Source of the DNA: Ferrimonas marina
Lineage (GTDB): Bacteria; Pseudomonadota; Gammaproteobacteria; Enterobacterales; Shewanellaceae
NCBI RefSeq assembly: GCF_900129905.1
Contig: NZ_FQXG01000001.1
Coordinates: 248,001 to 312,000, forward strand
Reading direction: 5' to 3'
DNA: 64,000 nucleotides
Made by a program: the position numbers and the translations under genes. A model generated the notes under the pieces. It had not been told where the DNA came from. It saw only the letters and a program-made list of their open reading frames with translations, and searched no databases. Positions 1 through 64,000 of the stretch are shown here, one piece after another (position 1 is the stretch's first letter; each line of letters opens with the position of its first letter).

Positions 1-1
1 G

Positions 2-217
2 TTATCGGGCTTTATGTTTCCCTACGAGGGGATGCCGAAGCCGGCGCAGTGGCTGGCGGAGCTGTTGCCCGCCACCCACTTTATCCGGGCGATCCGCGGC
101 GTATTGCTGCGGGACGCCGATCTGGCAGCATTGGCACCGGATCTCATCTGGCTGGGGCTGTTTACCGCAGCGGGCCTGTTGCTGGCCACACTGCGGTTCA
201 AGAAATCCCTCGACTAG
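2..217 (+). CDS. ABC-2 type transporter permease, C-terminal fragment
   Basis: Only the last 71 codons lie in the window; the frame is open at the left edge. The visible part has the layout of the end of an ABC-2 permease: a loop with MFPYEGMP and ATHFIRAIRG, a hydrophobic helix (LIWLGLFTAAGLLLATL) and a short basic tail (RFKKSLD). This matches the YhhJ/YbhR-type drug or lipid exporter permeases, so the unseen upstream DNA probably encodes a partner permease and an ATPase. Substrate cannot be told. The TAG stop overlaps the stop of the convergent phosphatase gene in a shared CTAG. Confidence 0.8.
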   Translation, partial: LSGFMFPYEGMPKPAQWLAELLPATHFIRAIRGVLLRDADLAALAPDLIWLGLFTAAGLLLATLRFKKSLD

Positions 218-3200
218 GGACTGACCTCCAGGTTCAACTGCTGGGATTCCTCTCCCTCGGCAAAGACAACGGTGATCGTCAGCTGATGGTTGCCGCTGCC
301 CAGGGCATCGAAGTCGAAGGGCAGGGCATCCCGGGCGGTGTTCTTGGCGGTACCGCCAAGGTCCCAGGGGGCCTTGCGCTCGGTCTGCACCAGACTGCCA
401 TTCACCTCGAAACGCACCTCTGTGACGTCACCTTGTGGCTCGACGAAGACGTAGCCACTACCGCTGAGGGGGCGGCTGCCGAGCAGCTGCGGCATGCTCC
501 GGTCCGGCTGTGCCGACCACCAAACCGGGGTGGCGGTCACTTTCGGCAGCAGGGTGAGATCCACTAACAGCTCACTGTCGCCGTCACTGGTGGTGGCAAT
601 GATGCGGCCCTGGTAGCTTCCGGGTGTCAGGGCGCTGGCATCGATGGACAGGGACAGGGTCGCTGGTGTCTGCGTTGCGGTCGGGGCGACGGTCAGCCAG
701 GGCACATCGCTGGCCAGGGTCACCGCCACGCTCTCGTTGGCACTGACGTTGCTGCTCAACACCAGCTGACTTTCTGGCGCTGCCAACTGCGCCCGCAGCG
801 GCCCGGGGGCAAACTGGGCCAGGTTGGTGTCGACCACGTTATCGACTACCAGCTGGGCTTCGATCGGCAGTGTGCTGTTGTCCGCCAGGCGCAACATCGC
901 CTGCAGTTGGTGCGGCCCTTCGCTAAGGGTGGTGGTGTCGAAGGGGCGCGCGCTGCGATCCGATTCGGTGCCACCGAGATCCCAGGGAGCCCGGTTCTCC
1001 TGTTGTATCTGTACCCCGTCCAGGCTGAAGACCACCTGGTTCAGCTCCTCCTCAGGCAGCACAAAGGCGTAGATGTTGCCTGCCACGCTTTGTCCATTGG
1101 CGCCCTTGGCCAGGCTGCGATCCGGCGAATCGGACAGGTAGATGCGGTATTGGTCTGTGGTGACGTTGAGGGTCACCGGAACCGAACGATTCAGGCCGGT
1201 GTTGCTGCTGATCTCTACCGAACCCAGGTACTGGCCCGGCTCCAGCCCGGTGCTGTCCACTACCACATTGAGGGAAAACTGCTCAGAGCCGCTTTCCGGC
1301 TGGACGCTGATCCAGCCTTGCTCGCTGCTGGCGATCAGCACCCCCACGCCTTCGCTCAGGCTGGCTTGCAGCGGCAGGGACAGGGTCTGATCCGGCTCCA
1401 GGCTGGCGCTGAGGCTGACCGGGTTGGTAAGGATCGCCGGGCCACAGGCCTGGGCGATGGTGAACTGGTCGACAATACGCAATGGTTGGCCGGCATTGAT
1501 GCCATAGGTAGTGATCTGGATATCCCCCTGGGCATCGAAGGCGAGCTGGCTGATGTGATGGGCGTCGTTGTTACGCACCGCGGTCCAGCTGGGGGCGGGA
1601 TCGTTCAGCCAGTCTGAGAAGCTGCCATTGCGGTTACTGATCTTGCCGCCGGGGCTGATCTTCATGTAGGTAGTGCCGGGCTGGTCGTAACAGGTCAGAT
1701 CCTCGGTTACGGCCCGGTTGGTGGCGGGCACGTCCACCAGCGGCAGGGTGCGCTCATAGGACTGGTCGTGAGCGGTCAGCACCAGGCGAATGTCGTGCTC
1801 TTCAAACAGCGGCCCGATCTGGGCTCTGAGTTTCTCCGCCGAAGGGTGGTTGCTGCCGTCGGAGAACGGCGGGGCGTGCATAAAGGGGATCACCCAGCGG
1901 TAGTTGAGATCCTTGATGGCATCGAGGTGATCGCTGAGCCACTCCAGCGCCGAACCGCGCATCTGCTCATCTTCGTTAAAGGCGTAGACCTCGATAAAGT
2001 GCACGTCACCCACATCAAAGGCGTAGGCCTGCCCGTCACGGTAGCCGGAGGGCACAGGAAAGCGTGCGACCCAGGGTTCAAACCCTTCACCGAGCTGGAT
2101 CTCGTGGTTACCCCAGGCCGGCATCATCGGTACCGTGGCCAGGGGGGCCATCTGATCAAACCAGGCGTCGATGGAGCGCTCCAGGGTGCCGTAGCGCTTG
2201 TCGGTGTTGAAGTAGGCGTAATCGCCCCCCAGTAGTAACAGGTCCGGGTCCAGCCCCACCATGGCGTCGATCACCGCCTGGGTCCCTGTAGCCAGGCCAT
2301 CCTCACGGCCCACCAGGCCAGTATCGGCCACATAGAGCAGCGACCAGGGCTGACCAACGGCCGGGGCGGAGCGGGTGGTGTAGATCTCGCTGAAGGCACC
2401 GGGCTGGATCTGTACCCGGAACTGGTACTCGGTACCGGGCGTCAGAGCGTCGGTGGTGGCCTGATGGTAATCGCCATCGTCGTTGCTATGGCGCACCTCA
2501 CCAATGGCCTGCTGCCAGGCCTGGGTGCCTGCCGGGCGGTACTCCAGCAGCGAGCCGGTGCCGCCAACGTCGCTGAACCACACGGCGGTGAAGCGGTCAT
2601 CCCCCTGGTCCCAGGCCAGGTGAAGCTGGCGCGCCACCAGGTCGTTGACCTCTCCGCCCACCGTCAGCTCTATGGGGATGGTTAAATCGTCGTAGCCATC
2701 GGCACTGACCACCAGCTTGCCGCTGTGGCTGCCTGCGCTCAAAGAAGCGGTATCCACCTGCAGGTTCAGTTCGCTCGGGGTGGTGGTGTTGGTCTGGGTC
2801 AGAGACAGCCAGTTGTGGTTCTCGGCCAGGGCCACCGCGATGGCGGCGTTGTCACTGCTGCTGAGGCTCAGGTTAAATCGGCTCTGGCTTTGCGGCTGCA
2901 GTGACAGTGACAGGGCCGCGGGCGTGGCCACCAGGCTGGTGCGGTCGTTCTGGATGGTCACCGTGGCGGCCAGTTCCGTTTGCTGACCGTTACTCAGGCG
3001 TACCTTGGCGACCAGCTGATGAACGCCGTCGCCAAGGGTGGTGGTGTCCCATGGGTAGGCATCCAGCGTGCTGTTCTTCGCCGTGCCGGCCAGATCCCAG
3101 GGCGGCTTGTTCTCTTCCTGCACCTCTTTGCCATTGACGAAAAAGCGCACCTGGGAAATGCTGGGATCTTCCGCCACAAACACAAAGCGGTCCCCAGAGA

Positions 3201-3321
3201 GGACCGCTTGTTCAATCGCCGTTGCGCCGCTGCGGTCGTCCCGTGAGGCGACCTTAAGTTCGAGCGCGGAGGCAACAAAGGAGCAGAAACAGAGGATTAC
3301 GCAGGCAAGCTTGGGACCCAT
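214..3321 (-). CDS. Exported purple-acid-phosphatase-like metallophosphoesterase with repeated beta modules
   Basis: A 1035-residue protein with an N-terminal signal peptide (about residues 1-19). Order seen: a PWDL module (about 45-125), a BACON-like beta module (130-222), a fibronectin/PAP N-terminal-like domain (228-318), a calcineurin-like phosphoesterase domain (325-620), then BACON-like (635-722), PWDL (725-828), BACON-like (835-927) and a final PWDL module (930-1035). PWDL tetrads sit at 74, 779 and 985. Metal-site motifs are D333, GGDYAY (365-370), GNHE (404-407), H482 and AHDQSYER (517-524). The last motif normally reads GHxHxYER, so the second histidine is Gln520. The role is probably extracellular or periplasmic phosphate-ester hydrolysis, but activity is uncertain. 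The start ATG follows AAGGAAGG. It is probably cotranscribed with the upstream single-module gene. Confidence 0.8.
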   Translation of the reverse strand: MGPKLACVILCFCSFVASALELKVASRDDRSGATAIEQAVLSGDRFVFVAEDPSISQVRFFVNGKEVQEENKPPWDLAGTAKNSTLDAYPWDTTTLGDGVHQLVAKVRLSNGQQTELAATVTIQNDRTSLVATPAALSLSLQPQSQSRFNLSLSSSDNAAIAVALAENHNWLSLTQTNTTTPSELNLQVDTASLSAGSHSGKLVVSADGYDDLTIPIELTVGGEVNDLVARQLHLAWDQGDDRFTAVWFSDVGGTGSLLEYRPAGTQAWQQAIGEVRHSNDDGDYHQATTDALTPGTEYQFRVQIQPGAFSEIYTTRSAPAVGQPWSLLYVADTGLVGREDGLATGTQAVIDAMVGLDPDLLLLGGDYAYFNTDKRYGTLERSIDAWFDQMAPLATVPMMPAWGNHEIQLGEGFEPWVARFPVPSGYRDGQAYAFDVGDVHFIEVYAFNEDEQMRGSALEWLSDHLDAIKDLNYRWVIPFMHAPPFSDGSNHPSAEKLRAQIGPLFEEHDIRLVLTAHDQSYERTLPLVDVPATNRAVTEDLTCYDQPGTTYMKISPGGKISNRNGSFSDWLNDPAPSWTAVRNNDAHHISQLAFDAQGDIQITTYGINAGQPLRIVDQFTIAQACGPAILTNPVSLSASLEPDQTLSLPLQASLSEGVGVLIASSEQGWISVQPESGSEQFSLNVVVDSTGLEPGQYLGSVEISSNTGLNRSVPVTLNVTTDQYRIYLSDSPDRSLAKGANGQSVAGNIYAFVLPEEELNQVVFSLDGVQIQQENRAPWDLGGTESDRSARPFDTTTLSEGPHQLQAMLRLADNSTLPIEAQLVVDNVVDTNLAQFAPGPLRAQLAAPESQLVLSSNVSANESVAVTLASDVPWLTVAPTATQTPATLSLSIDASALTPGSYQGRIIATTSDGDSELLVDLTLLPKVTATPVWWSAQPDRSMPQLLGSRPLSGSGYVFVEPQGDVTEVRFEVNGSLVQTERKAPWDLGGTAKNTARDALPFDFDALGSGNHQLTITVVFAEGEESQQLNLEVSP

Positions 3322-3415
3322 GGTACACCTTCCTTCGAGTCGTCGTTGGCGTTGTCACTCCCTGTACTCCGTGGGAGGCTTTCACCAATGTAGACCTTCA
3401 TCGGAAGGTTGCCAG

Positions 3416-4087
3416 TCAGTTGGCGCCGACCGCCAAACTCACCTCGATCACCACAGGATCGTAGCCCTGGGCAGTGACGTAAACCTCGGCGTCATAGAGG
3501 CCCGGGGCCAGACCGGACGGATCCACTTCAAAGGTAAGGATATCTGGGGTGGTATCCTGTTCGGTATCGATCACCAGCCAGTCGGCATAGTAGTCAAGCT
3601 CGATGGGGTGAGCGGCGCCATTGGACTCGGAGATCAGGATCTCTTCCTGAACCGGCTCCTCGCTGAAGGTGTTGAAGAACACCACGGTGTCAGAGACCAG
3701 CAGTTGGGCATCTTCATTGGCCACCAGTACGTCGGCGTGCAGCGGGATGGAGTCGCCGTTGTGCAGGTTAACCGTGGCAGCGATGCTATGACGGCCATCC
3801 TCCAGGCTCAGGGTATCGAAGGCGAAGGCATTGCCGTCGTCATCGGTGCCGGCCAGATCCCAGGGCGGGAACTCTTCGGTTTGCAGCGGGCGGCCATCCA
3901 GGGAGAAGTCGACACTGGCGATGTCCGCCTGGGCATCAACAAATACGTAGATCTCACCGTCGACCTGTTGTCCATCCAATGGCAAAGCAGGAGCCCGTTG
4001 CGCGCTGTGGGAAAGCAGCAGTTCAACGGCAGACGCAGCGGTGGTTAGGCCGCACATCAGGGTGAGCAGAATCAACAATCGTGACAT
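3416..4087 (-). CDS. Exported protein with one PWDL module and one BACON-like module
   Basis: A 223-residue protein with a clear signal peptide (about 1-20, ending AASA). Residues about 25-125 form the same module as in the downstream phosphatase: a YVFVD strand, a VDFSLDG strand, FPPWDLAGT at 73-81, then an FDT...L..G.H segment. Residues about 130-223 form a BACON-like beta domain with W169 and an LAPGLYDAEV segment. There is no catalytic motif, so it is likely an accessory surface or binding protein. It lies 94 bp upstream of the phosphatase gene on the same strand. No known family name can be assigned with confidence. Confidence 0.7.
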   Translation of the reverse strand: MSRLLILLTLMCGLTTAASAVELLLSHSAQRAPALPLDGQQVDGEIYVFVDAQADIASVDFSLDGRPLQTEEFPPWDLAGTDDDGNAFAFDTLSLEDGRHSIAATVNLHNGDSIPLHADVLVANEDAQLLVSDTVVFFNTFSEEPVQEEILISESNGAAHPIELDYYADWLVIDTEQDTTPDILTFEVDPSGLAPGLYDAEVYVTAQGYDPVVIEVSLAVGAN

Positions 4088-4313
4088 GGTTACCTCATCG
4101 TCACCGCCCCTGCTGCACTTAGCTACAGCCTAGCAAGGGGGTGCGTTATTGTATTGTCGGCACCGTGGTCGGTGCGCCTTGTTATTCGATGGGGCTGCGA
4201 CGTGGCGTCAGCCCGGGTCCCTTAATCACCCTGCAATTTATCTCGCTCCTCTTGGTGACAATGTCACCGGGAAGCAACCTGTTAGCGTTTGGAATGTGTG
4301 TGCAGGGTGGGGC

Positions 4314-4378
4314 GACTGGCAGGGCCAGTCTCAGAGGAGATGGAGCTGATCGTTGGCTTGAGTCAAAGCGTGGGTCAT
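4314..4378 (-). other. Possible 15-codon leader ORF followed by a stem-loop
   Basis: The 533-bp gap upstream of the PWDL-protein gene has no long convincing gene. On the minus strand, a short ORF (MTHALTQANDQLHLL, 4378-4331) starts ten bases after an AGGAG and ends just before a perfect 7-bp hairpin, GACTGGC/GCCAGTC (4330-4314). No T-tract follows, so this is not an intrinsic terminator. It might be a leader peptide or chance. A second perfect hairpin (GCACCG/CGGTGC) lies nearer the gene at about 4160-4175. Confidence 0.25.
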
Positions 4379-4582
4379 GGTTTCGTTTCTCCTCATGGTT
4401 CCGGTCAACGGCGAGCCATTCTAGGAAGGCAAATTCGCTTTGCATAGACCCATATCTGATAGGATTTTGTTCTAAGGGCGGATGGGAAACTGTACAAAGA
4501 GGGCAAAAAACACACTAATTGAGTTGTTTATCTCGGCAGTGTGGTTTCAGGACGAGAAGCGAAAAATGTGAACTGACTGGTG

Positions 4583-4609
4583 AAAAAATGGGCACCTGAT
4601 GGTGCCCAT
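4583..4609 (-). terminator. Intrinsic terminator of the symporter gene
   Basis: On the minus strand, TGGGCACC-ATCA-GGTGCCCA is followed by TTTTTT just downstream of the symporter stop codon: an 8-bp stem with a T-run. Confidence 0.9.
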
Positions 4610-4620
4610 TGGTCTTGAAG

Positions 4621-5982
4621 CTATTGAGATTGTTCCCCAATCGGCTGCTGAGTCGCGAAATACTCCCGGGTCATACGGAACACCACGGGGCTGAGCAGCA
4701 ACAGCGCAATCAGGTTGGGGATCGCCATCATGGCGTTGAGGGTATCTGCCAGCAACCAGACAAAGTCCAGGGTGGCCACCGCGCCCACCGGTACCGCCAG
4801 GGTAAACACCAGGCGGAACGGCATGACCGCCTTAACCCCGAACAGGTACTGGACGCAGCGCTCGCAGTACACGCTCCAGCCCAGGATGGTGGTAAAGGCA
4901 AACACCACCAGGGAGAGAGAAACGATGACGTTGCCGTAGGGCAGGGTGGACCCGAAGGCCGAGGTGGTCAGTGCCGCGCCGCTCTCGCCGGTGGTCCACA
5001 CCCCGGTGAGGATGATGGCCAGGCCGGTGATGGAGCAGACGATCAGGGTATCGATAAAGGTACCCAGCATGGCGATCAGGCCCTGGCGCACCGGATCATT
5101 GGTCTTAGCCGAGGCGTGGGCGATGGGAGCACTGCCCAGGCCCGCCTCGTTGGAGAACACGCCCCGGGCGACACCAAAGCGGATGGCGGCCCAGACTGCG
5201 GCACCGGCAAAGCCCCCTTGGGCGGCAACCGGGGTATAGGCGCTCTCTACCACCAGTGCAATAGCGGAGGGGATGGCGCTGGCGTGGAAGGCCAGCACCA
5301 CCAAGCCGGCGGTGACGTAGAACACCGCCATCAGCGGCACCAGCTTACCGGCCACCACGGCGATGCGCTTGATACCGCCCATCAATACTGCGCCAACCAG
5401 CAGCATCAGCACGATACCGGTGAGCAGGGGATCGATGTGGAAGTTGGTCTCCAGCGCCTGGGCTACGGAGTTGGATTGGGTACCGTTGCCGATGCCGAAG
5501 CCGGCAATGGAGCCGAACAGGGCAAAGGCGGTGGCCAGCCAGGCCCAGCGCTTGGACAGGCCGTTCTTGATGTAGTACATCGGGCCGCCGACAAACTGGC
5601 CCTTGTCATCCACCTCACGATACTTCACCGCGCAGACCGCCTCGGCGTATTTGGTAGCCATCCCGACCAGGGCGGTACACCACATCCAGAACAGCGCACC
5701 CGGGCCGCCCATGGCGATAGCGGTGGCCACACCGGCGATGTTACCGGTGCCGATGGTGGCCGACAGTGAGGTCATCAGGGCGTTAAAGGCACTGATGTCC
5801 CCCTTGTCGTCGGTCTCTTTGCGCCCTTGCGACAACAGGCGAAAGCCCAGGCCGAGCTTGCGGATCGGCATCATCTTGAGGCCGATGGTTAAAAACAGGC
5901 CGACCCCCAGGATCAGCACCAGCATGGGTACACCCCATACCAGGCCATTCAGCCAGTTCACTGCGCTTGTCACCCACTCCAT
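4621..5982 (-). CDS. Sodium:alanine/glycine symporter (AGCS family)
   Basis: A 453-residue integral membrane protein with the length and about 10-11 hydrophobic segments usual for the AGCS family (DagA/AlsT type). It imports alanine or glycine with Na+ across the inner membrane. Family signatures seen are SATIGTGNIAGVATAIAMGG (about 74-93), GGPMYYI and RGVFSNEAGLGSAPIAHA. No glycine riboswitch is visible: only 56 bp separate it from the LysR-type gene upstream on the same strand, so the two may be cotranscribed. The product assignment is firm; the preferred amino acid is not. Confidence 0.93.
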   Translation of the reverse strand: MEWVTSAVNWLNGLVWGVPMLVLILGVGLFLTIGLKMMPIRKLGLGFRLLSQGRKETDDKGDISAFNALMTSLSATIGTGNIAGVATAIAMGGPGALFWMWCTALVGMATKYAEAVCAVKYREVDDKGQFVGGPMYYIKNGLSKRWAWLATAFALFGSIAGFGIGNGTQSNSVAQALETNFHIDPLLTGIVLMLLVGAVLMGGIKRIAVVAGKLVPLMAVFYVTAGLVVLAFHASAIPSAIALVVESAYTPVAAQGGFAGAAVWAAIRFGVARGVFSNEAGLGSAPIAHASAKTNDPVRQGLIAMLGTFIDTLIVCSITGLAIILTGVWTTGESGAALTTSAFGSTLPYGNVIVSLSLVVFAFTTILGWSVYCERCVQYLFGVKAVMPFRLVFTLAVPVGAVATLDFVWLLADTLNAMMAIPNLIALLLLSPVVFRMTREYFATQQPIGEQSQ

Positions 5983-6038
5983 CCCTGATCTCCTTGTGTT
6001 GTTTTGCTTTGGGATCCTTATGTAAACAAGGCGTTAGC

Positions 6039-6983
6039 TTACACGCTATTGGCATTCATGGGGGTTATCTTTTTATCTTCGCTGCGATTGGCCAGGCACT
6101 CCGGCTTGCTGCACTCAACCAGCAACTGGGCGAAACGCTGGGCGGCGGGGCCGAGGCAGTCCGGGCTGGGGATCACCAGGTAGGTGGGGATCACCGTGGT
6201 GTGCATCTGCGCCTGGACCAGGTGATGCAGTCGGCCTTGGTCCAGCAGCGGCTGGGCGATGTGTTGGGGAACCCAGCAGAAGCCGACCCCCTGCAACAGG
6301 ATCTCGATCGCCTCGTGGAAGTTGGAGAAGGTCCAGCGCTGTTCCGCCTTGAGCCACCCCAGATCCTTGTCAGCGTCACTGCCGGTGTCGCGGATCACCA
6401 GTTGCAGCTCCTGGGCCAGCCGTTTCTCATCGATCTCACCCTCCTGGCTGAGCGGGTGTTGAGGATGGCAGACCAGCAGCAGCTGGGCGTTGCCCAGGTG
6501 CTCGCCCCGGTAGCCCGGGGGAATACGACCGGAGATCACCAGGTCAAAGCTGCGTTCGGTGATCGCCTCGGTGGTGCCGCTGAGCACGTTGTCCAATACC
6601 GTTAAGCGGGTGCCGCGGCTCTCGGGGTAGAACTGCTGCATCGCATGGTAGAGCGGGGCGGTGGGGAACAGGATCTCCCGGGATAGCCGGATCTCCGGCT
6701 CCCAACCCTGCTCCAAGTTGTTGGCCAGCAGCTCCAACTGCTCGATCTCCTGGGTCAGCACCCGGGAGCGGCGCAGCATCACCCGGCCCTGGGCGGTCAG
6801 CTCGGCCTTGCGCCCCTTAACCTCAAGCAGCTGAACCCCGAGCAGCTGCTGTAGCTTGGCCACAGCGTGATTGAGCGAGGACTGGCTTTTGTTCAATGCC
6901 TGGGCGGCGTGGGCATAGCCACCATGATCAACCACCGCCTGGAGGATGCGCCACTGCTCCAGTGTAGTGTGGGGACGGTACAT
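6039..6983 (-). CDS. LysR-family transcriptional regulator
   Basis: About 314 residues. The N-terminal winged helix-turn-helix (about 5-60) has the LysR pattern LQAVVDHGGYAHAAQALNKSQSSLNHAVAKLQ, followed by a linker helix and a type-2 periplasmic-binding-protein-like effector domain (about 90-300). The ATG at 6983 was chosen over an in-frame TTG four codons upstream because it places the HTH at the usual distance from the N-terminus. It is divergent from the azoreductase gene and upstream of the symporter, so either could be its target. The effector is unknown. Confidence 0.88.
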   Translation of the reverse strand: MYRPHTTLEQWRILQAVVDHGGYAHAAQALNKSQSSLNHAVAKLQQLLGVQLLEVKGRKAELTAQGRVMLRRSRVLTQEIEQLELLANNLEQGWEPEIRLSREILFPTAPLYHAMQQFYPESRGTRLTVLDNVLSGTTEAITERSFDLVISGRIPPGYRGEHLGNAQLLLVCHPQHPLSQEGEIDEKRLAQELQLVIRDTGSDADKDLGWLKAEQRWTFSNFHEAIEILLQGVGFCWVPQHIAQPLLDQGRLHHLVQAQMHTTVIPTYLVIPSPDCLGPAAQRFAQLLVECSKPECLANRSEDKKITPMNANSV

Positions 6984-7083
6984 ATCAATCACCAAAATCG
7001 AAAGGAATGTGCAGAATTATGCGGTTTAATTTCGCAATGGTGCAAGTAATCTTGGGTTGTCGATTCAATCAAGGAGAACCCTC

Positions 7084-7704
7084 ATGACCAGCTTGCTCAT
7101 CATCAACGCCAGCCCCAACCCTACTGACAGCGCCAGCCGCCAACTGGCACAGCACTTTGAACAGCAGTGGCGCGACCGTCACCCCGGCGGCAAGGTGGTC
7201 CATCGTGATCTGGCCAACACCCCGCTGCCGCACCTGGATCAGGCCACCATCGCCGCCTTCTACACCCCGGCTGAGGCTCGCTCGGAGCAACAGCAGCAGC
7301 AACTGGCGCTGTCCGACCAGCTGGTGGCGGAACTGCGCCAGGCGGATCAGGTGGTGATTGCCGCACCGATGCACAACTTCTCCATCCCCAGCAGCCTCAA
7401 GGCCTGGATCGACCAGATCTGTCGCGTTGGTGAAACCTTCCAGTACGGTGCCAACGGTCCGGAAGGGCTGCTGAGTGGACGTCAGGCCACCTTGCTGCTT
7501 ACCCGCGGTGGCGACTACTCCAATCCCGCCATGGCGGCACTGAATCATCAGGACTCGGTACTGGCGACGGCAATGGGTTTCGTCGGTATCGAGGTGGTGG
7601 CCAGTATCGCTGCCGAGGGCACGGCAAAGGGGCCAGAAGGCATGGCGTTGGCCAAGCAGCAGATCAGCGCGCTGTTTCCCCAGGCTGAGCCGGCACTGGC
7701 GTAA
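7084..7704 (+). CDS. azoR: FMN-dependent NADH-azoreductase
   Basis: A 206-residue flavodoxin-fold protein. The N-terminal phosphate-binding segment SLLIINASPNPTDSASRQL binds FMN. The central APMHNFSIPSSLKAWIDQICRVGETFQY segment is diagnostic for AzoR, which reduces quinones and azo compounds with NADH in the cytoplasm. Start chosen at ATG 7084, preceded by AAGGAG at good spacing; an in-frame extension to 7057 lacks support. It is divergent from the LysR gene, the common regulator/target arrangement. Its 3' end overlaps the convergent gene by 41 bp. Confidence 0.93.
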   Translation: MTSLLIINASPNPTDSASRQLAQHFEQQWRDRHPGGKVVHRDLANTPLPHLDQATIAAFYTPAEARSEQQQQQLALSDQLVAELRQADQVVIAAPMHNFSIPSSLKAWIDQICRVGETFQYGANGPEGLLSGRQATLLLTRGGDYSNPAMAALNHQDSVLATAMGFVGIEVVASIAAEGTAKGPEGMALAKQQISALFPQAEPALA

Positions 7705-9073
7705 GCCAGTCCAGTAGCAGATCGCCGCTGAGCTGGTCCTCGACCCACTGTTGGGCCAGGTAGCGGTGGTAGATAGGCAGCAGCAACTGGCCGCCGTGCA
7801 GCAGGATGCCGCTGTCGCTTTGCCAGGACAGGATGTCGGGGCGCGGCCGGTCATAGTAGTGGCGGTAGAGGGCATCCTGGCCTTGGATCAGCGCCTGGCC
7901 GGATTGGCTGGGGTAGCGCCAAAGCTGCAGCGCCAGGCGAGCTCGCAACAATTCCGAGGCGGGGTAGCGCGGCTGCTTATCCAGCGACTGGCCAAGCAGC
8001 TGTTGCTGCAGTAACGGCTGGCGGGCCCACTCCTGACCCAGGGCCCTGGCCTGCTGCAGCGACGCTGCGCCCTGCTCGATGGTCTGGCCCTGGGCGCCGA
8101 CCAGGGCCTGGGTTACCAGCCCCATCCATTGCAGCCAGTGGCGCTGGCGCCAGCTGGACTGCCGATAGGTCAGGGTAGACTGGTTGGGGGTATGGCCGAT
8201 CCAGTGGCGCTGGGCAATGCGCAGTCGACTGTCTGGCCCGGCTTGTAACCGAAGCTCGCCCAGGTAGCGCTGTCCGCGCCACAGTTGCCAACTTTGCTCA
8301 TCCAACGGCTTCAGGGTCATTTCCAGTTGCGCCGCCTGCCAATGCAAACTGTCTGATGCCACGCTGGCTGGCTCGATGGCCAGTGGTGGCGACAGTGCAG
8401 GCTGCCAGGGCAGGCTGTCATCGTCGGTTGTCAGGTTGGCCAGGAACTGATCAGCTGGCTCGGGCTCCTGCCAGGGCAGGCTTGACAGCTGTGATGCTAA
8501 GGCATGGTGATGGCCCTGGCGCTGAGCCTGCTCGTGGCTGAGCTGCAGCCACAACTGGACTGGCGCTCCCTCCAGCGATCGTCCTCGATTCTGATGATGT
8601 TGCCACACCGCCTGACGACAGCCTGGGTGCTCGGCCTGGCGCAAGTAGCCCTGTACCGACGGACGGTTCAGGCTCAACACCAAAGGCGGCGTGGCATCCA
8701 AGCCATCCAGACAGCGAGCATCAGTGAGGGTGAGTTGACCGCCGCTGTCGCTCAGCTGGTGTTCCAGCTCGGCGCGCAGGGCCAGCCAGCGGGGATCGGT
8801 GAGATCGGTACCGGTTTGTTGCTGCAAACGATGGCGCAGCAGCAGGGCACACTGGCCCAGCTCGGCGCTGTCGCCCTCGGCGGCGGCCAGTTGAAGTTGG
8901 TCCTGCAGCAGGCGCAGCTTGAGCAGGGATTGGCGGTTGGGTTGGGACGGGATTGCCTCCAGCTGGTGCAGGCAGTATTGCAGCAGCTTGGCACTGCTGG
9001 GGGCCGAAAGCAGCAACGCCCCAGCAAAAACCAGGGCGTTGAACAGGGACAGACGGCGGTTAGGCACCGCCAC
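7664..9073 (-). CDS. Uncharacterised exported protein, last gene of the cmoA operon
   Basis: About 469 residues, not recognised. Residues 1-30 resemble a signal peptide (basic NRR, then a hydrophobic stretch ending APSSA). The rest is soluble and rich in Gln, Leu and Trp, with helical character and no catalytic motif I can name; two cysteine pairs in the first 160 residues could form disulfides. Start chosen at GTG 9073, seven bases after AAGGAG that lies inside the ATP-grasp gene, giving a 14-bp overlap and implying translational coupling. It may therefore be an exported partner of the protease/transglutaminase/ATP-grasp set. GTG 9067 is an alternative start. Confidence 0.7.
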   Translation of the reverse strand: MAVPNRRLSLFNALVFAGALLLSAPSSAKLLQYCLHQLEAIPSQPNRQSLLKLRLLQDQLQLAAAEGDSAELGQCALLLRHRLQQQTGTDLTDPRWLALRAELEHQLSDSGGQLTLTDARCLDGLDATPPLVLSLNRPSVQGYLRQAEHPGCRQAVWQHHQNRGRSLEGAPVQLWLQLSHEQAQRQGHHHALASQLSSLPWQEPEPADQFLANLTTDDDSLPWQPALSPPLAIEPASVASDSLHWQAAQLEMTLKPLDEQSWQLWRGQRYLGELRLQAGPDSRLRIAQRHWIGHTPNQSTLTYRQSSWRQRHWLQWMGLVTQALVGAQGQTIEQGAASLQQARALGQEWARQPLLQQQLLGQSLDKQPRYPASELLRARLALQLWRYPSQSGQALIQGQDALYRHYYDRPRPDILSWQSDSGILLHGGQLLLPIYHRYLAQQWVEDQLSGDLLLDWLTPVPAQPGETAR

Positions 9074-10010
9074 CAAACCACTCCTTGGCCATGGCGATGC
9101 GCTCCTCCACCGGGTATTGCTGCTCGCCAAGGGACTCAACCTTACGCAGCCGGGGCAGCAGCCCCTGGTTGTTGGCGATCTGGATCGCCAGACCGGGGCG
9201 GGCGTTGAGCTCCAGCAGCAGCGGGCCGCGCTCGCTGTCCAAAACCATGTCGGTGCCGAGGTAGCCCAGGCCGGACATCTCGTAGCAGCCAGAGGCCAGG
9301 GTCAGCAGGCGGTCCCAATGGGGCACCTGCACCTCGTGCAGGTTGCGCCCGGTGTCCGGGTGTTCGCTGACCGGCTCATCGTACTGTACTGCGCGAATGG
9401 CCTGGCCGGTGGCGATATCGACGCCGATCCCTACCGCCCCCTGGTGCAGGTTGGCCTTGCCGTCGGAGGCGTGGGTCGAGCAGCGCAGCATCCCCATCAC
9501 CGGGAAGCCTTTGAAGATGATAAGCCGGATGTCCGGTACACCCTCGTAGGAGATCCCCTCAAACACCGGGTCGAAGCGGATCAGCGACTCGATCACCGCC
9601 ACATCGTTCTTACCGCCCAGACTGAACAGGCCTGCGAGGATGTTGGAGCAGTGACGCTCCATCTCGATAGCACTGACCTCGTCGCCGGAGGGCTTGAAGT
9701 AGCGACCGTCCTCAACCTTGGTGATCACCAGGATCCCCTTGCCACCAGAGCCCTGGGCAGGCTTGATGCAGAAGCCGGTCTGACCGGCCAGGCGCTGGCT
9801 CAGCTCGCTGATCTCATGTTGCTCGGAGATCACCGAGATGAGATCCGGGGTGGCGATCTCGGACTTAAGCGCCAACTGCTTGGTGATCAGCTTGTCGTCC
9901 ACCTGCTTGTAGAGGCTACGGGGGTTATAACGCCCGATGTAGGAGATGTTCCGTTGGTTCATCCCCATGATGCCGCGGTTACGGAGTCGACGTGGATCGC
10001 AAAACAGCAT
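9060..10010 (-). CDS. RimK-related ATP-grasp alpha-L-glutamate ligase-like protein
   Basis: About 316 residues. ATP-grasp features include GFCIKPAQGSGGKGILVI (nucleotide-binding Lys and glycine loop, about 90-107) and a C-terminal metal-binding segment LLELNARPGLAIQIAN. It resembles the RimK-related ligases annotated as alpha-L-glutamate ligase-like, which join amino acids through acyl-phosphate intermediates. Its start overlaps the stop of the upstream transglutaminase-like gene as TGATG (ATG 10010; a GTG at 10013 is also in frame). Comparative genomics has linked this ligase, inactive transglutaminase/TM protein and retropepsin-like protein as a set. The acceptor substrate is unknown. Confidence 0.87.
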   Translation of the reverse strand: MLFCDPRRLRNRGIMGMNQRNISYIGRYNPRSLYKQVDDKLITKQLALKSEIATPDLISVISEQHEISELSQRLAGQTGFCIKPAQGSGGKGILVITKVEDGRYFKPSGDEVSAIEMERHCSNILAGLFSLGGKNDVAVIESLIRFDPVFEGISYEGVPDIRLIIFKGFPVMGMLRCSTHASDGKANLHQGAVGIGVDIATGQAIRAVQYDEPVSEHPDTGRNLHEVQVPHWDRLLTLASGCYEMSGLGYLGTDMVLDSERGPLLLELNARPGLAIQIANNQGLLPRLRKVESLGEQQYPVEERIAMAKEWFGGGA

Positions 10011-11509
10011 CACTTATCCTCAGCCAGGGGGCGGAAGCGGCGCAGCTCGAGCAGACGGTAGCCGGTGTACTGGCCCATCAGCAGGATGCAGGCAACGATG
10101 ATCAGGTGGATACCCAGGAAGTTGAAGGCCCAGTGGCGCACCAGGTCGTTGTCCATCGCCAGGTAGGTGATGACCGCCACCAGCAGCGAACCACCGCCCT
10201 GGATCATCACCTCTTTGGGACCTTCCTCCTCCCACAGGATCGACATCCGCTCGATGGTCCAGGCCAGGATGATCATCGGGAAGAAGGTGATGGTCAGACC
10301 CTCTGTCAGGCCCAGGTTAAAGGCCAGCAGGGTAAAGCCGGCGATGATCCCCAACACCAAGATCACCACGGCACTGATCCTGGAGATCAGCAACAGGTTG
10401 AGATTGGACAGGTAGGAGCGGATCACCAAACCACAGGCGACGATCAGCAGGAAGCCAATCAGGCCGGTGAGCAATTTGGTCTGGATGAAGGCCAGGGCGA
10501 TCAGCACCGGCATAAAGGTCCCTGAGGTCTTGAGGCCAATCAGCACTCGCAGGAATACCACCACCAGTACACCGATGGGGATCAGGAACAGGCCACGCAG
10601 CAGGCTTTGCTCTTCCAGTGGCAGGTTGTACAGCGACAGGCCTCGACCGTGGCCGGCCATCATGTCGATGGCGGTGGCCAGGGCAGGGCGGCTGTCTTCA
10701 ATCATGGAGAAGGTGACGTTGGAGTTGCTGCCGCCGCTCAGGTCCAGTACCGAGTTACCGTGACGCTGCCACAGCAGCACGTTGTCATCGCGCCCTTCGG
10801 CCCCGGTACGAGGGTTGAACAGGTAGCTCTTATCGCCCTCCTGTACCTCTACCCAGGGCTGCAGCTGCTGACGGCGACGACCGTCTTCCAGGTTCAGGGC
10901 GTAAACCAGCTTGGAGGGCACCTTAGCGCTGTGCAGCAAGCGGTTGAGCAGCGGGCCAGACTCGTAACGGCCCAGCAGCAGGGCCACATTCTGTTGCTGA
11001 TCCGGGTTGGCCACCATCTGGGCCAGCTGACGGGCAAAGGAGCGGTTGTTGGCGCTCTGCTCCCAGGCCTTCTCGATCACGGCAGTGGCGGCGGTATCCA
11101 GCCCCTCATCCCAGACCACGTTCGGCACGGTCATGGTTTCGCTGCGGTCATTGAGCTTGTAGTTGGCGTTGGGCACCAGGTTGGCGGTGTAGTACAGCTC
11201 CTGCCGGCCCTGGGCATCGCGGGTGGTCCAGGTGGCGCGACGGGCGCCGGCCTCTTCGGTCATCGCCAGGCCGTAACCCGGGGACGCCGCAGACTCGGAC
11301 AACAGAGTAAAGGCAGGATCCGAGGGCAGGGCCAGGGAGGCCTCCACCGCGCCGGAGGCGGTGTAGGTGACCCGGGCCTCAACGGTCCAGGTGGTCTGGA
11401 CGCTGCCGGGGAACAGCGGAATGCCGTCGGTATGATGGCGATAGATGTTGTAGCTCAGGCCACTGGCGAAGAGCAGGAAAATCAACAGGTAAAAGGGTTT
11501 TTTAGACAC
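10010..11509 (-). CDS. Inactive transglutaminase-like domain fused to a multi-TM region
   Basis: A 499-residue membrane protein. An N-terminal TM segment (about 6-24) anchors a periplasmic beta-rich region and a transglutaminase-like domain (about 150-265). The usual Cys-containing helix start appears to be replaced near SAKVPSKLVYALNL, in keeping with its description as inactive. The C-terminal half (about 305-490) contains about seven hydrophobic helices. It is probably a membrane scaffold or sensor working with the adjacent ATP-grasp ligase and protease-like lipoprotein. It lies 10 bp after the lipoprotein gene and shares TGATG with the ligase gene. Confidence 0.87.
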   Translation of the reverse strand: MSKKPFYLLIFLLFASGLSYNIYRHHTDGIPLFPGSVQTTWTVEARVTYTASGAVEASLALPSDPAFTLLSESAASPGYGLAMTEEAGARRATWTTRDAQGRQELYYTANLVPNANYKLNDRSETMTVPNVVWDEGLDTAATAVIEKAWEQSANNRSFARQLAQMVANPDQQQNVALLLGRYESGPLLNRLLHSAKVPSKLVYALNLEDGRRRQQLQPWVEVQEGDKSYLFNPRTGAEGRDDNVLLWQRHGNSVLDLSGGSNSNVTFSMIEDSRPALATAIDMMAGHGRGLSLYNLPLEEQSLLRGLFLIPIGVLVVVFLRVLIGLKTSGTFMPVLIALAFIQTKLLTGLIGFLLIVACGLVIRSYLSNLNLLLISRISAVVILVLGIIAGFTLLAFNLGLTEGLTITFFPMIILAWTIERMSILWEEEGPKEVMIQGGGSLLVAVITYLAMDNDLVRHWAFNFLGIHLIIVACILLMGQYTGYRLLELRRFRPLAEDK

Positions 11510-11519
11510 GTTGCTTCCC

Positions 11520-12326
11520 TTATTTGTCGCCGGACAGGATGTACTGGCCGCTTACGTCCACGACGGCGATGTCTTTGAAGAACTTGCGACCCAGCAGCAG
11601 GGGGTACTCCATGTGGCTGCGGTCGGTCAGGTTCAGCTCGGTCTCAGCGACAAAGTCGCCGATCTTCAGTCGCGCCATGATCACCGGGCGTCGCTCGGAC
11701 TCGGCCGCAGAAGCGCGCTTGATCAGAACAAAGCGGGCTACCTTGGCTTCGATGGTGGAGTTGGCCGGACCGGCCTGCTTAGCCTGTTCGGTCTGTTCTG
11801 CGGCGGCTTCCGCTTCACCTTCGCCATTCTCGCTGACCTCAACCGGGGCATCGGCGCCCGGCAGTGGCACGTCGAAGCGAACCCATTGATCGCCATCGCG
11901 CTCAAACAGACGGATGTTGGCAGCAGAGATGGAGGAGCTGGCGGCGCCGGTATCAACCCGGGCTTCAAACGCCTCGCCCACCTCCTGGACATAGACCCGC
12001 TCCACTTCACCCAGCACCAGCTTATCGCTGAGCGGGTCCGCGGTGACCTCAGGGCAGACCGGCACCGGGGTGGTGGTGTTGCTGTCCACCTCCGCCAGGG
12101 TGGCGTTGATGGAACGAAGTTCGGTGATCACCACCTGCTGCTGTTCCAACTGTTCCTGGTAGACCTCTTGCTGTTGGTCACAACGCTGGGCCATCAGGGT
12201 TTCCATCTTCGCCAGCTGAGCGTCCATTGCGTTATTGAGCTCATCCTGTGTGGCCGCCGGCGGGGTGGAAACACAGCCACTGAGCAGTGCGGCAGTGGTC
12301 AAGGCGAGCAGGGTTCGGCGATTCAT
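11520..12326 (-). CDS. Lipoprotein retropepsin-like aspartyl protease (ATP-dependent zinc protease family)
   Basis: A 268-residue lipoprotein: the signal ends in lipobox LSGC with Cys18. A predicted coiled coil (about 28-80, Gln/Glu rich) follows, then a retropepsin-like domain with the catalytic-type motif [11 protein letters not shown] (Asp125) and a C-terminal [18 protein letters not shown] segment. Databases usually call this family ATP-dependent zinc protease (RimB-like), although the fold signature is aspartyl protease. An Ala/Glu-rich low-complexity insert (about 164-185) interrupts the domain. It shares ATGA with the end of cmoB. The substrate may be the product of the adjacent ligase (inference). 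Confidence 0.87.
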
Positions 12327-13318
12327 CTGTGTTGGGTCCTTTGTTGTGATTCGGCTTTTTCTGCGATGACAATGGCCCGTTTGGGGGCCGGGTAGCCTTC
12401 AACGGTTTTGGTCTCGTCGTTGGGGTCAAGATAGTCTTTCAACGACTCATTGCCCATCCATTCGGTACTGCGCTGCTCCGCCACCGTGGTGTCGCCCTCG
12501 TCGACCACACGGACATTAATGAAGCCGCATTTTCTCAGCCAGAGCATCAAGGCTCTACTGGAAGGAATGTACCAGACATTGTTCATTTTCCCATAACGAG
12601 ATTCTGGCACAAGTACCTGATTTTCATCTCCTTCAATTACCAGCGTCTCCAAAACTAATTCGCCACCGGGCTTGAGTTGCTCCTGCAACTGGTATAGGTG
12701 ATCGATGGGCGAGCGGCGGTGATAGAGCACCCCCATGGAGAACACGGTATCAAAGGCGTGCAGTGGTGGCAGTTGTTGGATCCCCAGCGGCAGCAGGTGC
12801 AGGTCCTGGGGATCTCCGGCCAGCTTGCGTACCGCTTCGAACTGGGCCAGGAACAGATCCGAGGGGTCGACCCCGATCACCAGCTCAGCGCCTTCCCCCA
12901 GCATCCGCCACATGTGGTAGCCGCTGCCGCAGCCCACATCCAGTACGGTGCGGTGCTTGAGCGGGCTGATGTGGGGCAGCAGCCGGTCCCATTTCCAGTC
13001 GCTGCGCCACTCGGTGTCGATGTGGATGCCATAGAGATCGAACGGCCCCTTGCGCCAGGGCTGCAGACACTTGAGCAGGTTGTGCAGCTTTTTCTGTTCG
13101 CCGGGGGAGAGGGCCTCGGCGTCGCCGACGGTGACGCTGTGTTTCAGCTCCAGGGTCTCCGGCTGGCGCTGGGGCAGCTTGGCCAGCACCTTTTCCCACT
13201 TGGGGAAGTCGCCGTTCTTATGGAAGCGGCTCCAGTGAGCCAGCTGGGCCGGTGCGCTTTCCAGCCAGTGGTTTAGCCGGGTGCCGGCAATGCGTTTGTA
13301 GAAGGCGCTGAAATCCAT
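12323..13318 (-). CDS. cmoB: tRNA U34 carboxymethyltransferase
   Basis: A 331-residue cytoplasmic enzyme that transfers a carboxymethyl group from carboxy-SAM to 5-hydroxyuridine at tRNA wobble position 34. The Rossmann motif [15 protein letters not shown] and the specific N-terminal [19 protein letters not shown] match CmoB; length is near the usual 323. Start at ATG 13318 because it overlaps the cmoA stop as TGATG and begins the conserved N-terminus; an extension to 13354 would run into cmoA. It is followed without a gap by the lipoprotein protease gene (ATGA). Confidence 0.95.
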
Positions 13319-14049
13319 CACTTGATCGCTATCATCGAGGCAAAGTTGTAACACTGGAACCAGAGCGTTGATTCCTCAAAGCCGGCCCGGGCAAAGCGGG
13401 CCTGGTGCTCCTGCCAGCTGTCGGGGCGCATCACGTTCTCCAGCGCGGTGCGCTTCTGGCTGATCTCCAGTTCGGAGTAGCCGTTGGCCCGTTTGAAATC
13501 CAGGTGCAGATCATCCAGTAGCTTGTGCAGACGGGGCTGGGGGAACACCAGCTTCTCCGATACCACCAGGATGCCGCCGGGCAGCATGCCCTGGTAGATC
13601 TTACGGATCAGCCGGTCGCGGTCGTCCGGGTTGAGGAACTGCAGGGTAAAGTTGAGCACCACCATGGAGGCGCGCTCGATCGCCACATCGCGGATGTCGG
13701 CGCATACCAGGTCAACCTCCACCGGGCTGACAAAGGCATCCAGATGCTCCTTAGCTCGCTTGATCATCGCCTCGGAGTTGTCGATGGCCACCAGGCGGAC
13801 CCCCTGGGCCGAGACTTTTCGCCGCATTGCCAAACTTGCTGCCCCCAGAGAGCACCCAAGGTCGTAGACATTGCTATTCTCTGAAACAAAGCGTTGCGCT
13901 ATCTCGGACAGGGTATGCAGGATCTCGCCGTAACCGGGCACCGAGCGGGAGATCATATCGGGGAAGACCGATGCGACCTTATCATCGAAACGAAAGTCCG
14001 CCACGCTGGATTGTGGCGTTGAAAAAATGCGGTCTTGCTTTGCGCTCAT
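13318..14049 (-). CDS. cmoA: Carboxy-S-adenosyl-L-methionine synthase
   Basis: A 243-residue enzyme making carboxy-SAM from SAM and prephenate, the donor used by CmoB. SAM-binding motif [15 protein letters not shown], then [11 protein letters not shown], and the C-terminal [15 protein letters not shown]. Start at ATG 14049 (MSAKQDRIF), preceded by CAGGAA; the length agrees with the E. coli enzyme, whereas the longer ORF start adds an unsupported 19 residues. It is the first gene of a six-gene minus-strand operon, with its promoter probably in the gap shared with the divergent GGDEF gene. Confidence 0.95.
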
Positions 14050-14216
14050 AACCGGTTCCTGATTGACAAGGCGGCGATAGTAACGCCGCGGCCCAGCCAG
14101 CAGCAAGATGGGCCGTCAAAAAGCGGGTTTCATTGACTAATTTTGTACCGAATTTGGCCCAGTGTCAGGAATTTATCTTTAACAGCAGCCAGTTTAGTAA
14201 CGGAGTCGCCCCCAAC

Positions 14217-14909
14217 ATGCCGTGTCATCTTCTCCCCTGCGCCCTCGGCCTTGTCGCCCTGCAACCGGTCTCGGTCTGGGCCGCCGGTGCCATCGCCTTC
14301 TCTCCGGTGTCGCTGATCGCCATGGTCAGCTCAGTGCTGGTGTTGACCCTGCTGGTGGTGTGGATGTGGCGACGGGAGCGCTGGCGGCGCAAGGCGCTGG
14401 AGCAGCAGCTGGGCCAGCCCGGCGGCTACGATGCCGCCACCGGTTTGCCCGGGCGCAACCTGTTTGATGACCGCTTCGCCCACGCCATCGCCCGTCACGG
14501 TCGCAACCAGACCCACCTGGGGTTGATGGTGATCCAGGTGGACAACTACCACCCACTGTGTCGACGGCTGGGGGCCCAGACCATCAACCAGCAACTGCGT
14601 GAGCTAGTAAGCCACTGGCGCCAGTGCATCCGCCGCTCCGACACCCTGGCTCGCACCGGCCCGGACCAGTTCACCGTGTTGCTGGATCCGGTGATGGACA
14701 GCCGCGGCGCTGGCATGGTGGCCAAGGCACTGGTGTCAGCCACCAACCGCCACAACGCCACCCGGGGGGAGGGCGAGCCGGTGTGCATCAATATCGGTGT
14801 CGCGCTCTATCCACAACACGGCGCCGAGGGCATCAGTTTGCTCAAACGGGCCCACGAAGTGGTGCAACGCAGCGGCCGCCGGGGCACCAGTGGCTACAAA
14901 GTGGCCTGA
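14217..14909 (+). CDS. Membrane protein with degenerate GGDEF domain
   Basis: About 230 residues. A signal-like hydrophobic N-terminus (1-25) and a TM segment (about 33-53) precede a basic linker and a C-terminal domain with GGDEF-family layout: DAATGLPGRNLFDDRF (about 75-90), a strand with LGLMVIQVDNY, RRSDTLARTGPDQFTVLL and a final INIGVALYP. The signature reads TGPDQF instead of GG(D/E)EF, so diguanylate cyclase activity is unlikely. It may bind nucleotides or act as a signalling partner. Start ATG 14217 is preferred to an upstream TTG at 14133, though the ribosome site is weak. Confidence 0.72.
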   Translation: MPCHLLPCALGLVALQPVSVWAAGAIAFSPVSLIAMVSSVLVLTLLVVWMWRRERWRRKALEQQLGQPGGYDAATGLPGRNLFDDRFAHAIARHGRNQTHLGLMVIQVDNYHPLCRRLGAQTINQQLRELVSHWRQCIRRSDTLARTGPDQFTVLLDPVMDSRGAGMVAKALVSATNRHNATRGEGEPVCINIGVALYPQHGAEGISLLKRAHEVVQRSGRRGTSGYKVA

Positions 14910-14946
14910 TGTTGCTGGATGCCGCGCCGGATAACCCGGACTGTAC

Positions 14947-14975
14947 TTCTGATTTCAGGCACTTTTCTTTATAAT
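14947..14975 (+). promoter_or_regulatory. Probable sigma-70 promoter of aspS
   Basis: A perfect TATAAT (14970-14975) lies 17 bp after a weak -35 (TTCTGA). It leaves a 5' leader of about 65 bases before the aspS start. Confidence 0.6.
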
Positions 14976-15048
14976 GCCGGCTTTGCCAAATTGTCGCGGA
15001 TTGGCGTAGGCCGGTCCGTTGTAACGCATTAAGTAACAGGAACTGTCG

Positions 15049-16824
15049 ATGCGCAGCCATTATTGTGGACATGTCACAGAGGCCCTGAACGGCCAAGAAG
15101 TTACCCTGGTGGGTTGGGTTAATCGTCGTCGCGACCTTGGCGGCGTAGTGTTCCTGGATCTTCGTGATCGGGAAGGGATCGTACAGGTAGTGTACGACCC
15201 GGATCTGCCGGAGGTGTTTGAGACCGCATCCAGCCTGCGTGCCGAGTACTGTGTACAGGTTAAGGGTCTGGTGCGCCTGCGTCCGGACAGCCAGATCAAC
15301 AAGAACATGGCCACCGGTGCCATCGAGATCCTGGGTAAAGAGCTGACCATCATCAACAAGGCGGACGTGCTGCCGATCGACTTCAACACCGATGTGTCTG
15401 AAGAGCAGCGTCTGAAGTACCGCTACCTGGACCTGCGTCGTCCGGAGATGGCCCAGAAGATGAAGTTCCGTGCCAAGTTCACCTCCGAGGTGCGCCGCTT
15501 CCTCGATGGCGAAGGCTTTATGGATGTGGAAACCCCGATCCTGACCGCCGCCACCCCGGAAGGCGCCCGCGATTACCTGGTACCGAGCCGGACCCACAAG
15601 GGCCAGTTCTTTGCCCTGCCGCAATCCCCGCAGCTGTTCAAACAGCTGCTGATGATGTCCGGCATGGATCGCTACTACCAGATCGTGAAGTGTTTCCGCG
15701 ACGAAGACCTGCGTGCCGACCGCCAGCCGGAATTCACCCAGATCGATATCGAGACCTCCTTCATGAGCGCCGATGAGGTGATGGCCACCACCGAGGCGAT
15801 GATCCGCACCATCTTCAAGAAGATGCTCAACGTGGATCTGCCCCAGTTCCCGCACATGAGCTACGAAGAGGCGATGCGTCGCTACGGCTCCGACAAGCCG
15901 GACCTGCGTAACCCGCTGGAGCTGGTGGACGTGGCCGACCTGATGAAGGACGTGGAGTTCAAGGTGTTCTCCGGCCCGGCCAACGATCCGGAAGGTCGTG
16001 TTGCCGCTCTGCGGATCCCCACCGGTGCCAGCCTGTCCCGTAAGCAGATCGACGAGTACACCAAGTTCGTTGGCATCTACGGTGCCAAGGGTCTGGCCTG
16101 GATGAAGATCAACGAGGCGGGTAAGGGCATCGAAGGGGTACAGTCCCCGGTGGCCAAGTTCCTGTCTGACGACATCGTCAACGGCATCGTTGAGCGCACC
16201 GGTGCCGAAGCCGGTGACATCCTGCTGTTCGGTGCCGACAGCACCAAGGTCGTTGCCGATGCCATGGGCGCGCTGCGTCTTAAGGCAGGCGAAGACTTCA
16301 ACCTGGTGGCCGAGGGCTGGGCTCCGCTGTGGGTGGTGGACTTCCCGATGTTCGAGAAGGCGGACGGTCGCTACTACGCGCTGCACCACCCCTTCACTGC
16401 GCCTCGCGACATGACCCCGGCGGAGCTGGAAGCCAACCCGGACGGGGCCCTGTCCGACGCCTACGACATGGTGCTCAACGGCTGCGAAGTGGGTGGCGGT
16501 TCCGTCCGTATCCACCGCGCCGAGATGCAGGCTGCGGCGTTCCGCGTGCTGGGGATCTCCGACGAAGAGGCCCAGGAGAAGTTCGGCTTCCTGATGGACG
16601 CGCTGAAGTACGGCACCCCGCCGCACGCCGGCCTGGCCTTCGGCCTGGATCGCCTGGTGATGCTGATGGTAGGCGCGGAGTCTATCCGTGAGGTGATGGC
16701 CTTCCCGAAGACCACCACTGCTGCCTGTCCGCTGACCAACGCGCCGGGCCATGCCAACCCGGAACAGCTGGTGGAGCTGGGGATCCAGCCGATCCCGCAG
16801 GCGGACAAGTCCGACGACGCCTAA
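15049..16824 (+). CDS. aspS: Aspartyl-tRNA synthetase
   Basis: A 591-residue class II synthetase charging tRNA-Asp in the cytoplasm. An N-terminal OB-fold anticodon-binding domain (about 1-105; [23 protein letters not shown]) is followed by the class II core (motif 2 around [18 protein letters not shown]; motif 3 [15 protein letters not shown] near 535-550) with the bacterial GAD insertion between. Length matches the bacterial-type enzyme (E. coli 590). It is monocistronic by appearance: own promoter, and a strong terminator before yebC. Confidence 0.98.
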
Positions 16825-16862
16825 GCCCACGCTTTTTTGGCGACGCGCTGAAAGATAAAGAT

Positions 16863-16890
16863 AAACCCGGCCCTGGTGCCGGGTTTGTTT
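16863..16890 (+). terminator. Intrinsic terminator after aspS
   Basis: AAACCCGGC / GCCGGGTTT 9-bp stem with a 6-base loop, followed by GTTT. Confidence 0.8.
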
Positions 16891-16938
16891 CCCTTGGGGC
16901 TCGGGTTACCCTTGGGAACGAATGGAAAGGAGAGAGTT

Positions 16939-17685
16939 ATGGCTGGCCACAGTAAATGGTCCAACATCAAGCACCGCAAGGCGGCGCAGGACGCCAAGCG
17001 CGGTAAGATCTTCACCAAGCTGATCCGCGAGCTGACCGTCGCGGCCCGGGAAGGGGGCTCGGATCCGGACGCCAACGCCCGTCTGCGGGCGGCGATCGAT
17101 AAGGCGCTGTCCAACAACATGCCGCGGGATACCGTGGAGCGGGCGGTTAAGCGCGGTGCCGGTGAGCTGGAGGGCCAGGCGCTGGAGACCATCGTCTACG
17201 AAGGTTACGGCCCCGGTGGCACCGCGGTGATGGTGGAAACCATGACCGATAACCGCAACCGTACCGTCTCCGGGGTGCGCAGTGCCTTCTCCAAGGCCGG
17301 CGGCAACCTGGGCACCGACGGCAGCGTGGCCTACCTGTTCACCAAGACCGGGGTGATCTCCTACGGCCCCGAGGTGGATGAAGACGCGGTGATGGAAGCG
17401 GCCCTGGAGGCGGGCGCCGATGACGTGGAAACCGCCGAGGATGGCAGCAGTGACGTGCTGACCAGCCCAGAGGCCTTTGGCGCGGTCAAAGACGCCCTGG
17501 ACGCCGCCGGGCTGGAATGTGCCAACGCCGAGGTCACCATGCTGCCCTCCACCAAGGCGGAGCTGGATCTCAAGACCGCCGAGAAGTTTCTGCGTCTGAT
17601 CGACGTGCTGGAAGACCACGACGACGTCCAGGAGGTCTACCACAATGCGGAGATCAGCGACGACGTTATGGCGCAACTGGGCTGA
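16939..17685 (+). CDS. yebC: YebC/PmpR family DNA-binding and translation-associated regulator
   Basis: A 248-residue cytoplasmic protein of the YebC (TACO1) family, beginning with the diagnostic [20 protein letters not shown]. Members bind DNA, and some have been linked to resolving ribosome stalls; the role here is inferred. Start at ATG 16939 follows AAAGGAGAG. It sits directly upstream of ruvC with an 18-bp gap, the usual yebC-ruvC pairing. Confidence 0.95.
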
Positions 17686-17703
17686 TGGCAGGAGCGGCAT
17701 AAC

Positions 17704-18228
17704 GTGAGCATCATCCTGGGCATCGACCCCGGCTCCCGCCTGACCGGCTATGGCGTGATCCAGTTTACCGGGCGCCATTTCCACTACCTGGGCAGCGGCT
17801 GCATCCGCCTGCCGGAAGCAGATCTGCCGGAGCGGCTCAAGATCATCTACGACGGCGTGTCGGAGCTGGTGCGCCAGTTTCAGCCCGAGGAGTTCGCGGT
17901 AGAGCGGGTGTTCATGGGCCGCAACGCCGATTCGGCCCTGAAGCTGGGCCAGGCCCGGGGCAGTGCCATCGTGGCGGCGATGAACGCCGGCTTGCCGGTG
18001 TCCGAGTACAGCCCGACCCAGATCAAGAACGCGGTGGTGGGCACCGGTGGCGCCAAGAAGGAGCAGGTGCAGCATATGGTTAAGCATCTGCTTAAGCTGC
18101 CGGCGACGCCGCAGGCAGACGCGGCGGATGCCCTGGCCATCGCCATCACCCACGCCAATATGCAACGCGGCCTGGTGGCCATGGCTGGCAAAGCCACCAG
18201 CCGAGTCGGCGGTCGCTACCGCCCCTAG
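17704..18228 (+). CDS. ruvC: Holliday junction resolvase RuvC
   Basis: A 174-residue endonuclease that cuts Holliday junctions after branch migration by RuvAB. The four acidic residues expected for catalysis are present: D8 in GIDPGSR, E67 in FAVERVF, and D139/D142 in ADAADALA. The GTG start is 18 bp after yebC. The usual downstream neighbours ruvA-ruvB are not here but about 5.3 kb away. No LexA-type site is seen before yebC-ruvC. Confidence 0.97.
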
Positions 18229-18243
18229 TCGGCCACCCCGATA

Positions 18244-18295
18244 CCCGGCTGTTGATTGCCCGGCTGTGGATTGCTTGGCTGGGTCCACCCCAGCC
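18244..18295. repeat. Short tandem repeat and hairpin after ruvC
   Basis: A 15-bp unit CCCGGCTGTTGATTG is repeated with one change (CCCGGCTGTGGATTG), followed by a partial third copy running into a hairpin GGCTGGG-TCCA-CCCAGCC variant. There is no T-tract; it may act as a weak terminator. Confidence 0.55.
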
Positions 18296-18357
18296 GGCAT
18301 GACTCATCGACTAAGATCAATCCGGCCCCTTCCGAACCATTAGATAACCGAGTTCCC

Positions 18358-19560
18358 ATGACCTTTTCCCAACTTGGCCTGAGCGCCGCCCTGACCGATC
18401 CCCTCGCTTCACTGGGTTACCAGGCCCCGACACCGATCCAGCAACAGGCTATTCCGCTGGTGTTGCAGGGGCGTGACCTGATCGCCGCGGCTCAAACCGG
18501 TACCGGCAAAACCGCCGCCTACCTGTTGCCACTGCTGCAGCGACTCGACCAGCAGGGCCCGGTACGCCCCAAGCGGGTTCATGCCCTGGTGCTGGTACCG
18601 ACCCGGGAGCTGGCACAACAGGTGGCCAATAGTGTCCAGGCCTATGGCAAGGGGCTGTCGCTCAGTGTGCTGGCGGCCTACGGTGGCACTGACACCGATA
18701 CCCAAAGCCAGGCACTGAACAAAGGCGTGGATCTGCTGGTGGCCACCCCGGGGCGGCTGCGGGATCTGCTGACCCGCCGGGCGCTGCACCTGGATGCGGT
18801 GACCGCCCTGGTGCTGGATGAGGCGGACCGGATGCTCGACCTGGGCTTTATTGATGCCATCAACGCCATCGTCGACCGCCTGCCGGATGAGCGACAGACC
18901 CTGCTGTTCTCCGCCACCCTGGGCAACCAGGTACGGGCGCTGGGCCGCTCCGCCATGGTGGATCCGGCGGAGATCACCCTGGCCAAGCACAAGGCCTCCA
19001 AGGCCCAGATTGAACAGTGGCTGGTGACGGTGGATAAGGACAAGAAGTCGGCGTTGCTCAGCCATCTGATCCAGGATCTGCAGTGGCAACAGGCGCTGAT
19101 CTTTGTCGAGACAAAGCACGGCGCCGCTAAGCTTGTGACCCAACTGGCTAAGCGCGGCATCGAGGCGGACTGCATCCACAGCGGCCGCTCACAGGCGGTG
19201 CGTGAGCAGGTATTGGCGCGGTTCAAAGCCGGCGAGCTGGCCTTCCTGGTAGCCACCGGGGTAGCGGCACGCGGATTGGATGTGGCGGGGCTGGAGCGGG
19301 TGGTGAACTACGACCTGCCGTACCCGCCGGATGACTATGTTCATCGCATCGGTCGTACCGGTCGGGCGGACGCCCAGGGGGAGGCGGTGGCTCTGCTGTC
19401 CAAGGACGACTTTAAGAACCTGTGCATGATCGAGAGCCGGCTGGGCCACCTGATTGAACGCCGGGTGGTGGAGGGCTTTGAGCCGCGCAAGCCGGTGCCG
19501 GTCTCCATCCTAAATTACGTGCCCAAGGCCCGTCGCAACGACAAGGCCAAGGGTAACTAA
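18358..19560 (+). CDS. DEAD-box ATP-dependent RNA helicase, RhlE-like
   Basis: A 400-residue helicase. Q motif LGYQAPTPIQQQAIPL, Walker A AAQTGTGKTAAYLLP (about 44-58), PTRELAQQ, the DEAD motif VLDEADRMLDLGF (about 155-167), FSATLG, and the C-terminal RecA-lobe motifs VATGVAARGLDV and HRIGRTGRA. The short tail lacks a specialised RNA-binding domain, so RhlE-like is the best fit; a role in ribosome assembly or RNA turnover is inferred. Start ATG 18358 begins the family N-terminus MTFSQLGLS. It occupies the place where ruvA normally follows ruvC. Confidence 0.9.
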   Translation: MTFSQLGLSAALTDPLASLGYQAPTPIQQQAIPLVLQGRDLIAAAQTGTGKTAAYLLPLLQRLDQQGPVRPKRVHALVLVPTRELAQQVANSVQAYGKGLSLSVLAAYGGTDTDTQSQALNKGVDLLVATPGRLRDLLTRRALHLDAVTALVLDEADRMLDLGFIDAINAIVDRLPDERQTLLFSATLGNQVRALGRSAMVDPAEITLAKHKASKAQIEQWLVTVDKDKKSALLSHLIQDLQWQQALIFVETKHGAAKLVTQLAKRGIEADCIHSGRSQAVREQVLARFKAGELAFLVATGVAARGLDVAGLERVVNYDLPYPPDDYVHRIGRTGRADAQGEAVALLSKDDFKNLCMIESRLGHLIERRVVEGFEPRKPVPVSILNYVPKARRNDKAKGN

Positions 19561-19582
19561 CCCAGCGGCAGTGCAGCGAAAT

Positions 19583-20995
19583 CTAGGGCTCGCTGCGTTG
19601 TACCACCAGCTTGTCCTGGGTCATGTCCGCCATGGTATGGCCAATGCCGCCGACGCCATAGCCAGAGTGGCGGCGCCCGGCAAAGGGCATCCAGTCGACG
19701 CGAAAGGCGGTGTGGTCGTTGATCATCACCGCACTGGCGTCGATCCCCGCCACCACCTGGTTTACCACCGCCACATCCTGGCTGAAACACGCCGCCTGGA
19801 AGGCATAGGGCAGAGCGTTGGCCTGCGCTATTGCCTGGGCTAAATCGCTATAGGGGAAAACCGCCACCACCGGGCCAAACACCTCGTTCTGGCTCAGGGT
19901 GGCGCTGGCCGGTGGGTCCCAGACAACGGTGGGGGCGTAGGCGGTAGCCTCGCTGACGCCCGAAGTGGTGATCACCTTGCCGCCACACAGCAGCTCGCCG
20001 CCCTGGTCGACCGCGTCGCTGACCCAACTGGCCACCCGCGCCACCTCCCGGGGTGTGATCAGCGGCCCCACCTCGGTATCCGCCTCGACCGCATTGCCCA
20101 CCTTGAGAGCCTGGGCGGCGCTGGCCAGTTGTTCTGCCAGCTGTCGGGCGATGGTGTGATGGGCAAAGACCCGCTGAACCGACACACAGACCTGGCCTGC
20201 GTGGTAGAAACCGCCCTTGAGCAGGGCGGGCAGGACCGTCGCCAGATCGGCACTGGCATCGACGATCACCGGGGCCGCGCCGCCATGTTCCAGGGCACAG
20301 CGGGTACCCGGGGCGAGCTTGGAGCGCAGCATCCAGCCCACACGGGCGGAGCCGATAAAGCTAAAGAAGGCCACCCGGGGATCGGTTACCATCCGCTCGG
20401 CGGTGTCGTTGTCGCAGGGGGCATAAAGTAGCTCCTCCACGGCCAGACCGGCCTGGTGGGCAAATTGGACAAAGCGCTCGCAGCATAGGGGCGTGGTGGC
20501 GGCGGGCTTGACCACAATTGGGCAACCCACCGCGATGGCCGGTGCCACCTGGTGTACGATCAGGTTCAGTGGATGATTAAACGCCGAGACCGCTACCACC
20601 ACACCGATGGGCTCCTTCAGGCTGTAGGCGCTGCGCCCGGCGCCGGCGGCGGTGCGATCCATCGGGATCTGTGCCCCCGCCAGATGGCCCAGCTCCTCGA
20701 TGCACAACCGAACCCCGTCGATGGCCCGGGCCACCTCCACCTGGGCATCCATTAGCGGCTTGCCCCCCTCTGAGGCGATCAACAGTGCCAGCTCGCCCGA
20801 TTGCCCCTGCATCTGTTTAATGATCGCCTCCAGGATGGCGATCCTCTGGTGCATTGGCCGTTTTGGCTGGACCTGACGCACCTGCTGATGAGCCTGCTCA
20901 AGCCAGGCGTCGATCTGCGCCCAGGGACGTTGTGCCACCCGACCTACCGGGCTGAGATCCCAGGGATTCACCACCTCGATCCATTGGCTTGTCAT
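19583..20995 (-). CDS. NAD(P)-dependent aldehyde dehydrogenase
   Basis: A 470-residue member of the ALDH superfamily, oxidising an aldehyde to its acid in the cytoplasm. Active-site residues are in place: Asn140 in VSAFNHP, Glu236 in LEHGGA and nucleophile Cys270 in FYHAGQVCVSVQR; VVKPA in the cofactor site is also present. Its ATG overlaps the stop of the upstream ThDP-enzyme gene (ATGA), so the two are translationally coupled. That suggests the aldehyde comes from, or is processed with, the product of that enzyme. The specific substrate is unknown. Confidence 0.92.
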   Translation of the reverse strand: MTSQWIEVVNPWDLSPVGRVAQRPWAQIDAWLEQAHQQVRQVQPKRPMHQRIAILEAIIKQMQGQSGELALLIASEGGKPLMDAQVEVARAIDGVRLCIEELGHLAGAQIPMDRTAAGAGRSAYSLKEPIGVVVAVSAFNHPLNLIVHQVAPAIAVGCPIVVKPAATTPLCCERFVQFAHQAGLAVEELLYAPCDNDTAERMVTDPRVAFFSFIGSARVGWMLRSKLAPGTRCALEHGGAAPVIVDASADLATVLPALLKGGFYHAGQVCVSVQRVFAHHTIARQLAEQLASAAQALKVGNAVEADTEVGPLITPREVARVASWVSDAVDQGGELLCGGKVITTSGVSEATAYAPTVVWDPPASATLSQNEVFGPVVAVFPYSDLAQAIAQANALPYAFQAACFSQDVAVVNQVVAGIDASAVMINDHTAFRVDWMPFAGRRHSGYGVGGIGHTMADMTQDKLVVQRSEP

Positions 20996-22671
20996 AGCAG
21001 GCAGACCTTCTGTTGCAGTTGATCGATCAGCACACGCTGGTTTTCGCTGTAGTCCACCGCCACATCCACCAGGTGCACGCCGCCTTGCTCGAAGGCTCGC
21101 TCGAGCACAGGTCGAAGCTGGGCGGCGCTGTTGGGACGGTGGCCCTGGGCGCCGTAGCTTTGGGCATAGAGCAGGAAGTCGGGATTGTTAAAGGTCAGAC
21201 CCCAGTCGCTTAGCCCCTGCTGGGCCTGTTTCCAGCGGATCATGCCGTAGGCGCCGTCGTTAAGGATCAACACCACCAGGTTGAGACCCAGGCGCACGGC
21301 GGTCTCCAGCTCCTGGGAATTCATCATAAAGCCGCCGTCACCGCAGATCGCCATCACCCGCCGCTGTGGATAGAGCATGGCCGCCATCATCGCCGAGGGC
21401 AGACCGGCACCCATGGTGGCCAGGGCATTGTCCAGCAACACGGTATTGGCTCGGTAGGCCGGGTAGTTGCGGGCGAACCAGATCTTGTAGATGCCGTTGT
21501 CCAGGGCGATCACATCCTCTGGCCCCATGGCGGCACGAACCTCTGCCAGCAGCCGCTGCGGCACCACAGGGAAGCGCTCATCGTCGCTGCCCTCGCTGAG
21601 CTGGGCGCGGATCTCGTCGTGGATCCGGCCAAAGTAGGCGTTGTCGATGGTCAGGCCATCCAGCCGCTGGGAAAGGGCCTCGATGGTGGCGGCCACGTCC
21701 CCCACCAGCTCAAACTGGGGGAAGTAGACCGGATCCACCTGGGCAGAGCGGTAGTTGATGTGCACCACGGTCTTGCCGCCGTGCTCCATAAAGAAGGGGG
21801 GCTTCTCCACCACGTCGTGACCGACATTGATGATCAGGTCCGCCCGGTCGATGGCGCAGTGCAGGTAATCGCCAGCGGACAGCGCCGCGGTGCCCAGACA
21901 GCGGGGATGGGCCTCATCCACCACCCCTTTGCCCATCTGGGTGGAACAGAAGTAGAGCGGCACACAGGAGAGCAGGGTACAGAGCGCATCGCCAATCTCC
22001 TGGCGGTTGGCCCCGGCACCGAGCAGCAACAGCGGGTGTTTGGCCTGACGGATGGCGTCGGCCACCTGATCGATCACCTCCGGCGAGGGCTCAGCGTAGG
22101 CGCGAACGCTGCGTTGAAACACCTCTGCGTGAACTGGCTCGCGGGCGATGTCCTCGGGCAGCTCCAACAGCACCGCACCGGGTCGCTCCTCCTCGGCCTG
22201 GCGAAATGCCTCCCGCACCTGGCTGGGGATCCGGTCGCCATGGACGATCTGGTGGGACAGCTTGGTGATGGGCTTGAACAGGTTGACCACGTCCACCACC
22301 TGGAACTGCCCCTGTTTGGAGGTCTTGATCGGCTTTTGTCCGGTGATCATCACCAAGGGGAAGCCGCCCAGCTGTGCATAAGCCGCGCAGGTGGTGAAGT
22401 TGGTGGCGCCGGGGCCCAGTGTGGCCATGCAGACCCCGGCCCGCCCGGTCAGGCGACCATAGGTGGCGGCCATAAAGGCCGCGCCCTGTTCGTGCCGGGT
22501 CAGCACCAGTTCAATATCGGAGTCGTGCAGCGCCTGCAGCAGGTCGAGGTTTTCCTCACCGGGAACGGCAAAGATCTGTTTCACCCCCTCGGCTTGCAGC
22601 GCCTGCACCATCAGCTCGGCGGCATTGGTCTGCGGAGGGTGGCGATCGTTGGATGGGTCCGGGTTTACCAT
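20992..22671 (-). CDS. ThDP-dependent acetolactate-synthase-like enzyme
   Basis: A 559-residue enzyme of the acetolactate synthase / 2-oxoacid decarboxylase superfamily. Pyrimidine-binding domain with the catalytic-type Glu61 in TRHEQGAAFMA, FAD- or nucleotide-like middle domain, and C-terminal ThDP domain with GDGGF at 444 and LND about 24 residues later. It carries PGEEN near residue 40 where biosynthetic AHAS usually has PGG, marking a separate subgroup commonly annotated as acetolactate synthase large subunit. No small regulatory subunit gene is adjacent. Start ATG 22671 follows CAGGAG. Coupled to the downstream aldehyde dehydrogenase. Confidence 0.85.
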   Translation of the reverse strand: MVNPDPSNDRHPPQTNAAELMVQALQAEGVKQIFAVPGEENLDLLQALHDSDIELVLTRHEQGAAFMAATYGRLTGRAGVCMATLGPGATNFTTCAAYAQLGGFPLVMITGQKPIKTSKQGQFQVVDVVNLFKPITKLSHQIVHGDRIPSQVREAFRQAEEERPGAVLLELPEDIAREPVHAEVFQRSVRAYAEPSPEVIDQVADAIRQAKHPLLLLGAGANRQEIGDALCTLLSCVPLYFCSTQMGKGVVDEAHPRCLGTAALSAGDYLHCAIDRADLIINVGHDVVEKPPFFMEHGGKTVVHINYRSAQVDPVYFPQFELVGDVAATIEALSQRLDGLTIDNAYFGRIHDEIRAQLSEGSDDERFPVVPQRLLAEVRAAMGPEDVIALDNGIYKIWFARNYPAYRANTVLLDNALATMGAGLPSAMMAAMLYPQRRVMAICGDGGFMMNSQELETAVRLGLNLVVLILNDGAYGMIRWKQAQQGLSDWGLTFNNPDFLLYAQSYGAQGHRPNSAAQLRPVLERAFEQGGVHLVDVAVDYSENQRVLIDQLQQKVCLL

Positions 22672-22850
22672 GTCGACTCCTGTTGCGGTTAGAAGGACTG
22701 CGGCGCAGTTAGGGTGCTGCAACAAGCGTAGTCATTCTGGTGGCAATCCGAGCCTGGGCTGGGGTGAGAGCGGACGGGCTAGTTTAGGCTGGCGGTGGCC
22801 GCGAGCTGTGCGTTTGCCAGCGTCGGGTAGGGTATTGGGAAGAGGGCGCA

Positions 22851-22872
22851 GGGGCGCGGTTGACCGCGCCCC
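22851..22872 (-). terminator. Hairpin downstream of the DUF4920 gene
   Basis: GGGGCGCGG / CCGCGCCCC perfect 9-bp stem, loop TTGA, about 20 bases past the DUF4920 stop. The T-tract is poor on the minus strand, so termination strength is uncertain. Confidence 0.5.
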
Positions 22873-22893
22873 GTTTAGCTTGGGTTGCTGTGA

Positions 22894-23361
22894 TCAGCGA
22901 TCCAGGATCAATACCGCGGTGGGTGCCAGCTGATAGTAGGTCAGCGGTTCCTGCACGCTTTGTGGGTCAAAGCTCTCCCCTTGCTCTTCGGCCTGGTGGG
23001 CATAGAAGCGGCGGGTGGTGTCCAGATCCATCTGCTGCTTCTGCAGTTGGCCGGTGGCCAGGGCAGGGCGGCCCTTGGCAGAGACCGGGAACTCCATCAC
23101 CCCATCCTTGACCTTGACCCGCAGGCCTTCAGGGTCGGCCTCGGTTACCAGGGTCATCCAGCAGCCGCGCTTCTTACAGACCGCTTCGATGGTACCCTGC
23201 ACTGTGATGGGATCCGCCAGGTAGGCATCGGGGTCGGCCATCACCTGGCTCATGGGCACCAAAGCGGCGGCATCAACGGGCTCACCAAAGGTGAGGGGGT
23301 CGGCGGCCAGGGGCAGGCTGCAACCGAGGGCGAGCATCAGGGTCCAACGACGAAGGGACAT
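22894..23361 (-). CDS. DUF4920 domain-containing exported protein
   Basis: A 155-residue protein with a signal peptide (about 1-20, MLALGCSLPLAADP). The core matches DUF4920: VQGTIEAVCKKRGCWMTL with two cysteines, then LRVKVKDGVMEFPVSAKGR, an OB-like beta layout. Function is not known; the cysteine pair could bind metal or form a disulfide. Start ATG 23361 is preceded by GGAG at good spacing; two further in-frame starts upstream look worse. Divergent from ruvAB. Confidence 0.82.
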   Translation of the reverse strand: MSLRRWTLMLALGCSLPLAADPLTFGEPVDAAALVPMSQVMADPDAYLADPITVQGTIEAVCKKRGCWMTLVTEADPEGLRVKVKDGVMEFPVSAKGRPALATGQLQKQQMDLDTTRRFYAHQAEEQGESFDPQSVQEPLTYYQLAPTAVLILDR

Positions 23362-23510
23362 GGGATTCTCCATAATAGGCACAAAAAGGCTTAAGCATCA
23401 GCCTATGCCTTCCATTACGTGGGTGCAACTGGGCCGGTTCAACCACGCATTTTCCGCTCCAATGCGCACAAAGGGATGACGCTTGGGATAAAAACCGATA
23501 GGATCCAAAA

Positions 23511-23530
23511 CACTGTAAATTTGGACAGTG
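23511..23530 (+). promoter_or_regulatory. LexA (SOS) box upstream of ruvAB
   Basis: CACTGTAAATTTGGACAGTG has the CTG-N10-CAG core of the gammaproteobacterial LexA operator and six matching symmetric bases at each end. It lies 35 bp upstream of the ruvA start, so ruvAB should be SOS-induced, as in E. coli. Confidence 0.9.
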
Positions 23531-23564
23531 GTTTTTGCCGCTGGCTGTTAAGGGGAGTACGCCT

Positions 23565-24185
23565 GTGATTGGACGCCTGCGAGGGGTGTTGGTAGAGAAG
23601 AGCGCACCTGAGGTGTTGCTGGAGTGCGGCGGTATTGGCTACGAGGTACAGATGCCGATGACCAGCTTCTACCAACTGCCGGAGATCGGCGCTGAGGCGG
23701 TGATCGTCACCCATTTCGTGGTGCGCGAAGACGCCCAGTTGCTGTACGGCTTTGCCTCCAAGGAGGAGCGTGCCCTGTTTCGCGAGCTGATCAAGACCAA
23801 CGGCGTCGGCCCCAAGATGGGTCTGGCGATCCTCTCTGGCATGTCCGCTGAGCAGTTTATCGATGCGGTTCAGGCGGAGAACATTACCAGCCTGACCAAG
23901 ATCCCCGGGGTGGGTAAGAAGACCGCCGAACGCCTGGTGGTGGAGATGCGGGATCGGCTGAAGAACCTCAGCGCGCCGCTGCTGACCCCCTACGCCGATC
24001 GCCTCGCGGGTGCTGATCTGGATACCCTGGCCAGCCAGGCGCCGGATCCGCAGGAAGACGCCATTGCGGCACTGGTGGCCCTGGGTTACAAGGCCAACCA
24101 GGCCGACAAGGCTGTGGCCAAGGTGATGGCACCGGGTTTGAGCTCGGAACAACTGATCAAAGACGCCTTGAAGGCGATGCTCTGA
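23565..24185 (+). CDS. ruvA: Holliday junction DNA helicase subunit RuvA
   Basis: A 206-residue junction-binding subunit. N-terminal OB domain ([12 protein letters not shown]...GGIGYEV), helix-hairpin-helix motifs ([14 protein letters not shown] and [15 protein letters not shown]) and a C-terminal domain (about 155-206) that contacts RuvB. The GTG start at 23565 follows AGGGGAG and gives the conserved N-terminus; the longer frame to 23535 is unlikely. Nine bases separate it from ruvB. Confidence 0.97.
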
Positions 24186-24194
24186 GGGTAACCC

Positions 24195-25208
24195 ATGATT
24201 GAAGCGGATCGCCTGGTGGCGGCCCCGGTAGTAGACCGGGAAGAGGCGGTGATCGACCGGGCCATGCGGCCTAAGATGCTGACCGACTATACCGGTCAGG
24301 CCGAGGCAAAGGCGCAGCTGGAGGTGTTTATCCAGGCCGCCCGCAACCGGGAGGAGGCGCTGGATCACCTGCTGATCTTCGGCCCGCCGGGCCTGGGTAA
24401 GACCACCCTGGCCAACATTGTGGCCAACGAGATGGGGGTGAACATCAAGTCCACTTCCGGCCCGGTGCTGGAGAAGGCCGGCGATCTGGCGGCGCTGCTG
24501 ACCAATCTCGAGCCCAACGATGTGCTCTTTATCGATGAGATCCACCGTCTGAGTCCTGCCGTGGAGGAGGTGCTCTATCCGGCGATGGAAGATTACCAGT
24601 TAGACATCATGATCGGTGAGGGCCCGGCAGCCCGCTCGATCAAGCTGGATCTGCCGCCCTTCACCCTGGTGGGGGCCACCACCCGTGCCGGTGCACTGAC
24701 CTCACCGCTGCGGGCCCGCTTCGGTATCCCGCTGCGGTTGGAGTTCTACAACGTGCGCGACCTGACTGGCATTGTTGAGCGCAGCGCCGAGGTGCTGGCG
24801 CTGCAGCTGGACAAGGAAGGGGCGGTGGAGATTGCCCGACGCAGTCGGGGCACGCCACGGATCGCCAACCGGCTGTTGCGCCGGGTACGGGACTTTGCCG
24901 AGGTGAAGTTCGATGGCGCCATCACCGCGGAGGTCGCGTCCAAGGCATTGGATCTGCTGGACGTGGATTCCGAGGGCTTCGATTACCTCGACCGCAAGAT
25001 GCTGACCACCATCATCGACAAGTTTGCCGGCGGCCCGGTGGGGCTGGAGAACCTGGCAGCGGCCATCGGTGAGGAGCGGGAGACCATCGAGGATGTGCTG
25101 GAGCCTTACCTGATCCAGCAGGGCTTTCTGCAGCGTACTCCGCGTGGCCGCATGGCGACGGATCGGGCCTACCAGCATTTTGGCCTGAGCCGACCTGAGC
25201 CGACCTGA
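24195..25208 (+). CDS. ruvB: Holliday junction branch-migration ATPase RuvB
   Basis: A 337-residue AAA+ motor that drives branch migration with RuvA. Walker [13 protein letters not shown], Walker [12 protein letters not shown], sensor segment [18 protein letters not shown], and the arginine-rich [16 protein letters not shown]. The C-terminal winged helix ends [19 protein letters not shown]. The last codons include a short tandem duplication (CTGAGCCGAC repeated). In operon with ruvA under the LexA box. Confidence 0.98.
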
Positions 25209-25242
25209 GCAGGCCTAAGCGCGGCTATCTGCGGACCACCAA

Positions 25243-25277
25243 ACAAAACGCCGGGGCTCAATGCCCCGGCGTTGTCG
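25243..25277. terminator. Bidirectional terminator between ruvB and the DUF1294 gene
   Basis: Perfect 11-bp stem AACGCCGGGGC / GCCCCGGCGTT with a 5-base loop. The T-tract is better on the minus strand (TTTTGTTT). Confidence 0.88.
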
Positions 25278-25279
25278 TT

Positions 25280-25636
25280 CTAGCTGGCCATGCTGGCCCC
25301 GGAGAGCCGGAAGCCCGGCCCCTGCCACTGGTACAGGCACCAGAAGGCAAAATGCAGGACGACGATGCCGTAGAGCACGGCAAGGTAGCGTGTCTTGCGC
25401 GACTTATGGCGAAACACCCGGGCAGCGACAAAGGCACCGGGCCAGCCGCCGAGCAGCTCGAAGGTATGCAACACCCGCTCGGGGATGCGGCGACTGCCAC
25501 GCAGGGCAAAGCGTTTGTCCAGGCCAAACAGCAGCAGGGTCAGCATACTGACCATGGCATACACGGGCAGCAGCACCATCGGGCCAAACAGCAACAGCAA
25601 CAGTAGCCAAACAATGGCCAGCAGGAATCCCACCAC
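25280..25636 (-). CDS. DUF1294 membrane protein
   Basis: A 118-residue protein with three or four hydrophobic segments (about 3-22, 25-40, 85-100) and the DUF1294 core: FGLDKRFALRGSRRIPERVLHTFELLGGWPGAFVAARVFRHKSRK. The family is found in many bacteria, sometimes fused to cold-shock domains; function is unknown. Start is a GTG two bases after the gloA stop; a second GTG one codon on is equally possible. Cotranscribed with gloA. Confidence 0.85.
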   Translation of the reverse strand: MVGFLLAIVWLLLLLLFGPMVLLPVYAMVSMLTLLLFGLDKRFALRGSRRIPERVLHTFELLGGWPGAFVAARVFRHKSRKTRYLAVLYGIVVLHFAFWCLYQWQGPGFRLSGASMAS

Positions 25637-25638
25637 GG

Positions 25639-26052
25639 TTACTGGCCCAGCCCTTCGTTGGCCTGGCTGCGCTGGATCAACTCAATCTTGTAGCCGTCCG
25701 GGTCTTCCACAAAGGCGATGTGGGTGGAGCCGCCCAGCACCGGGCCGGGCTCGCGGGTGATCTTGCCACCGGCGGCACGGATGCGGTTACAGGCCTGGTA
25801 GATGTCCTCGAAGCCCAGGGCGATGTGGCCGAAGGCGGTGCCCATCTCGTAGTTGTCCACGCCCCAGTTGTAGGTCAGCTCGATCACCGCGTGACCGTCC
25901 TTCTCATCGCCATAGCCGACGAAGGCCAGGGTGTACTTGTACTCTTCGTTGGTGGATTGGCGCAGCAACGACATCCCCAACACCTCGGTGTAGAAGGCGA
26001 TGGAGCGATCCAGTTCGCCCACGCGTAGCATGGTGTGCAGCACTTGAGACAT
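25639..26052 (-). CDS. gloA: Lactoylglutathione lyase (glyoxalase I)
   Basis: A 137-residue enzyme isomerising the methylglyoxal-glutathione hemithioacetal to S-lactoylglutathione, the first step of methylglyoxal detoxification. Metal ligands line up with the Ni-type bacterial enzymes: H6, E58 (VIELTYNWG), H76 (GHIALG) and E124 (YKIELIQ). Length is typical of E. coli GloA. Followed within 2 bp by the DUF1294 gene. Confidence 0.96.
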
Positions 26053-26208
26053 GACTTTTCCTTTGGGTAACAGTGAAACACGCAGGGCTCAGCCTACCAG
26101 AAGCACGGGCCAGATACAGGTCTGACGGCTGTCCCGCTGTGCTACTGCTCAGCCCTTAAACAACCTTGGACCAGCGCATGTGTTGTGTCCGGTTTTTGCC
26201 CTTTAGGG

Positions 26209-26224
26209 TGTGATCCAGCTCACG
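26209..26224 (+). promoter_or_regulatory. CRP-type site upstream of the ynhF-like gene
   Basis: TGTGATCCAGCTCACG matches TGTGA-N6-TCACA at nine of ten core bases. A -10-like TAATCT lies at 26264-26269 with no good -35, placing the site about 60 bp upstream of the expected start point, the usual distance of a class I CRP-activated promoter. Confidence 0.72.
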
Positions 26225-26313
26225 CTGCGGTGAGGCCAGATCCCATTTCACCGGGGAGTTCCTTAATCTAGGCATCGGGGGGAGATAACAACAACAATAG
26301 GGAGAGTTACGCA

Positions 26314-26400
26314 GTGAATACTGACGTAAAATATGCTTTGGCCACCACCGTGGCCTCTTTGAGCGTGATCGTGTTCCTTGGAGCTATGATCTTCGCCTAA
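26314..26400 (+). CDS. ynhF: YnhF-like small membrane protein (28 aa)
   Basis: A 29-codon ORF starting GTG, preceded by AGGGAGAG at suitable spacing and followed at once by a strong terminator. The peptide begins MNTDVKYALATT and continues as a single hydrophobic helix ending AMIFA. It matches the E. coli YnhF pattern (MSTDLKFSLVTT, one TM helix, about 29 residues). The function of YnhF is unknown; it is an inner-membrane peptide. The CRP-like site upstream suggests control by carbon or stress signals. Too short for routine gene calling, hence easily missed. Confidence 0.82.
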   Translation: MNTDVKYALATTVASLSVIVFLGAMIFA

Positions 26401-26404
26401 AGAG

Positions 26405-26433
26405 AACGCCGGCATCTGCCGGCGTTTTTTTTG
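26405..26433 (+). terminator. Intrinsic terminator after the ynhF-like gene
   Basis: AACGCCGGC-ATCT-GCCGGCGTT followed by six or more T. It starts five bases after the stop codon. Confidence 0.93.
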
Positions 26434-26465
26434 TTCCGAATACGAGCCGATAGCGGCTCAGCGCT

Positions 26466-26951
26466 TCAATGCATAAGCGCCCGTTCTGGTGCGGGCTGCG
26501 CCTCTTCTTCCGGTTCCTCGTCGCCCTGGTAGACCACACCGAGGCGATTAACCTCCGCCGCCGCCTGGCCCATTTGATCCATGCAATCCTGAACAAAATA
26601 GAGGAACTGCGACTGACTCATGCCCGGCGAAAGCGCCAGGTTGTGGCACATCAGGATGCGGGGCAGGGACTCGTCCACCATCTCGATGAAGATCTTGAGA
26701 GTGGGGAAGTGGGTATTGAGCCGCGACATCTCGGCAAAGGCGGTCATCAGGCCGGCCGGTCGCACCTCGATGGAGGCGGACAGATAAAGGAAATCGCCCT
26801 CGATCTCCACCTTGGCATCGTAGATCCCCGGGCACTCTTGCAGTTGATTGAGGTGTAACCCCTGGCAACTGCCACACAGGTAGTAGGGGATCTGACCATG
26901 ATCGAGCCAGGCTTTCAGGGTTTCGTGATCCGGGATCAGCAGTGCGGGCAT
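26466..26951 (-). CDS. ybjN: YbjN domain-containing protein
   Basis: A 161-residue cytoplasmic protein that aligns along its length with E. coli YbjN: a LIPDHETLKAWLD start, CGSCQGLHLNQLQ, a GIYDAKVEIEGDFLYLSASIEVRP strand pair, MVDESLPRILMCHNL and the C-terminal acidic tail. The fold resembles type III secretion chaperones; in E. coli it has been tied to motility and stress phenotypes, with the molecular role open. Start ATG 26951 gives the family N-terminus; the longer frame to 27131 overlaps the divergent gene. Confidence 0.87.
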   Translation of the reverse strand: MPALLIPDHETLKAWLDHGQIPYYLCGSCQGLHLNQLQECPGIYDAKVEIEGDFLYLSASIEVRPAGLMTAFAEMSRLNTHFPTLKIFIEMVDESLPRILMCHNLALSPGMSQSQFLYFVQDCMDQMGQAAAEVNRLGVVYQGDEEPEEEAQPAPERALMH

Positions 26952-27068
26952 GGATGTGGTGTCTCTGGTAACGCTTGGCCGCACAGGATACTCCGAAGAT
27001 GGCGAGATTTCACCATCTGCAGGAAACTGGTAGCGTAATGGCTTACGGACAACAAACGGAGAGTTAGG

Positions 27069-27590
27069 ATGACGACCTGGTTGATGTTGGCGATGCTCGC
27101 TGGCGAGGTACCCCTGGAGTGCGGATTGCACCCCAAGGCACGGGAGTTAGCGGTGGCCATCATTCAAGACAGCCAGCAGCAGCGACTGCGGTTACGCTGT
27201 GATGGAATGCTGGCGGTGGTGGCGCAACGTAAGGCCAGGGAGATGGCGCAGCGGGGCAGTGTCAGTCATATCGGCGGCGGTGGTGCCAACAGCCGAGTGG
27301 TGGCCGCGGGCTACCCACTGGATAAGCGCTACGGCATCGGCATTGCCAATCAGATTGAGGCGGTGGCCGGTGGCATCGCCGATGTGGATGAGATCTGGGA
27401 CGCGTTCAAGGACTCACCGGGTCATCGTGCTCACCTGTTGGGGGAGCATCCGGTCTATCTGCAGCAGGATGAAATTGCGGTGGGCTACCACCACGATTGG
27501 GAGACCCCCCACGTGGATTACTGGGTGGTTTACGTGGCACGGCGGGAGGATGGAAACCAGCAGCCGGTGGTGTTGATCAGCAAGGAGTAG
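27069..27590 (+). CDS. CAP/SCP-domain protein
   Basis: A 173-residue protein with a short hydrophobic N-terminus (about 1-15) and a CAP (PR-1/SCP-like) domain: CDGMLAVVAQRKAREMAQRGSVSHIGG (first helix and His), then SPGHRAHLLGEH with the second His, and GYHHDWETPHVDYWVVYVA as the terminal strand. Bacterial CAP proteins are usually exported, and their biochemical role is mostly unknown. Start follows CGGAGAG. Divergent from ybjN. Confidence 0.8.
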   Translation: MTTWLMLAMLAGEVPLECGLHPKARELAVAIIQDSQQQRLRLRCDGMLAVVAQRKAREMAQRGSVSHIGGGGANSRVVAAGYPLDKRYGIGIANQIEAVAGGIADVDEIWDAFKDSPGHRAHLLGEHPVYLQQDEIAVGYHHDWETPHVDYWVVYVARREDGNQQPVVLISKE

Positions 27591-27611
27591 GGGGCACGCC
27601 GCCGTGCCCCC
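27590..27611. terminator. Hairpin between convergent CAP and leucine dehydrogenase genes
   Basis: GGGGGCACG-CCGC-CGTGCCCCC perfect 9-bp stem in the 36-bp convergent gap. T-tracts are weak on both sides. Confidence 0.5.
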
Positions 27612-27626
27612 GGTACTATTACTTAG

Positions 27627-28661
27627 TTACTTACGGGCGCCTTCGATGATCGCCTGGGCCATGTGGTCGGCGACCTCGCCGGTGGTTTGACCGCTCTTGT
27701 CGGACTCGGCAAAGATCGCCAGCAGGGTGTCGTAAATCTTACGCACCTTGGCCTCGGATGCCGCAGCGTCGTAATCCCGCTCGAACGACACGTTGATGAT
27801 ACCGCCGGCGTTGATGACGTAATCCGGGGCGTAGAGGATGCCACGCTCCTTCAGAGCCTGACCGTGGCGAGGCTCCGCCAGTTGGTTGTTGGCACAGCCG
27901 GCAACGATGCTGGCCTTGAGCTGCGGCAGGGTGTGGTCGTTGATGGTGGCACCCAGTGCACAGGGGGCGTAGACGTCCACGTCCTGGCTGTAGATGGCGT
28001 CCAGATCCACCACCTCGGCACCCAATTGGGTCGCCGCGCGATCCAGCTGCTCGGGGTTGAGGTCGCACACCACCAGCTTGGCACCGGCCTGGTGCAGATG
28101 CTCACACAGGTAGTAACCCACGTGGCCCAGCCCCTGAACCGCGACGCGGATCCCCTCCAGCGAGTCCAGACCGCGCTGGTGCTTGATGGCGGCCTTGATG
28201 CCCAGGAAGGTTCCCAGGGCGGTGAACGGGGAGGGATCGCCACTCTTGCCTTCCAGACCCGCCATGTAGGGGGTTTCCTGGTGGGCCATCATGATGTCAC
28301 CGGTGTTGATGCCGACATCTTCCGCTGAGTAGTAACGTCCACCCAGGGCATCCACCGCACGGCCAAAGGCGCGGAACAGCGCCTCGGACTTGTCGTGCTT
28401 GGGATCGCCGATGATCACCGATTTGCCGCCACCGAAATCCAGCCCTGCCAGGGCGTTTTTGTAGGTCATGCCGCGGGAAAGACGCAGCACGTCGTTAAGC
28501 GCTTCCTCTTCGTTGGCGTAGGGCCACATGCGGCAGCCGCCTACCGCTGGGCCCAAAGTGGTGTCGTGCACCGCGATGATCGCCTTCAGGCCAGATTCTT
28601 TATCGTTTACAAACAGCACCTTCTCGTGCTGATCAAATGAGGGGTGAGAGAAAAACGCCAC
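27627..28661 (-). CDS. Leucine dehydrogenase (Glu/Leu/Phe/Val dehydrogenase family)
   Basis: A 344-residue NAD-dependent enzyme deaminating branched-chain amino acids to 2-oxo acids. Catalytic lysines K68 (GMTYKNALAG) and K80 (FGGGKSVI) match leucine dehydrogenases, as does VAVQGLGHVGYYL in the NAD domain and the NAGGIINV motif. Start is GTG 28661, eight bases after GGAG, giving the family length; the open frame continues upstream to 28751 without support. It stands alone and is divergent from the DUF4826 gene. Confidence 0.92.
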   Translation of the reverse strand: MAFFSHPSFDQHEKVLFVNDKESGLKAIIAVHDTTLGPAVGGCRMWPYANEEEALNDVLRLSRGMTYKNALAGLDFGGGKSVIIGDPKHDKSEALFRAFGRAVDALGGRYYSAEDVGINTGDIMMAHQETPYMAGLEGKSGDPSPFTALGTFLGIKAAIKHQRGLDSLEGIRVAVQGLGHVGYYLCEHLHQAGAKLVVCDLNPEQLDRAATQLGAEVVDLDAIYSQDVDVYAPCALGATINDHTLPQLKASIVAGCANNQLAEPRHGQALKERGILYAPDYVINAGGIINVSFERDYDAAASEAKVRKIYDTLLAIFAESDKSGQTTGEVADHMAQAIIEGARK

Positions 28662-28793
28662 CTTGCCTGCTCCATAATGCCTGGGCTGCGATTGCAGTCC
28701 CGTCCTTCCAGTCTTGCCGGCAACCATACCAGCGCCGGGGCGAGAGGCCAAAAACGCTTCCCTTGGTGTTTGTAATCACAATGGAAAGCTGTC

Positions 28794-28822
28794 TTGACAA
28801 AAGGGTTACGCTCGGCAAAAGT
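28794..28822 (+). promoter_or_regulatory. Possible promoter of the DUF4826 gene
   Basis: A perfect -35 TTGACA (28794-28799) is followed after 17 bp by a weak -10 (AAAAGT). The next gene starts about 35 bp on. Confidence 0.4.
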
Positions 28823-28857
28823 GGCGACCTGGAACAGGCAAAGGATGAGAACAAGAT

Positions 28858-29268
28858 ATGGCCGACGTAATGGATCAAGAACAACAACAAGCCTGGGTAC
28901 GGGAACAGTTTCAAAAGGCCAATCGCCACCTGGCGGAAAAGGGGATCCTGCCCGGCCGTGTGCTGGAGAAGGAGAGCCGCTACCTGCCGCCGCTGATTGC
29001 GCTTTGGAAGATGGAAGATCAGAGCCCGCAGAAGCGCCGTTACTGGGTGCTTTCCGGCGATCTGCCGACGGATCTGGTGGCGGACAGTGCCGCCAAGGAC
29101 GCCCGCGAGGCGCTGCGTCACTTCGCCCTGTCCTGGCAGCTCAAGGGTGAGAACTTGCGCAAAAGCCAGGACAAGACCCAGCAGGACCTGGCCCGTTTGC
29201 TGATTGGCCGGGCCGAGGGGTTGTCCCAGTTGCACCAGGATGAGCGCCTGTGGGTCAACGAGGCCTGA
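28858..29268 (+). CDS. DUF4826 family protein
   Basis: A 136-residue soluble, charged protein. The central part, LPPLIALWKMEDQSPQKRRYWVLSGDLPTDLV, with KDAREALRHFALSWQLK after it, is typical of DUF4826, which is seen mainly in Shewanella and relatives. Function unknown. The ATG start is preceded by AAAGGATG. A single-gene unit by appearance, closed by a bidirectional terminator. Confidence 0.82.
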   Translation: MADVMDQEQQQAWVREQFQKANRHLAEKGILPGRVLEKESRYLPPLIALWKMEDQSPQKRRYWVLSGDLPTDLVADSAAKDAREALRHFALSWQLKGENLRKSQDKTQQDLARLLIGRAEGLSQLHQDERLWVNEA

Positions 29269-29281
29269 GTAACCAACAAGT

Positions 29282-29309
29282 AAAAAAGCCGCCCAAGGGC
29301 GGCTTTTTT
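29282..29309. terminator. Bidirectional terminator
   Basis: AAAAAAGCCGCCC-AA-GGGCGGCTTTTTT lies between the convergent DUF4826 and roxA genes and works symmetrically. Confidence 0.93.
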
Positions 29310-29354
29310 GATCGCTTTAGTGCGGCGTTTGTATGACTAAAGCACGGCCTAGGC

Positions 29355-30485
29355 TCAGTCCAGGTACCAGTAGCCGGCGTTGACCCACTGCAGTAGGGCA
29401 TCGGCGCTGTCTCCGTCGGCCAGCAGCGGCTCAAGCTGGGCACCATTGAGGCAGTCTTCATCGGCCAGCAGGGAAGCGATGGGGCGCAGCGGCTCTGGCA
29501 GCACCCAGCATTGGCCATCAAGGAACAAGCGGTTCTGCTGGTCTCCCTCCAGCTGCAACACCTTGAGACCGCCGATCCGCTGCAATGCCTGGCCTTGCTG
29601 CAACGCGGTGTGTAACTCATCAAGGCTCAGTGGCTGCTCTGGCGGCCACAGCGCCAACTCGAACCGATTCTGGCTCAGCAGGGTGCCCAGTAGGGTGGGC
29701 CAGGTACTGGCATCGTCGACCATGGCGTGGACCAGCTCGGCCATCCCCTGTTGATGCTGCTGGCTGATCTGAGCCGGGGCCTTGGGCTCTGATTGGCTGG
29801 TAAAGCGGGTCTGGCCCAGGTCCTGGTCCAGTAGGGTGTCGGCCAGGGCGGAGATCAGCTCCTGCTGGCTAGGCGCGCGAAAGCCGACGGAGTAGGACAG
29901 GGAGGGGCTGAGGGTCTGGCCGGCATGGGGGTAGCCCGGCGGGATGTAGAGCAGATCCCCCGGCTGCATCACCGCATCGATGATGGGGGTAAAGTCCTCC
30001 ACCAGTGACAGGCCCTGGCTGTTATCACGACGCGCGTAGTTACCGCGGTCACCGACCTGCCAGCGGCGTTCACCACGGCCCTGGATGATGAACACGTCGT
30101 AGTTGTCGATGTGGGGGCCAACGCCACCACCGGGCACCGCAAAGGAGGCCATCACATCGTCAAAGCGCCAGTCCGGCAGGAAACGAAAGGCCTGCGCCAG
30201 GCATTGCGCCTCCGGCAGGTAGTGGTTGATCGCCTGCACCAGCAGCTGCCAGTTTTCGCTGCCGAGGCTATCGTACTCCTCCCGGGGGCCGGACTCACCG
30301 CGCCAGGCATCACCCTCCCGGATCACGATGCGACTGGCCACGCCCTCTTCCAGCGCCAACCCGGCCAGCTCGTCCGGCTCCAGTGGGTCAACAAAGTCTT
30401 GGAAGGCGCCGGGGATCAGCACAGGCTGCTGCTGCCAGTAGCGCTGAAGGAACTCTTGGGTGTCCAGTGAAAGGCGGTAGGTCAT
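29355..30485 (-). CDS. roxA: Ribosomal protein uL16 3-hydroxylase (JmjC oxygenase)
   Basis: A 376-residue Fe(II)/2-oxoglutarate oxygenase of the RoxA/YcfD type, which hydroxylates an arginine of ribosomal protein uL16. Iron ligands are H125 and D127 (HIDNYD) and H187 (GYPHAGQT), the same numbering as E. coli YcfD. The N-terminal cupin is followed by a dimerisation region and a C-terminal winged-helix-like domain. It stands alone on the minus strand. Confidence 0.94.
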   Translation of the reverse strand: MTYRLSLDTQEFLQRYWQQQPVLIPGAFQDFVDPLEPDELAGLALEEGVASRIVIREGDAWRGESGPREEYDSLGSENWQLLVQAINHYLPEAQCLAQAFRFLPDWRFDDVMASFAVPGGGVGPHIDNYDVFIIQGRGERRWQVGDRGNYARRDNSQGLSLVEDFTPIIDAVMQPGDLLYIPPGYPHAGQTLSPSLSYSVGFRAPSQQELISALADTLLDQDLGQTRFTSQSEPKAPAQISQQHQQGMAELVHAMVDDASTWPTLLGTLLSQNRFELALWPPEQPLSLDELHTALQQGQALQRIGGLKVLQLEGDQQNRLFLDGQCWVLPEPLRPIASLLADEDCLNGAQLEPLLADGDSADALLQWVNAGYWYLD

Positions 30486-30609
30486 CAGTGTCTAGGGTCT
30501 TGGTATGGAGTTAAGCCCGGCAGTGTATCCCATATGGCCATCAAATGAATGGCCATTGCCATTGGCTTTAGCGCAGCCGTAGCCGTTGCCGCCCCTGCTG
30601 CTGCGAAGC

Positions 30610-32184
30610 CTATCGGCTCAGTGGGGCGCTGGGTTGCTTCAGACCCATGGGCCCGGGCTGGAACAGGCGTGCATCCATGGTGGTCAGCTCGGTACTGATG
30701 CTGGGAGCAAAGGCCATCTTGGCCAGAACGTCACGCTGTAGATCCACCCCGGGGGCGATCTCCACCAGCTCCAGGCCCTCTGCGGTCAGGCGAAAAACCG
30801 CGCGCTCGGTGATGTAGAGCACCCGCTTTTGCTGGCGCGCGGCCCGGGGACCACTGAAGGTAACCTGTTCCACCTGGGGGACGAACTTGAAGGTTTCGCC
30901 GTCCTGATGAATTACCAGCTCGCCATTGGTGATCTCGAGCTGCTGTGGGCCTGCGGTGAAGGTGCCGCAGAAGATCACCTCCCGGGTACTCTGGGTGATA
31001 TTGATAAAGCCGCCGCAGCCGGGCAGGCGTTCCCCGAAGCGGGACACGTTGAGGTTACCACGGGCATCGCACTGGGCCAGCCCGAGAAAGGCCTGATCCA
31101 GGCCGCCGCCGTCGTAAAAATCAAACTGCTGATCCTGGGTGACGATCGCCTCAGGGTAAGCCGAAGCGCCAAAACTCAAACCACCGGCGGGGGTGCCACC
31201 AATGGCGCCGGGCTCTACGGTCAGGGTCAGTCGTTGCAGCTGCTCCTCTGCCGCCACTTCGGCCACCCGTTCCGGCAGGCCGATCCCCAGGTTGAGGATG
31301 GCACCGGGCTTGAGCTCCATCGCTGCCCGACGGGCGATCACCTTCTTGGCGTCCAGCGGACGAGTGCGGGGACACTCTTGCTGATGGTTCTTGCCGCGAC
31401 CGCAGTACTGCTCGTTATGGGCCTCGCCAAAAGTCTGCATATGCTCGGTGGGGTCGTCGCAGAGCACCACGGTATCCACCAGGATCCCGGGGATCCGCAC
31501 CTGTTGGGGATCCAGCTGGCCGCATTCGACCCTGCGTTTGACCTGAACAATGACATGGCCACCCTGGTTCTTGACCAGCTGGGCGATGGCCAGGTTCTCT
31601 ACGAACAGGCACTCATCCTCCATGCTGATGTTGCCGTTGGCGTCGGCGCTGGTACCGCGAAGCAGCGCCACATTGGCGTCGATGCGCCGGTAGAACAGCT
31701 GCTCCTGGCCCTGCAGTTCCACCAGCTGGACCCAATCTCCTTGGGTGGCGGCGTTGATGCGGCCGCCCTCGATGCGCGGGTCAACAAAGGTCTCCAGGCC
31801 GATGTGGGACAGGGTGCCCAGCTTGCCGGCCGCCGAGTCGCGGTAGAGCTGAGCAATCACCCCCTGGGGCAGGTTATAGCCCTGGATCTTCTGCTCCCTG
31901 GCCAGCTTTTGCAGCTGCGGGATCAACCCCCAGTGACCACCCAGGGCAAAACGAACCAGTCCCTCCTGGGCCAGATGGTTGACCGAACGCTTGCCGCCAT
32001 CGCCCTGACCGCCGGCAAAGTAGAGCGACAGGTCCCGCGGCCGACCGGTGCGCTCGAAGCGCTCGCCCAGGGCCCGCTCAAGCGCCTCCGGCACCACTGA
32101 GCCGATAAAGCCCCCGAGGATCAGGTGATCGCCATCCTGTATCAGTGCCACCGCTTCCGCCGTCGAGACAAAGTTGACCGCCAT
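30610..32184 (-). CDS. Acyl-CoA:acetate/3-ketoacid CoA transferase
   Basis: A 524-residue fused alpha/beta class I CoA transferase (YdiF-like), moving CoA between short-chain acids and 3-oxoacids. The alpha half (1-260) has LILGGFIGSVVPEAL; the beta half has the catalytic-type Glu324 in TVEPGAIGGTPAGG and IGLPERVAEV just before it. Start ATG 32184 is preceded by GGGAGG at ideal spacing and preferred to an in-frame ATG at 32220. Probably acetate/acetoacetate or butyrate metabolism. No partner genes are adjacent. Confidence 0.92.
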   Translation of the reverse strand: MAVNFVSTAEAVALIQDGDHLILGGFIGSVVPEALERALGERFERTGRPRDLSLYFAGGQGDGGKRSVNHLAQEGLVRFALGGHWGLIPQLQKLAREQKIQGYNLPQGVIAQLYRDSAAGKLGTLSHIGLETFVDPRIEGGRINAATQGDWVQLVELQGQEQLFYRRIDANVALLRGTSADANGNISMEDECLFVENLAIAQLVKNQGGHVIVQVKRRVECGQLDPQQVRIPGILVDTVVLCDDPTEHMQTFGEAHNEQYCGRGKNHQQECPRTRPLDAKKVIARRAAMELKPGAILNLGIGLPERVAEVAAEEQLQRLTLTVEPGAIGGTPAGGLSFGASAYPEAIVTQDQQFDFYDGGGLDQAFLGLAQCDARGNLNVSRFGERLPGCGGFINITQSTREVIFCGTFTAGPQQLEITNGELVIHQDGETFKFVPQVEQVTFSGPRAARQQKRVLYITERAVFRLTAEGLELVEIAPGVDLQRDVLAKMAFAPSISTELTTMDARLFQPGPMGLKQPSAPLSR

Positions 32185-32220
32185 GGCGTGCCCTCCCAGC
32201 GCCAATCCCAAAGAATCCAT

Positions 32221-32601
32221 TGCTGTTAAGTTGGGCCAAGCCAGAGGCTCAGACCAGACTACTTTGGTAGGTAGTCCGGCAGGTGTGATTGGTAACGACG
32301 ATCTTCGGCAAGACCTGCTTACCCTCGGTAGGGATATTCCTTCGCCGATAGCCTCGGCGTTGATTTAGGCTCAGTCGCTAGGTGGCTTGTTGGAATGGTG
32401 GCTGAGGTGCGCAGGAGAATCCGCTTCTTACATCGGTAGAGGCGGTGCAGGCGTACGCAGCGGATAAGGTGGATGCCTGAGTGCAATTTCGTATGGCACA
32501 TTGCCTCGAAACGCAACGGACAACGCTAAAGCAGGGCACCGCGTCAGAGCAGCGCCTGCGTCGCGATTGGGTTGTACCGCGGCCCGAGCTAAACCGGATC
32601 G
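32221..32601. other. Intergenic region without a recognised gene
   Basis: About 380 bp between the CoA transferase start and the small membrane-protein gene. No convincing ORF, terminator or RNA family was seen. A segment around 32440-32510 (GCGGATAAGGTGGATGCC) has the look of a dispersed intergenic element, but no second copy is present in the window. Confidence 0.4.
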
Positions 32602-32799
32602 CTAGTTGGGTTTGGCTTTGTCCTTGGAAGTGGTGAGCTTTGAGCCTGCGCCCTTGGCTTTGAGCAGCGCCACCATGGCCGGTTCCAGCTCATCCTCCGC
32701 CCACTTCTTTTGTTCTGTCGGCTTGCGCTGCGCACGCCAGGCGGCAATCAGGGCAACCGCCGCTGCCGGAACCGCCAGCAACACAAAGATTTCGAACAT
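32602..32799 (-). CDS. Small single-TM protein with charged tail
   Basis: 65 residues: a hydrophobic N-terminal helix (about 3-21, FVLLAVPAAAVALIAAW), then a basic turn and a charged cytoplasmic-type tail (WAEDELEPAMVALLKAKGAGS, ending in lysines). The ATG follows AAGGAG with good spacing, which is the main support for its being real. Not recognised; single-gene unit. Confidence 0.6.
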   Translation of the reverse strand: MFEIFVLLAVPAAAVALIAAWRAQRKPTEQKKWAEDELEPAMVALLKAKGAGSKLTTSKDKAKPN

Positions 32800-33070
32800 C
32801 CCTTCTCCTTAATACAAACGGCTAGCCTGACGGACACGTTAGCAACCGCGATTGGCGGTCGCCATGACCTGAGGGGCTTTGCAGGTTTGCTGATATCAGG
32901 TAGGGCCCGGTATGGCGGCATGAGCCTCTGTGAGAATTGTGCTGTCGCTCACTTGTTGTCTTGCCAATCGATAAAAGGTTCACGCCGATCTCCGGGGAGG
33001 AGATCTAATTGAAGCTTTGATAATCAACGAAGTCCTCACGACTCCGTTCGATTAGCCATCCAAGGCCTGA

Positions 33071-33372
33071 TGAACCAATGGCCCTTGCGCCGACTTTGAG
33101 GTGCCCGAGCAGAGTCGTCATTGGCAAGGCTGAGGGCCAGGACGGCCTGAGTGCCCAGCGGAGGCATGGGTGAAAGCCAAAGGCTTGAACGCGTAAGCAG
33201 GGATGCTGGAGCCGGCCTTTGATGCGAAGCATGGATTGCGCAGCAGCAAAGCCGACTCTGGGCTGTGCCGCCAGTTGATGTCGTCGATGCGAGGATTCAG
33301 CACCGATTGGAGGCGACGGGGGTTCCAAGGGGGCGGGACGCCCCTTTGGTTGCTGTCGCCAACGCGACAAAA
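33071..33372. repeat. Dispersed intergenic repeat, copy 1
   Basis: About 300 bp that aligns with 47094-47320 in the same orientation, except for an extra stretch of roughly 80 bp (about 33171-33248). The best-kept part is at the right: CAGCACCGATTGGAGGCGAC, GGGGGTTCCAAGGGGGC, then GCCCCTTTGGTTGC. The CCAAGGGGGC/GCCCCTTTGG pair forms a 10-bp stem. No transposase is near. The rest of the 630-bp gap before the purB terminator holds nothing I recognise. Confidence 0.75.
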
Positions 33373-33433
33373 TTTCCGAGAGAATGGCGATTGATCTCAC
33401 TAGTGAGAATCAACCCCCGAAAATCTGCGAAGA

Positions 33434-33465
33434 ACAAAAAAACCGCCCCTGACAAGGGGCGGTTT
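33434..33465 (-). terminator. Intrinsic terminator of purB
   Basis: On the minus strand, AAACCGCCCCT-TGTC-AGGGGCGGTTT is followed by TTTT. 11-bp stem. Confidence 0.93.
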
Positions 33466-33489
33466 CTGTAGTCACTGAAGCGTTAAGGC

Positions 33490-34884
<1,395 letters not shown>

Positions 34885-34894
34885 TTATCGATTT

Positions 34895-35503
34895 TTACAG
34901 GTGTTGGTTGGCGGTCTGCACCAGCGCGCGGCGGGCCATCACCAGGTGGCGGCGTTTGCCCCCCAATTGGCGCCACAGCACGGCGGAGCGAATGGCCGCC
35001 AACAGTAGGGTTCGGATCTTGTATTGGTTGCTGGTCTGCTGCAGCTGCATCGGGGTGCCGACCACCTGGATACGACTGCCCAGCGGGCTGATCACGTCGC
35101 TGTAAACCGAGGCCAGGTTGGACAGCACCTGCTCATCGGTCAGCTCGAAATGGTGGGTCTGGCGCTTCACCTGGGTCAGGCGTTCAGCCAACATGGACAT
35201 CGCCGCCGGCTTGGCCGCCAGCTTGCGCTCCAGTGCCAGCACGCCCACCAGGTAGCGGGTCAGGTCGACGTCTTTGCGGCTGCCATCGCCCAGTTGCTCC
35301 ACCACCACCTGGTAGCCGGTGGTGAGATCCACATCGGCGAATACCTGGTCCGGGGTCTCGGGATCGGTCACCAGGATGGACTGGACGCTGCCGCGCAGCA
35401 TCTCTTCTTCAACGTGACCGTGGCGGGCGATATCACGTACCTGATCGATCGCCTGGCAGATGCCGGCGAAGGCCATGGTACGAAGCTCGATAGATTGACT
35501 CAT
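34895..35503 (-). CDS. hflD: High-frequency lysogenisation protein HflD homologue
   Basis: A 202-residue, mainly helical protein with the family N-terminus SIELRTMAFAGICQAIDQVRDIARHG and C-terminal KIRTLLLAAIRSAVLWRQLGGKR. In E. coli HflD is a peripheral membrane protein known for an effect on phage lambda lysogeny; its host role is unclear. The hflD-purB and mnmA-hflD links are the standard gammaproteobacterial order. Confidence 0.95.
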   Translation of the reverse strand: MSQSIELRTMAFAGICQAIDQVRDIARHGHVEEEMLRGSVQSILVTDPETPDQVFADVDLTTGYQVVVEQLGDGSRKDVDLTRYLVGVLALERKLAAKPAAMSMLAERLTQVKRQTHHFELTDEQVLSNLASVYSDVISPLGSRIQVVGTPMQLQQTSNQYKIRTLLLAAIRSAVLWRQLGGKRRHLVMARRALVQTANQHL

Positions 35504-35514
35504 TAACCGTCCTG

Positions 35515-36618
35515 TTAGCGGATGATGCGTTCGATGACGCCGCCACCTAGGCAGACCTCACCTTGATAGAATACGGCAGACTGGCCCGGAGTGACCGAAC
35601 TGACCGGATCATGGAAGCGCACTTCCAGTTCGCCGTTGTCCAGCGGGGTCACGGTGCAGGGCACATCCTGCTGGCGGTAACGGGTCTTCACCGTCAACTC
35701 GGTGGCCTGTTGCGGCCCATTGCGATCCACCCAGTGCAGCTGGCCGGCGATCAGGCCGTTGGAGAACAGGCGAGGGTGGTTGGCACCCTGGCCTACCACC
35801 AGCACGTTGCGCTCCACGTCTTTGTCGACCACGTACCAGGGCTCTGCACCGGCGTCCTTCATGCCGCCGATGCGCAGACCTTTGCGCTGGCCCAGGGTAT
35901 GGTACATCAGACCTTCGTGTTGGCCGATCACTTCGCCTTCACTGGTCTCGATGTTGCCCGGCTGCGCCGGCAGGTACTTGGCCAGGAAGTCCTTAAACTT
36001 GCGCTCACCGATAAAGCAGATGCCGGTGCTGTCTTTCTTGCCGGCGGTGATCAGGTCCTGCTCTTCGGCGATGCGACGTACCTCAGGCTTCTCCAGTTCG
36101 CCAACGGGGAACAGGGTCTGGCCCACCTGGTCTTCACCCAGGGTGTAGAGGAAGTAGCTCTGGTCCTTGTTGCCATCGAGGCCGCGTAGCATCTCGACGC
36201 TGCCATCGGCGTTATCGCGGCGACGCACGTAGTGACCGGTGGCGATGTAGTCCGCGCCCAGCGCTTCGGCGGCGAACTCCAGGAACGCCTTGAACTTGAT
36301 CTCCTTGTTGCACAGGATGTCCGGGTTCGGGGTCCGGCCGGCCTTGTACTCCGCCAGGAAGTACTCGAACACGTTGTCCCAGTACTCGGCGGCGAAGTTG
36401 ACGCTGTGCAACTCGATGCCCAGCTTGTCACAGACCGCCTGGGCGTCGGCCAGATCTTCCGCTGCAGCGCAGTACTCGTCGGAATCGTCCTCTTCCCAGT
36501 TCTTCATAAAGAGCCCCTCCACCTGGTAGCCCTGCTGGAGCAGCAGGTAGGCTGAGACGGAGGAGTCGACGCCGCCGGACATGCCGACGATGACCTTTTT
36601 ATCGCGGTTCAGTGACAT
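35515..36618 (-). CDS. mnmA: tRNA-specific 2-thiouridylase
   Basis: A 367-residue enzyme that puts sulfur on U34 of tRNA-Lys, -Glu and -Gln. PP-loop ATPase motif GMSGGVDSS (12-20); catalytic Cys103 (PDILCN) and persulfide Cys201 (STGICFIG) are both present, agreeing with E. coli C102 and C199. With cmoAB elsewhere in the window, this gives two separate wobble-U34 pathways. Twelve bases separate it from hflD. Confidence 0.98.
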
Positions 36619-36704
36619 AGCTTTCTATTCGCTTGGCAAATTAAATACGGTGATTTTTGGGGCCGGTATTCTAGCACGGCGGCAGGGCCTGCCGCCAATG
36701 GCGC

Positions 36705-37160
36705 TTAGCCCCGATGCAGCCGTTTGTCCAGTATGGCGTCGATTGGCAGCCGCCGTCCGGCCTGGTAATCGTCGATGGACTGCAGCACCAGCGGGCTGCG
36801 CAGCGGCCAAGCGGTAATCTCCTCGCGACTGAGCCAGTGGCAGCGCTGGATCTGCGGATCCTGGGGCTGGGCCGGCAGTGGCTGGTCGAGCTCACAGCCG
36901 AAGGTGAAGCGGACAAAGGGGGTGCCATCAGCGGCAACAAACTGGTACACCGCCACCAGTTCCTTGGGTGCCAGCTGCAGCCCGGTCTCCTCCTCCAACT
37001 CCCTTTGGCAGGCGGCGGTCAGGTTCTCCTCCGCCTCCAGGTGGCCGGCGGGCTGATTGAGCGTGGATGTGCCCGCGATCAGCTCCTCCACCAGCAGGTA
37101 GCGCCCCTGGCAATGCACCACACAGGCAACGGTAACGTGGGGTAGGAAGCGTGAGCTCAT
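36705..37160 (-). CDS. nudJ: Nudix hydrolase NudJ
   Basis: A 151-residue Nudix phosphohydrolase. The Nudix box is intact as GHLEAEENLTAACQRELEEE followed by TG(L). In E. coli NudJ acts on thiamine phosphate precursors (HMP-PP) and nucleoside diphosphates and triphosphates. Position between rluE and mnmA is conserved. Three bases separate it from the end of rluE, indicating one transcript. Confidence 0.93.
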   Translation of the reverse strand: MSSRFLPHVTVACVVHCQGRYLLVEELIAGTSTLNQPAGHLEAEENLTAACQRELEEETGLQLAPKELVAVYQFVAADGTPFVRFTFGCELDQPLPAQPQDPQIQRCHWLSREEITAWPLRSPLVLQSIDDYQAGRRLPIDAILDKRLHRG

Positions 37161-37163
37161 GGC

Positions 37164-37805
37164 TTAATCCGTTGACTCCAGTTGGCGGTATTGGCCCAGG
37201 TCTAAGCCGTCCAGAGTCCAGCTGCCGATGCGGTAGCGGATCAATCGCAGCGTGGGGTGACCAATATGGGCGGTCATCCGTCGGACCTGACGATTGCGCC
37301 CCTCCACCAGGGTGACCTCCAGCCAGGTAGTGGGGATGTTCTTGCGCTCCCGGATAGGGGGATTGCGCGGCCAAAGCCAGTGTGGCTCTGTCACCACCTT
37401 CACCTTGGCCGGCAGGGTGGGGCCATCTTTCAGGGTCACCCCCTGGCACAGCTGCTTGATCGCCTCGTCACTGGGCTGGCCCTCCACCTGGACAAAGTAG
37501 GTCTTGCTGGTTTTGCGACCGGGCTGGGTCAGCTTGGCCTGCAGTTGACCGTCGTTGGTGAGCAGCACCAGGCCCTCGGAATCCCGGTCCAGGCGACCGG
37601 CGGGATAGACATCCTGCACCGGGACAAAATCCGCCAGGGTCTGTCGCCCCTGGCCATCGGTGAACTGGGTCAGCACGTCAAAAGGCTTGTTAACCAACAG
37701 GATTTTTCTCGGGCCAACGGGTCTGCGTGGCTTGGTGTGGGGGCGGCCCTGACCGGAGTTTGGCCGGGTGTTACGCCCTCTAGTGTTTCTATTACGTTGA
37801 TGCAT
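37164..37805 (-). CDS. rluE: 23S rRNA pseudouridine(2457) synthase
   Basis: A 213-residue RsuA-family pseudouridine synthase. A basic, low-complexity N-terminus (1-30) leads into the catalytic domain with [19 protein letters not shown] (catalytic Asp73) and the family's C-terminal [21 protein letters not shown]. It modifies 23S rRNA near the peptidyl-transferase centre. First gene of the minus-strand run to purB and divergent from the monomeric isocitrate dehydrogenase gene. Confidence 0.93.
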
Positions 37806-37855
37806 AAGGGTATTTTAACTGGAAACCGCCAGGTCCGACTAGCCTAAGCGCCCAT

Positions 37856-37883
37856 TTCACTGACAGTGTGATTGATCTATCAT
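37856..37883 (+). promoter_or_regulatory. Probable promoter of monomeric isocitrate dehydrogenase
   Basis: TTCACT, 16-bp spacer, TATCAT. It leaves a leader of about 60 bases to the start codon. Confidence 0.45.
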
Positions 37884-37905
37884 GGGCGCCGAATTTGCGA
37901 CCTAA

Positions 37906-40206
<2,301 letters not shown>

Positions 40207-40251
40207 TGCCTTAAGCGCTAACGCCAAAGCGCTAACACCAAAGCAAAGCGC

Positions 40252-40285
40252 AAACCGCTCCCTAGGGAGCGGTTTTTCTTTTTGT
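40252..40285 (+). terminator. Intrinsic terminator between the two isocitrate dehydrogenase genes
   Basis: AAACCGCTCCC-TA-GGGAGCGGTTT, then TTCTTTTT. A near-perfect 11-bp stem. Confidence 0.9.
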
Positions 40286-40353
40286 CATATCGGCGTTACC
40301 CTAAGAAAGCATTCACCCCCGTGATCAATGCATCGACTGACAAGGAGAGCCAG

Positions 40354-41607
<1,254 letters not shown>

Positions 41608-41622
41608 GTGAAGCGCCAAATG

Positions 41623-41649
41623 AAAAAGCCGCCCGAGGGCGGCTTTTTT
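41623..41649. terminator. Bidirectional terminator between icd and cspD
   Basis: AAAAAGCCGCCC-GA-GGGCGGCTTTTTT, serving both convergent genes. Confidence 0.92.
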
Positions 41650-41664
41650 GGTTTTGGTCGGCAA

Positions 41665-41874
41665 CTATTTGTTAGTCGGCTGGATGTTTGACGCGTGCAT
41701 GCCCTTCGGGCCTTTTTCCATCTCAAACTGCACTTCCTGTCCAGCTTTAAGAGTGCGATAACCTTCCATTTCAATGGTTGAATAGTGCGCAAAGACGTCT
41801 TCGCCGCCCCCCTCGGGGCAAATGAAGCCGAATCCCTTTGCATTATTGAACCACTTCACCGTTCCTTGAGCCAT
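41665..41874 (-). CDS. cspD: Cold-shock-like protein CspD
   Basis: A 69-residue single cold-shock domain with RNP1 KGFGFI and RNP2 DVFAHYS. The position divergent from clpS-clpA is the standard place of cspD, which in E. coli inhibits DNA replication in stationary phase; here the identity rests on position and sequence together. Start at ATG 41874 (MAQGTVKWF); upstream codons in the frame are not family-like. Confidence 0.93.
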   Translation of the reverse strand: MAQGTVKWFNNAKGFGFICPEGGGEDVFAHYSTIEMEGYRTLKAGQEVQFEMEKGPKGMHASNIQPTNK

Positions 41875-42074
41875 ACCTCGACTTCCTTCTGCTGTGTCCT
41901 TCCCACGAATCTTGTATTCACCTTCCACTGCCCATATAACAACAACTGAGGCGTTGGAATGTGGCAGCGGTGAACGCTGTACATTACCAATTAACAAAAG
42001 GATAACATGGTAGTCAAGTTTTTATTGCATCCGTGTTCCACCCATAACACATTCAGAGTGGCTAAGCTTTTCCG

Positions 42075-42389
42075 ATGAGCAAGCAATTTGAAACGGACCA
42101 CGTCGCCGAAAAGGAGAAACAGGAACAGAAGCTGGAGCCTCCCAGGCTCTACAAGGTGATCCTGAACAACGACGACTACACCCCGATGGAGTTTGTGGTC
42201 GAGGTCCTGACGCGATTTTTCAATATGAATGAAGAAAAAGCGACGGAAGTGATGTTAACCGTCCATTATAAAGGTAAAGGGGTGTGCGGGGTGTTCACGT
42301 TGGACATTGCCGAGACCAAGGCGGCACAGGTCAATCGATATGCCCGTGAAAATCAGCACCCTTTGCTCTGTTCCACAGAGCAGGCGTGA
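42075..42389 (+). CDS. clpS: ClpS, N-degron adaptor of ClpAP
   Basis: A 104-residue adaptor that delivers proteins with destabilising N-termini to ClpA. A flexible charged N-terminal tail (1-22) is followed by the core [20 protein letters not shown], whose NDD segment lines the N-degron pocket, and [20 protein letters not shown]. It lies 29 bp before clpA. Confidence 0.97.
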
Positions 42390-42418
42390 TCCATCACTGA
42401 GGGGGATAGGTAGCGAAT

Positions 42419-44704
42419 ATGCTGAATAAAGACCTTGAGGTAACGCTCAACCACGCGTTTCAACAAGCGCGGAGAAACCGTCACGAGTTCATGACCGTTG
42501 AGCATCTGCTGTTGGCGCTACTGGACAATCCGTCGGCCAAGGAGGCGCTACTGGCTTGTGGCGCGCGGCTGGAGTCCCTGCGCAATGAGGTGGAGGTCTT
42601 TATTGAACAGACCACGCCGCTGATCCCTGAGGATGACAGCGAGCGTGAGACTCAGCCCACCCTGGGCTTCCAGCGCGTACTGCAACGTGCTGTCTTCCAC
42701 GTACAAAGCAGCGGTCGCAACGAGGTGTCCGGTGCTAACGTGCTGGTGGCGATCTTCTCAGAGCAGGAGTCCCAGGCGGTCTACCTGCTGCGCAAATCCG
42801 ACGTTACCCGACTGGATGTGGTGAACTTCATCGCCCATGGCGTGGTGAAACGGGATCAGCAGGAGCCGGACATGGGATCGGACAGCGACAGCCACGACAG
42901 CCCGAACCTGGGGGCCGAGAAAGAGGAGGAGGGCGGTGAGCGTCTGGAAAACTTCGCCTCCAACCTCAACAAGCTGGCCAGCTCCGGCCAGATTGACCCA
43001 CTGATTGGTCGCCAGGACGAGGTGGAGCGCACCATCCAGGTGTTGTGCCGTCGGCGCAAGAACAACCCGCTGCTGGTGGGTGAGGCCGGGGTGGGCAAGA
43101 CGGCCATCGCCGAGGGCCTGGCCTACCGCATCACCCAGGAAGATGTGCCTGAGGTGATGGCGGACTGCACCATCTACAGCCTCGACATGGGCGCCTTGCT
43201 GGCGGGCACCAAATACCGCGGTGACTTCGAGAAGCGCTTTAAGAACGTGCTCAAGCAGCTTCAGAAGGACCCTCACGCCATCCTGTTCATCGATGAGATC
43301 CATACCATCATCGGTGCCGGCGCCGCCTCAGGCGGGATGATGGACGCCTCCAACCTGCTCAAGCCGCTGCTCTCCAGTGGCAAGCTGCGTTGCGTCGGCT
43401 CCACCACCTACCAGGAGTACCAAGGGATCTTCGAGAAAGACCGGGCCCTGGCCCGTCGCTTCCAGAAGATCGACGTGGTGGAACCCACCGTGGCGGAAAC
43501 CACCCAGATCCTGATGGGTCTGAAGAGCCGCTACGAGGAGCACCACCAGGTACGCTACACCCAGTCGGCCATCAGCGCCGCCTCCTCGCTCTCTGCCAAG
43601 CACATTAACGAGCGTCAGCTGCCGGACAAGGCGATCGATGTGATCGATGAGGCTGGCGCCCGGATGGCGATGTTGCCGATGTCCAAGCGTAAGAAGACGG
43701 TGTCGGTCAGCGACATCGAAGAGATCGTGGCCAAGATCGCCCGGATCCCCACCAAGTCGGTATCCGCCACCGACAAGGAGATCCTGGAGAACCTCGACCG
43801 CAACCTGAAGATGGTGGTGTTCGGTCAGGACCCGGCCATCGATGCGCTGGCGGCCTCCATTCGCCTGGCCCGCAGTGGTCTGGGCTCGGAAGGCAAGCCG
43901 GTGGGCAGCTTCCTGTTTGCCGGCCCCACCGGGGTGGGTAAGACCGAGGTGACCCAGCAGCTGGCCCGCGCCATGGGCGTAGAGCTGGTGCGCTTCGACA
44001 TGTCCGAGTACATGGAGCGCCACAGCGTTTCCCGATTGGTGGGCGCGCCTCCGGGCTACGTTGGCTTTGACCAGGGCGGCCTGCTCACCGATGCGGTGAT
44101 CAAGCAGCCGCACTGCGTGGTGTTGCTGGATGAGATCGAGAAGGCCCACCCGGACGTCTACAACCTGCTGCTGCAGGTGATGGACCACGGCACCCTGACC
44201 GACAACAACGGCCGTAAGGCGGATTTCCGCAACGTCATCCTGGTGATGACCACCAACGCCGGTGTGCAGGAGACGGTGCGTAAGTCCATCGGCTTCAAGC
44301 AGCAGGATCACAGCCTGGATGCGATGAGCGAGATCAACCGCACCTTCACCCCGGAGTTCCGCAACCGGCTGGACGGCATCGTCTGGTTCAACCATCTGGA
44401 TATGCAGGTGATTGCCAAGGTGGTGGACAAGTTCCTGGTGGAGCTGCAGGCGCAGCTGGATGGCCGTGGTGTGCACCTGGAGGTCAGCGCCGAGGCGCGG
44501 GTCTGGTTGGCGGAGAAGGGCTACGACCGCAATATGGGGGCCCGCCCCATGGCCCGTGTGGTGCAGGAGCAGATCAAGAAGCCGCTGGCTAACGAGATCC
44601 TGTTCGGTGAACTGCAGAAGGGCGGTACCGCCGAGGTGGATATCCGCAACGGAGAGCTGGTGTTTGAGTACCGCAGCGACAAGGCGGAGGTGGTGTCAGA
44701 CTGA
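42419..44704 (+). CDS. clpA: ATP-dependent Clp protease ATP-binding subunit ClpA
   Basis: A 761-residue AAA+ unfoldase working with ClpP. N-domain (1-145) that docks ClpS, an acidic linker, first ATPase domain with [13 protein letters not shown], second with [13 protein letters not shown], and the ClpP-docking IGF tripeptide loop ([11 protein letters not shown]). Length matches the usual 750-760. In operon with clpS and ending at a strong terminator. Confidence 0.98.
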
Positions 44705-44753
44705 CCGCTAGGCCCTTGCCCAAAGCAGGGGCCGGCTTTAGCACCGGCCCAAA

Positions 44754-44787
44754 CACAAAAAACCCCGCATCAGCGGGGTTTTTTGTG
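44754..44787. terminator. Bidirectional terminator between clpA and infA
   Basis: CACAAAAAACCCCGC-ATCA-GCGGGGTTTTTTGTG, 15-bp symmetrical stem serving the convergent clpA and infA genes. Confidence 0.93.
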
Positions 44788-44798
44788 GGACGTTCGGA

Positions 44799-45784
<986 letters not shown>

Positions 45785-45792
<8 letters not shown>

Positions 45793-46498
45793 CCCACTCT
45801 CCCTGTTCCGTCCGCCATTGCGCCCAGGCCACCTCGCTGTCCCGGTGCCGCTGCAGTTGCGACAGGAACGCGTCTCTGCCCAGTACCTGGGCTCCCAGGC
45901 TGCGCAGGTGGTCGTTCTCAATCTGGGCGTCGATCATCGCCACCCCAAGGCGACGAAGCTCGCTACTGAGGGCGAAGAAGGCCGCCTTAGAGGCGTCGGT
46001 CCGGCGGTGAAACATCGACTCACCACAGAATACCGCGCCTATCCCCAATCCATACAGGCCGCCGATCAGCTCCTGCTCCTGCCACACCTCGATGGAATGG
46101 GCAAAGCCCAACTGGTGCAGGTGCAGATAGGCCTGGCGCATCGGTGCGCATATCCAGGTGCCCTGTTCGCCGCCCCGGGGCGCGGCACAGGCGCTGATGA
46201 CCTGCTCGAAGGCCTGGTTCACACTGAAATGCCAGCCGTTTCTGCGAATGCTCCGGCGGGTGCTTTTCGAGACCTGATACTGATCAGGATAGAACACGGC
46301 CCGGGGATCCGGGCTCCACCACAGAATGGGGTCGCCGTCGTTAAACCAGGGGAAGATGCCATTGCGGTAGGCCCGAACCAGGCGTTTGGGGGAGAGATCA
46401 CCGCCGATGGCCAGCAACCCGTTGGGTTCCTGCAGAGCCTGCTGCGGGGGCGGGAAGGGGGCATCACGGTAGTCGAGATACTGTACGGCGTTGAGCAT
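45785..46498 (-). CDS. aat: Leucyl/phenylalanyl-tRNA--protein transferase
   Basis: A 237-residue transferase adding Leu or Phe to N-terminal Lys or Arg to create primary N-degrons. Family features: NGLLAIGGDLSPKRLVRAYRNGIFPWF, WWSPDPRAVFYP, and GLGIGAVFCGESMFHRRTDASKAAF. Starts at ATG 46498. In E. coli aat is next to cydC; here a glycine-zipper protein gene and a repeat intervene. Confidence 0.96.
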
Positions 46499-46556
46499 GG
46501 TACCCTAAAAGACGAAGCCAACAATTGATGTTCTAGTGATAGAGGATGGCACGGTG

Positions 46557-47021
46557 ATGAAAGCTTTGTCGACACTGCTGATGGCCCTGGTGCTGGTGGC
46601 CCCGCTGCAGGCGAACTACAACCGCAACAGCGCCGTCCCGGTACAGCAGGTGGTGTACGGGGATGTGGAGTCAGTGCGGGAGATCCAGCGTGAAGAGCTG
46701 GTGGAAGATCGTAACCGCGGCTGGAAGGTATTTGGCGGTGCCCTGCTCGGTGGGGTGATAGGCCACCAGTTCGGTGGCGGCTCGGGCCAGGATGTGGCCA
46801 CTGTCTTGGGGGCCTTGGCCGGTGCCGGGGTGGCGGACCGACGTTCGCCGGCTTACCAGACCCGACAGTACCGGTTGATCGAGATGATGATCCTGACCGA
46901 GCCCGGCGACCGGGTGATGGTGGTGCAGGACCGGGATCCTGGCATGCTGTTCTCCGCCGGCGACAAGGTTCGGGTGGTTTACCTGCAAGGCGATCAGGTT
47001 CGGGTCGACAAGGCGTACTGA
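46557..47021 (+). CDS. Glycine-zipper 2TM domain protein (SlyB-like)
   Basis: About 154 residues. A signal peptide (1-20, ending LQA) precedes a short N-terminal region and a glycine zipper GGALLGGVIGHQFGGGSGQDVATVLGALAGAGVAD (about 60-95), then a C-terminal beta region (YRLIEMMILTEPGDRVMVVQ). It resembles envelope proteins of the SlyB/YcfJ kind; no lipobox is seen. Start ATG 46557 was chosen; the longer frame to 46536 adds no signal. Transcribed away from aat. Confidence 0.78.
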   Translation: MKALSTLLMALVLVAPLQANYNRNSAVPVQQVVYGDVESVREIQREELVEDRNRGWKVFGGALLGGVIGHQFGGGSGQDVATVLGALAGAGVADRRSPAYQTRQYRLIEMMILTEPGDRVMVVQDRDPGMLFSAGDKVRVVYLQGDQVRVDKAY

Positions 47022-47093
47022 CCGCTAGTAGAAGGAGCAGTAGCCCGACTCGACATCGTAATATTTGAGCTGGTTTAACCCGACCAAATATTG

Positions 47094-47320
47094 TGAACCA
47101 CCCGTTCTTGAGCCGACTTAGAGGTGCCCTAGCGTAGGCGACACCGACCAGGCAGAGGGCCAGGATGGCCCGAATGACCAGCGGAGACATGGATGTCGAC
47201 TCTGGTCTGTGCCGCAAGTCGGTGACGCCGGTGCTAGGGGTCAGCACCGATGGGAGGCAGCGGGGGTTCCAAGGGGGCAACCTGCCCCTTTGGTTGCCGT
47301 CGGCAATCCGACACAAAAAA
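47094..47320. repeat. Dispersed intergenic repeat, copy 2
   Basis: About 227 bp matching 33071-33372 in the same orientation without its internal 80-bp stretch. Shared blocks include GAGGTGCCC, AGGGCCAGGA, CTGTGCCGC, CAGCACCGAT and the stem CCAAGGGGGC/GCCCCTTTGG. It fills most of the gap between the glycine-zipper gene and the cydC terminator; no other gene is seen there. Confidence 0.75.
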
Positions 47321-47342
47321 GCGGCTTTAAAGCCGCTTTTTT
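47315..47342. terminator. Terminator of cydC
   Basis: AAAAAAGCGGCTTT/AAAGCCGCTTTTTT, a perfect palindrome at the cydC 3' end. Confidence 0.92.
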
Positions 47343-47348
47343 TGTGGG

Positions 47349-49001
47349 TTATGCCGGACTGAGGCGTCCCGCTTCCATCTGGTAGACCCGGTCCATCTGC
47401 GCCAGTGCCGCCCGCTTGTGGGTGACGTAGAGCATGGCACGGCCGGTTTGCGCCATCAGGGCGGCGATCACCTCCTGTTCGGTGGCGTCGTCCAACCCTT
47501 CGGTGGGCTCATCCAGCAACACCAGATCGGCCGGGTGCAGCAAGGCACGGGCAATGCCCAAGCGGCGTCGTTCCCCGCCGGACAGCTGTCGGCCGCCTTC
47601 CCCCAGCCACTGGTTCAGGCCATCGCCCTTGAGCAGGGCGTCCAGTTTGACCTGTTGCAGCGCCCACACCAGCTGGCCATCGTCTGCCTCTGGCGCCGCC
47701 AGGCGCAGGTTGTTGGCCAGAGAGTCGTTAAAGACGTGAACCCGCTGGCTTACCAGGCAGAAGCGCTGACGCAGCTCCGAGGCCAGGAGGGTAGGCAAGG
47801 CGGCGCCGTTCCAGCTCAGGCTGCCTTGTTGTGGCTGGGCCTCACCGCAGATCAGCTGCAGCAGGGTGGATTTGCCGCAGCCGGTCTTACCTAGCAGGGC
47901 CACCTTTTCACCGGCCTGGATCTGCAAGCTGGTGCCGTTAAGCACTGAGTCCAGTGCACCGGGGTAGCGGTAGTGCACATCCTCGATATCCAGGGTGGAC
48001 AGTGCCGGTACTGCAGCCTCGCCGTCGGCTTGCTCCGGCTTGGCCTGAAGGATCGGGTTGAGGCGACGTGCTGCGCCCAGGCAGTGGCTCAGGTGCTGGA
48101 AGGCGTTGGTCACCGGCGACAGGGCCTCAAAGCTGGCCAGGGTGGCAAAGGCCACCAGCGCCAGCAGCGGGCCGCTGTCGAGGCTGATCAGCTGGCTGGC
48201 CAGCACCAGCATCCCCAGCAGCAGCCAGCCGTTGAGGGTGACCATCAGGCCTTGGGAGAAGCCGGTCAGCGAGGCCATGCGGCCCTGCTGCTTCACCAGT
48301 TGCTGTTCGCGCTGACGGATCTCCTCGCGCTTTTGCGCCTCGGCATCAAACACCAGCAGCTCGGTTTGTCCCTCGATGTACTCCAGCAGCGACAATCGCA
48401 GCGCGCCCTGGGCCCGGCCCAGTTGCTCACCGGGCTGCTGACCCAGGCGATAGAACAGCGGTGGCAGCAACAGCAGCAGCGTCAGCAGCACCGCGGCCAG
48501 CACCAGCCCTAAGGTCGGATCGATGAAGTAGAACAGGGCGGAGACCATCAGGATCGCCAGTGCACCGGCCACCATGGGCGTGACTAAGCGCAGGTAGAGG
48601 TGATCCAGCGCATCGACGTCAGAGACCATGCGGTTGAGCAGATCGCCCTGACGCAGTCCTTGCAGCTGGGTCGGGGTGAGAGGCCCTAAGCGGCGGAAGA
48701 ACCAGCTACGCAGGGTGGCCAGCAGGCGGAAGGTGGCGTCGTGACTAACCACCCGTTCGGCCCAGCGGGACACGGTACGGGTCAGGGAGAAGGCACGGAC
48801 GCCGCCGGCGGGCATCATGTAGTTGAAATCGGCACTGCGGGCGATCACCAGGCCGGCCACCGCACTGGCGGCGATAAACCAGCCGGAGAGGGAGAGCAGG
48901 CCGATGCTGGCGATCAGGGTCAGCAGCGCCAGCAGGGTGCCAGCGCTGAGGCGGCCCCAGTGCTGACGGTACAGCTTGAGGAAGGGCAACAGATCACGCA
49001 T
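47349..49001 (-). CDS. cydC: Heterodimeric thiol/heme ABC exporter subunit CydC
   Basis: A 550-residue fused permease/ATPase. Six-TM domain in the first 310 residues and a nucleotide-binding domain with Walker A LLGKTGCGKSTLLQL, signature LSGGERRRLGIARALL and Walker B LVLLDEPTEGLDD. With CydD it exports glutathione/cysteine and is needed for cytochrome bd assembly; recent work also links it to heme. Overlaps cydD by 8 bp. Confidence 0.96.
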   Translation of the reverse strand: MRDLLPFLKLYRQHWGRLSAGTLLALLTLIASIGLLSLSGWFIAASAVAGLVIARSADFNYMMPAGGVRAFSLTRTVSRWAERVVSHDATFRLLATLRSWFFRRLGPLTPTQLQGLRQGDLLNRMVSDVDALDHLYLRLVTPMVAGALAILMVSALFYFIDPTLGLVLAAVLLTLLLLLPPLFYRLGQQPGEQLGRAQGALRLSLLEYIEGQTELLVFDAEAQKREEIRQREQQLVKQQGRMASLTGFSQGLMVTLNGWLLLGMLVLASQLISLDSGPLLALVAFATLASFEALSPVTNAFQHLSHCLGAARRLNPILQAKPEQADGEAAVPALSTLDIEDVHYRYPGALDSVLNGTSLQIQAGEKVALLGKTGCGKSTLLQLICGEAQPQQGSLSWNGAALPTLLASELRQRFCLVSQRVHVFNDSLANNLRLAAPEADDGQLVWALQQVKLDALLKGDGLNQWLGEGGRQLSGGERRRLGIARALLHPADLVLLDEPTEGLDDATEQEVIAALMAQTGRAMLYVTHKRAALAQMDRVYQMEAGRLSPA

Positions 49002-50679
49002 GGTCGCGGTCCTCCATCGGCAGCAGGGTGATCACCTTGTCGCCTTGCTGTTGTTGCTGCTGGCGGTGGGTGATGGTGATGCAGCTACGGCCCTGGGCAA
49101 ACTGGACCAGCGACTGCTGGACCCATTGCTCGCTCTGGCTGTCCAGGCTGGCGGTGGGCTCGTCCAACAGCAGCAGTGGCGCAGGCTTAAGCAGGGCACG
49201 GGCCAGAGCCAGGCGTTGGGCCTGACCGACCGACAGACCACCAGCGCCGTCCTGGATGCGATACTCCAGGGTGCCCGGCAGGCGGTCGACGAACTCACTG
49301 GCGTAGGCCTGTTGCAGCGCCTGGTTCAGTTGGGCATCGTCTGCGTCGGGCTTGGCCAGTTGCAGGTTGTCCCGCACCGTCCCCTCCACCAGCATCGGGT
49401 TTTGTCCCAGCCAGGTCAGGTGGGCCAGCCAGTGGCCGCGGGGCAGGGCGCTGAGCTCCTGGCCATTGACGCGGATGGAGCCGGAGTAGGGCAGCAGGCC
49501 CATCAGCGCCTGCATCAGTGAGGTCTTACCGCTGCCGGTGGCACCGGCCAGGACCAGATGCTCACCTGGGGCCAGGGTAAAGCTGACCGGGGCGCACAGC
49601 GGCACCCCCTCGGCGGAGAGCGCCTGGGCCTGCTCAACCTCCAGGGTCAGCTGCTTCCAGGGCTCTGAGCTTAAGGGCGCTTCGGCTTCCGGACGTTTCT
49701 GCTCCATCACCTTGCACAGGCCCTCGGCTGCACCCACAGCTTCCGCCTTGGCGTGGTAGTAGGTGCCAAGATCCCGAAACGGCTGGAAGAAGTCCGGAGC
49801 CAGCATCAGCACCAGCAAGCCGGAGAACAGTGAGACGCCGTAGCCGTAGTGACCAAAGTTGAGCTCACCGAGGTAGCTGAAGCCGAAGTAGACCGCGATC
49901 ACCGCGATGGAGACCGAGGCGAAGAACTCCAGCACCGCGGAGGAGAGGAAGGCCATGCGCAGCACCTCCATGGTGCGGCGACGGAACTGATCGGTGGCGT
50001 GGTCCATCCGCTGGGCTTCGCTCTCCATCCGATCAAACAGGCGGATGGTGGCCAGCCCCTTGAGACGGTCAAGGAAGTGGCCGGACAGACGGGCCAGGGC
50101 GAGGAAGTTGCGCTTGTTGGCATCGGCGGCGCCCATCCCCACCACCACCATAAACAGCACGGTCAGTGGTGCGGTAACCACAAACACCACGGCGGCGGCC
50201 CAGTTGATTGGCAGCACCACCAGCAGGATGGTCAGCGGAATGAGCATTACCAGCCGGGTTTGTACAAGGTACTTGCTGTAGTACTCCTGTACCTGCTCGA
50301 TCTGCTCCATCAGCAGGCTGGTCCAGGCGCCGCTGGCCTGCTGTTGCAGGTGGGCCGGACCCCGGTCGGCCAGACGGCTGAGGATCCCCTGGCGTAGGTG
50401 CTGACGTACCGCGGCACCGGCGCGGAAGCCACAGCGCTCCTTGAGCCAGAGTAGGGCACCGCGAAGGGGGAACAGCAGCGCCAGGGCCGTCAGGTGGGGG
50501 TAGAAATCGGAGAGGGGTTCTTGATCGATGATCTGGCCGTGCAACAGGCTGGCCAGGATCCAGGCCTGCAGGATCAGCAGCAGGGCGTTGCCATAGCCGG
50601 CCAACACCGCGGCGATGGCCCAGTGGCGACCCACGTGGGCGGCCTTTCGCAGCCAGTTAAGGCTTTGTTTTTCTGTCAT
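48994..50679 (-). CDS. cydD: Heterodimeric thiol/heme ABC exporter subunit CydD
   Basis: A 561-residue fused permease/ATPase. TM domain with AWILASLLHGQIID and GIFS-like helices, and a nucleotide-binding domain with Walker A LAGATGSGKTSLMQA, signature LSVGQAQRLALARALL (S-V-G in place of SGG) and LLLLDEPTASLD. It begins at ATG 50679 (MTEKQSLNW); GTG three codons upstream is less likely. The variant signature fits the usual asymmetry of CydDC ATP sites (inference). Confidence 0.95.
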   Translation of the reverse strand: MTEKQSLNWLRKAAHVGRHWAIAAVLAGYGNALLLILQAWILASLLHGQIIDQEPLSDFYPHLTALALLFPLRGALLWLKERCGFRAGAAVRQHLRQGILSRLADRGPAHLQQQASGAWTSLLMEQIEQVQEYYSKYLVQTRLVMLIPLTILLVVLPINWAAAVVFVVTAPLTVLFMVVVGMGAADANKRNFLALARLSGHFLDRLKGLATIRLFDRMESEAQRMDHATDQFRRRTMEVLRMAFLSSAVLEFFASVSIAVIAVYFGFSYLGELNFGHYGYGVSLFSGLLVLMLAPDFFQPFRDLGTYYHAKAEAVGAAEGLCKVMEQKRPEAEAPLSSEPWKQLTLEVEQAQALSAEGVPLCAPVSFTLAPGEHLVLAGATGSGKTSLMQALMGLLPYSGSIRVNGQELSALPRGHWLAHLTWLGQNPMLVEGTVRDNLQLAKPDADDAQLNQALQQAYASEFVDRLPGTLEYRIQDGAGGLSVGQAQRLALARALLKPAPLLLLDEPTASLDSQSEQWVQQSLVQFAQGRSCITITHRQQQQQQGDKVITLLPMEDRDHA

Positions 50680-50694
50680 TGGACTCACAGATGT

Positions 50695-50717
50695 AAAAAC
50701 GGGGCCAGATGGCCCCG
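50695..50717 (-). terminator. Intrinsic terminator of trxB
   Basis: On the minus strand CGGGGCC-ATCT-GGCCCCG followed by TTTTT, just downstream of trxB and before cydD. Confidence 0.85.
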
Positions 50718-50735
50718 AGAGCTAGCAGTGTGCGA

Positions 50736-51713
<978 letters not shown>

Positions 51714-51750
51714 CTATCGCGTAGCGGCGATTGTAAGGAAATAGGCGGGC

Positions 51751-51779
51751 AAAAGAAACGGGGGCTGCATGCCCCCGTT
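51751..51779 (-). terminator. Intrinsic terminator of ald
   Basis: On the minus strand AACGGGGGC-ATGCA-GCCCCCGTT then TCTTTT. Confidence 0.9.
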
Positions 51780-51802
51780 GACGGTAATTCCGATTGCCTC
51801 TA

Positions 51803-52921
51803 TCAGGCTTTCACCAAGCCGTAGGGATCGTGGAAGGGGTAGTTGAGCGCTTCAGCAACCTCTTCGCAGGTGATCTTGCCGTCTATGACGTTCAGACCCT
51901 TCATCAGGTGGGCGTCATCCAGCAATGCCTGAGCGTAGCCTTTGTCTGCCAAAGCAATGATGTAGGGCAGGGTGGCGTTGTTGAGGGCAAAGGTGGAGGT
52001 ACGCGGCACTGCGCCGGGCATGTTGGCCACGCAGTAATGCACCACGTCGTCTACCAGATAGACCGGGTCCTGGTGGGTGGTGGGCTTGGAGGTTTCTACA
52101 CAACCACCCTGGTCGATGGCCACATCCACGATGGCAGCACCGGGCTTCATCTTGGCGATGTGCTCGCGGGTCACCAGCTTGGGCGCGGCAGCACCGGGGA
52201 TCAGCACCCCGCCGATCACCAGATCCGCCTCCAGCACGTGACGCTCCAGCGCCTCTGCGGTGGAGTAGATCACCTTGGCGCGGTTCTCGAACTGGTTGTT
52301 CAGATCGCGCAGTACGTTAACGCTGCGATCCAGGATGGTGACATCGGCACCCATGCCAACGGCCATCAGGGCGGCGTTACGACCGACCATGCCACCGCCA
52401 ATAACCACGACCTTGGCCGGCTCTACGCCAGGAACCCCACCGAGTAGCATGCCGCGGCCCTGGTTGGATTTTTCCAGTGCCTGGGCACCGGCCTGGATCG
52501 ACATGCGACCGGCCACTTCAGACATGGGCGCCAGCAGCGGCAGGCCGCCACGGTGGTCGGTGACGGTCTCGTAGGCGATGCAGATGGCACCACTTTTAAC
52601 CAAATCTTCGGTTTGCTCCGGGTCCGGGGCCAAATGCAGATAAGTGAACAAGATCTGGCCGGGGCGCAACATAGCACGCTCCACTGCCTGGGGCTCTTTC
52701 ACCTTTACAATCATCTGCGACTGTTCGAACACAGCTTCGGCACTATCGAGGATGGATGCACCGGCATCAATGTAGTCTTGATCGCTGCAGCCAATTCCAA
52801 TACCTGCTTGAGTTTGAACCAAAACTTGGTGACCGCGCTGGGTCAGCTCCCGTACACTGGCGGGCACCATGCCCACCCGGTACTCATGGTTCTTAATCTC
52901 TTTAGGTACCCCTATAATCAT
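51803..52921 (-). CDS. ald: Alanine dehydrogenase
   Basis: A 372-residue NAD-dependent enzyme interconverting alanine with pyruvate and ammonia. N-terminal [20 protein letters not shown]; catalytic-region HLAPDPEQT; Rossmann motif [20 protein letters not shown]. It is divergent from lrp across 180 bp, and Lrp-family regulators commonly control alanine dehydrogenase genes, so regulation by the neighbour is likely (inference). With the alanine/glycine symporter at 4.6 kb, it gives a route for alanine use. Confidence 0.97.
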
Positions 52922-52990
52922 TGTTATCCCTGCCTTTACTCTGTGTTGTATCCCGATTGCGTAGGTGTAAACACACGCACGAAGTTTTGC

Positions 52991-53018
52991 TTGGCATCAG
53001 CCACAAAATTAGTATATT
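52991..53018 (+). promoter_or_regulatory. Promoter of lrp
   Basis: TTGGCA, 16-bp spacer, TATATT. A 5' leader of about 75 bases follows, with a small stem (TCCCG/CGGGA) just before the AAGGA ribosome-binding site. Confidence 0.65.
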
Positions 53019-53101
53019 CTGCGACTGGGAGCATTTCCCTCACTTTATTTGGGTGCAAATGGAAGAAAATCCCGCTAAAGACGGGAATAAAGGAAGTAAA
53101 C

Positions 53102-53605
53102 ATGGCATATAACAAGAAAAAGCCGCTTAAAGAACTTGATCGGATCGACCGGAACATCCTGAATGAACTGCAGCGTGACGGCCGTATTTCCAACGTTGAG
53201 CTCTCTAAGCGGGTTGGTCTGAGCCCCACTCCTTGTTTAGAACGTGTTAAGCGTTTGGAGCGTCAAGGCTTTATTCTCGGCTACACCGCTCAGGTGAACC
53301 CCCATTACCTGGGTGCCTCGCTGCTGGTTTACGTTGAGATCTCTCTCAACCGCGACTCACCGGACGTGTTCGATGAGTTCAACCGCGCGGTGATGGAGCT
53401 GGAAGACGTCCAAGAGTGTCATCTGGTTTCCGGTGATTTCGATTACCTGCTCAAGACCCGGGTGAGCGACATGACGGCCTACCGTCGTCTGCTGTCCGAA
53501 ACCCTGCTGAAGCTGCCCTCTGTAAAAGACACCCGCACCTACGTGGTGATGGAAGAAGTCAAACAGACCAGCCGTGTGCAGATCGCCTCGCCTGTCGTGG
53601 CCTAA
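53102..53605 (+). CDS. lrp: Leucine-responsive regulatory protein
   Basis: A 167-residue global regulator nearly identical in its DNA-binding half to E. coli Lrp: LDRIDRNILNELQ then RISNVELSKRVGLSPTPCLE (HTH about 12-60), and a C-terminal RAM ligand-binding domain with ECHLVSGDFDYLLKTRV. Start ATG 53102 follows AAAGGAAG. Although the frame is open far upstream, the strong homology begins here. Its gene order to ftsK is conserved. Confidence 0.97.
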   Translation: MAYNKKKPLKELDRIDRNILNELQRDGRISNVELSKRVGLSPTPCLERVKRLERQGFILGYTAQVNPHYLGASLLVYVEISLNRDSPDVFDEFNRAVMELEDVQECHLVSGDFDYLLKTRVSDMTAYRRLLSETLLKLPSVKDTRTYVVMEEVKQTSRVQIASPVVA

Positions 53606-53623
53606 AACCCGACCTGCGAGAAC

Positions 53624-53650
53624 AAAAGGTGCCCAAGTGGCGCCTTTTTT
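53624..53650 (+). terminator. Intrinsic terminator of lrp
   Basis: AAAAGGTGCC-CAAGT-GGCGCCTTTT with one G-T pair, followed by TT. Confidence 0.85.
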
Positions 53651-53756
53651 GTTGCCTAAACGCCGCCAGCGGGCTGCGAGCGATGCAAGGACTTGAGGAC
53701 TTTGCTAAGGTAGCCGCATATAACAATTGTAATTTGCTCAGCTATTTGGGGTTCGC

Positions 53757-56159
53757 TTGTCCAAGACCAAACTTGACCCGCTGTCAGGTTGGCAACGGCT
53801 GCTCGAGGGCGGCTTGATCCTGACCACCTTGACCGCACTCTTCACCCTCTTTGCCATTGCTACTTACCATCCTGCGGATCCCGGCTGGAGCCAGGTGGCG
53901 TTCGACGGCGAGGTTCGCAACGCCATGGGCATGGTGGGCGCCTGGCTGGCCGACGTGCTGCTGTTTGTCTTCGGCGTCACCGCCTACCTGATCCCTATCG
54001 TGGTGGCCCTGGTGGGCTGGCTGGCCTTTCACCAGGCCTACCACCTGGACGAGCTGGATTACTTCTCCATCGGACTGCGCCTGATCGGCTTTCTGATCAC
54101 CTTCCTCAGCCTGTCGACCCTGGCGTCGATGAACGCCGATGACATCCACTACTTCTCCGCCGGTGGCGTTATCGGTGACGTGATGGCCTCGGCGATGCTG
54201 CCGATCTTCAACTTCATCGGCACCACCCTGATCCTGCTTTGCTTTATCGCCGCTGGTTTTACCCTGATGACCGGCATCAGCTGGATCTCCCTGGCAGAGT
54301 GGCTGGGGGCTGGCATCGTCGCCATCGGTCAATGGCTTTGGGCACTGCCCAAGCGCGAGCGCCCCCAGGCCAGCGAAGACACCCAGGGCTTTATGGCGGT
54401 GGCAGAGCGGTTCAAGGGGCCGCAGCCGGCGCTGGAGGCCGCATCCCTGCCGGAGCCCTCGGTGGATCTCACTGCCAGCCGTATCGAGCCTGAGCTGGTG
54501 GCGGACCTGCCTTCCGAGCCGGAACCGCTGCCGGAGGCCTCGGTAACCCCGCCATGGCAATCCGATGAGCCGGAAGACGCCAACGAGCTGGAGCCCTACC
54601 TGGAGACTGCGCTGAAGAAGGAGCGTCGTCAAAAAGGGCTGCCAGAGGATCTGCCGGTGGCCGTGCCCACCGCGCCGATGCCGACCCTGGAGCTGCTCGA
54701 TCGCCCCAACAAATCGCAAAACCCCATCTCCCGTGAGGAGCTCGATGGCATCGCCCGCTTGGTGGAGGCCAAGCTGCTGGACTTCAACATCCAGGCCACC
54801 GTGGTGGATGTTCACCCGGGCCCGGTGATCACCCGCTTTGAGCTGGACCTGGCTCCGGGGGTTAAGGTCTCCAAGATCACCAACCTGGCCAAGGACCTGG
54901 CCCGGGCACTGTCCGCCGTGTCGGTGCGGGTGGTGGAGGTGATCCCCGGGAAGTCGGTAATCGGCCTGGAACTGCCCAACAAACACCGGGAGATCGTTTA
55001 CCTGCGTGACGTGTTGGGCTCGCCTAACTTTGAATCCTCCGCCTCTCAGCTGACCATGGTGCTGGGCCAGGATATCTCCGGTCAGGCGGTGGTGGTGGAC
55101 CTGGCCAAGATGCCACACCTGTTGGTGGCCGGTACCACCGGCTCCGGTAAGTCTGTGGGGGTCAACGTGATGATCCTCAGCCTGCTGTACAAGTCCACGC
55201 CGGAAGATGTGCGCCTGATCATGATCGACCCCAAGATGTTGGAGCTGTCGGTCTACGAGGGGATCCCGCACCTGCTGTGTGAGGTGGTTACCGATATGAA
55301 GGAGGCCTCCAACGCCCTGCGCTGGTGTGTGGGTGAGATGGAGCGCCGCTACAAGCTGATGTCTGCCCTGGGGGTACGTAACCTCAAGGGCTACAACGCC
55401 AAGGTGACCGAGGCGATCGAGCGGGGCGAGCCCATCACCGATCCCTTCTGGCAGCCGGAGCAGTCGATGGAAACCGAAGCGCCGGTACTGGAGAAGCTGC
55501 CCTCCATCGTGGTAGTGGTGGACGAATTTGCCGACATGATGATGATCGTCGGTAAGAAGGTCGAGGAGCTGATCGCCCGTATAGCCCAGAAGGCGCGGGC
55601 CGCAGGGATCCACCTGATCCTGGCCACCCAGCGTCCGTCAGTGGATGTGATCACCGGCCTGATTAAGGCCAACATTCCTACCCGGATGGCGTTCCAGGTT
55701 TCCAGCCGCGTCGACTCCCGCACCATCCTGGATCAGCAGGGCGCCGAGCAACTGTTGGGGCAGGGCGACATGCTCTACCTGCCGCCGGGTACCGGTGTGC
55801 CTATCCGTGTCCATGGTGCCTTCGTGGACGATCACGAGGTGCACAAGGTGGTGGCGGATTGGAGCGCCCGAGCTAAACCCCAGTACGTGGATGAGATCCT
55901 CTCCGGTGAGAGCGCCGGTGAGGTTGTGCTGCTGCCTGGCGAGGCGGCCGATAGCGACACTGAGAAGGACGCCCTCTATGATGAAGCGGTGGCCTTTGTG
56001 TTGGAGTCACGTCGCGCTTCCATCTCCAGCGTGCAGCGCAAACTGAAGATTGGCTACAACCGCGCTGCCCGTCTGGTCGAACAGATGGAGCACAGCGGGC
56101 TGGTGAGCCCGCCGGGCCACAATGGCAACCGAGAAGTATTGGTACCAGGACAAGATTGA
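53757..56159 (+). CDS. ftsK: DNA translocase FtsK
   Basis: An 800-residue septal DNA pump coordinating chromosome segregation with division. Four N-terminal TM helices (about 20-180), a short Pro/Glu-rich linker (about 195-320), RecA-like motor with Walker [13 protein letters not shown] (about 458) and Walker [13 protein letters not shown] (about 585), and a C-terminal gamma winged helix (about 735-800; [21 protein letters not shown]). The linker is far shorter than in E. coli FtsK (1329 residues in all). The start is TTG 53757; no better ATG precedes the first TM helix. Overlaps lolA by TGATG. Confidence 0.96.
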
Positions 56160-56755
56160 TGAACAAACCCTTTTACGCAGCTGCCCTGATGGGGCTGGCT
56201 GCCATGCCGCTGACCGCCAATGAGGCGGATGCGCTACAACAGCGCCTGGCCGCCTTAAGCCAGTTCAGCGCCGAGTTCGAACAGCAGGCCTTCGATTTTG
56301 ATGGCCAGCTGGTACAGGAAAGTCAGGGCCTGATCGCCCTGCAGGCGCCGCTGCGTTTTGCCTGGGAGCAAAGCGAGCCGGAGCCGCTGACCCTGGTCTC
56401 CGACGGCGAGGCGGTCTGGTACTTTGATCCCTTCGTTGAGCAGGTCACCGTCACCCCGGTAGAGCAGGCACTGGCCCAAACCCCGCTGGCGCTGATCTCC
56501 AGTCAGGACAGCGCGCTGTGGGCCCAATGGCAGGTCAGCAAGGTCGATGGTTGCTACCAGCTGGTGCAGAAGGAGCAGCCGGAGATCACCATGGGGATCT
56601 GCTTCTCCGGTGAGGCCATTGAATCCCTGACCCTGACCGATGCCCAGGGCACCAAGACGGTGATGTCTTTGAAGGCGTTCAGCGACCAGCCCGTGGCCGC
56701 GGAGCGCTTTGTGTTTGAACCCGCCGACGGCGTCTTTATCGACGATCAGCGATGA
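56159..56755 (+). CDS. lolA: Outer-membrane lipoprotein carrier protein LolA
   Basis: A 198-residue periplasmic chaperone moving lipoproteins from LolCDE to LolB. Signal peptide about 1-20 (LTANEADA after it); then [38 protein letters not shown] and [19 protein letters not shown], all typical. ATG 56159 shares its A with the ftsK stop; an in-frame TTG one codon earlier is ignored. It ends in ATGA overlap with rarA. Confidence 0.95.
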
Positions 56756-58080
56756 GCAGCCTGACCCTGGACTTTGCCCCGGACTTTCGCCCCTTGGCGG
56801 CCCGGATGCGGCCGCGCACCGTGGCGGAGTACATCGGCCAGGATCATCTGCTGGGGGAGGGCAAGCCGCTGCGCCAGGCACTGGAGGCAGGCCGTGCCCA
56901 CTCCATGCTGCTGTGGGGCCCGCCGGGCACCGGCAAGACCACCCTGGCGGAGCTGGTGGCCAGCCACTGTAACGCCCACGTTGAACGCATCAGTGCGGTC
57001 ACCTCCGGGGTGAAGGAGATCCGCGCTGCCATCGAGAAGGCCAAGCAGGTGGCGCAAAGCCACGGACGACAGACCCTGCTGTTTGTCGACGAGGTGCACC
57101 GCTTCAACAAGTCGCAGCAGGACGCCTTTCTGCCCCACATCGAGGATGGCACCGTCATCTTTATCGGCGCTACCACCGAGAATCCCTCGTTCGAGGTCAA
57201 CAACGCGCTGCTCTCCCGCGCCCGGGTTCACCTGATCAAGAAGCTTGATGACGAGGCGATCCAGCAGATCCTGTTCCAGGCCCTCAACGATAAGGAGCGG
57301 GGACTGGGAGAGCGTGATCTGACCCTGCCCAACGAGGTGGCCGAGGCGCTGGCACGTCAGGTGGACGGCGATGCCCGCCGCGCATTAAACCTGCTCGAGC
57401 TAATGGCGGAGCTGGTAGGCGAGGGCACCTTGACCCTGGCCCACCTGACCGAGGTGGCCGGGGTACCGGTGGCCCAGTTCGACAACAAAGGCGACAAATT
57501 TTACGACCTCATTTCTGCAGTGCATAAGTCGGTACGCGGCAGCGACCCCGACGCGGCACTTTACTGGTATGCCCGTATCCTGGAAGGCGGTGGCGACCCT
57601 CTCTATGTGGCTCGTCGTGCCTTAGCCATCGCCTCGGAGGATGTGGGCAACGCCGATCCTCGGGCGATGGAGGTGGCGCTCAATGCCTGGGACTGCTTCC
57701 ACCGGGTTGGCCCCGCAGAAGGGGAGCGGGCCATCGCCCAGGCACTGGTTTACCTCGCCTGTGCACCAAAGAGCAATGCGGTCTATGTGGCCTTCAAGGC
57801 CGCACGGGCGTTAGCCCGGACCACCCCGGATCAGGAGGTGCCGGTGCACCTGCGCAATGCCCCTACCGCCTTGCTCAAGGAGATGGGCCACGGCGCCGAG
57901 TACCGCTACGCCCACGACGAGCCAGGTGCCTTTGCCGCTGGCGAGTGCTACCTGCCGGAGGCGCTCAAGGACACCCGGCTCTACCATCCCACCGAGCGGG
58001 GCCTGGAGAAGAAGATCTCCGACAAGCTTGAACAGCTGCAGCGGATGAACCAGCAAAGCGGGAAGCGTCGCTATGATTGA
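56752..58080 (+). CDS. rarA: Replication-associated recombination protein A
   Basis: A 442-residue AAA+ clamp-loader-like ATPase of the RarA/MgsA/WRNIP1 family, acting at stalled forks. Walker [10 protein letters not shown] (56-64), Walker [17 protein letters not shown], sensor [10 protein letters not shown], and the tetramerisation region with [19 protein letters not shown]. Overlaps lolA at the start and crcB at the end by a few bases, so ftsK-lolA-rarA-crcB form one coupled transcript. Confidence 0.97.
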
Positions 58081-58447
58081 GTTCCTGGCGGTGGCCCTAG
58101 GCGGCGCGCTGGGCGCCATGCTGCGCTACGCTACCTCCTTGCTGGCCCTGAAGTGGTTCGGTGCCGGCTTCCCCATCGCCACCTTGATGGTTAACTGCGC
58201 CGGCAGCTTTGCCATGGGCGCGCTCTATACCCTCAGCCTGGCGGTGACCGTCTCACCGCTGTGGAAAGGGCTGATTGGCGTGGGCTTCCTTGGCGCACTG
58301 ACCACCTTCTCCACCTTCTCCAACGAGACCCTGCTGCTGATGCAGGAGGGACTGCACTGGAAGGCGCTGCTTAACGTCCTGCTCAATGTCGGCCTCTGCC
58401 TGTTCATGGTTTACCTAGGCCAGCAATGGATGGCGTCACAGCAGTAG
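58073..58447 (+). CDS. crcB: Fluoride channel CrcB (Fluc)
   Basis: A 124-residue, four-helix membrane protein exporting fluoride as a dual-topology dimer. Motifs NCAGSFAMG and [15 protein letters not shown] are the family's Asn and TTFSTF elements. It overlaps rarA by 8 bp. No fluoride riboswitch can precede it in this position. The rarA-crcB link recurs in related genera. Confidence 0.95.
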
Positions 58448-58455
58448 ACTGAACG

Positions 58456-58483
58456 TTAACTGTACCTTAACTCACCATTAACT
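58456..58483 (+). promoter_or_regulatory. Triple TTAACT direct repeat, operator-like
   Basis: TTAACT occurs three times at exactly 11-bp intervals (58456, 58467, 58478), the helical-turn spacing recognised by OmpR/PhoB-type response regulators. TTAA-N7-TTAA resembles PmrA/QseB-type boxes. A CATAGT -10-like hexamer lies at 58506-58511, with the third repeat near the -35 zone. Confidence 0.5.
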
Positions 58484-58612
58484 GGCCTCGGCCTGCCCGC
58501 ATCGGCATAGTAGGCCTCAACAGGGCAGGGTTGAATCGTCACCTTAGGGGTGACCAGCGACGGGCAGCAGCAGGGCGAGGGGATTGACCTGGGCACTCGG
58601 TGAGAGGGTGAC

Positions 58613-58831
58613 ATGTTCAAGATTACGGTATTGTGGATGGCAGTCAGTGTGATGACGGTACTGGCGGTGGTGGTCGGCGCCGGTGGGCCGCTGGATGACT
58701 GGAGCATCATGGCAGTGGTGCTGGGCACTATTTTGGCGCTGGGTACCCCGCTGATCGCCGCCTTCGACTGGCTGTGTGAACGGGCGCTGAAGCTGGGTGA
58801 GCCCACCCCAGAACATCAACGGCCGTTCTAA
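58613..58831 (+). CDS. Small two-TM membrane protein
   Basis: 72 residues with two hydrophobic helices (about 4-24 and 32-52) joined by GAGGPLDDWS, and a short cytoplasmic tail (LCERALKLGEPTPEHQRPF). The ATG follows GAGAGGG. A strong terminator follows 15 bp after the stop, and an operator-like triple repeat lies about 130 bp upstream, so it looks like a self-contained regulated unit. Not recognised. Confidence 0.65.
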   Translation: MFKITVLWMAVSVMTVLAVVVGAGGPLDDWSIMAVVLGTILALGTPLIAAFDWLCERALKLGEPTPEHQRPF

Positions 58832-58846
58832 CCTGACGGATAAGCC

Positions 58847-58876
58847 AAAGCCCCAGTCCTACGCTGGGGCTTTTTT
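58847..58876 (+). terminator. Intrinsic terminator after the small two-TM gene
   Basis: AAAGCCCCAG-loop-CTGGGGCTTT followed by TTT. Confidence 0.92.
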
Positions 58877-58950
58877 GTGCCGCTTGGGCAAGGTGATGGC
58901 CAATTATGGCGCCGCCCTGGCTTTGGTGTTGGCCTGCCGGTGGGTTTCAC

Positions 58951-59337
58951 TCAGGTACCCTCTAGAAACCGGCCGTACCGTCGGGTAAATGCCTGAGTAC
59001 GGCTTTGTTCGACCGCGTGCCATTCGGCAGCGCGCTCGCGCATGAACAGGCCGACCACCACCAATGTGGCACCCACTCCCAGGCTGAACAGGCCAATGGC
59101 ATCACTCAGCAACGAGATAACCAGCGTAATGGCACCTATCCAAAACAGCAGAGTGTGGTCTTCACTGGGTTGGTCCATGCCATGGGGATTCGGAGCCAGG
59201 GCTTGAGCGGCAAACTCGACAGCCCCCGGGTGTAGGGGATGACTTAGCTGAACAAACGGCATGGCGCCGTCCGGGATCAGATGGTTGTTGCACGGCTTAT
59301 TAAGGCCGGTCATGTGGCACAGTGTCTCTGGGTACAT
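58951..59337 (-). CDS. Uncharacterised protein with C-terminal membrane hairpin
   Basis: 128 residues. The first 60 are soluble with two cysteines and several histidines (CHMTGLNKPCNNHLIPDGAM); residues about 62-100 form two hydrophobic helices separated by a Gly/Ser turn; the tail is basic (RRYGRFLEGT). A GAGGAG ribosome site at ideal spacing supports the ATG start. Not recognised. Last of a row of four small minus-strand genes between crcB and serS. Confidence 0.62.
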   Translation of the reverse strand: MYPETLCHMTGLNKPCNNHLIPDGAMPFVQLSHPLHPGAVEFAAQALAPNPHGMDQPSEDHTLLFWIGAITLVISLLSDAIGLFSLGVGATLVVVGLFMRERAAEWHAVEQSRTQAFTRRYGRFLEGT

Positions 59338-59517
59338 GCTTTTCTCCTCTGTCCATTGAGCCTGCTGAGGGACTTTTCATAGGGCTCGGTTTCTCTGGGG
59401 TGTGAGCGCAAGGCTTTAGCCAGCTCACTACCCCCAGTCAGGTGGGCGGTGAGTGCACGGCTGCCGTCGTTGAGCCCTTCCTAATAGTGGGAGGGCTCAC
59501 GCATTTTCGGTGGCCTG

Positions 59518-59733
59518 TTACTCACCGGAATCACTGTCTTGCTCCTCCGTTTGCCTTGCCATTTTGTGCCATGCCGCATTGGCCTGCGCACGGCGATAGA
59601 TCTTGGCGCGTAAGCGCGCTCTGTCGGTGTGATAGCCAAACTTATGCAGGTGCGCGTAGGTGACATCCACGGCGGCCTCAAGCACTTGCTCACTGCTGAT
59701 GTTGTCTTCAGGGGTTGGGATGGGTGTTGGCAT
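59518..59733 (-). CDS. Small uncharacterised soluble protein
   Basis: About 71 residues, hydrophilic and probably helical: SSEQVLEAAVDVTYAHLHKFGYHTDRARLRAKIYRRA, then an acidic end (EEQDSDSGE). Start ATG 59733 follows CAGGAAA; it overlaps the upstream membrane-protein gene by 26 bp in another frame, suggesting translational coupling. Not recognised. Confidence 0.5.
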   Translation of the reverse strand: MPTPIPTPEDNISSEQVLEAAVDVTYAHLHKFGYHTDRARLRAKIYRRAQANAAWHKMARQTEEQDSDSGE

Positions 59734-59962
59734 TCTGGTTTCCTGTTGTGGGTAGTGGGAAGGCCGGCTCATCTTCAATGTCTTCGCTGCTGTATTCCGT
59801 GTGGCAAATCGCCATCGTTAACATCCAGCCGACGATGGGGGTCGACATCATGCTGATGCAGAAAAATCGGATACCCGATTGCCCGTTGTACCGTGCGTAG
59901 AGACCGGCGAGCAGGGACAGGGATAACCAAAGCCCCAGCAGGATTGGCAAAGATTTAGGCAT
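59708..59962 (-). CDS. Small two-TM membrane protein
   Basis: About 84 residues: TM helix 1 (about 4-24, LPILLGLWLSLSLLAGLYA), a short loop with GQSGIRF, TM helix 2 (about 34-52) and a hydrophilic Asn/Pro-rich tail. Start ATG 59962 follows GGAAG; ATG 60004 is a possible longer start without a clear ribosome site. Not recognised. Confidence 0.5.
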   Translation of the reverse strand: MPKSLPILLGLWLSLSLLAGLYARYNGQSGIRFFCISMMSTPIVGWMLTMAICHTEYSSEDIEDEPAFPLPTTGNQNANTHPNP

Positions 59963-60037
59963 TACGTGCTTCCAGGTTTGGTTTAATTTCAACTTGGAGC
60001 GCATCTAAAGGGATCTGATTCTCGTCTGCACTGAATT

Positions 60038-61619
<1,582 letters not shown>

Positions 61620-61634
61620 TCGCTATTGATAGAG

Positions 61635-61661
61635 AAAAGGCCGGCATTGCTGGCCTTTTTT
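61635..61661 (+). terminator. Intrinsic terminator of serS
   Basis: AAAAGGCC / GGCCTTTT with a partly paired inner loop, then TT. Confidence 0.88.
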
Positions 61662-61757
61662 GTGCCCATTGATCAGGGGACAGGTTGGATTCGGCTCTTT
61701 CGGAAGTGTGTTGAGTGATGAGTTAGAGCTGGCTCAATTCATATGAAAGGTGTCAAC

Positions 61758-61828
61758 AGAAGGCACTGGGTTCTGGGAACGCTGGGCTGTTAGGAGCTAG
61801 GTGAGATCAAGAGCGGATGGCTGCCTCG
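61758..61828. repeat. Diverged 71-bp repeat, copy A
   Basis: Aligns without gaps to 62315-62385 at roughly three-quarters identity; shared ends AGAAGG and GCGGATGGCTGC. Lies in the gap between serS and the next small gene, which otherwise shows nothing recognisable. Confidence 0.65.
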
Positions 61829-61851
61829 AGCCATATAGCTTCGGTTACTTC

Positions 61852-62190
61852 TTAATCCATCCGAGTAATAAAAGTCTGCTCGTCATCCACAAAAGCCACA
61901 TAGCCGCCGTGATAGATAAACACCCGACCTCGTCCTTCTACCAGACACGCTAGCTGCGGGTACAGGTCTTCCTCTATCGCCGGGCTTTGGTAAGTGCCAG
62001 TATCCGTCACCCGGCCGGTAAATTTTGGTAGGTGCCCATAAGCGCGCTTAGCCTGATCAATCAGGCTTAGCTCACTGTCAGCCGAAAAGTAAGTCGGTAT
62101 AACCCCGGCGTCTTCAATGAACATGGTCTTTAGCTCTTCATAGGCGGTAATCACCAGCCAGTCGATGCCGTTAACAGGGTGGATATACAT
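61852..62190 (-). CDS. Uncharacterised 112-residue protein
   Basis: A soluble protein of alpha/beta character: MYIHPVNGIDWLVITAYEELK, a central Tyr-rich segment and a final strand-rich part (VFIYHGGYVAFVDDEQTFITRMD). No signal peptide or TM helix. GAGAA lies before the ATG. Base composition is near the local average. Not recognised; might be an immunity-type or other accessory protein, but nothing proves it. Confidence 0.58.
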   Translation of the reverse strand: MYIHPVNGIDWLVITAYEELKTMFIEDAGVIPTYFSADSELSLIDQAKRAYGHLPKFTGRVTDTGTYQSPAIEEDLYPQLACLVEGRGRVFIYHGGYVAFVDDEQTFITRMD

Positions 62191-62314
62191 AAGGTTCTCG
62201 ATGGTTCAGAAGCCGAGATTGTATCATTTGCTGGCCAGAGCGCTGAGGGTAGTTTAGCTAGCAAGTGGAGCGCCTCTGGGTCATGTGCTGTCGGTGGTTT
62301 CCTTTGCGGCCAGT

Positions 62315-62385
62315 AGAAGGTGCTGGGTGCTAAGGATGCTGGGCTTATAGGTGCCAAGAGAGCGCAAGCGCGGATGGCTGCTTCG
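62315..62385. repeat. Diverged 71-bp repeat, copy B
   Basis: Direct copy of 61758-61828, placed on the other side of the 112-residue gene, so the two copies flank that gene. The rest of the 430-bp gap (62191-62622) shows no gene. Confidence 0.65.
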
Positions 62386-62622
62386 GCGCCAAAAGCGGCC
62401 ATTCGAGTCCGTAAACAGATTTAATCCACTTTGATGCATTGGTTCACCTTGAACACTGGACCCTTAAACCGCTATAGATGAACAAAGACCTGAACGATCT
62501 TCGATCACAACTTAAAAGGTAAACTAGTCTCCACGTCACAATTTGACGGCCTAAACAAGGAAGATCGCGGATGGAGCCCGTAGGCTGGTAACACAATACC
62601 AAACCACAAGGAAGTGCCGATT

Positions 62623-62955
62623 ATGAGCAACAGCGAGAACGACAAAATGCCCGAGTCCTGGTACTGGATGGGGGCAGCCATGGCCCTGGGCATCGTGTTT
62701 ATGATCGCTCACAAAAATGGAGAGTGGAAGCGGGACGAACTAGCAAAAGAACTGGGCGCCATCCGTTACTGCACTGAAGTTCAAACCGATGACGTACGCT
62801 ACAGCCGAATGATTGGCATGCTTGAAAACGCCGCGTACATGCAAGGGGAGGTCAACGAGGATCATGTTGATGCCTGGATTGAACACCACCGCAATGAAAG
62901 TGGCCTAGGCCCTGACTCCTGCGCACTCATGCTTTACGACATATTCCAAGGGTAA
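62623..62955 (+). CDS. Uncharacterised single-TM protein
   Basis: 110 residues: short polar N-terminus, one hydrophobic helix (about 13-30, YWMGAAMALGIVFMIA), then a charged soluble domain (RYSRMIGMLENAAYMQGEVNEDHVDAWIEHHRN). The ATG is preceded by AAGGAAG at good spacing, better than the in-frame GTG three codons upstream. Not recognised. Confidence 0.58.
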   Translation: MSNSENDKMPESWYWMGAAMALGIVFMIAHKNGEWKRDELAKELGAIRYCTEVQTDDVRYSRMIGMLENAAYMQGEVNEDHVDAWIEHHRNESGLGPDSCALMLYDIFQG

Positions 62956-63105
62956 GCACAACGAAACAGGCCCTAAGCAAATCAAAGGAGTTCAAGGGGA
63001 CAGAGTGATCGAAATAAGGTACTTGTGGCGGGAGAGTGCTTCCCTTCGGCGACTGCAATGAGGCATCATGAGGCACCTGGTAGCAGTTCCTTCTACGCGG
63101 ATAAA

Positions 63106-63885
63106 ATGAATACAGTGGATGTAATGCGCGAGTACAATGAGTTTGAACGCAAGCTTATTCACTCGTTTAATGGCGTAATGAAGTCAGATAGTAACCTAAC
63201 TAAATTTGTATCTAAAGAACGTCATGGCAGTTATATTTCGTTCTTTGACTTTGATGAAAGCCTTGCTGAATCGATAGTTAAAGAGCAGCTTGCATATTTT
63301 AGCCAACGCAAATTATGCTTTGAGTGGAAGACATATAGTACCGACAAACCAAATAATATCGGCAGTGTATTAGTCGCTAATGGTTTTGATCAAGAAGATA
63401 CTGAATCGTTTATGGTTTTAGACCTTTCTAAAGCAGCTAACGAATTTTTCGATGAATCTCAGATTACAGAAGTTTTCGATAGCCAAGGCATTAGTGATGC
63501 AATAAAGGTTCAAGAACAAGTTTGGGGTGGCGATTTCAATTGGCAATACAACTACTTAATGTGCCTCAAAGAGCAATCTCCAGATTCGGTATCCATTTAT
63601 GTTGTGTACGTAGATGGACAGCCAGTAACTTCTGCTTGGTTAACATTTAATGGGAACAGCCCATTTGCAGGTATTTGGGGTGGAAGTACAATCAAAGAGT
63701 TTCGAGGCAATGGTTATTATAGCATGCTCCTAAATAAGCGTATCGCTGAAGCCAAATCGAAAGGTGTTAAATACCTAATAATCGATGCCTCAGATATGAG
63801 TAAACCGATAGTGTCAAAACGTGGTTTTAAAGTAATTGCGACAACAACGGGATACACTTCGCCAAATAGCAAACAAGTCGCTTAA
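63106..63885 (+). CDS. GNAT-family N-acetyltransferase, AT-rich
   Basis: About 259 residues. The C-terminal half has the GNAT fold: GQPVTSAWLTFN, then GGSTIKEFRGNGYYSMLLNKRIAEAKSKGVKYLIIDASD, where FRGNGYY is the acetyl-CoA-binding motif A and GFKVIATTTGY ends the domain. The N-terminal half looks like a second, degenerate GNAT-like lobe. The gene is strikingly AT-rich (about 35-40% GC by eye) beside its neighbours, indicating transfer. Start ATG 63106 is likely; the open frame to 63025 is GC-rich flank. Substrate unknown. Confidence 0.78.
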   Translation: MNTVDVMREYNEFERKLIHSFNGVMKSDSNLTKFVSKERHGSYISFFDFDESLAESIVKEQLAYFSQRKLCFEWKTYSTDKPNNIGSVLVANGFDQEDTESFMVLDLSKAANEFFDESQITEVFDSQGISDAIKVQEQVWGGDFNWQYNYLMCLKEQSPDSVSIYVVYVDGQPVTSAWLTFNGNSPFAGIWGGSTIKEFRGNGYYSMLLNKRIAEAKSKGVKYLIIDASDMSKPIVSKRGFKVIATTTGYTSPNSKQVA

Positions 63886-63996
63886 CTGGGACTCCTAACT
63901 CTTGGCCACTGTTATACAAATCGGCTTCAGAGTCTAGAGCACAGATTTCAAACTGGCTGGTATAGCGTTATCGCCCGTTAGCAAGGCGTTATGTTT
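63881..63996 (+). repeat. attC-like integron recombination site (tentative)
   Basis: Right after the acetyltransferase stop, GCTTAAC...CTAAC on the left mirrors GTTAG...GTTATGT on the right, arranged as R''-L''...L'-R' simple sites around an imperfect stem (TATAC/GTATA and AAATC/GATTT). The 3' end GCAAGGCGTTATG is like the ends of Vibrio-type attC sites. Left and right spacers are unequal (8 and 6), so this is a tentative call. No integrase gene lies in the window. Confidence 0.45.
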
Positions 63997-64000
63997 TTAG

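Follow-up and report, generated by a model that had tools for sequence, protein, structure and literature searches.

The rloABC operon of Pseudomonas aeruginosa was characterised in 2025. It encodes a secreted retropepsin (RloA), an inactive transglutaminase with seven transmembrane helices (RloB) and an ATP-grasp protein (RloC), and has been linked to osmotic and envelope stress in this organism (PMC12239564). RloA cuts runs of 8 or 10 glutamates in vitro and leaves runs of 6 or fewer uncut, and the authors expect it to act on glutamate that has been added post-translationally. Deletion of rloB or rloC rescues the protease mutant, and RloA proteins mutated at the arginines R114 and R137 failed to do so (PMC12239564). 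A retropepsin and an ATP-grasp ligase, as found in the locus described here, are also combined in the RimB/RimK ribosome-modification system, which is cytosolic and without RloB (PMC12239564).

The rlo operon and its place behind cmoAB

We analysed a 64-kb stretch of the Ferrimonas marina genome (the window), for which a preliminary description had proposed a run of six genes joined by short overlaps and a single 10-bp gap. All six (cmoA, cmoB, rloA, rloB, rloC and a sixth gene) lie on the minus strand at the positions proposed, and the junction coordinates bear this layout out.

13318..14049, minus strand: cmoA, carboxy-SAM synthase (TIGR00740, 330 bits against a cut-off of 193)
12323..13318, minus strand: cmoB, tRNA U34 modification enzyme (TIGR00452, 493 bits against a cut-off of 275)
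11520..12326, minus strand: rloA-type lipoprotein retropepsin (PF05618, E 9.6e-35; DTG motif; alignment with PDB 9g58/9g59)
10010..11509, minus strand: rloB-type inactive transglutaminase and 7TM protein (PF14400 and PF14402 above cut-off)
9060..10013, minus strand: rloC-type ATP-grasp protein, alpha-L-glutamate ligase-like (TIGR02291, 472 bits against a cut-off of 314; PF14397 likewise above cut-off)
7664..9073, minus strand: sixth gene, apparently exported M3-fold pseudopeptidase (profile, tree and predicted fold)
8108..8122, minus strand: GLVTQ codons (residues 318-322 of the sixth gene), aligned with HExxH of active relatives

The cmoA and cmoB genes meet in TGATG at 13318, and cmoB and rloA overlap by 4 bp in ATGA (12323-12326). 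The rloA stop (11520) is separated by 10 bp from the GTG start of rloB (11509), which in turn joins rloC in GTGATG (10010-10013), where rloC starts either at the GTG at 10013 or at the ATG at 10010. The start of the sixth gene overlaps rloC by 14 bp (9060-9073); its end overlaps a convergent gene for a flavodoxin-fold protein (7087-7704, plus strand) by 41 bp. Neither promoter-like nor terminator-like matches between 7000 and 14500 showed an excess over shuffled sequences, and tRNA and Rfam scans of the 64-kb window gave no matches.

Genes three to five are the rloABC operon. The preliminary description had rightly recognised a protease, a transglutaminase and an ATP-grasp protein as a recurrent set, and this set is the one known from P. 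aeruginosa (PMC12239564), with the same kinds of protein encoded in the same order, rloA-rloB-rloC, on one strand. The lipobox (LLSGC) and the DTG motif of RloA can be read directly from the sequence. In the alignment with PDB 9g58, the arginines of RRPVI and TDRS lie at +66 and +89 from the aspartate, offsets equal to those of R114 and R137 from D48, and because these offsets match, 9g58 is probably P. aeruginosa RloA. The equivalents of D48, R114 and R137 are present, the catalytic aspartate and the two arginines critical for rescue being identical in the alignment, and the position equivalent to K46 is occupied by arginine. Unlike its P. aeruginosa counterpart, the window RloA carries a lipobox and is extended by a long stretch at its N-terminus. 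It misses the cut-offs of the narrow NCBIfam models (RloA3, 101 vs 210; RloA2, 96 vs 250; RloA, 73 vs 280). RloB exceeds the cut-offs of both models for the inactive transglutaminase and 7TM parts, and matches NF052267 over its full length with 311 bits, under the model cut-off of 900. The score of the ligase against the RimK-family model is 35 bits, for a cut-off of 143.

The window differs from the P. aeruginosa operon in that the rlo set sits behind cmoAB and is followed by a sixth gene. The first of these differences is regional and not special to this locus, since rloA comes after cmoB in 73 of the 80 named loci, those of Vibrio among them, and after both cmoA and cmoB in 69; cmoAB was found beside rlo on the same strand in none of 60 class loci, and as named and unnamed loci partly share contigs, counts from the two sets are not additive. 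A link confined to this strain, which the preliminary description had allowed for, is thereby ruled out. With rloABC already known (PMC12239564), the new part of the locus is the sixth gene.

The predicted M3 fold of the sixth protein and its catalytic residues

The sixth gene is a real gene, because its family profile finds it in 142 of 146 genomes sampled from the Shewanella-Ferrimonas family, F. marina included (E<1e-40), and because dN/dS lies between 0.11 and 0.38 in 13 chosen pairs (calculated on stop-to-stop ORFs, with small non-coding or overlapping stretches included), as expected under purifying selection. It evolves several times faster than the neighbouring genes, so that a conserved ligand is not obvious, and it is absent from 3 of 13 genomes of the same genus. 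Our literature search found no publication on its product, and in the main text of PMC12239564 the terms cmoB, oligopeptidase and 'M3 family' do not occur.

This product had been described as having no recognisable domain, and the window protein alone indeed matches no Pfam or NCBIfam model, PF01432 included, up to E=1. Three homologues do exceed the PF01432 cut-off: a search of 12 genomes, six of which carry the sixth gene, gave matches over the cut-off in G033 (copy L077, 33.4 bits vs 27), G024 and G025, matches below it in G003 and G023, and none in the F. marina genome itself. When a profile built from the window protein together with 30 homologues was compared with 177,635 PDB sequences, the best 11 matches were all M3 enzymes, seven with E values of 3e-6 to 1e-5 and four with 0.02-0.03. 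Profile-profile comparison of the family with M3, leaving out L086, gave 96.2% (E 2.5e-9, 133 columns; reversed control 0.1%). The window protein scored 19.5 bits against an M3 model, the best of 5,600 shuffled decoys reaching 12.3, and 12 of 28 family members scored under that decoy; both this model and the tree described below leave out L179 and L189, which are wrong-frame ORFs lacking HExxH. Most of the sequence match falls within a single segment.

The structure model of the sixth protein (pLDDT 81, pTM 0.78) extends this likeness. All 12 Foldseek matches at E<=0.001 are M3 enzymes (TM 0.49-0.58, rmsd 9.7-11.8), and E. coli Dcp aligns with Z 19.6 over 443 of 469 residues. An M3 oligopeptidase fold that lacks the zinc site is therefore a well-supported prediction, the assignment as an unknown fold is rejected, and on predicted fold and profile homology the protein belongs with the M3 enzymes as a non-catalytic homologue. 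Predicted fold and profile are common to it and to E. coli Dcp, thimet oligopeptidase, neurolysin and oligopeptidase A; unlike these, it has no HExxH..E and begins with a signal-peptide-like N-terminus, which agrees with the export proposed in the preliminary description. At 469 residues it is also shorter than the Dcp entry (680).

In the alignment with active M3 relatives, the HExxH..E columns of the sixth protein hold G, L, Q and Q, and residues 318-322 (GLVTQ) fall within helix 310-326 of the model; neither HExxH nor the distal glutamate of the M3 zinc site is present. HExxH is missing from 89 of 90 distinct family ORFs (six of the 90 are under 400 aa), the exception being L086. These replacements suggest a dead peptidase, one that may still bind peptides. 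Retained enzymatic activity, from an active site rebuilt within the M3 cavity, is distinctly unlikely: the four zinc and catalytic columns have no shared replacement and vary between members, although the gene is under purifying selection and, in the C-terminal part, where M3 enzymes hold the peptide, Gly 427 is invariant and Tyr 431 nearly so.

An intact M3 peptidase lies directly behind rloC in four genomes of the order (L086, L293, L294 and L295). In the tree, these linked active enzymes and all the pseudo forms stand apart from other M3s (98/96), the pseudo forms cluster together (98/98), and one change of the pseudo label suffices; the tree is midpoint-rooted, its branches are long and its composition is skewed, and a short stem (0.029) connects the active linked with the pseudo forms.

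Distribution of the sixth gene and its possible role

The preliminary description had offered the sixth product as the exported substrate or partner of the rlo set. An obligate partnership is rejected because presence is independent of RloB, the gene being found in 116 of 119 family genomes with RloB and in 26 of 27 without (n=146; Fisher p 0.56, with related genomes counted as independent). The co-occurrence that it had suggested examining thus stood in part: the sixth gene adjoins rloC in every inspected family locus that has both, and is nevertheless retained where the rlo set is lacking. We consider it very unlikely that RloC glutamylates the sixth protein and RloA trims it. In 40 of the 80 named loci the gene does come immediately after rloC, the product looks exported, and the target expected by the P. 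aeruginosa authors is post-translational glutamate, so that a substrate would need no encoded glutamate run (PMC12239564). Against this stand the retention of the gene in genomes without RloB and its position, since it was beside rlo in none of the 38 named loci from genera other than Shewanella and Ferrimonas and in none of 60 class loci (four of which have under 2.5 kb behind rloB). Moreover, encoded acidic runs never exceed 3 in the 29-sequence family, and the longest glutamate run is 2, where RloA cut runs of 8 or 10 and none of 6 or fewer (PMC12239564); a substrate recognised through an encoded run is accordingly rejected, and added glutamate is possible.

In the loci without RloB, the sixth gene directly follows cmoB in 24 of 26, which could indicate a functional tie to cmoAB, or a passenger that stands behind cmoB for historical reasons. 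We regard this as unlikely: an exported protein would hardly act on tRNA, the active relative in L295 follows rloC with no cmoB within 3.9 kb upstream, and the coding constraint seen in dN/dS speaks against a mere passenger.

We therefore favour, as fairly probable, an rlo operon preceded by cmoAB, an arrangement shared with loci of Shewanella, Ferrimonas and Vibrio, together with an exported peptide-binding M3 pseudopeptidase descended from an rlo-linked ancestor. This ancestor would have been a secreted M3-type zinc oligopeptidase, sited behind rloC as in other genomes of the order, and the branch leading to the window would have lost the four catalytic and zinc residues while keeping the predicted fold. 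RloC may add or polymerise glutamate in the cytosol, RloB may transfer or control the RloC product at the inner membrane, and RloA would cleave long glutamate runs in the periplasm, where the ancestral M3 enzyme could have broken down the short peptides set free. The dead protein may bind such peptides, or other periplasmic ones, uncut, and so act as a regulatory adaptor, a scavenger or a buffer; such a role would still be useful in the absence of RloABC. Its persistence in 26 of the 27 genomes that lack RloB makes it a good example of a dead enzyme that does work of its own.

DUF3541, a further neighbour of the rlo genes

DUF3541, which is absent from the 64-kb window, is a further rlo neighbour in Shewanella, and its presence tracks RloB (106 of 119 family genomes with RloB vs 0 of 27 without). 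Shewanella sp. ANA-3 (L095) carries it along with rlo and the sixth gene. No publication on DUF3541 was found in the literature search, nor any sequence relative in the PDB at E up to 10. Its structure model (pLDDT 88) gave zero Foldseek matches at E<=0.001, and reached only moderate Z values, up to 12.3, a level that may reflect a common arrangement, with toroid-like helical proteins (terpene cyclases, GH88/GH105 enzymes and LanC-like proteins). More tentatively, and with somewhat less than even confidence, we propose that the M3 pseudopeptidase family has a single origin in an active rlo-linked enzyme and was later freed from the rlo system while retaining a peptide-binding role in the envelope, and that with DUF3541 there may be an rloABC - M3 - DUF3541 pathway that makes, trims and clears a periplasmic Glu-rich peptide. 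The M3 oligopeptidase, intact or dead according to lineage, and DUF3541 are thus two additional candidate components of the rlo system, encoded in the same operon, and they suggest that this system ends in short periplasmic peptides.

The operon and the distribution of its neighbourhood

The preliminary description had assigned six genes with coupled junctions to a single operon, and both genes and junctions are borne out by the gene coordinates and the junction sequences. A Pfam/NCBIfam scan found the signatures of rloA, rloB and rloC on genes three, four and five, respectively; the named NCBIfam models were the top matches for the window RloA and RloB, yet scored under their narrow cut-offs. 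The sixth gene overlaps tail-to-tail by 41 bp (7664-7704) with a convergent flavodoxin-fold gene (7087-7704, plus strand). The window RloA carries an acidic Ala/Glu-rich insert (residues 161-186; 11769-11846) separating its two conserved halves, which is shorter in some congeners and absent from Shewanella and Vibrio RloA in a 20-row alignment; possibly this insert is a self-substrate or plug. Second RloA-like matches adjoin the rlo operon in two of the compared loci, at L080:5356-7180, between cmoB and rloB, and at L107:7468-7974, behind rloC.

Among the named loci, the best 80 of 228 around RloC homologues, all 80 contain rloA-rloB-rloC; a same-strand cmoB lies upstream in 73 (Vibrio, Photobacterium and Shewanella included), and 69 have cmoA as well. 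PF14402 is present in 79 of 369 genomes of the class, and 60 of the 79 provided the class locus set. The rloB core has adjoining rloA and rloC in 56 of these 60 loci; same-strand cmoB was found within 3.5 kb in none of the 60, six of the stretches having less than 4.5 kb upstream, and at one locus, L217, cmoAB lie on the opposite strand. Since cmoB is upstream in most named loci but was not found on the same strand in the class stretches, linkage to cmoAB is characteristic of only part of the class.

A predicted M3 peptidase fold with an altered active site

The homologue of the sixth protein at L086, which comes from a different family of the order, is an ordinary M3 peptidase (PF01432, 1.7e-44; HESGH). 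The Shewanella homologue at L077 also exceeds the PF01432 cut-off, and that at L065 gave no PF01432 match. When 12 genomes, six of them with the sixth gene, were scanned with PF01432, the gene scored above the cut-off in three and under it in two, and was missed in the window's own genome. The family profile gave 14 matches to PDB sequences up to E=1, of which 12 are M3 enzymes (the top 11 and, in thirteenth place, K-26 dipeptidyl carboxypeptidase) and two are unrelated. Profile-profile comparison with M3 gave 96.2% (E 2.5e-9) with L086 left out, 89.5% (2e-6) with Ferrimonas members alone and 0.1% for a reversed control. M3 structures were the first structural matches of the predicted model (pLDDT 81.1, pTM 0.78; 31 sequences), with Dcp best in VIA-align (Z 19.6, rmsd 5.2, 443/469 residues) and ACE-type enzymes next (Z 16-17).

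The H, E, H and E columns of the alignment read G, L, Q and Q in the window protein. These columns are changed in 21 of 21 members of the tree set that lack the zinc site (pseudo forms) and intact in 15 of 15 active ones, and HExxH occurs in one of 90 distinct family ORFs, that of L086 (six of the 90 are shorter than 400 aa). Less eroded pseudo forms, with QQLGA or QQLGL, are found at L296, L299 and L301 in a second family of the order. A 36-row tree unites the active linked M3s with every pseudo form (98/96). Within it the pseudo forms make up a single group (98/98; 99% of 200 bootstraps), as would fit one loss of the active site. Caveats on this tree are that it was rooted at its midpoint, that branches are long and composition is skewed, and that the joining stem is short (0.029).

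A search with the window protein matched 21 of 60 relatives at E<=1e-3, and homologues share 16-38% identity with that protein. Across 13 chosen pairs, dN/dS is 0.11-0.38 for the sixth gene and 0.01-0.13 for rloA, rloB, rloC and cmoB (one cmoB value undefined); judged by dN/dS, the sixth gene is under constraint despite its low identity.

Association with, and independence from, rlo

The order rloA-rloB-rloC-M3 (intact HExxH)-DUF3541 occurs at L086, L293 and L294 (one genus) and at L295 (another family). L086-like M3s were detected at E<=1e-20 in 10 of 295 genomes of the order: five lie behind rloC, one of these (L301) being a pseudo form, and the other five showed no rlo gene in the surrounding stretch examined. 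At L296 and L299 a pseudo-M3 stands without an rlo gene in the stretch examined, like in rlo-less Shewanella. One class genome has a full-length M3 peptidase frame upstream of rloA on the same strand (L253:10306-12399), which scores like ordinary M3 enzymes. Given its position behind rloC in five order genomes and upstream of rloA in this one, an M3 enzyme adjoining rlo is an occasional yet repeated arrangement.

The named loci, which were retrieved via RloC and hence are all rlo-positive, contain the sixth gene in 37/37 Shewanella, 3/5 Ferrimonas and 0/38 others. Across 146 genomes of the Shewanella-Ferrimonas family, RloB is present in 119 and the sixth gene in 142 (E<1e-40; misses G001, G009, G010 and G517), that is, in 116 of the 119 RloB-positive and 26 of the 27 RloB-less genomes; DUF3541, by a manual comparison of the genome lists, occurs anywhere in the genome in 106 and none of these, respectively, its presence thus tracking that of RloB. 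All 26 RloB-less loci with the sixth gene were inspected, and it directly follows cmoB in 24; in the other two, both from genus g3, rloC still lies between cmoB and the sixth gene, once together with rloA. If the L086-type order is ancestral, RloB-less genomes have lost flanking genes on both sides and kept the sixth gene. The rlo-less members are scattered across the gene tree (L090/L091 versus L267 and L274, with weakly supported intervening branches), so that more than one loss of rlo is likely.

A proposed working and the neighbouring DUF3541 gene

Pseudomonas aeruginosa without its three RloA proteases does not grow under hypo-osmotic stress, and this RloA-less strain is rescued when either rloB or rloC is deleted; in vitro, RloA cleaves stretches of 8 or 10 Glu (PMC12239564). 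Shewanella vesiculosa HM13 produces more vesicles after losing a seven-TM-helix protein with an inactive transglutaminase (PMC12096838), which, by its description, we take to be RloB. Together with the operon facts, the P. aeruginosa work makes the following reading the least demanding: the ligase and membrane protein would make a product that harms unless trimmed by the periplasmic retropepsin, and the oligopeptidase encoded after these genes would remove the resulting fragments. In the window lineage, the operon's last protein would be catalytically dead with its fold retained, and the natural inference is that this pseudopeptidase may bind peptides without cleaving them. We consider the structural and evolutionary part of this explanation highly probable and the peptide-binding role tentative, somewhat short of an even chance; taking the two together, the explanation as a whole is favoured with moderate confidence.

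At L065:11111-12337 and at other Shewanella loci, DUF3541 (PF12060) follows the sixth gene; 33 of the 37 named Shewanella loci have it directly next. It lies elsewhere in the window's own genome and some others; a 19-kb stretch around the own-genome copy showed no rlo gene (L302; G000:C6:523550-524530). The predicted fold of DUF3541 is all-helical and toroid-like.
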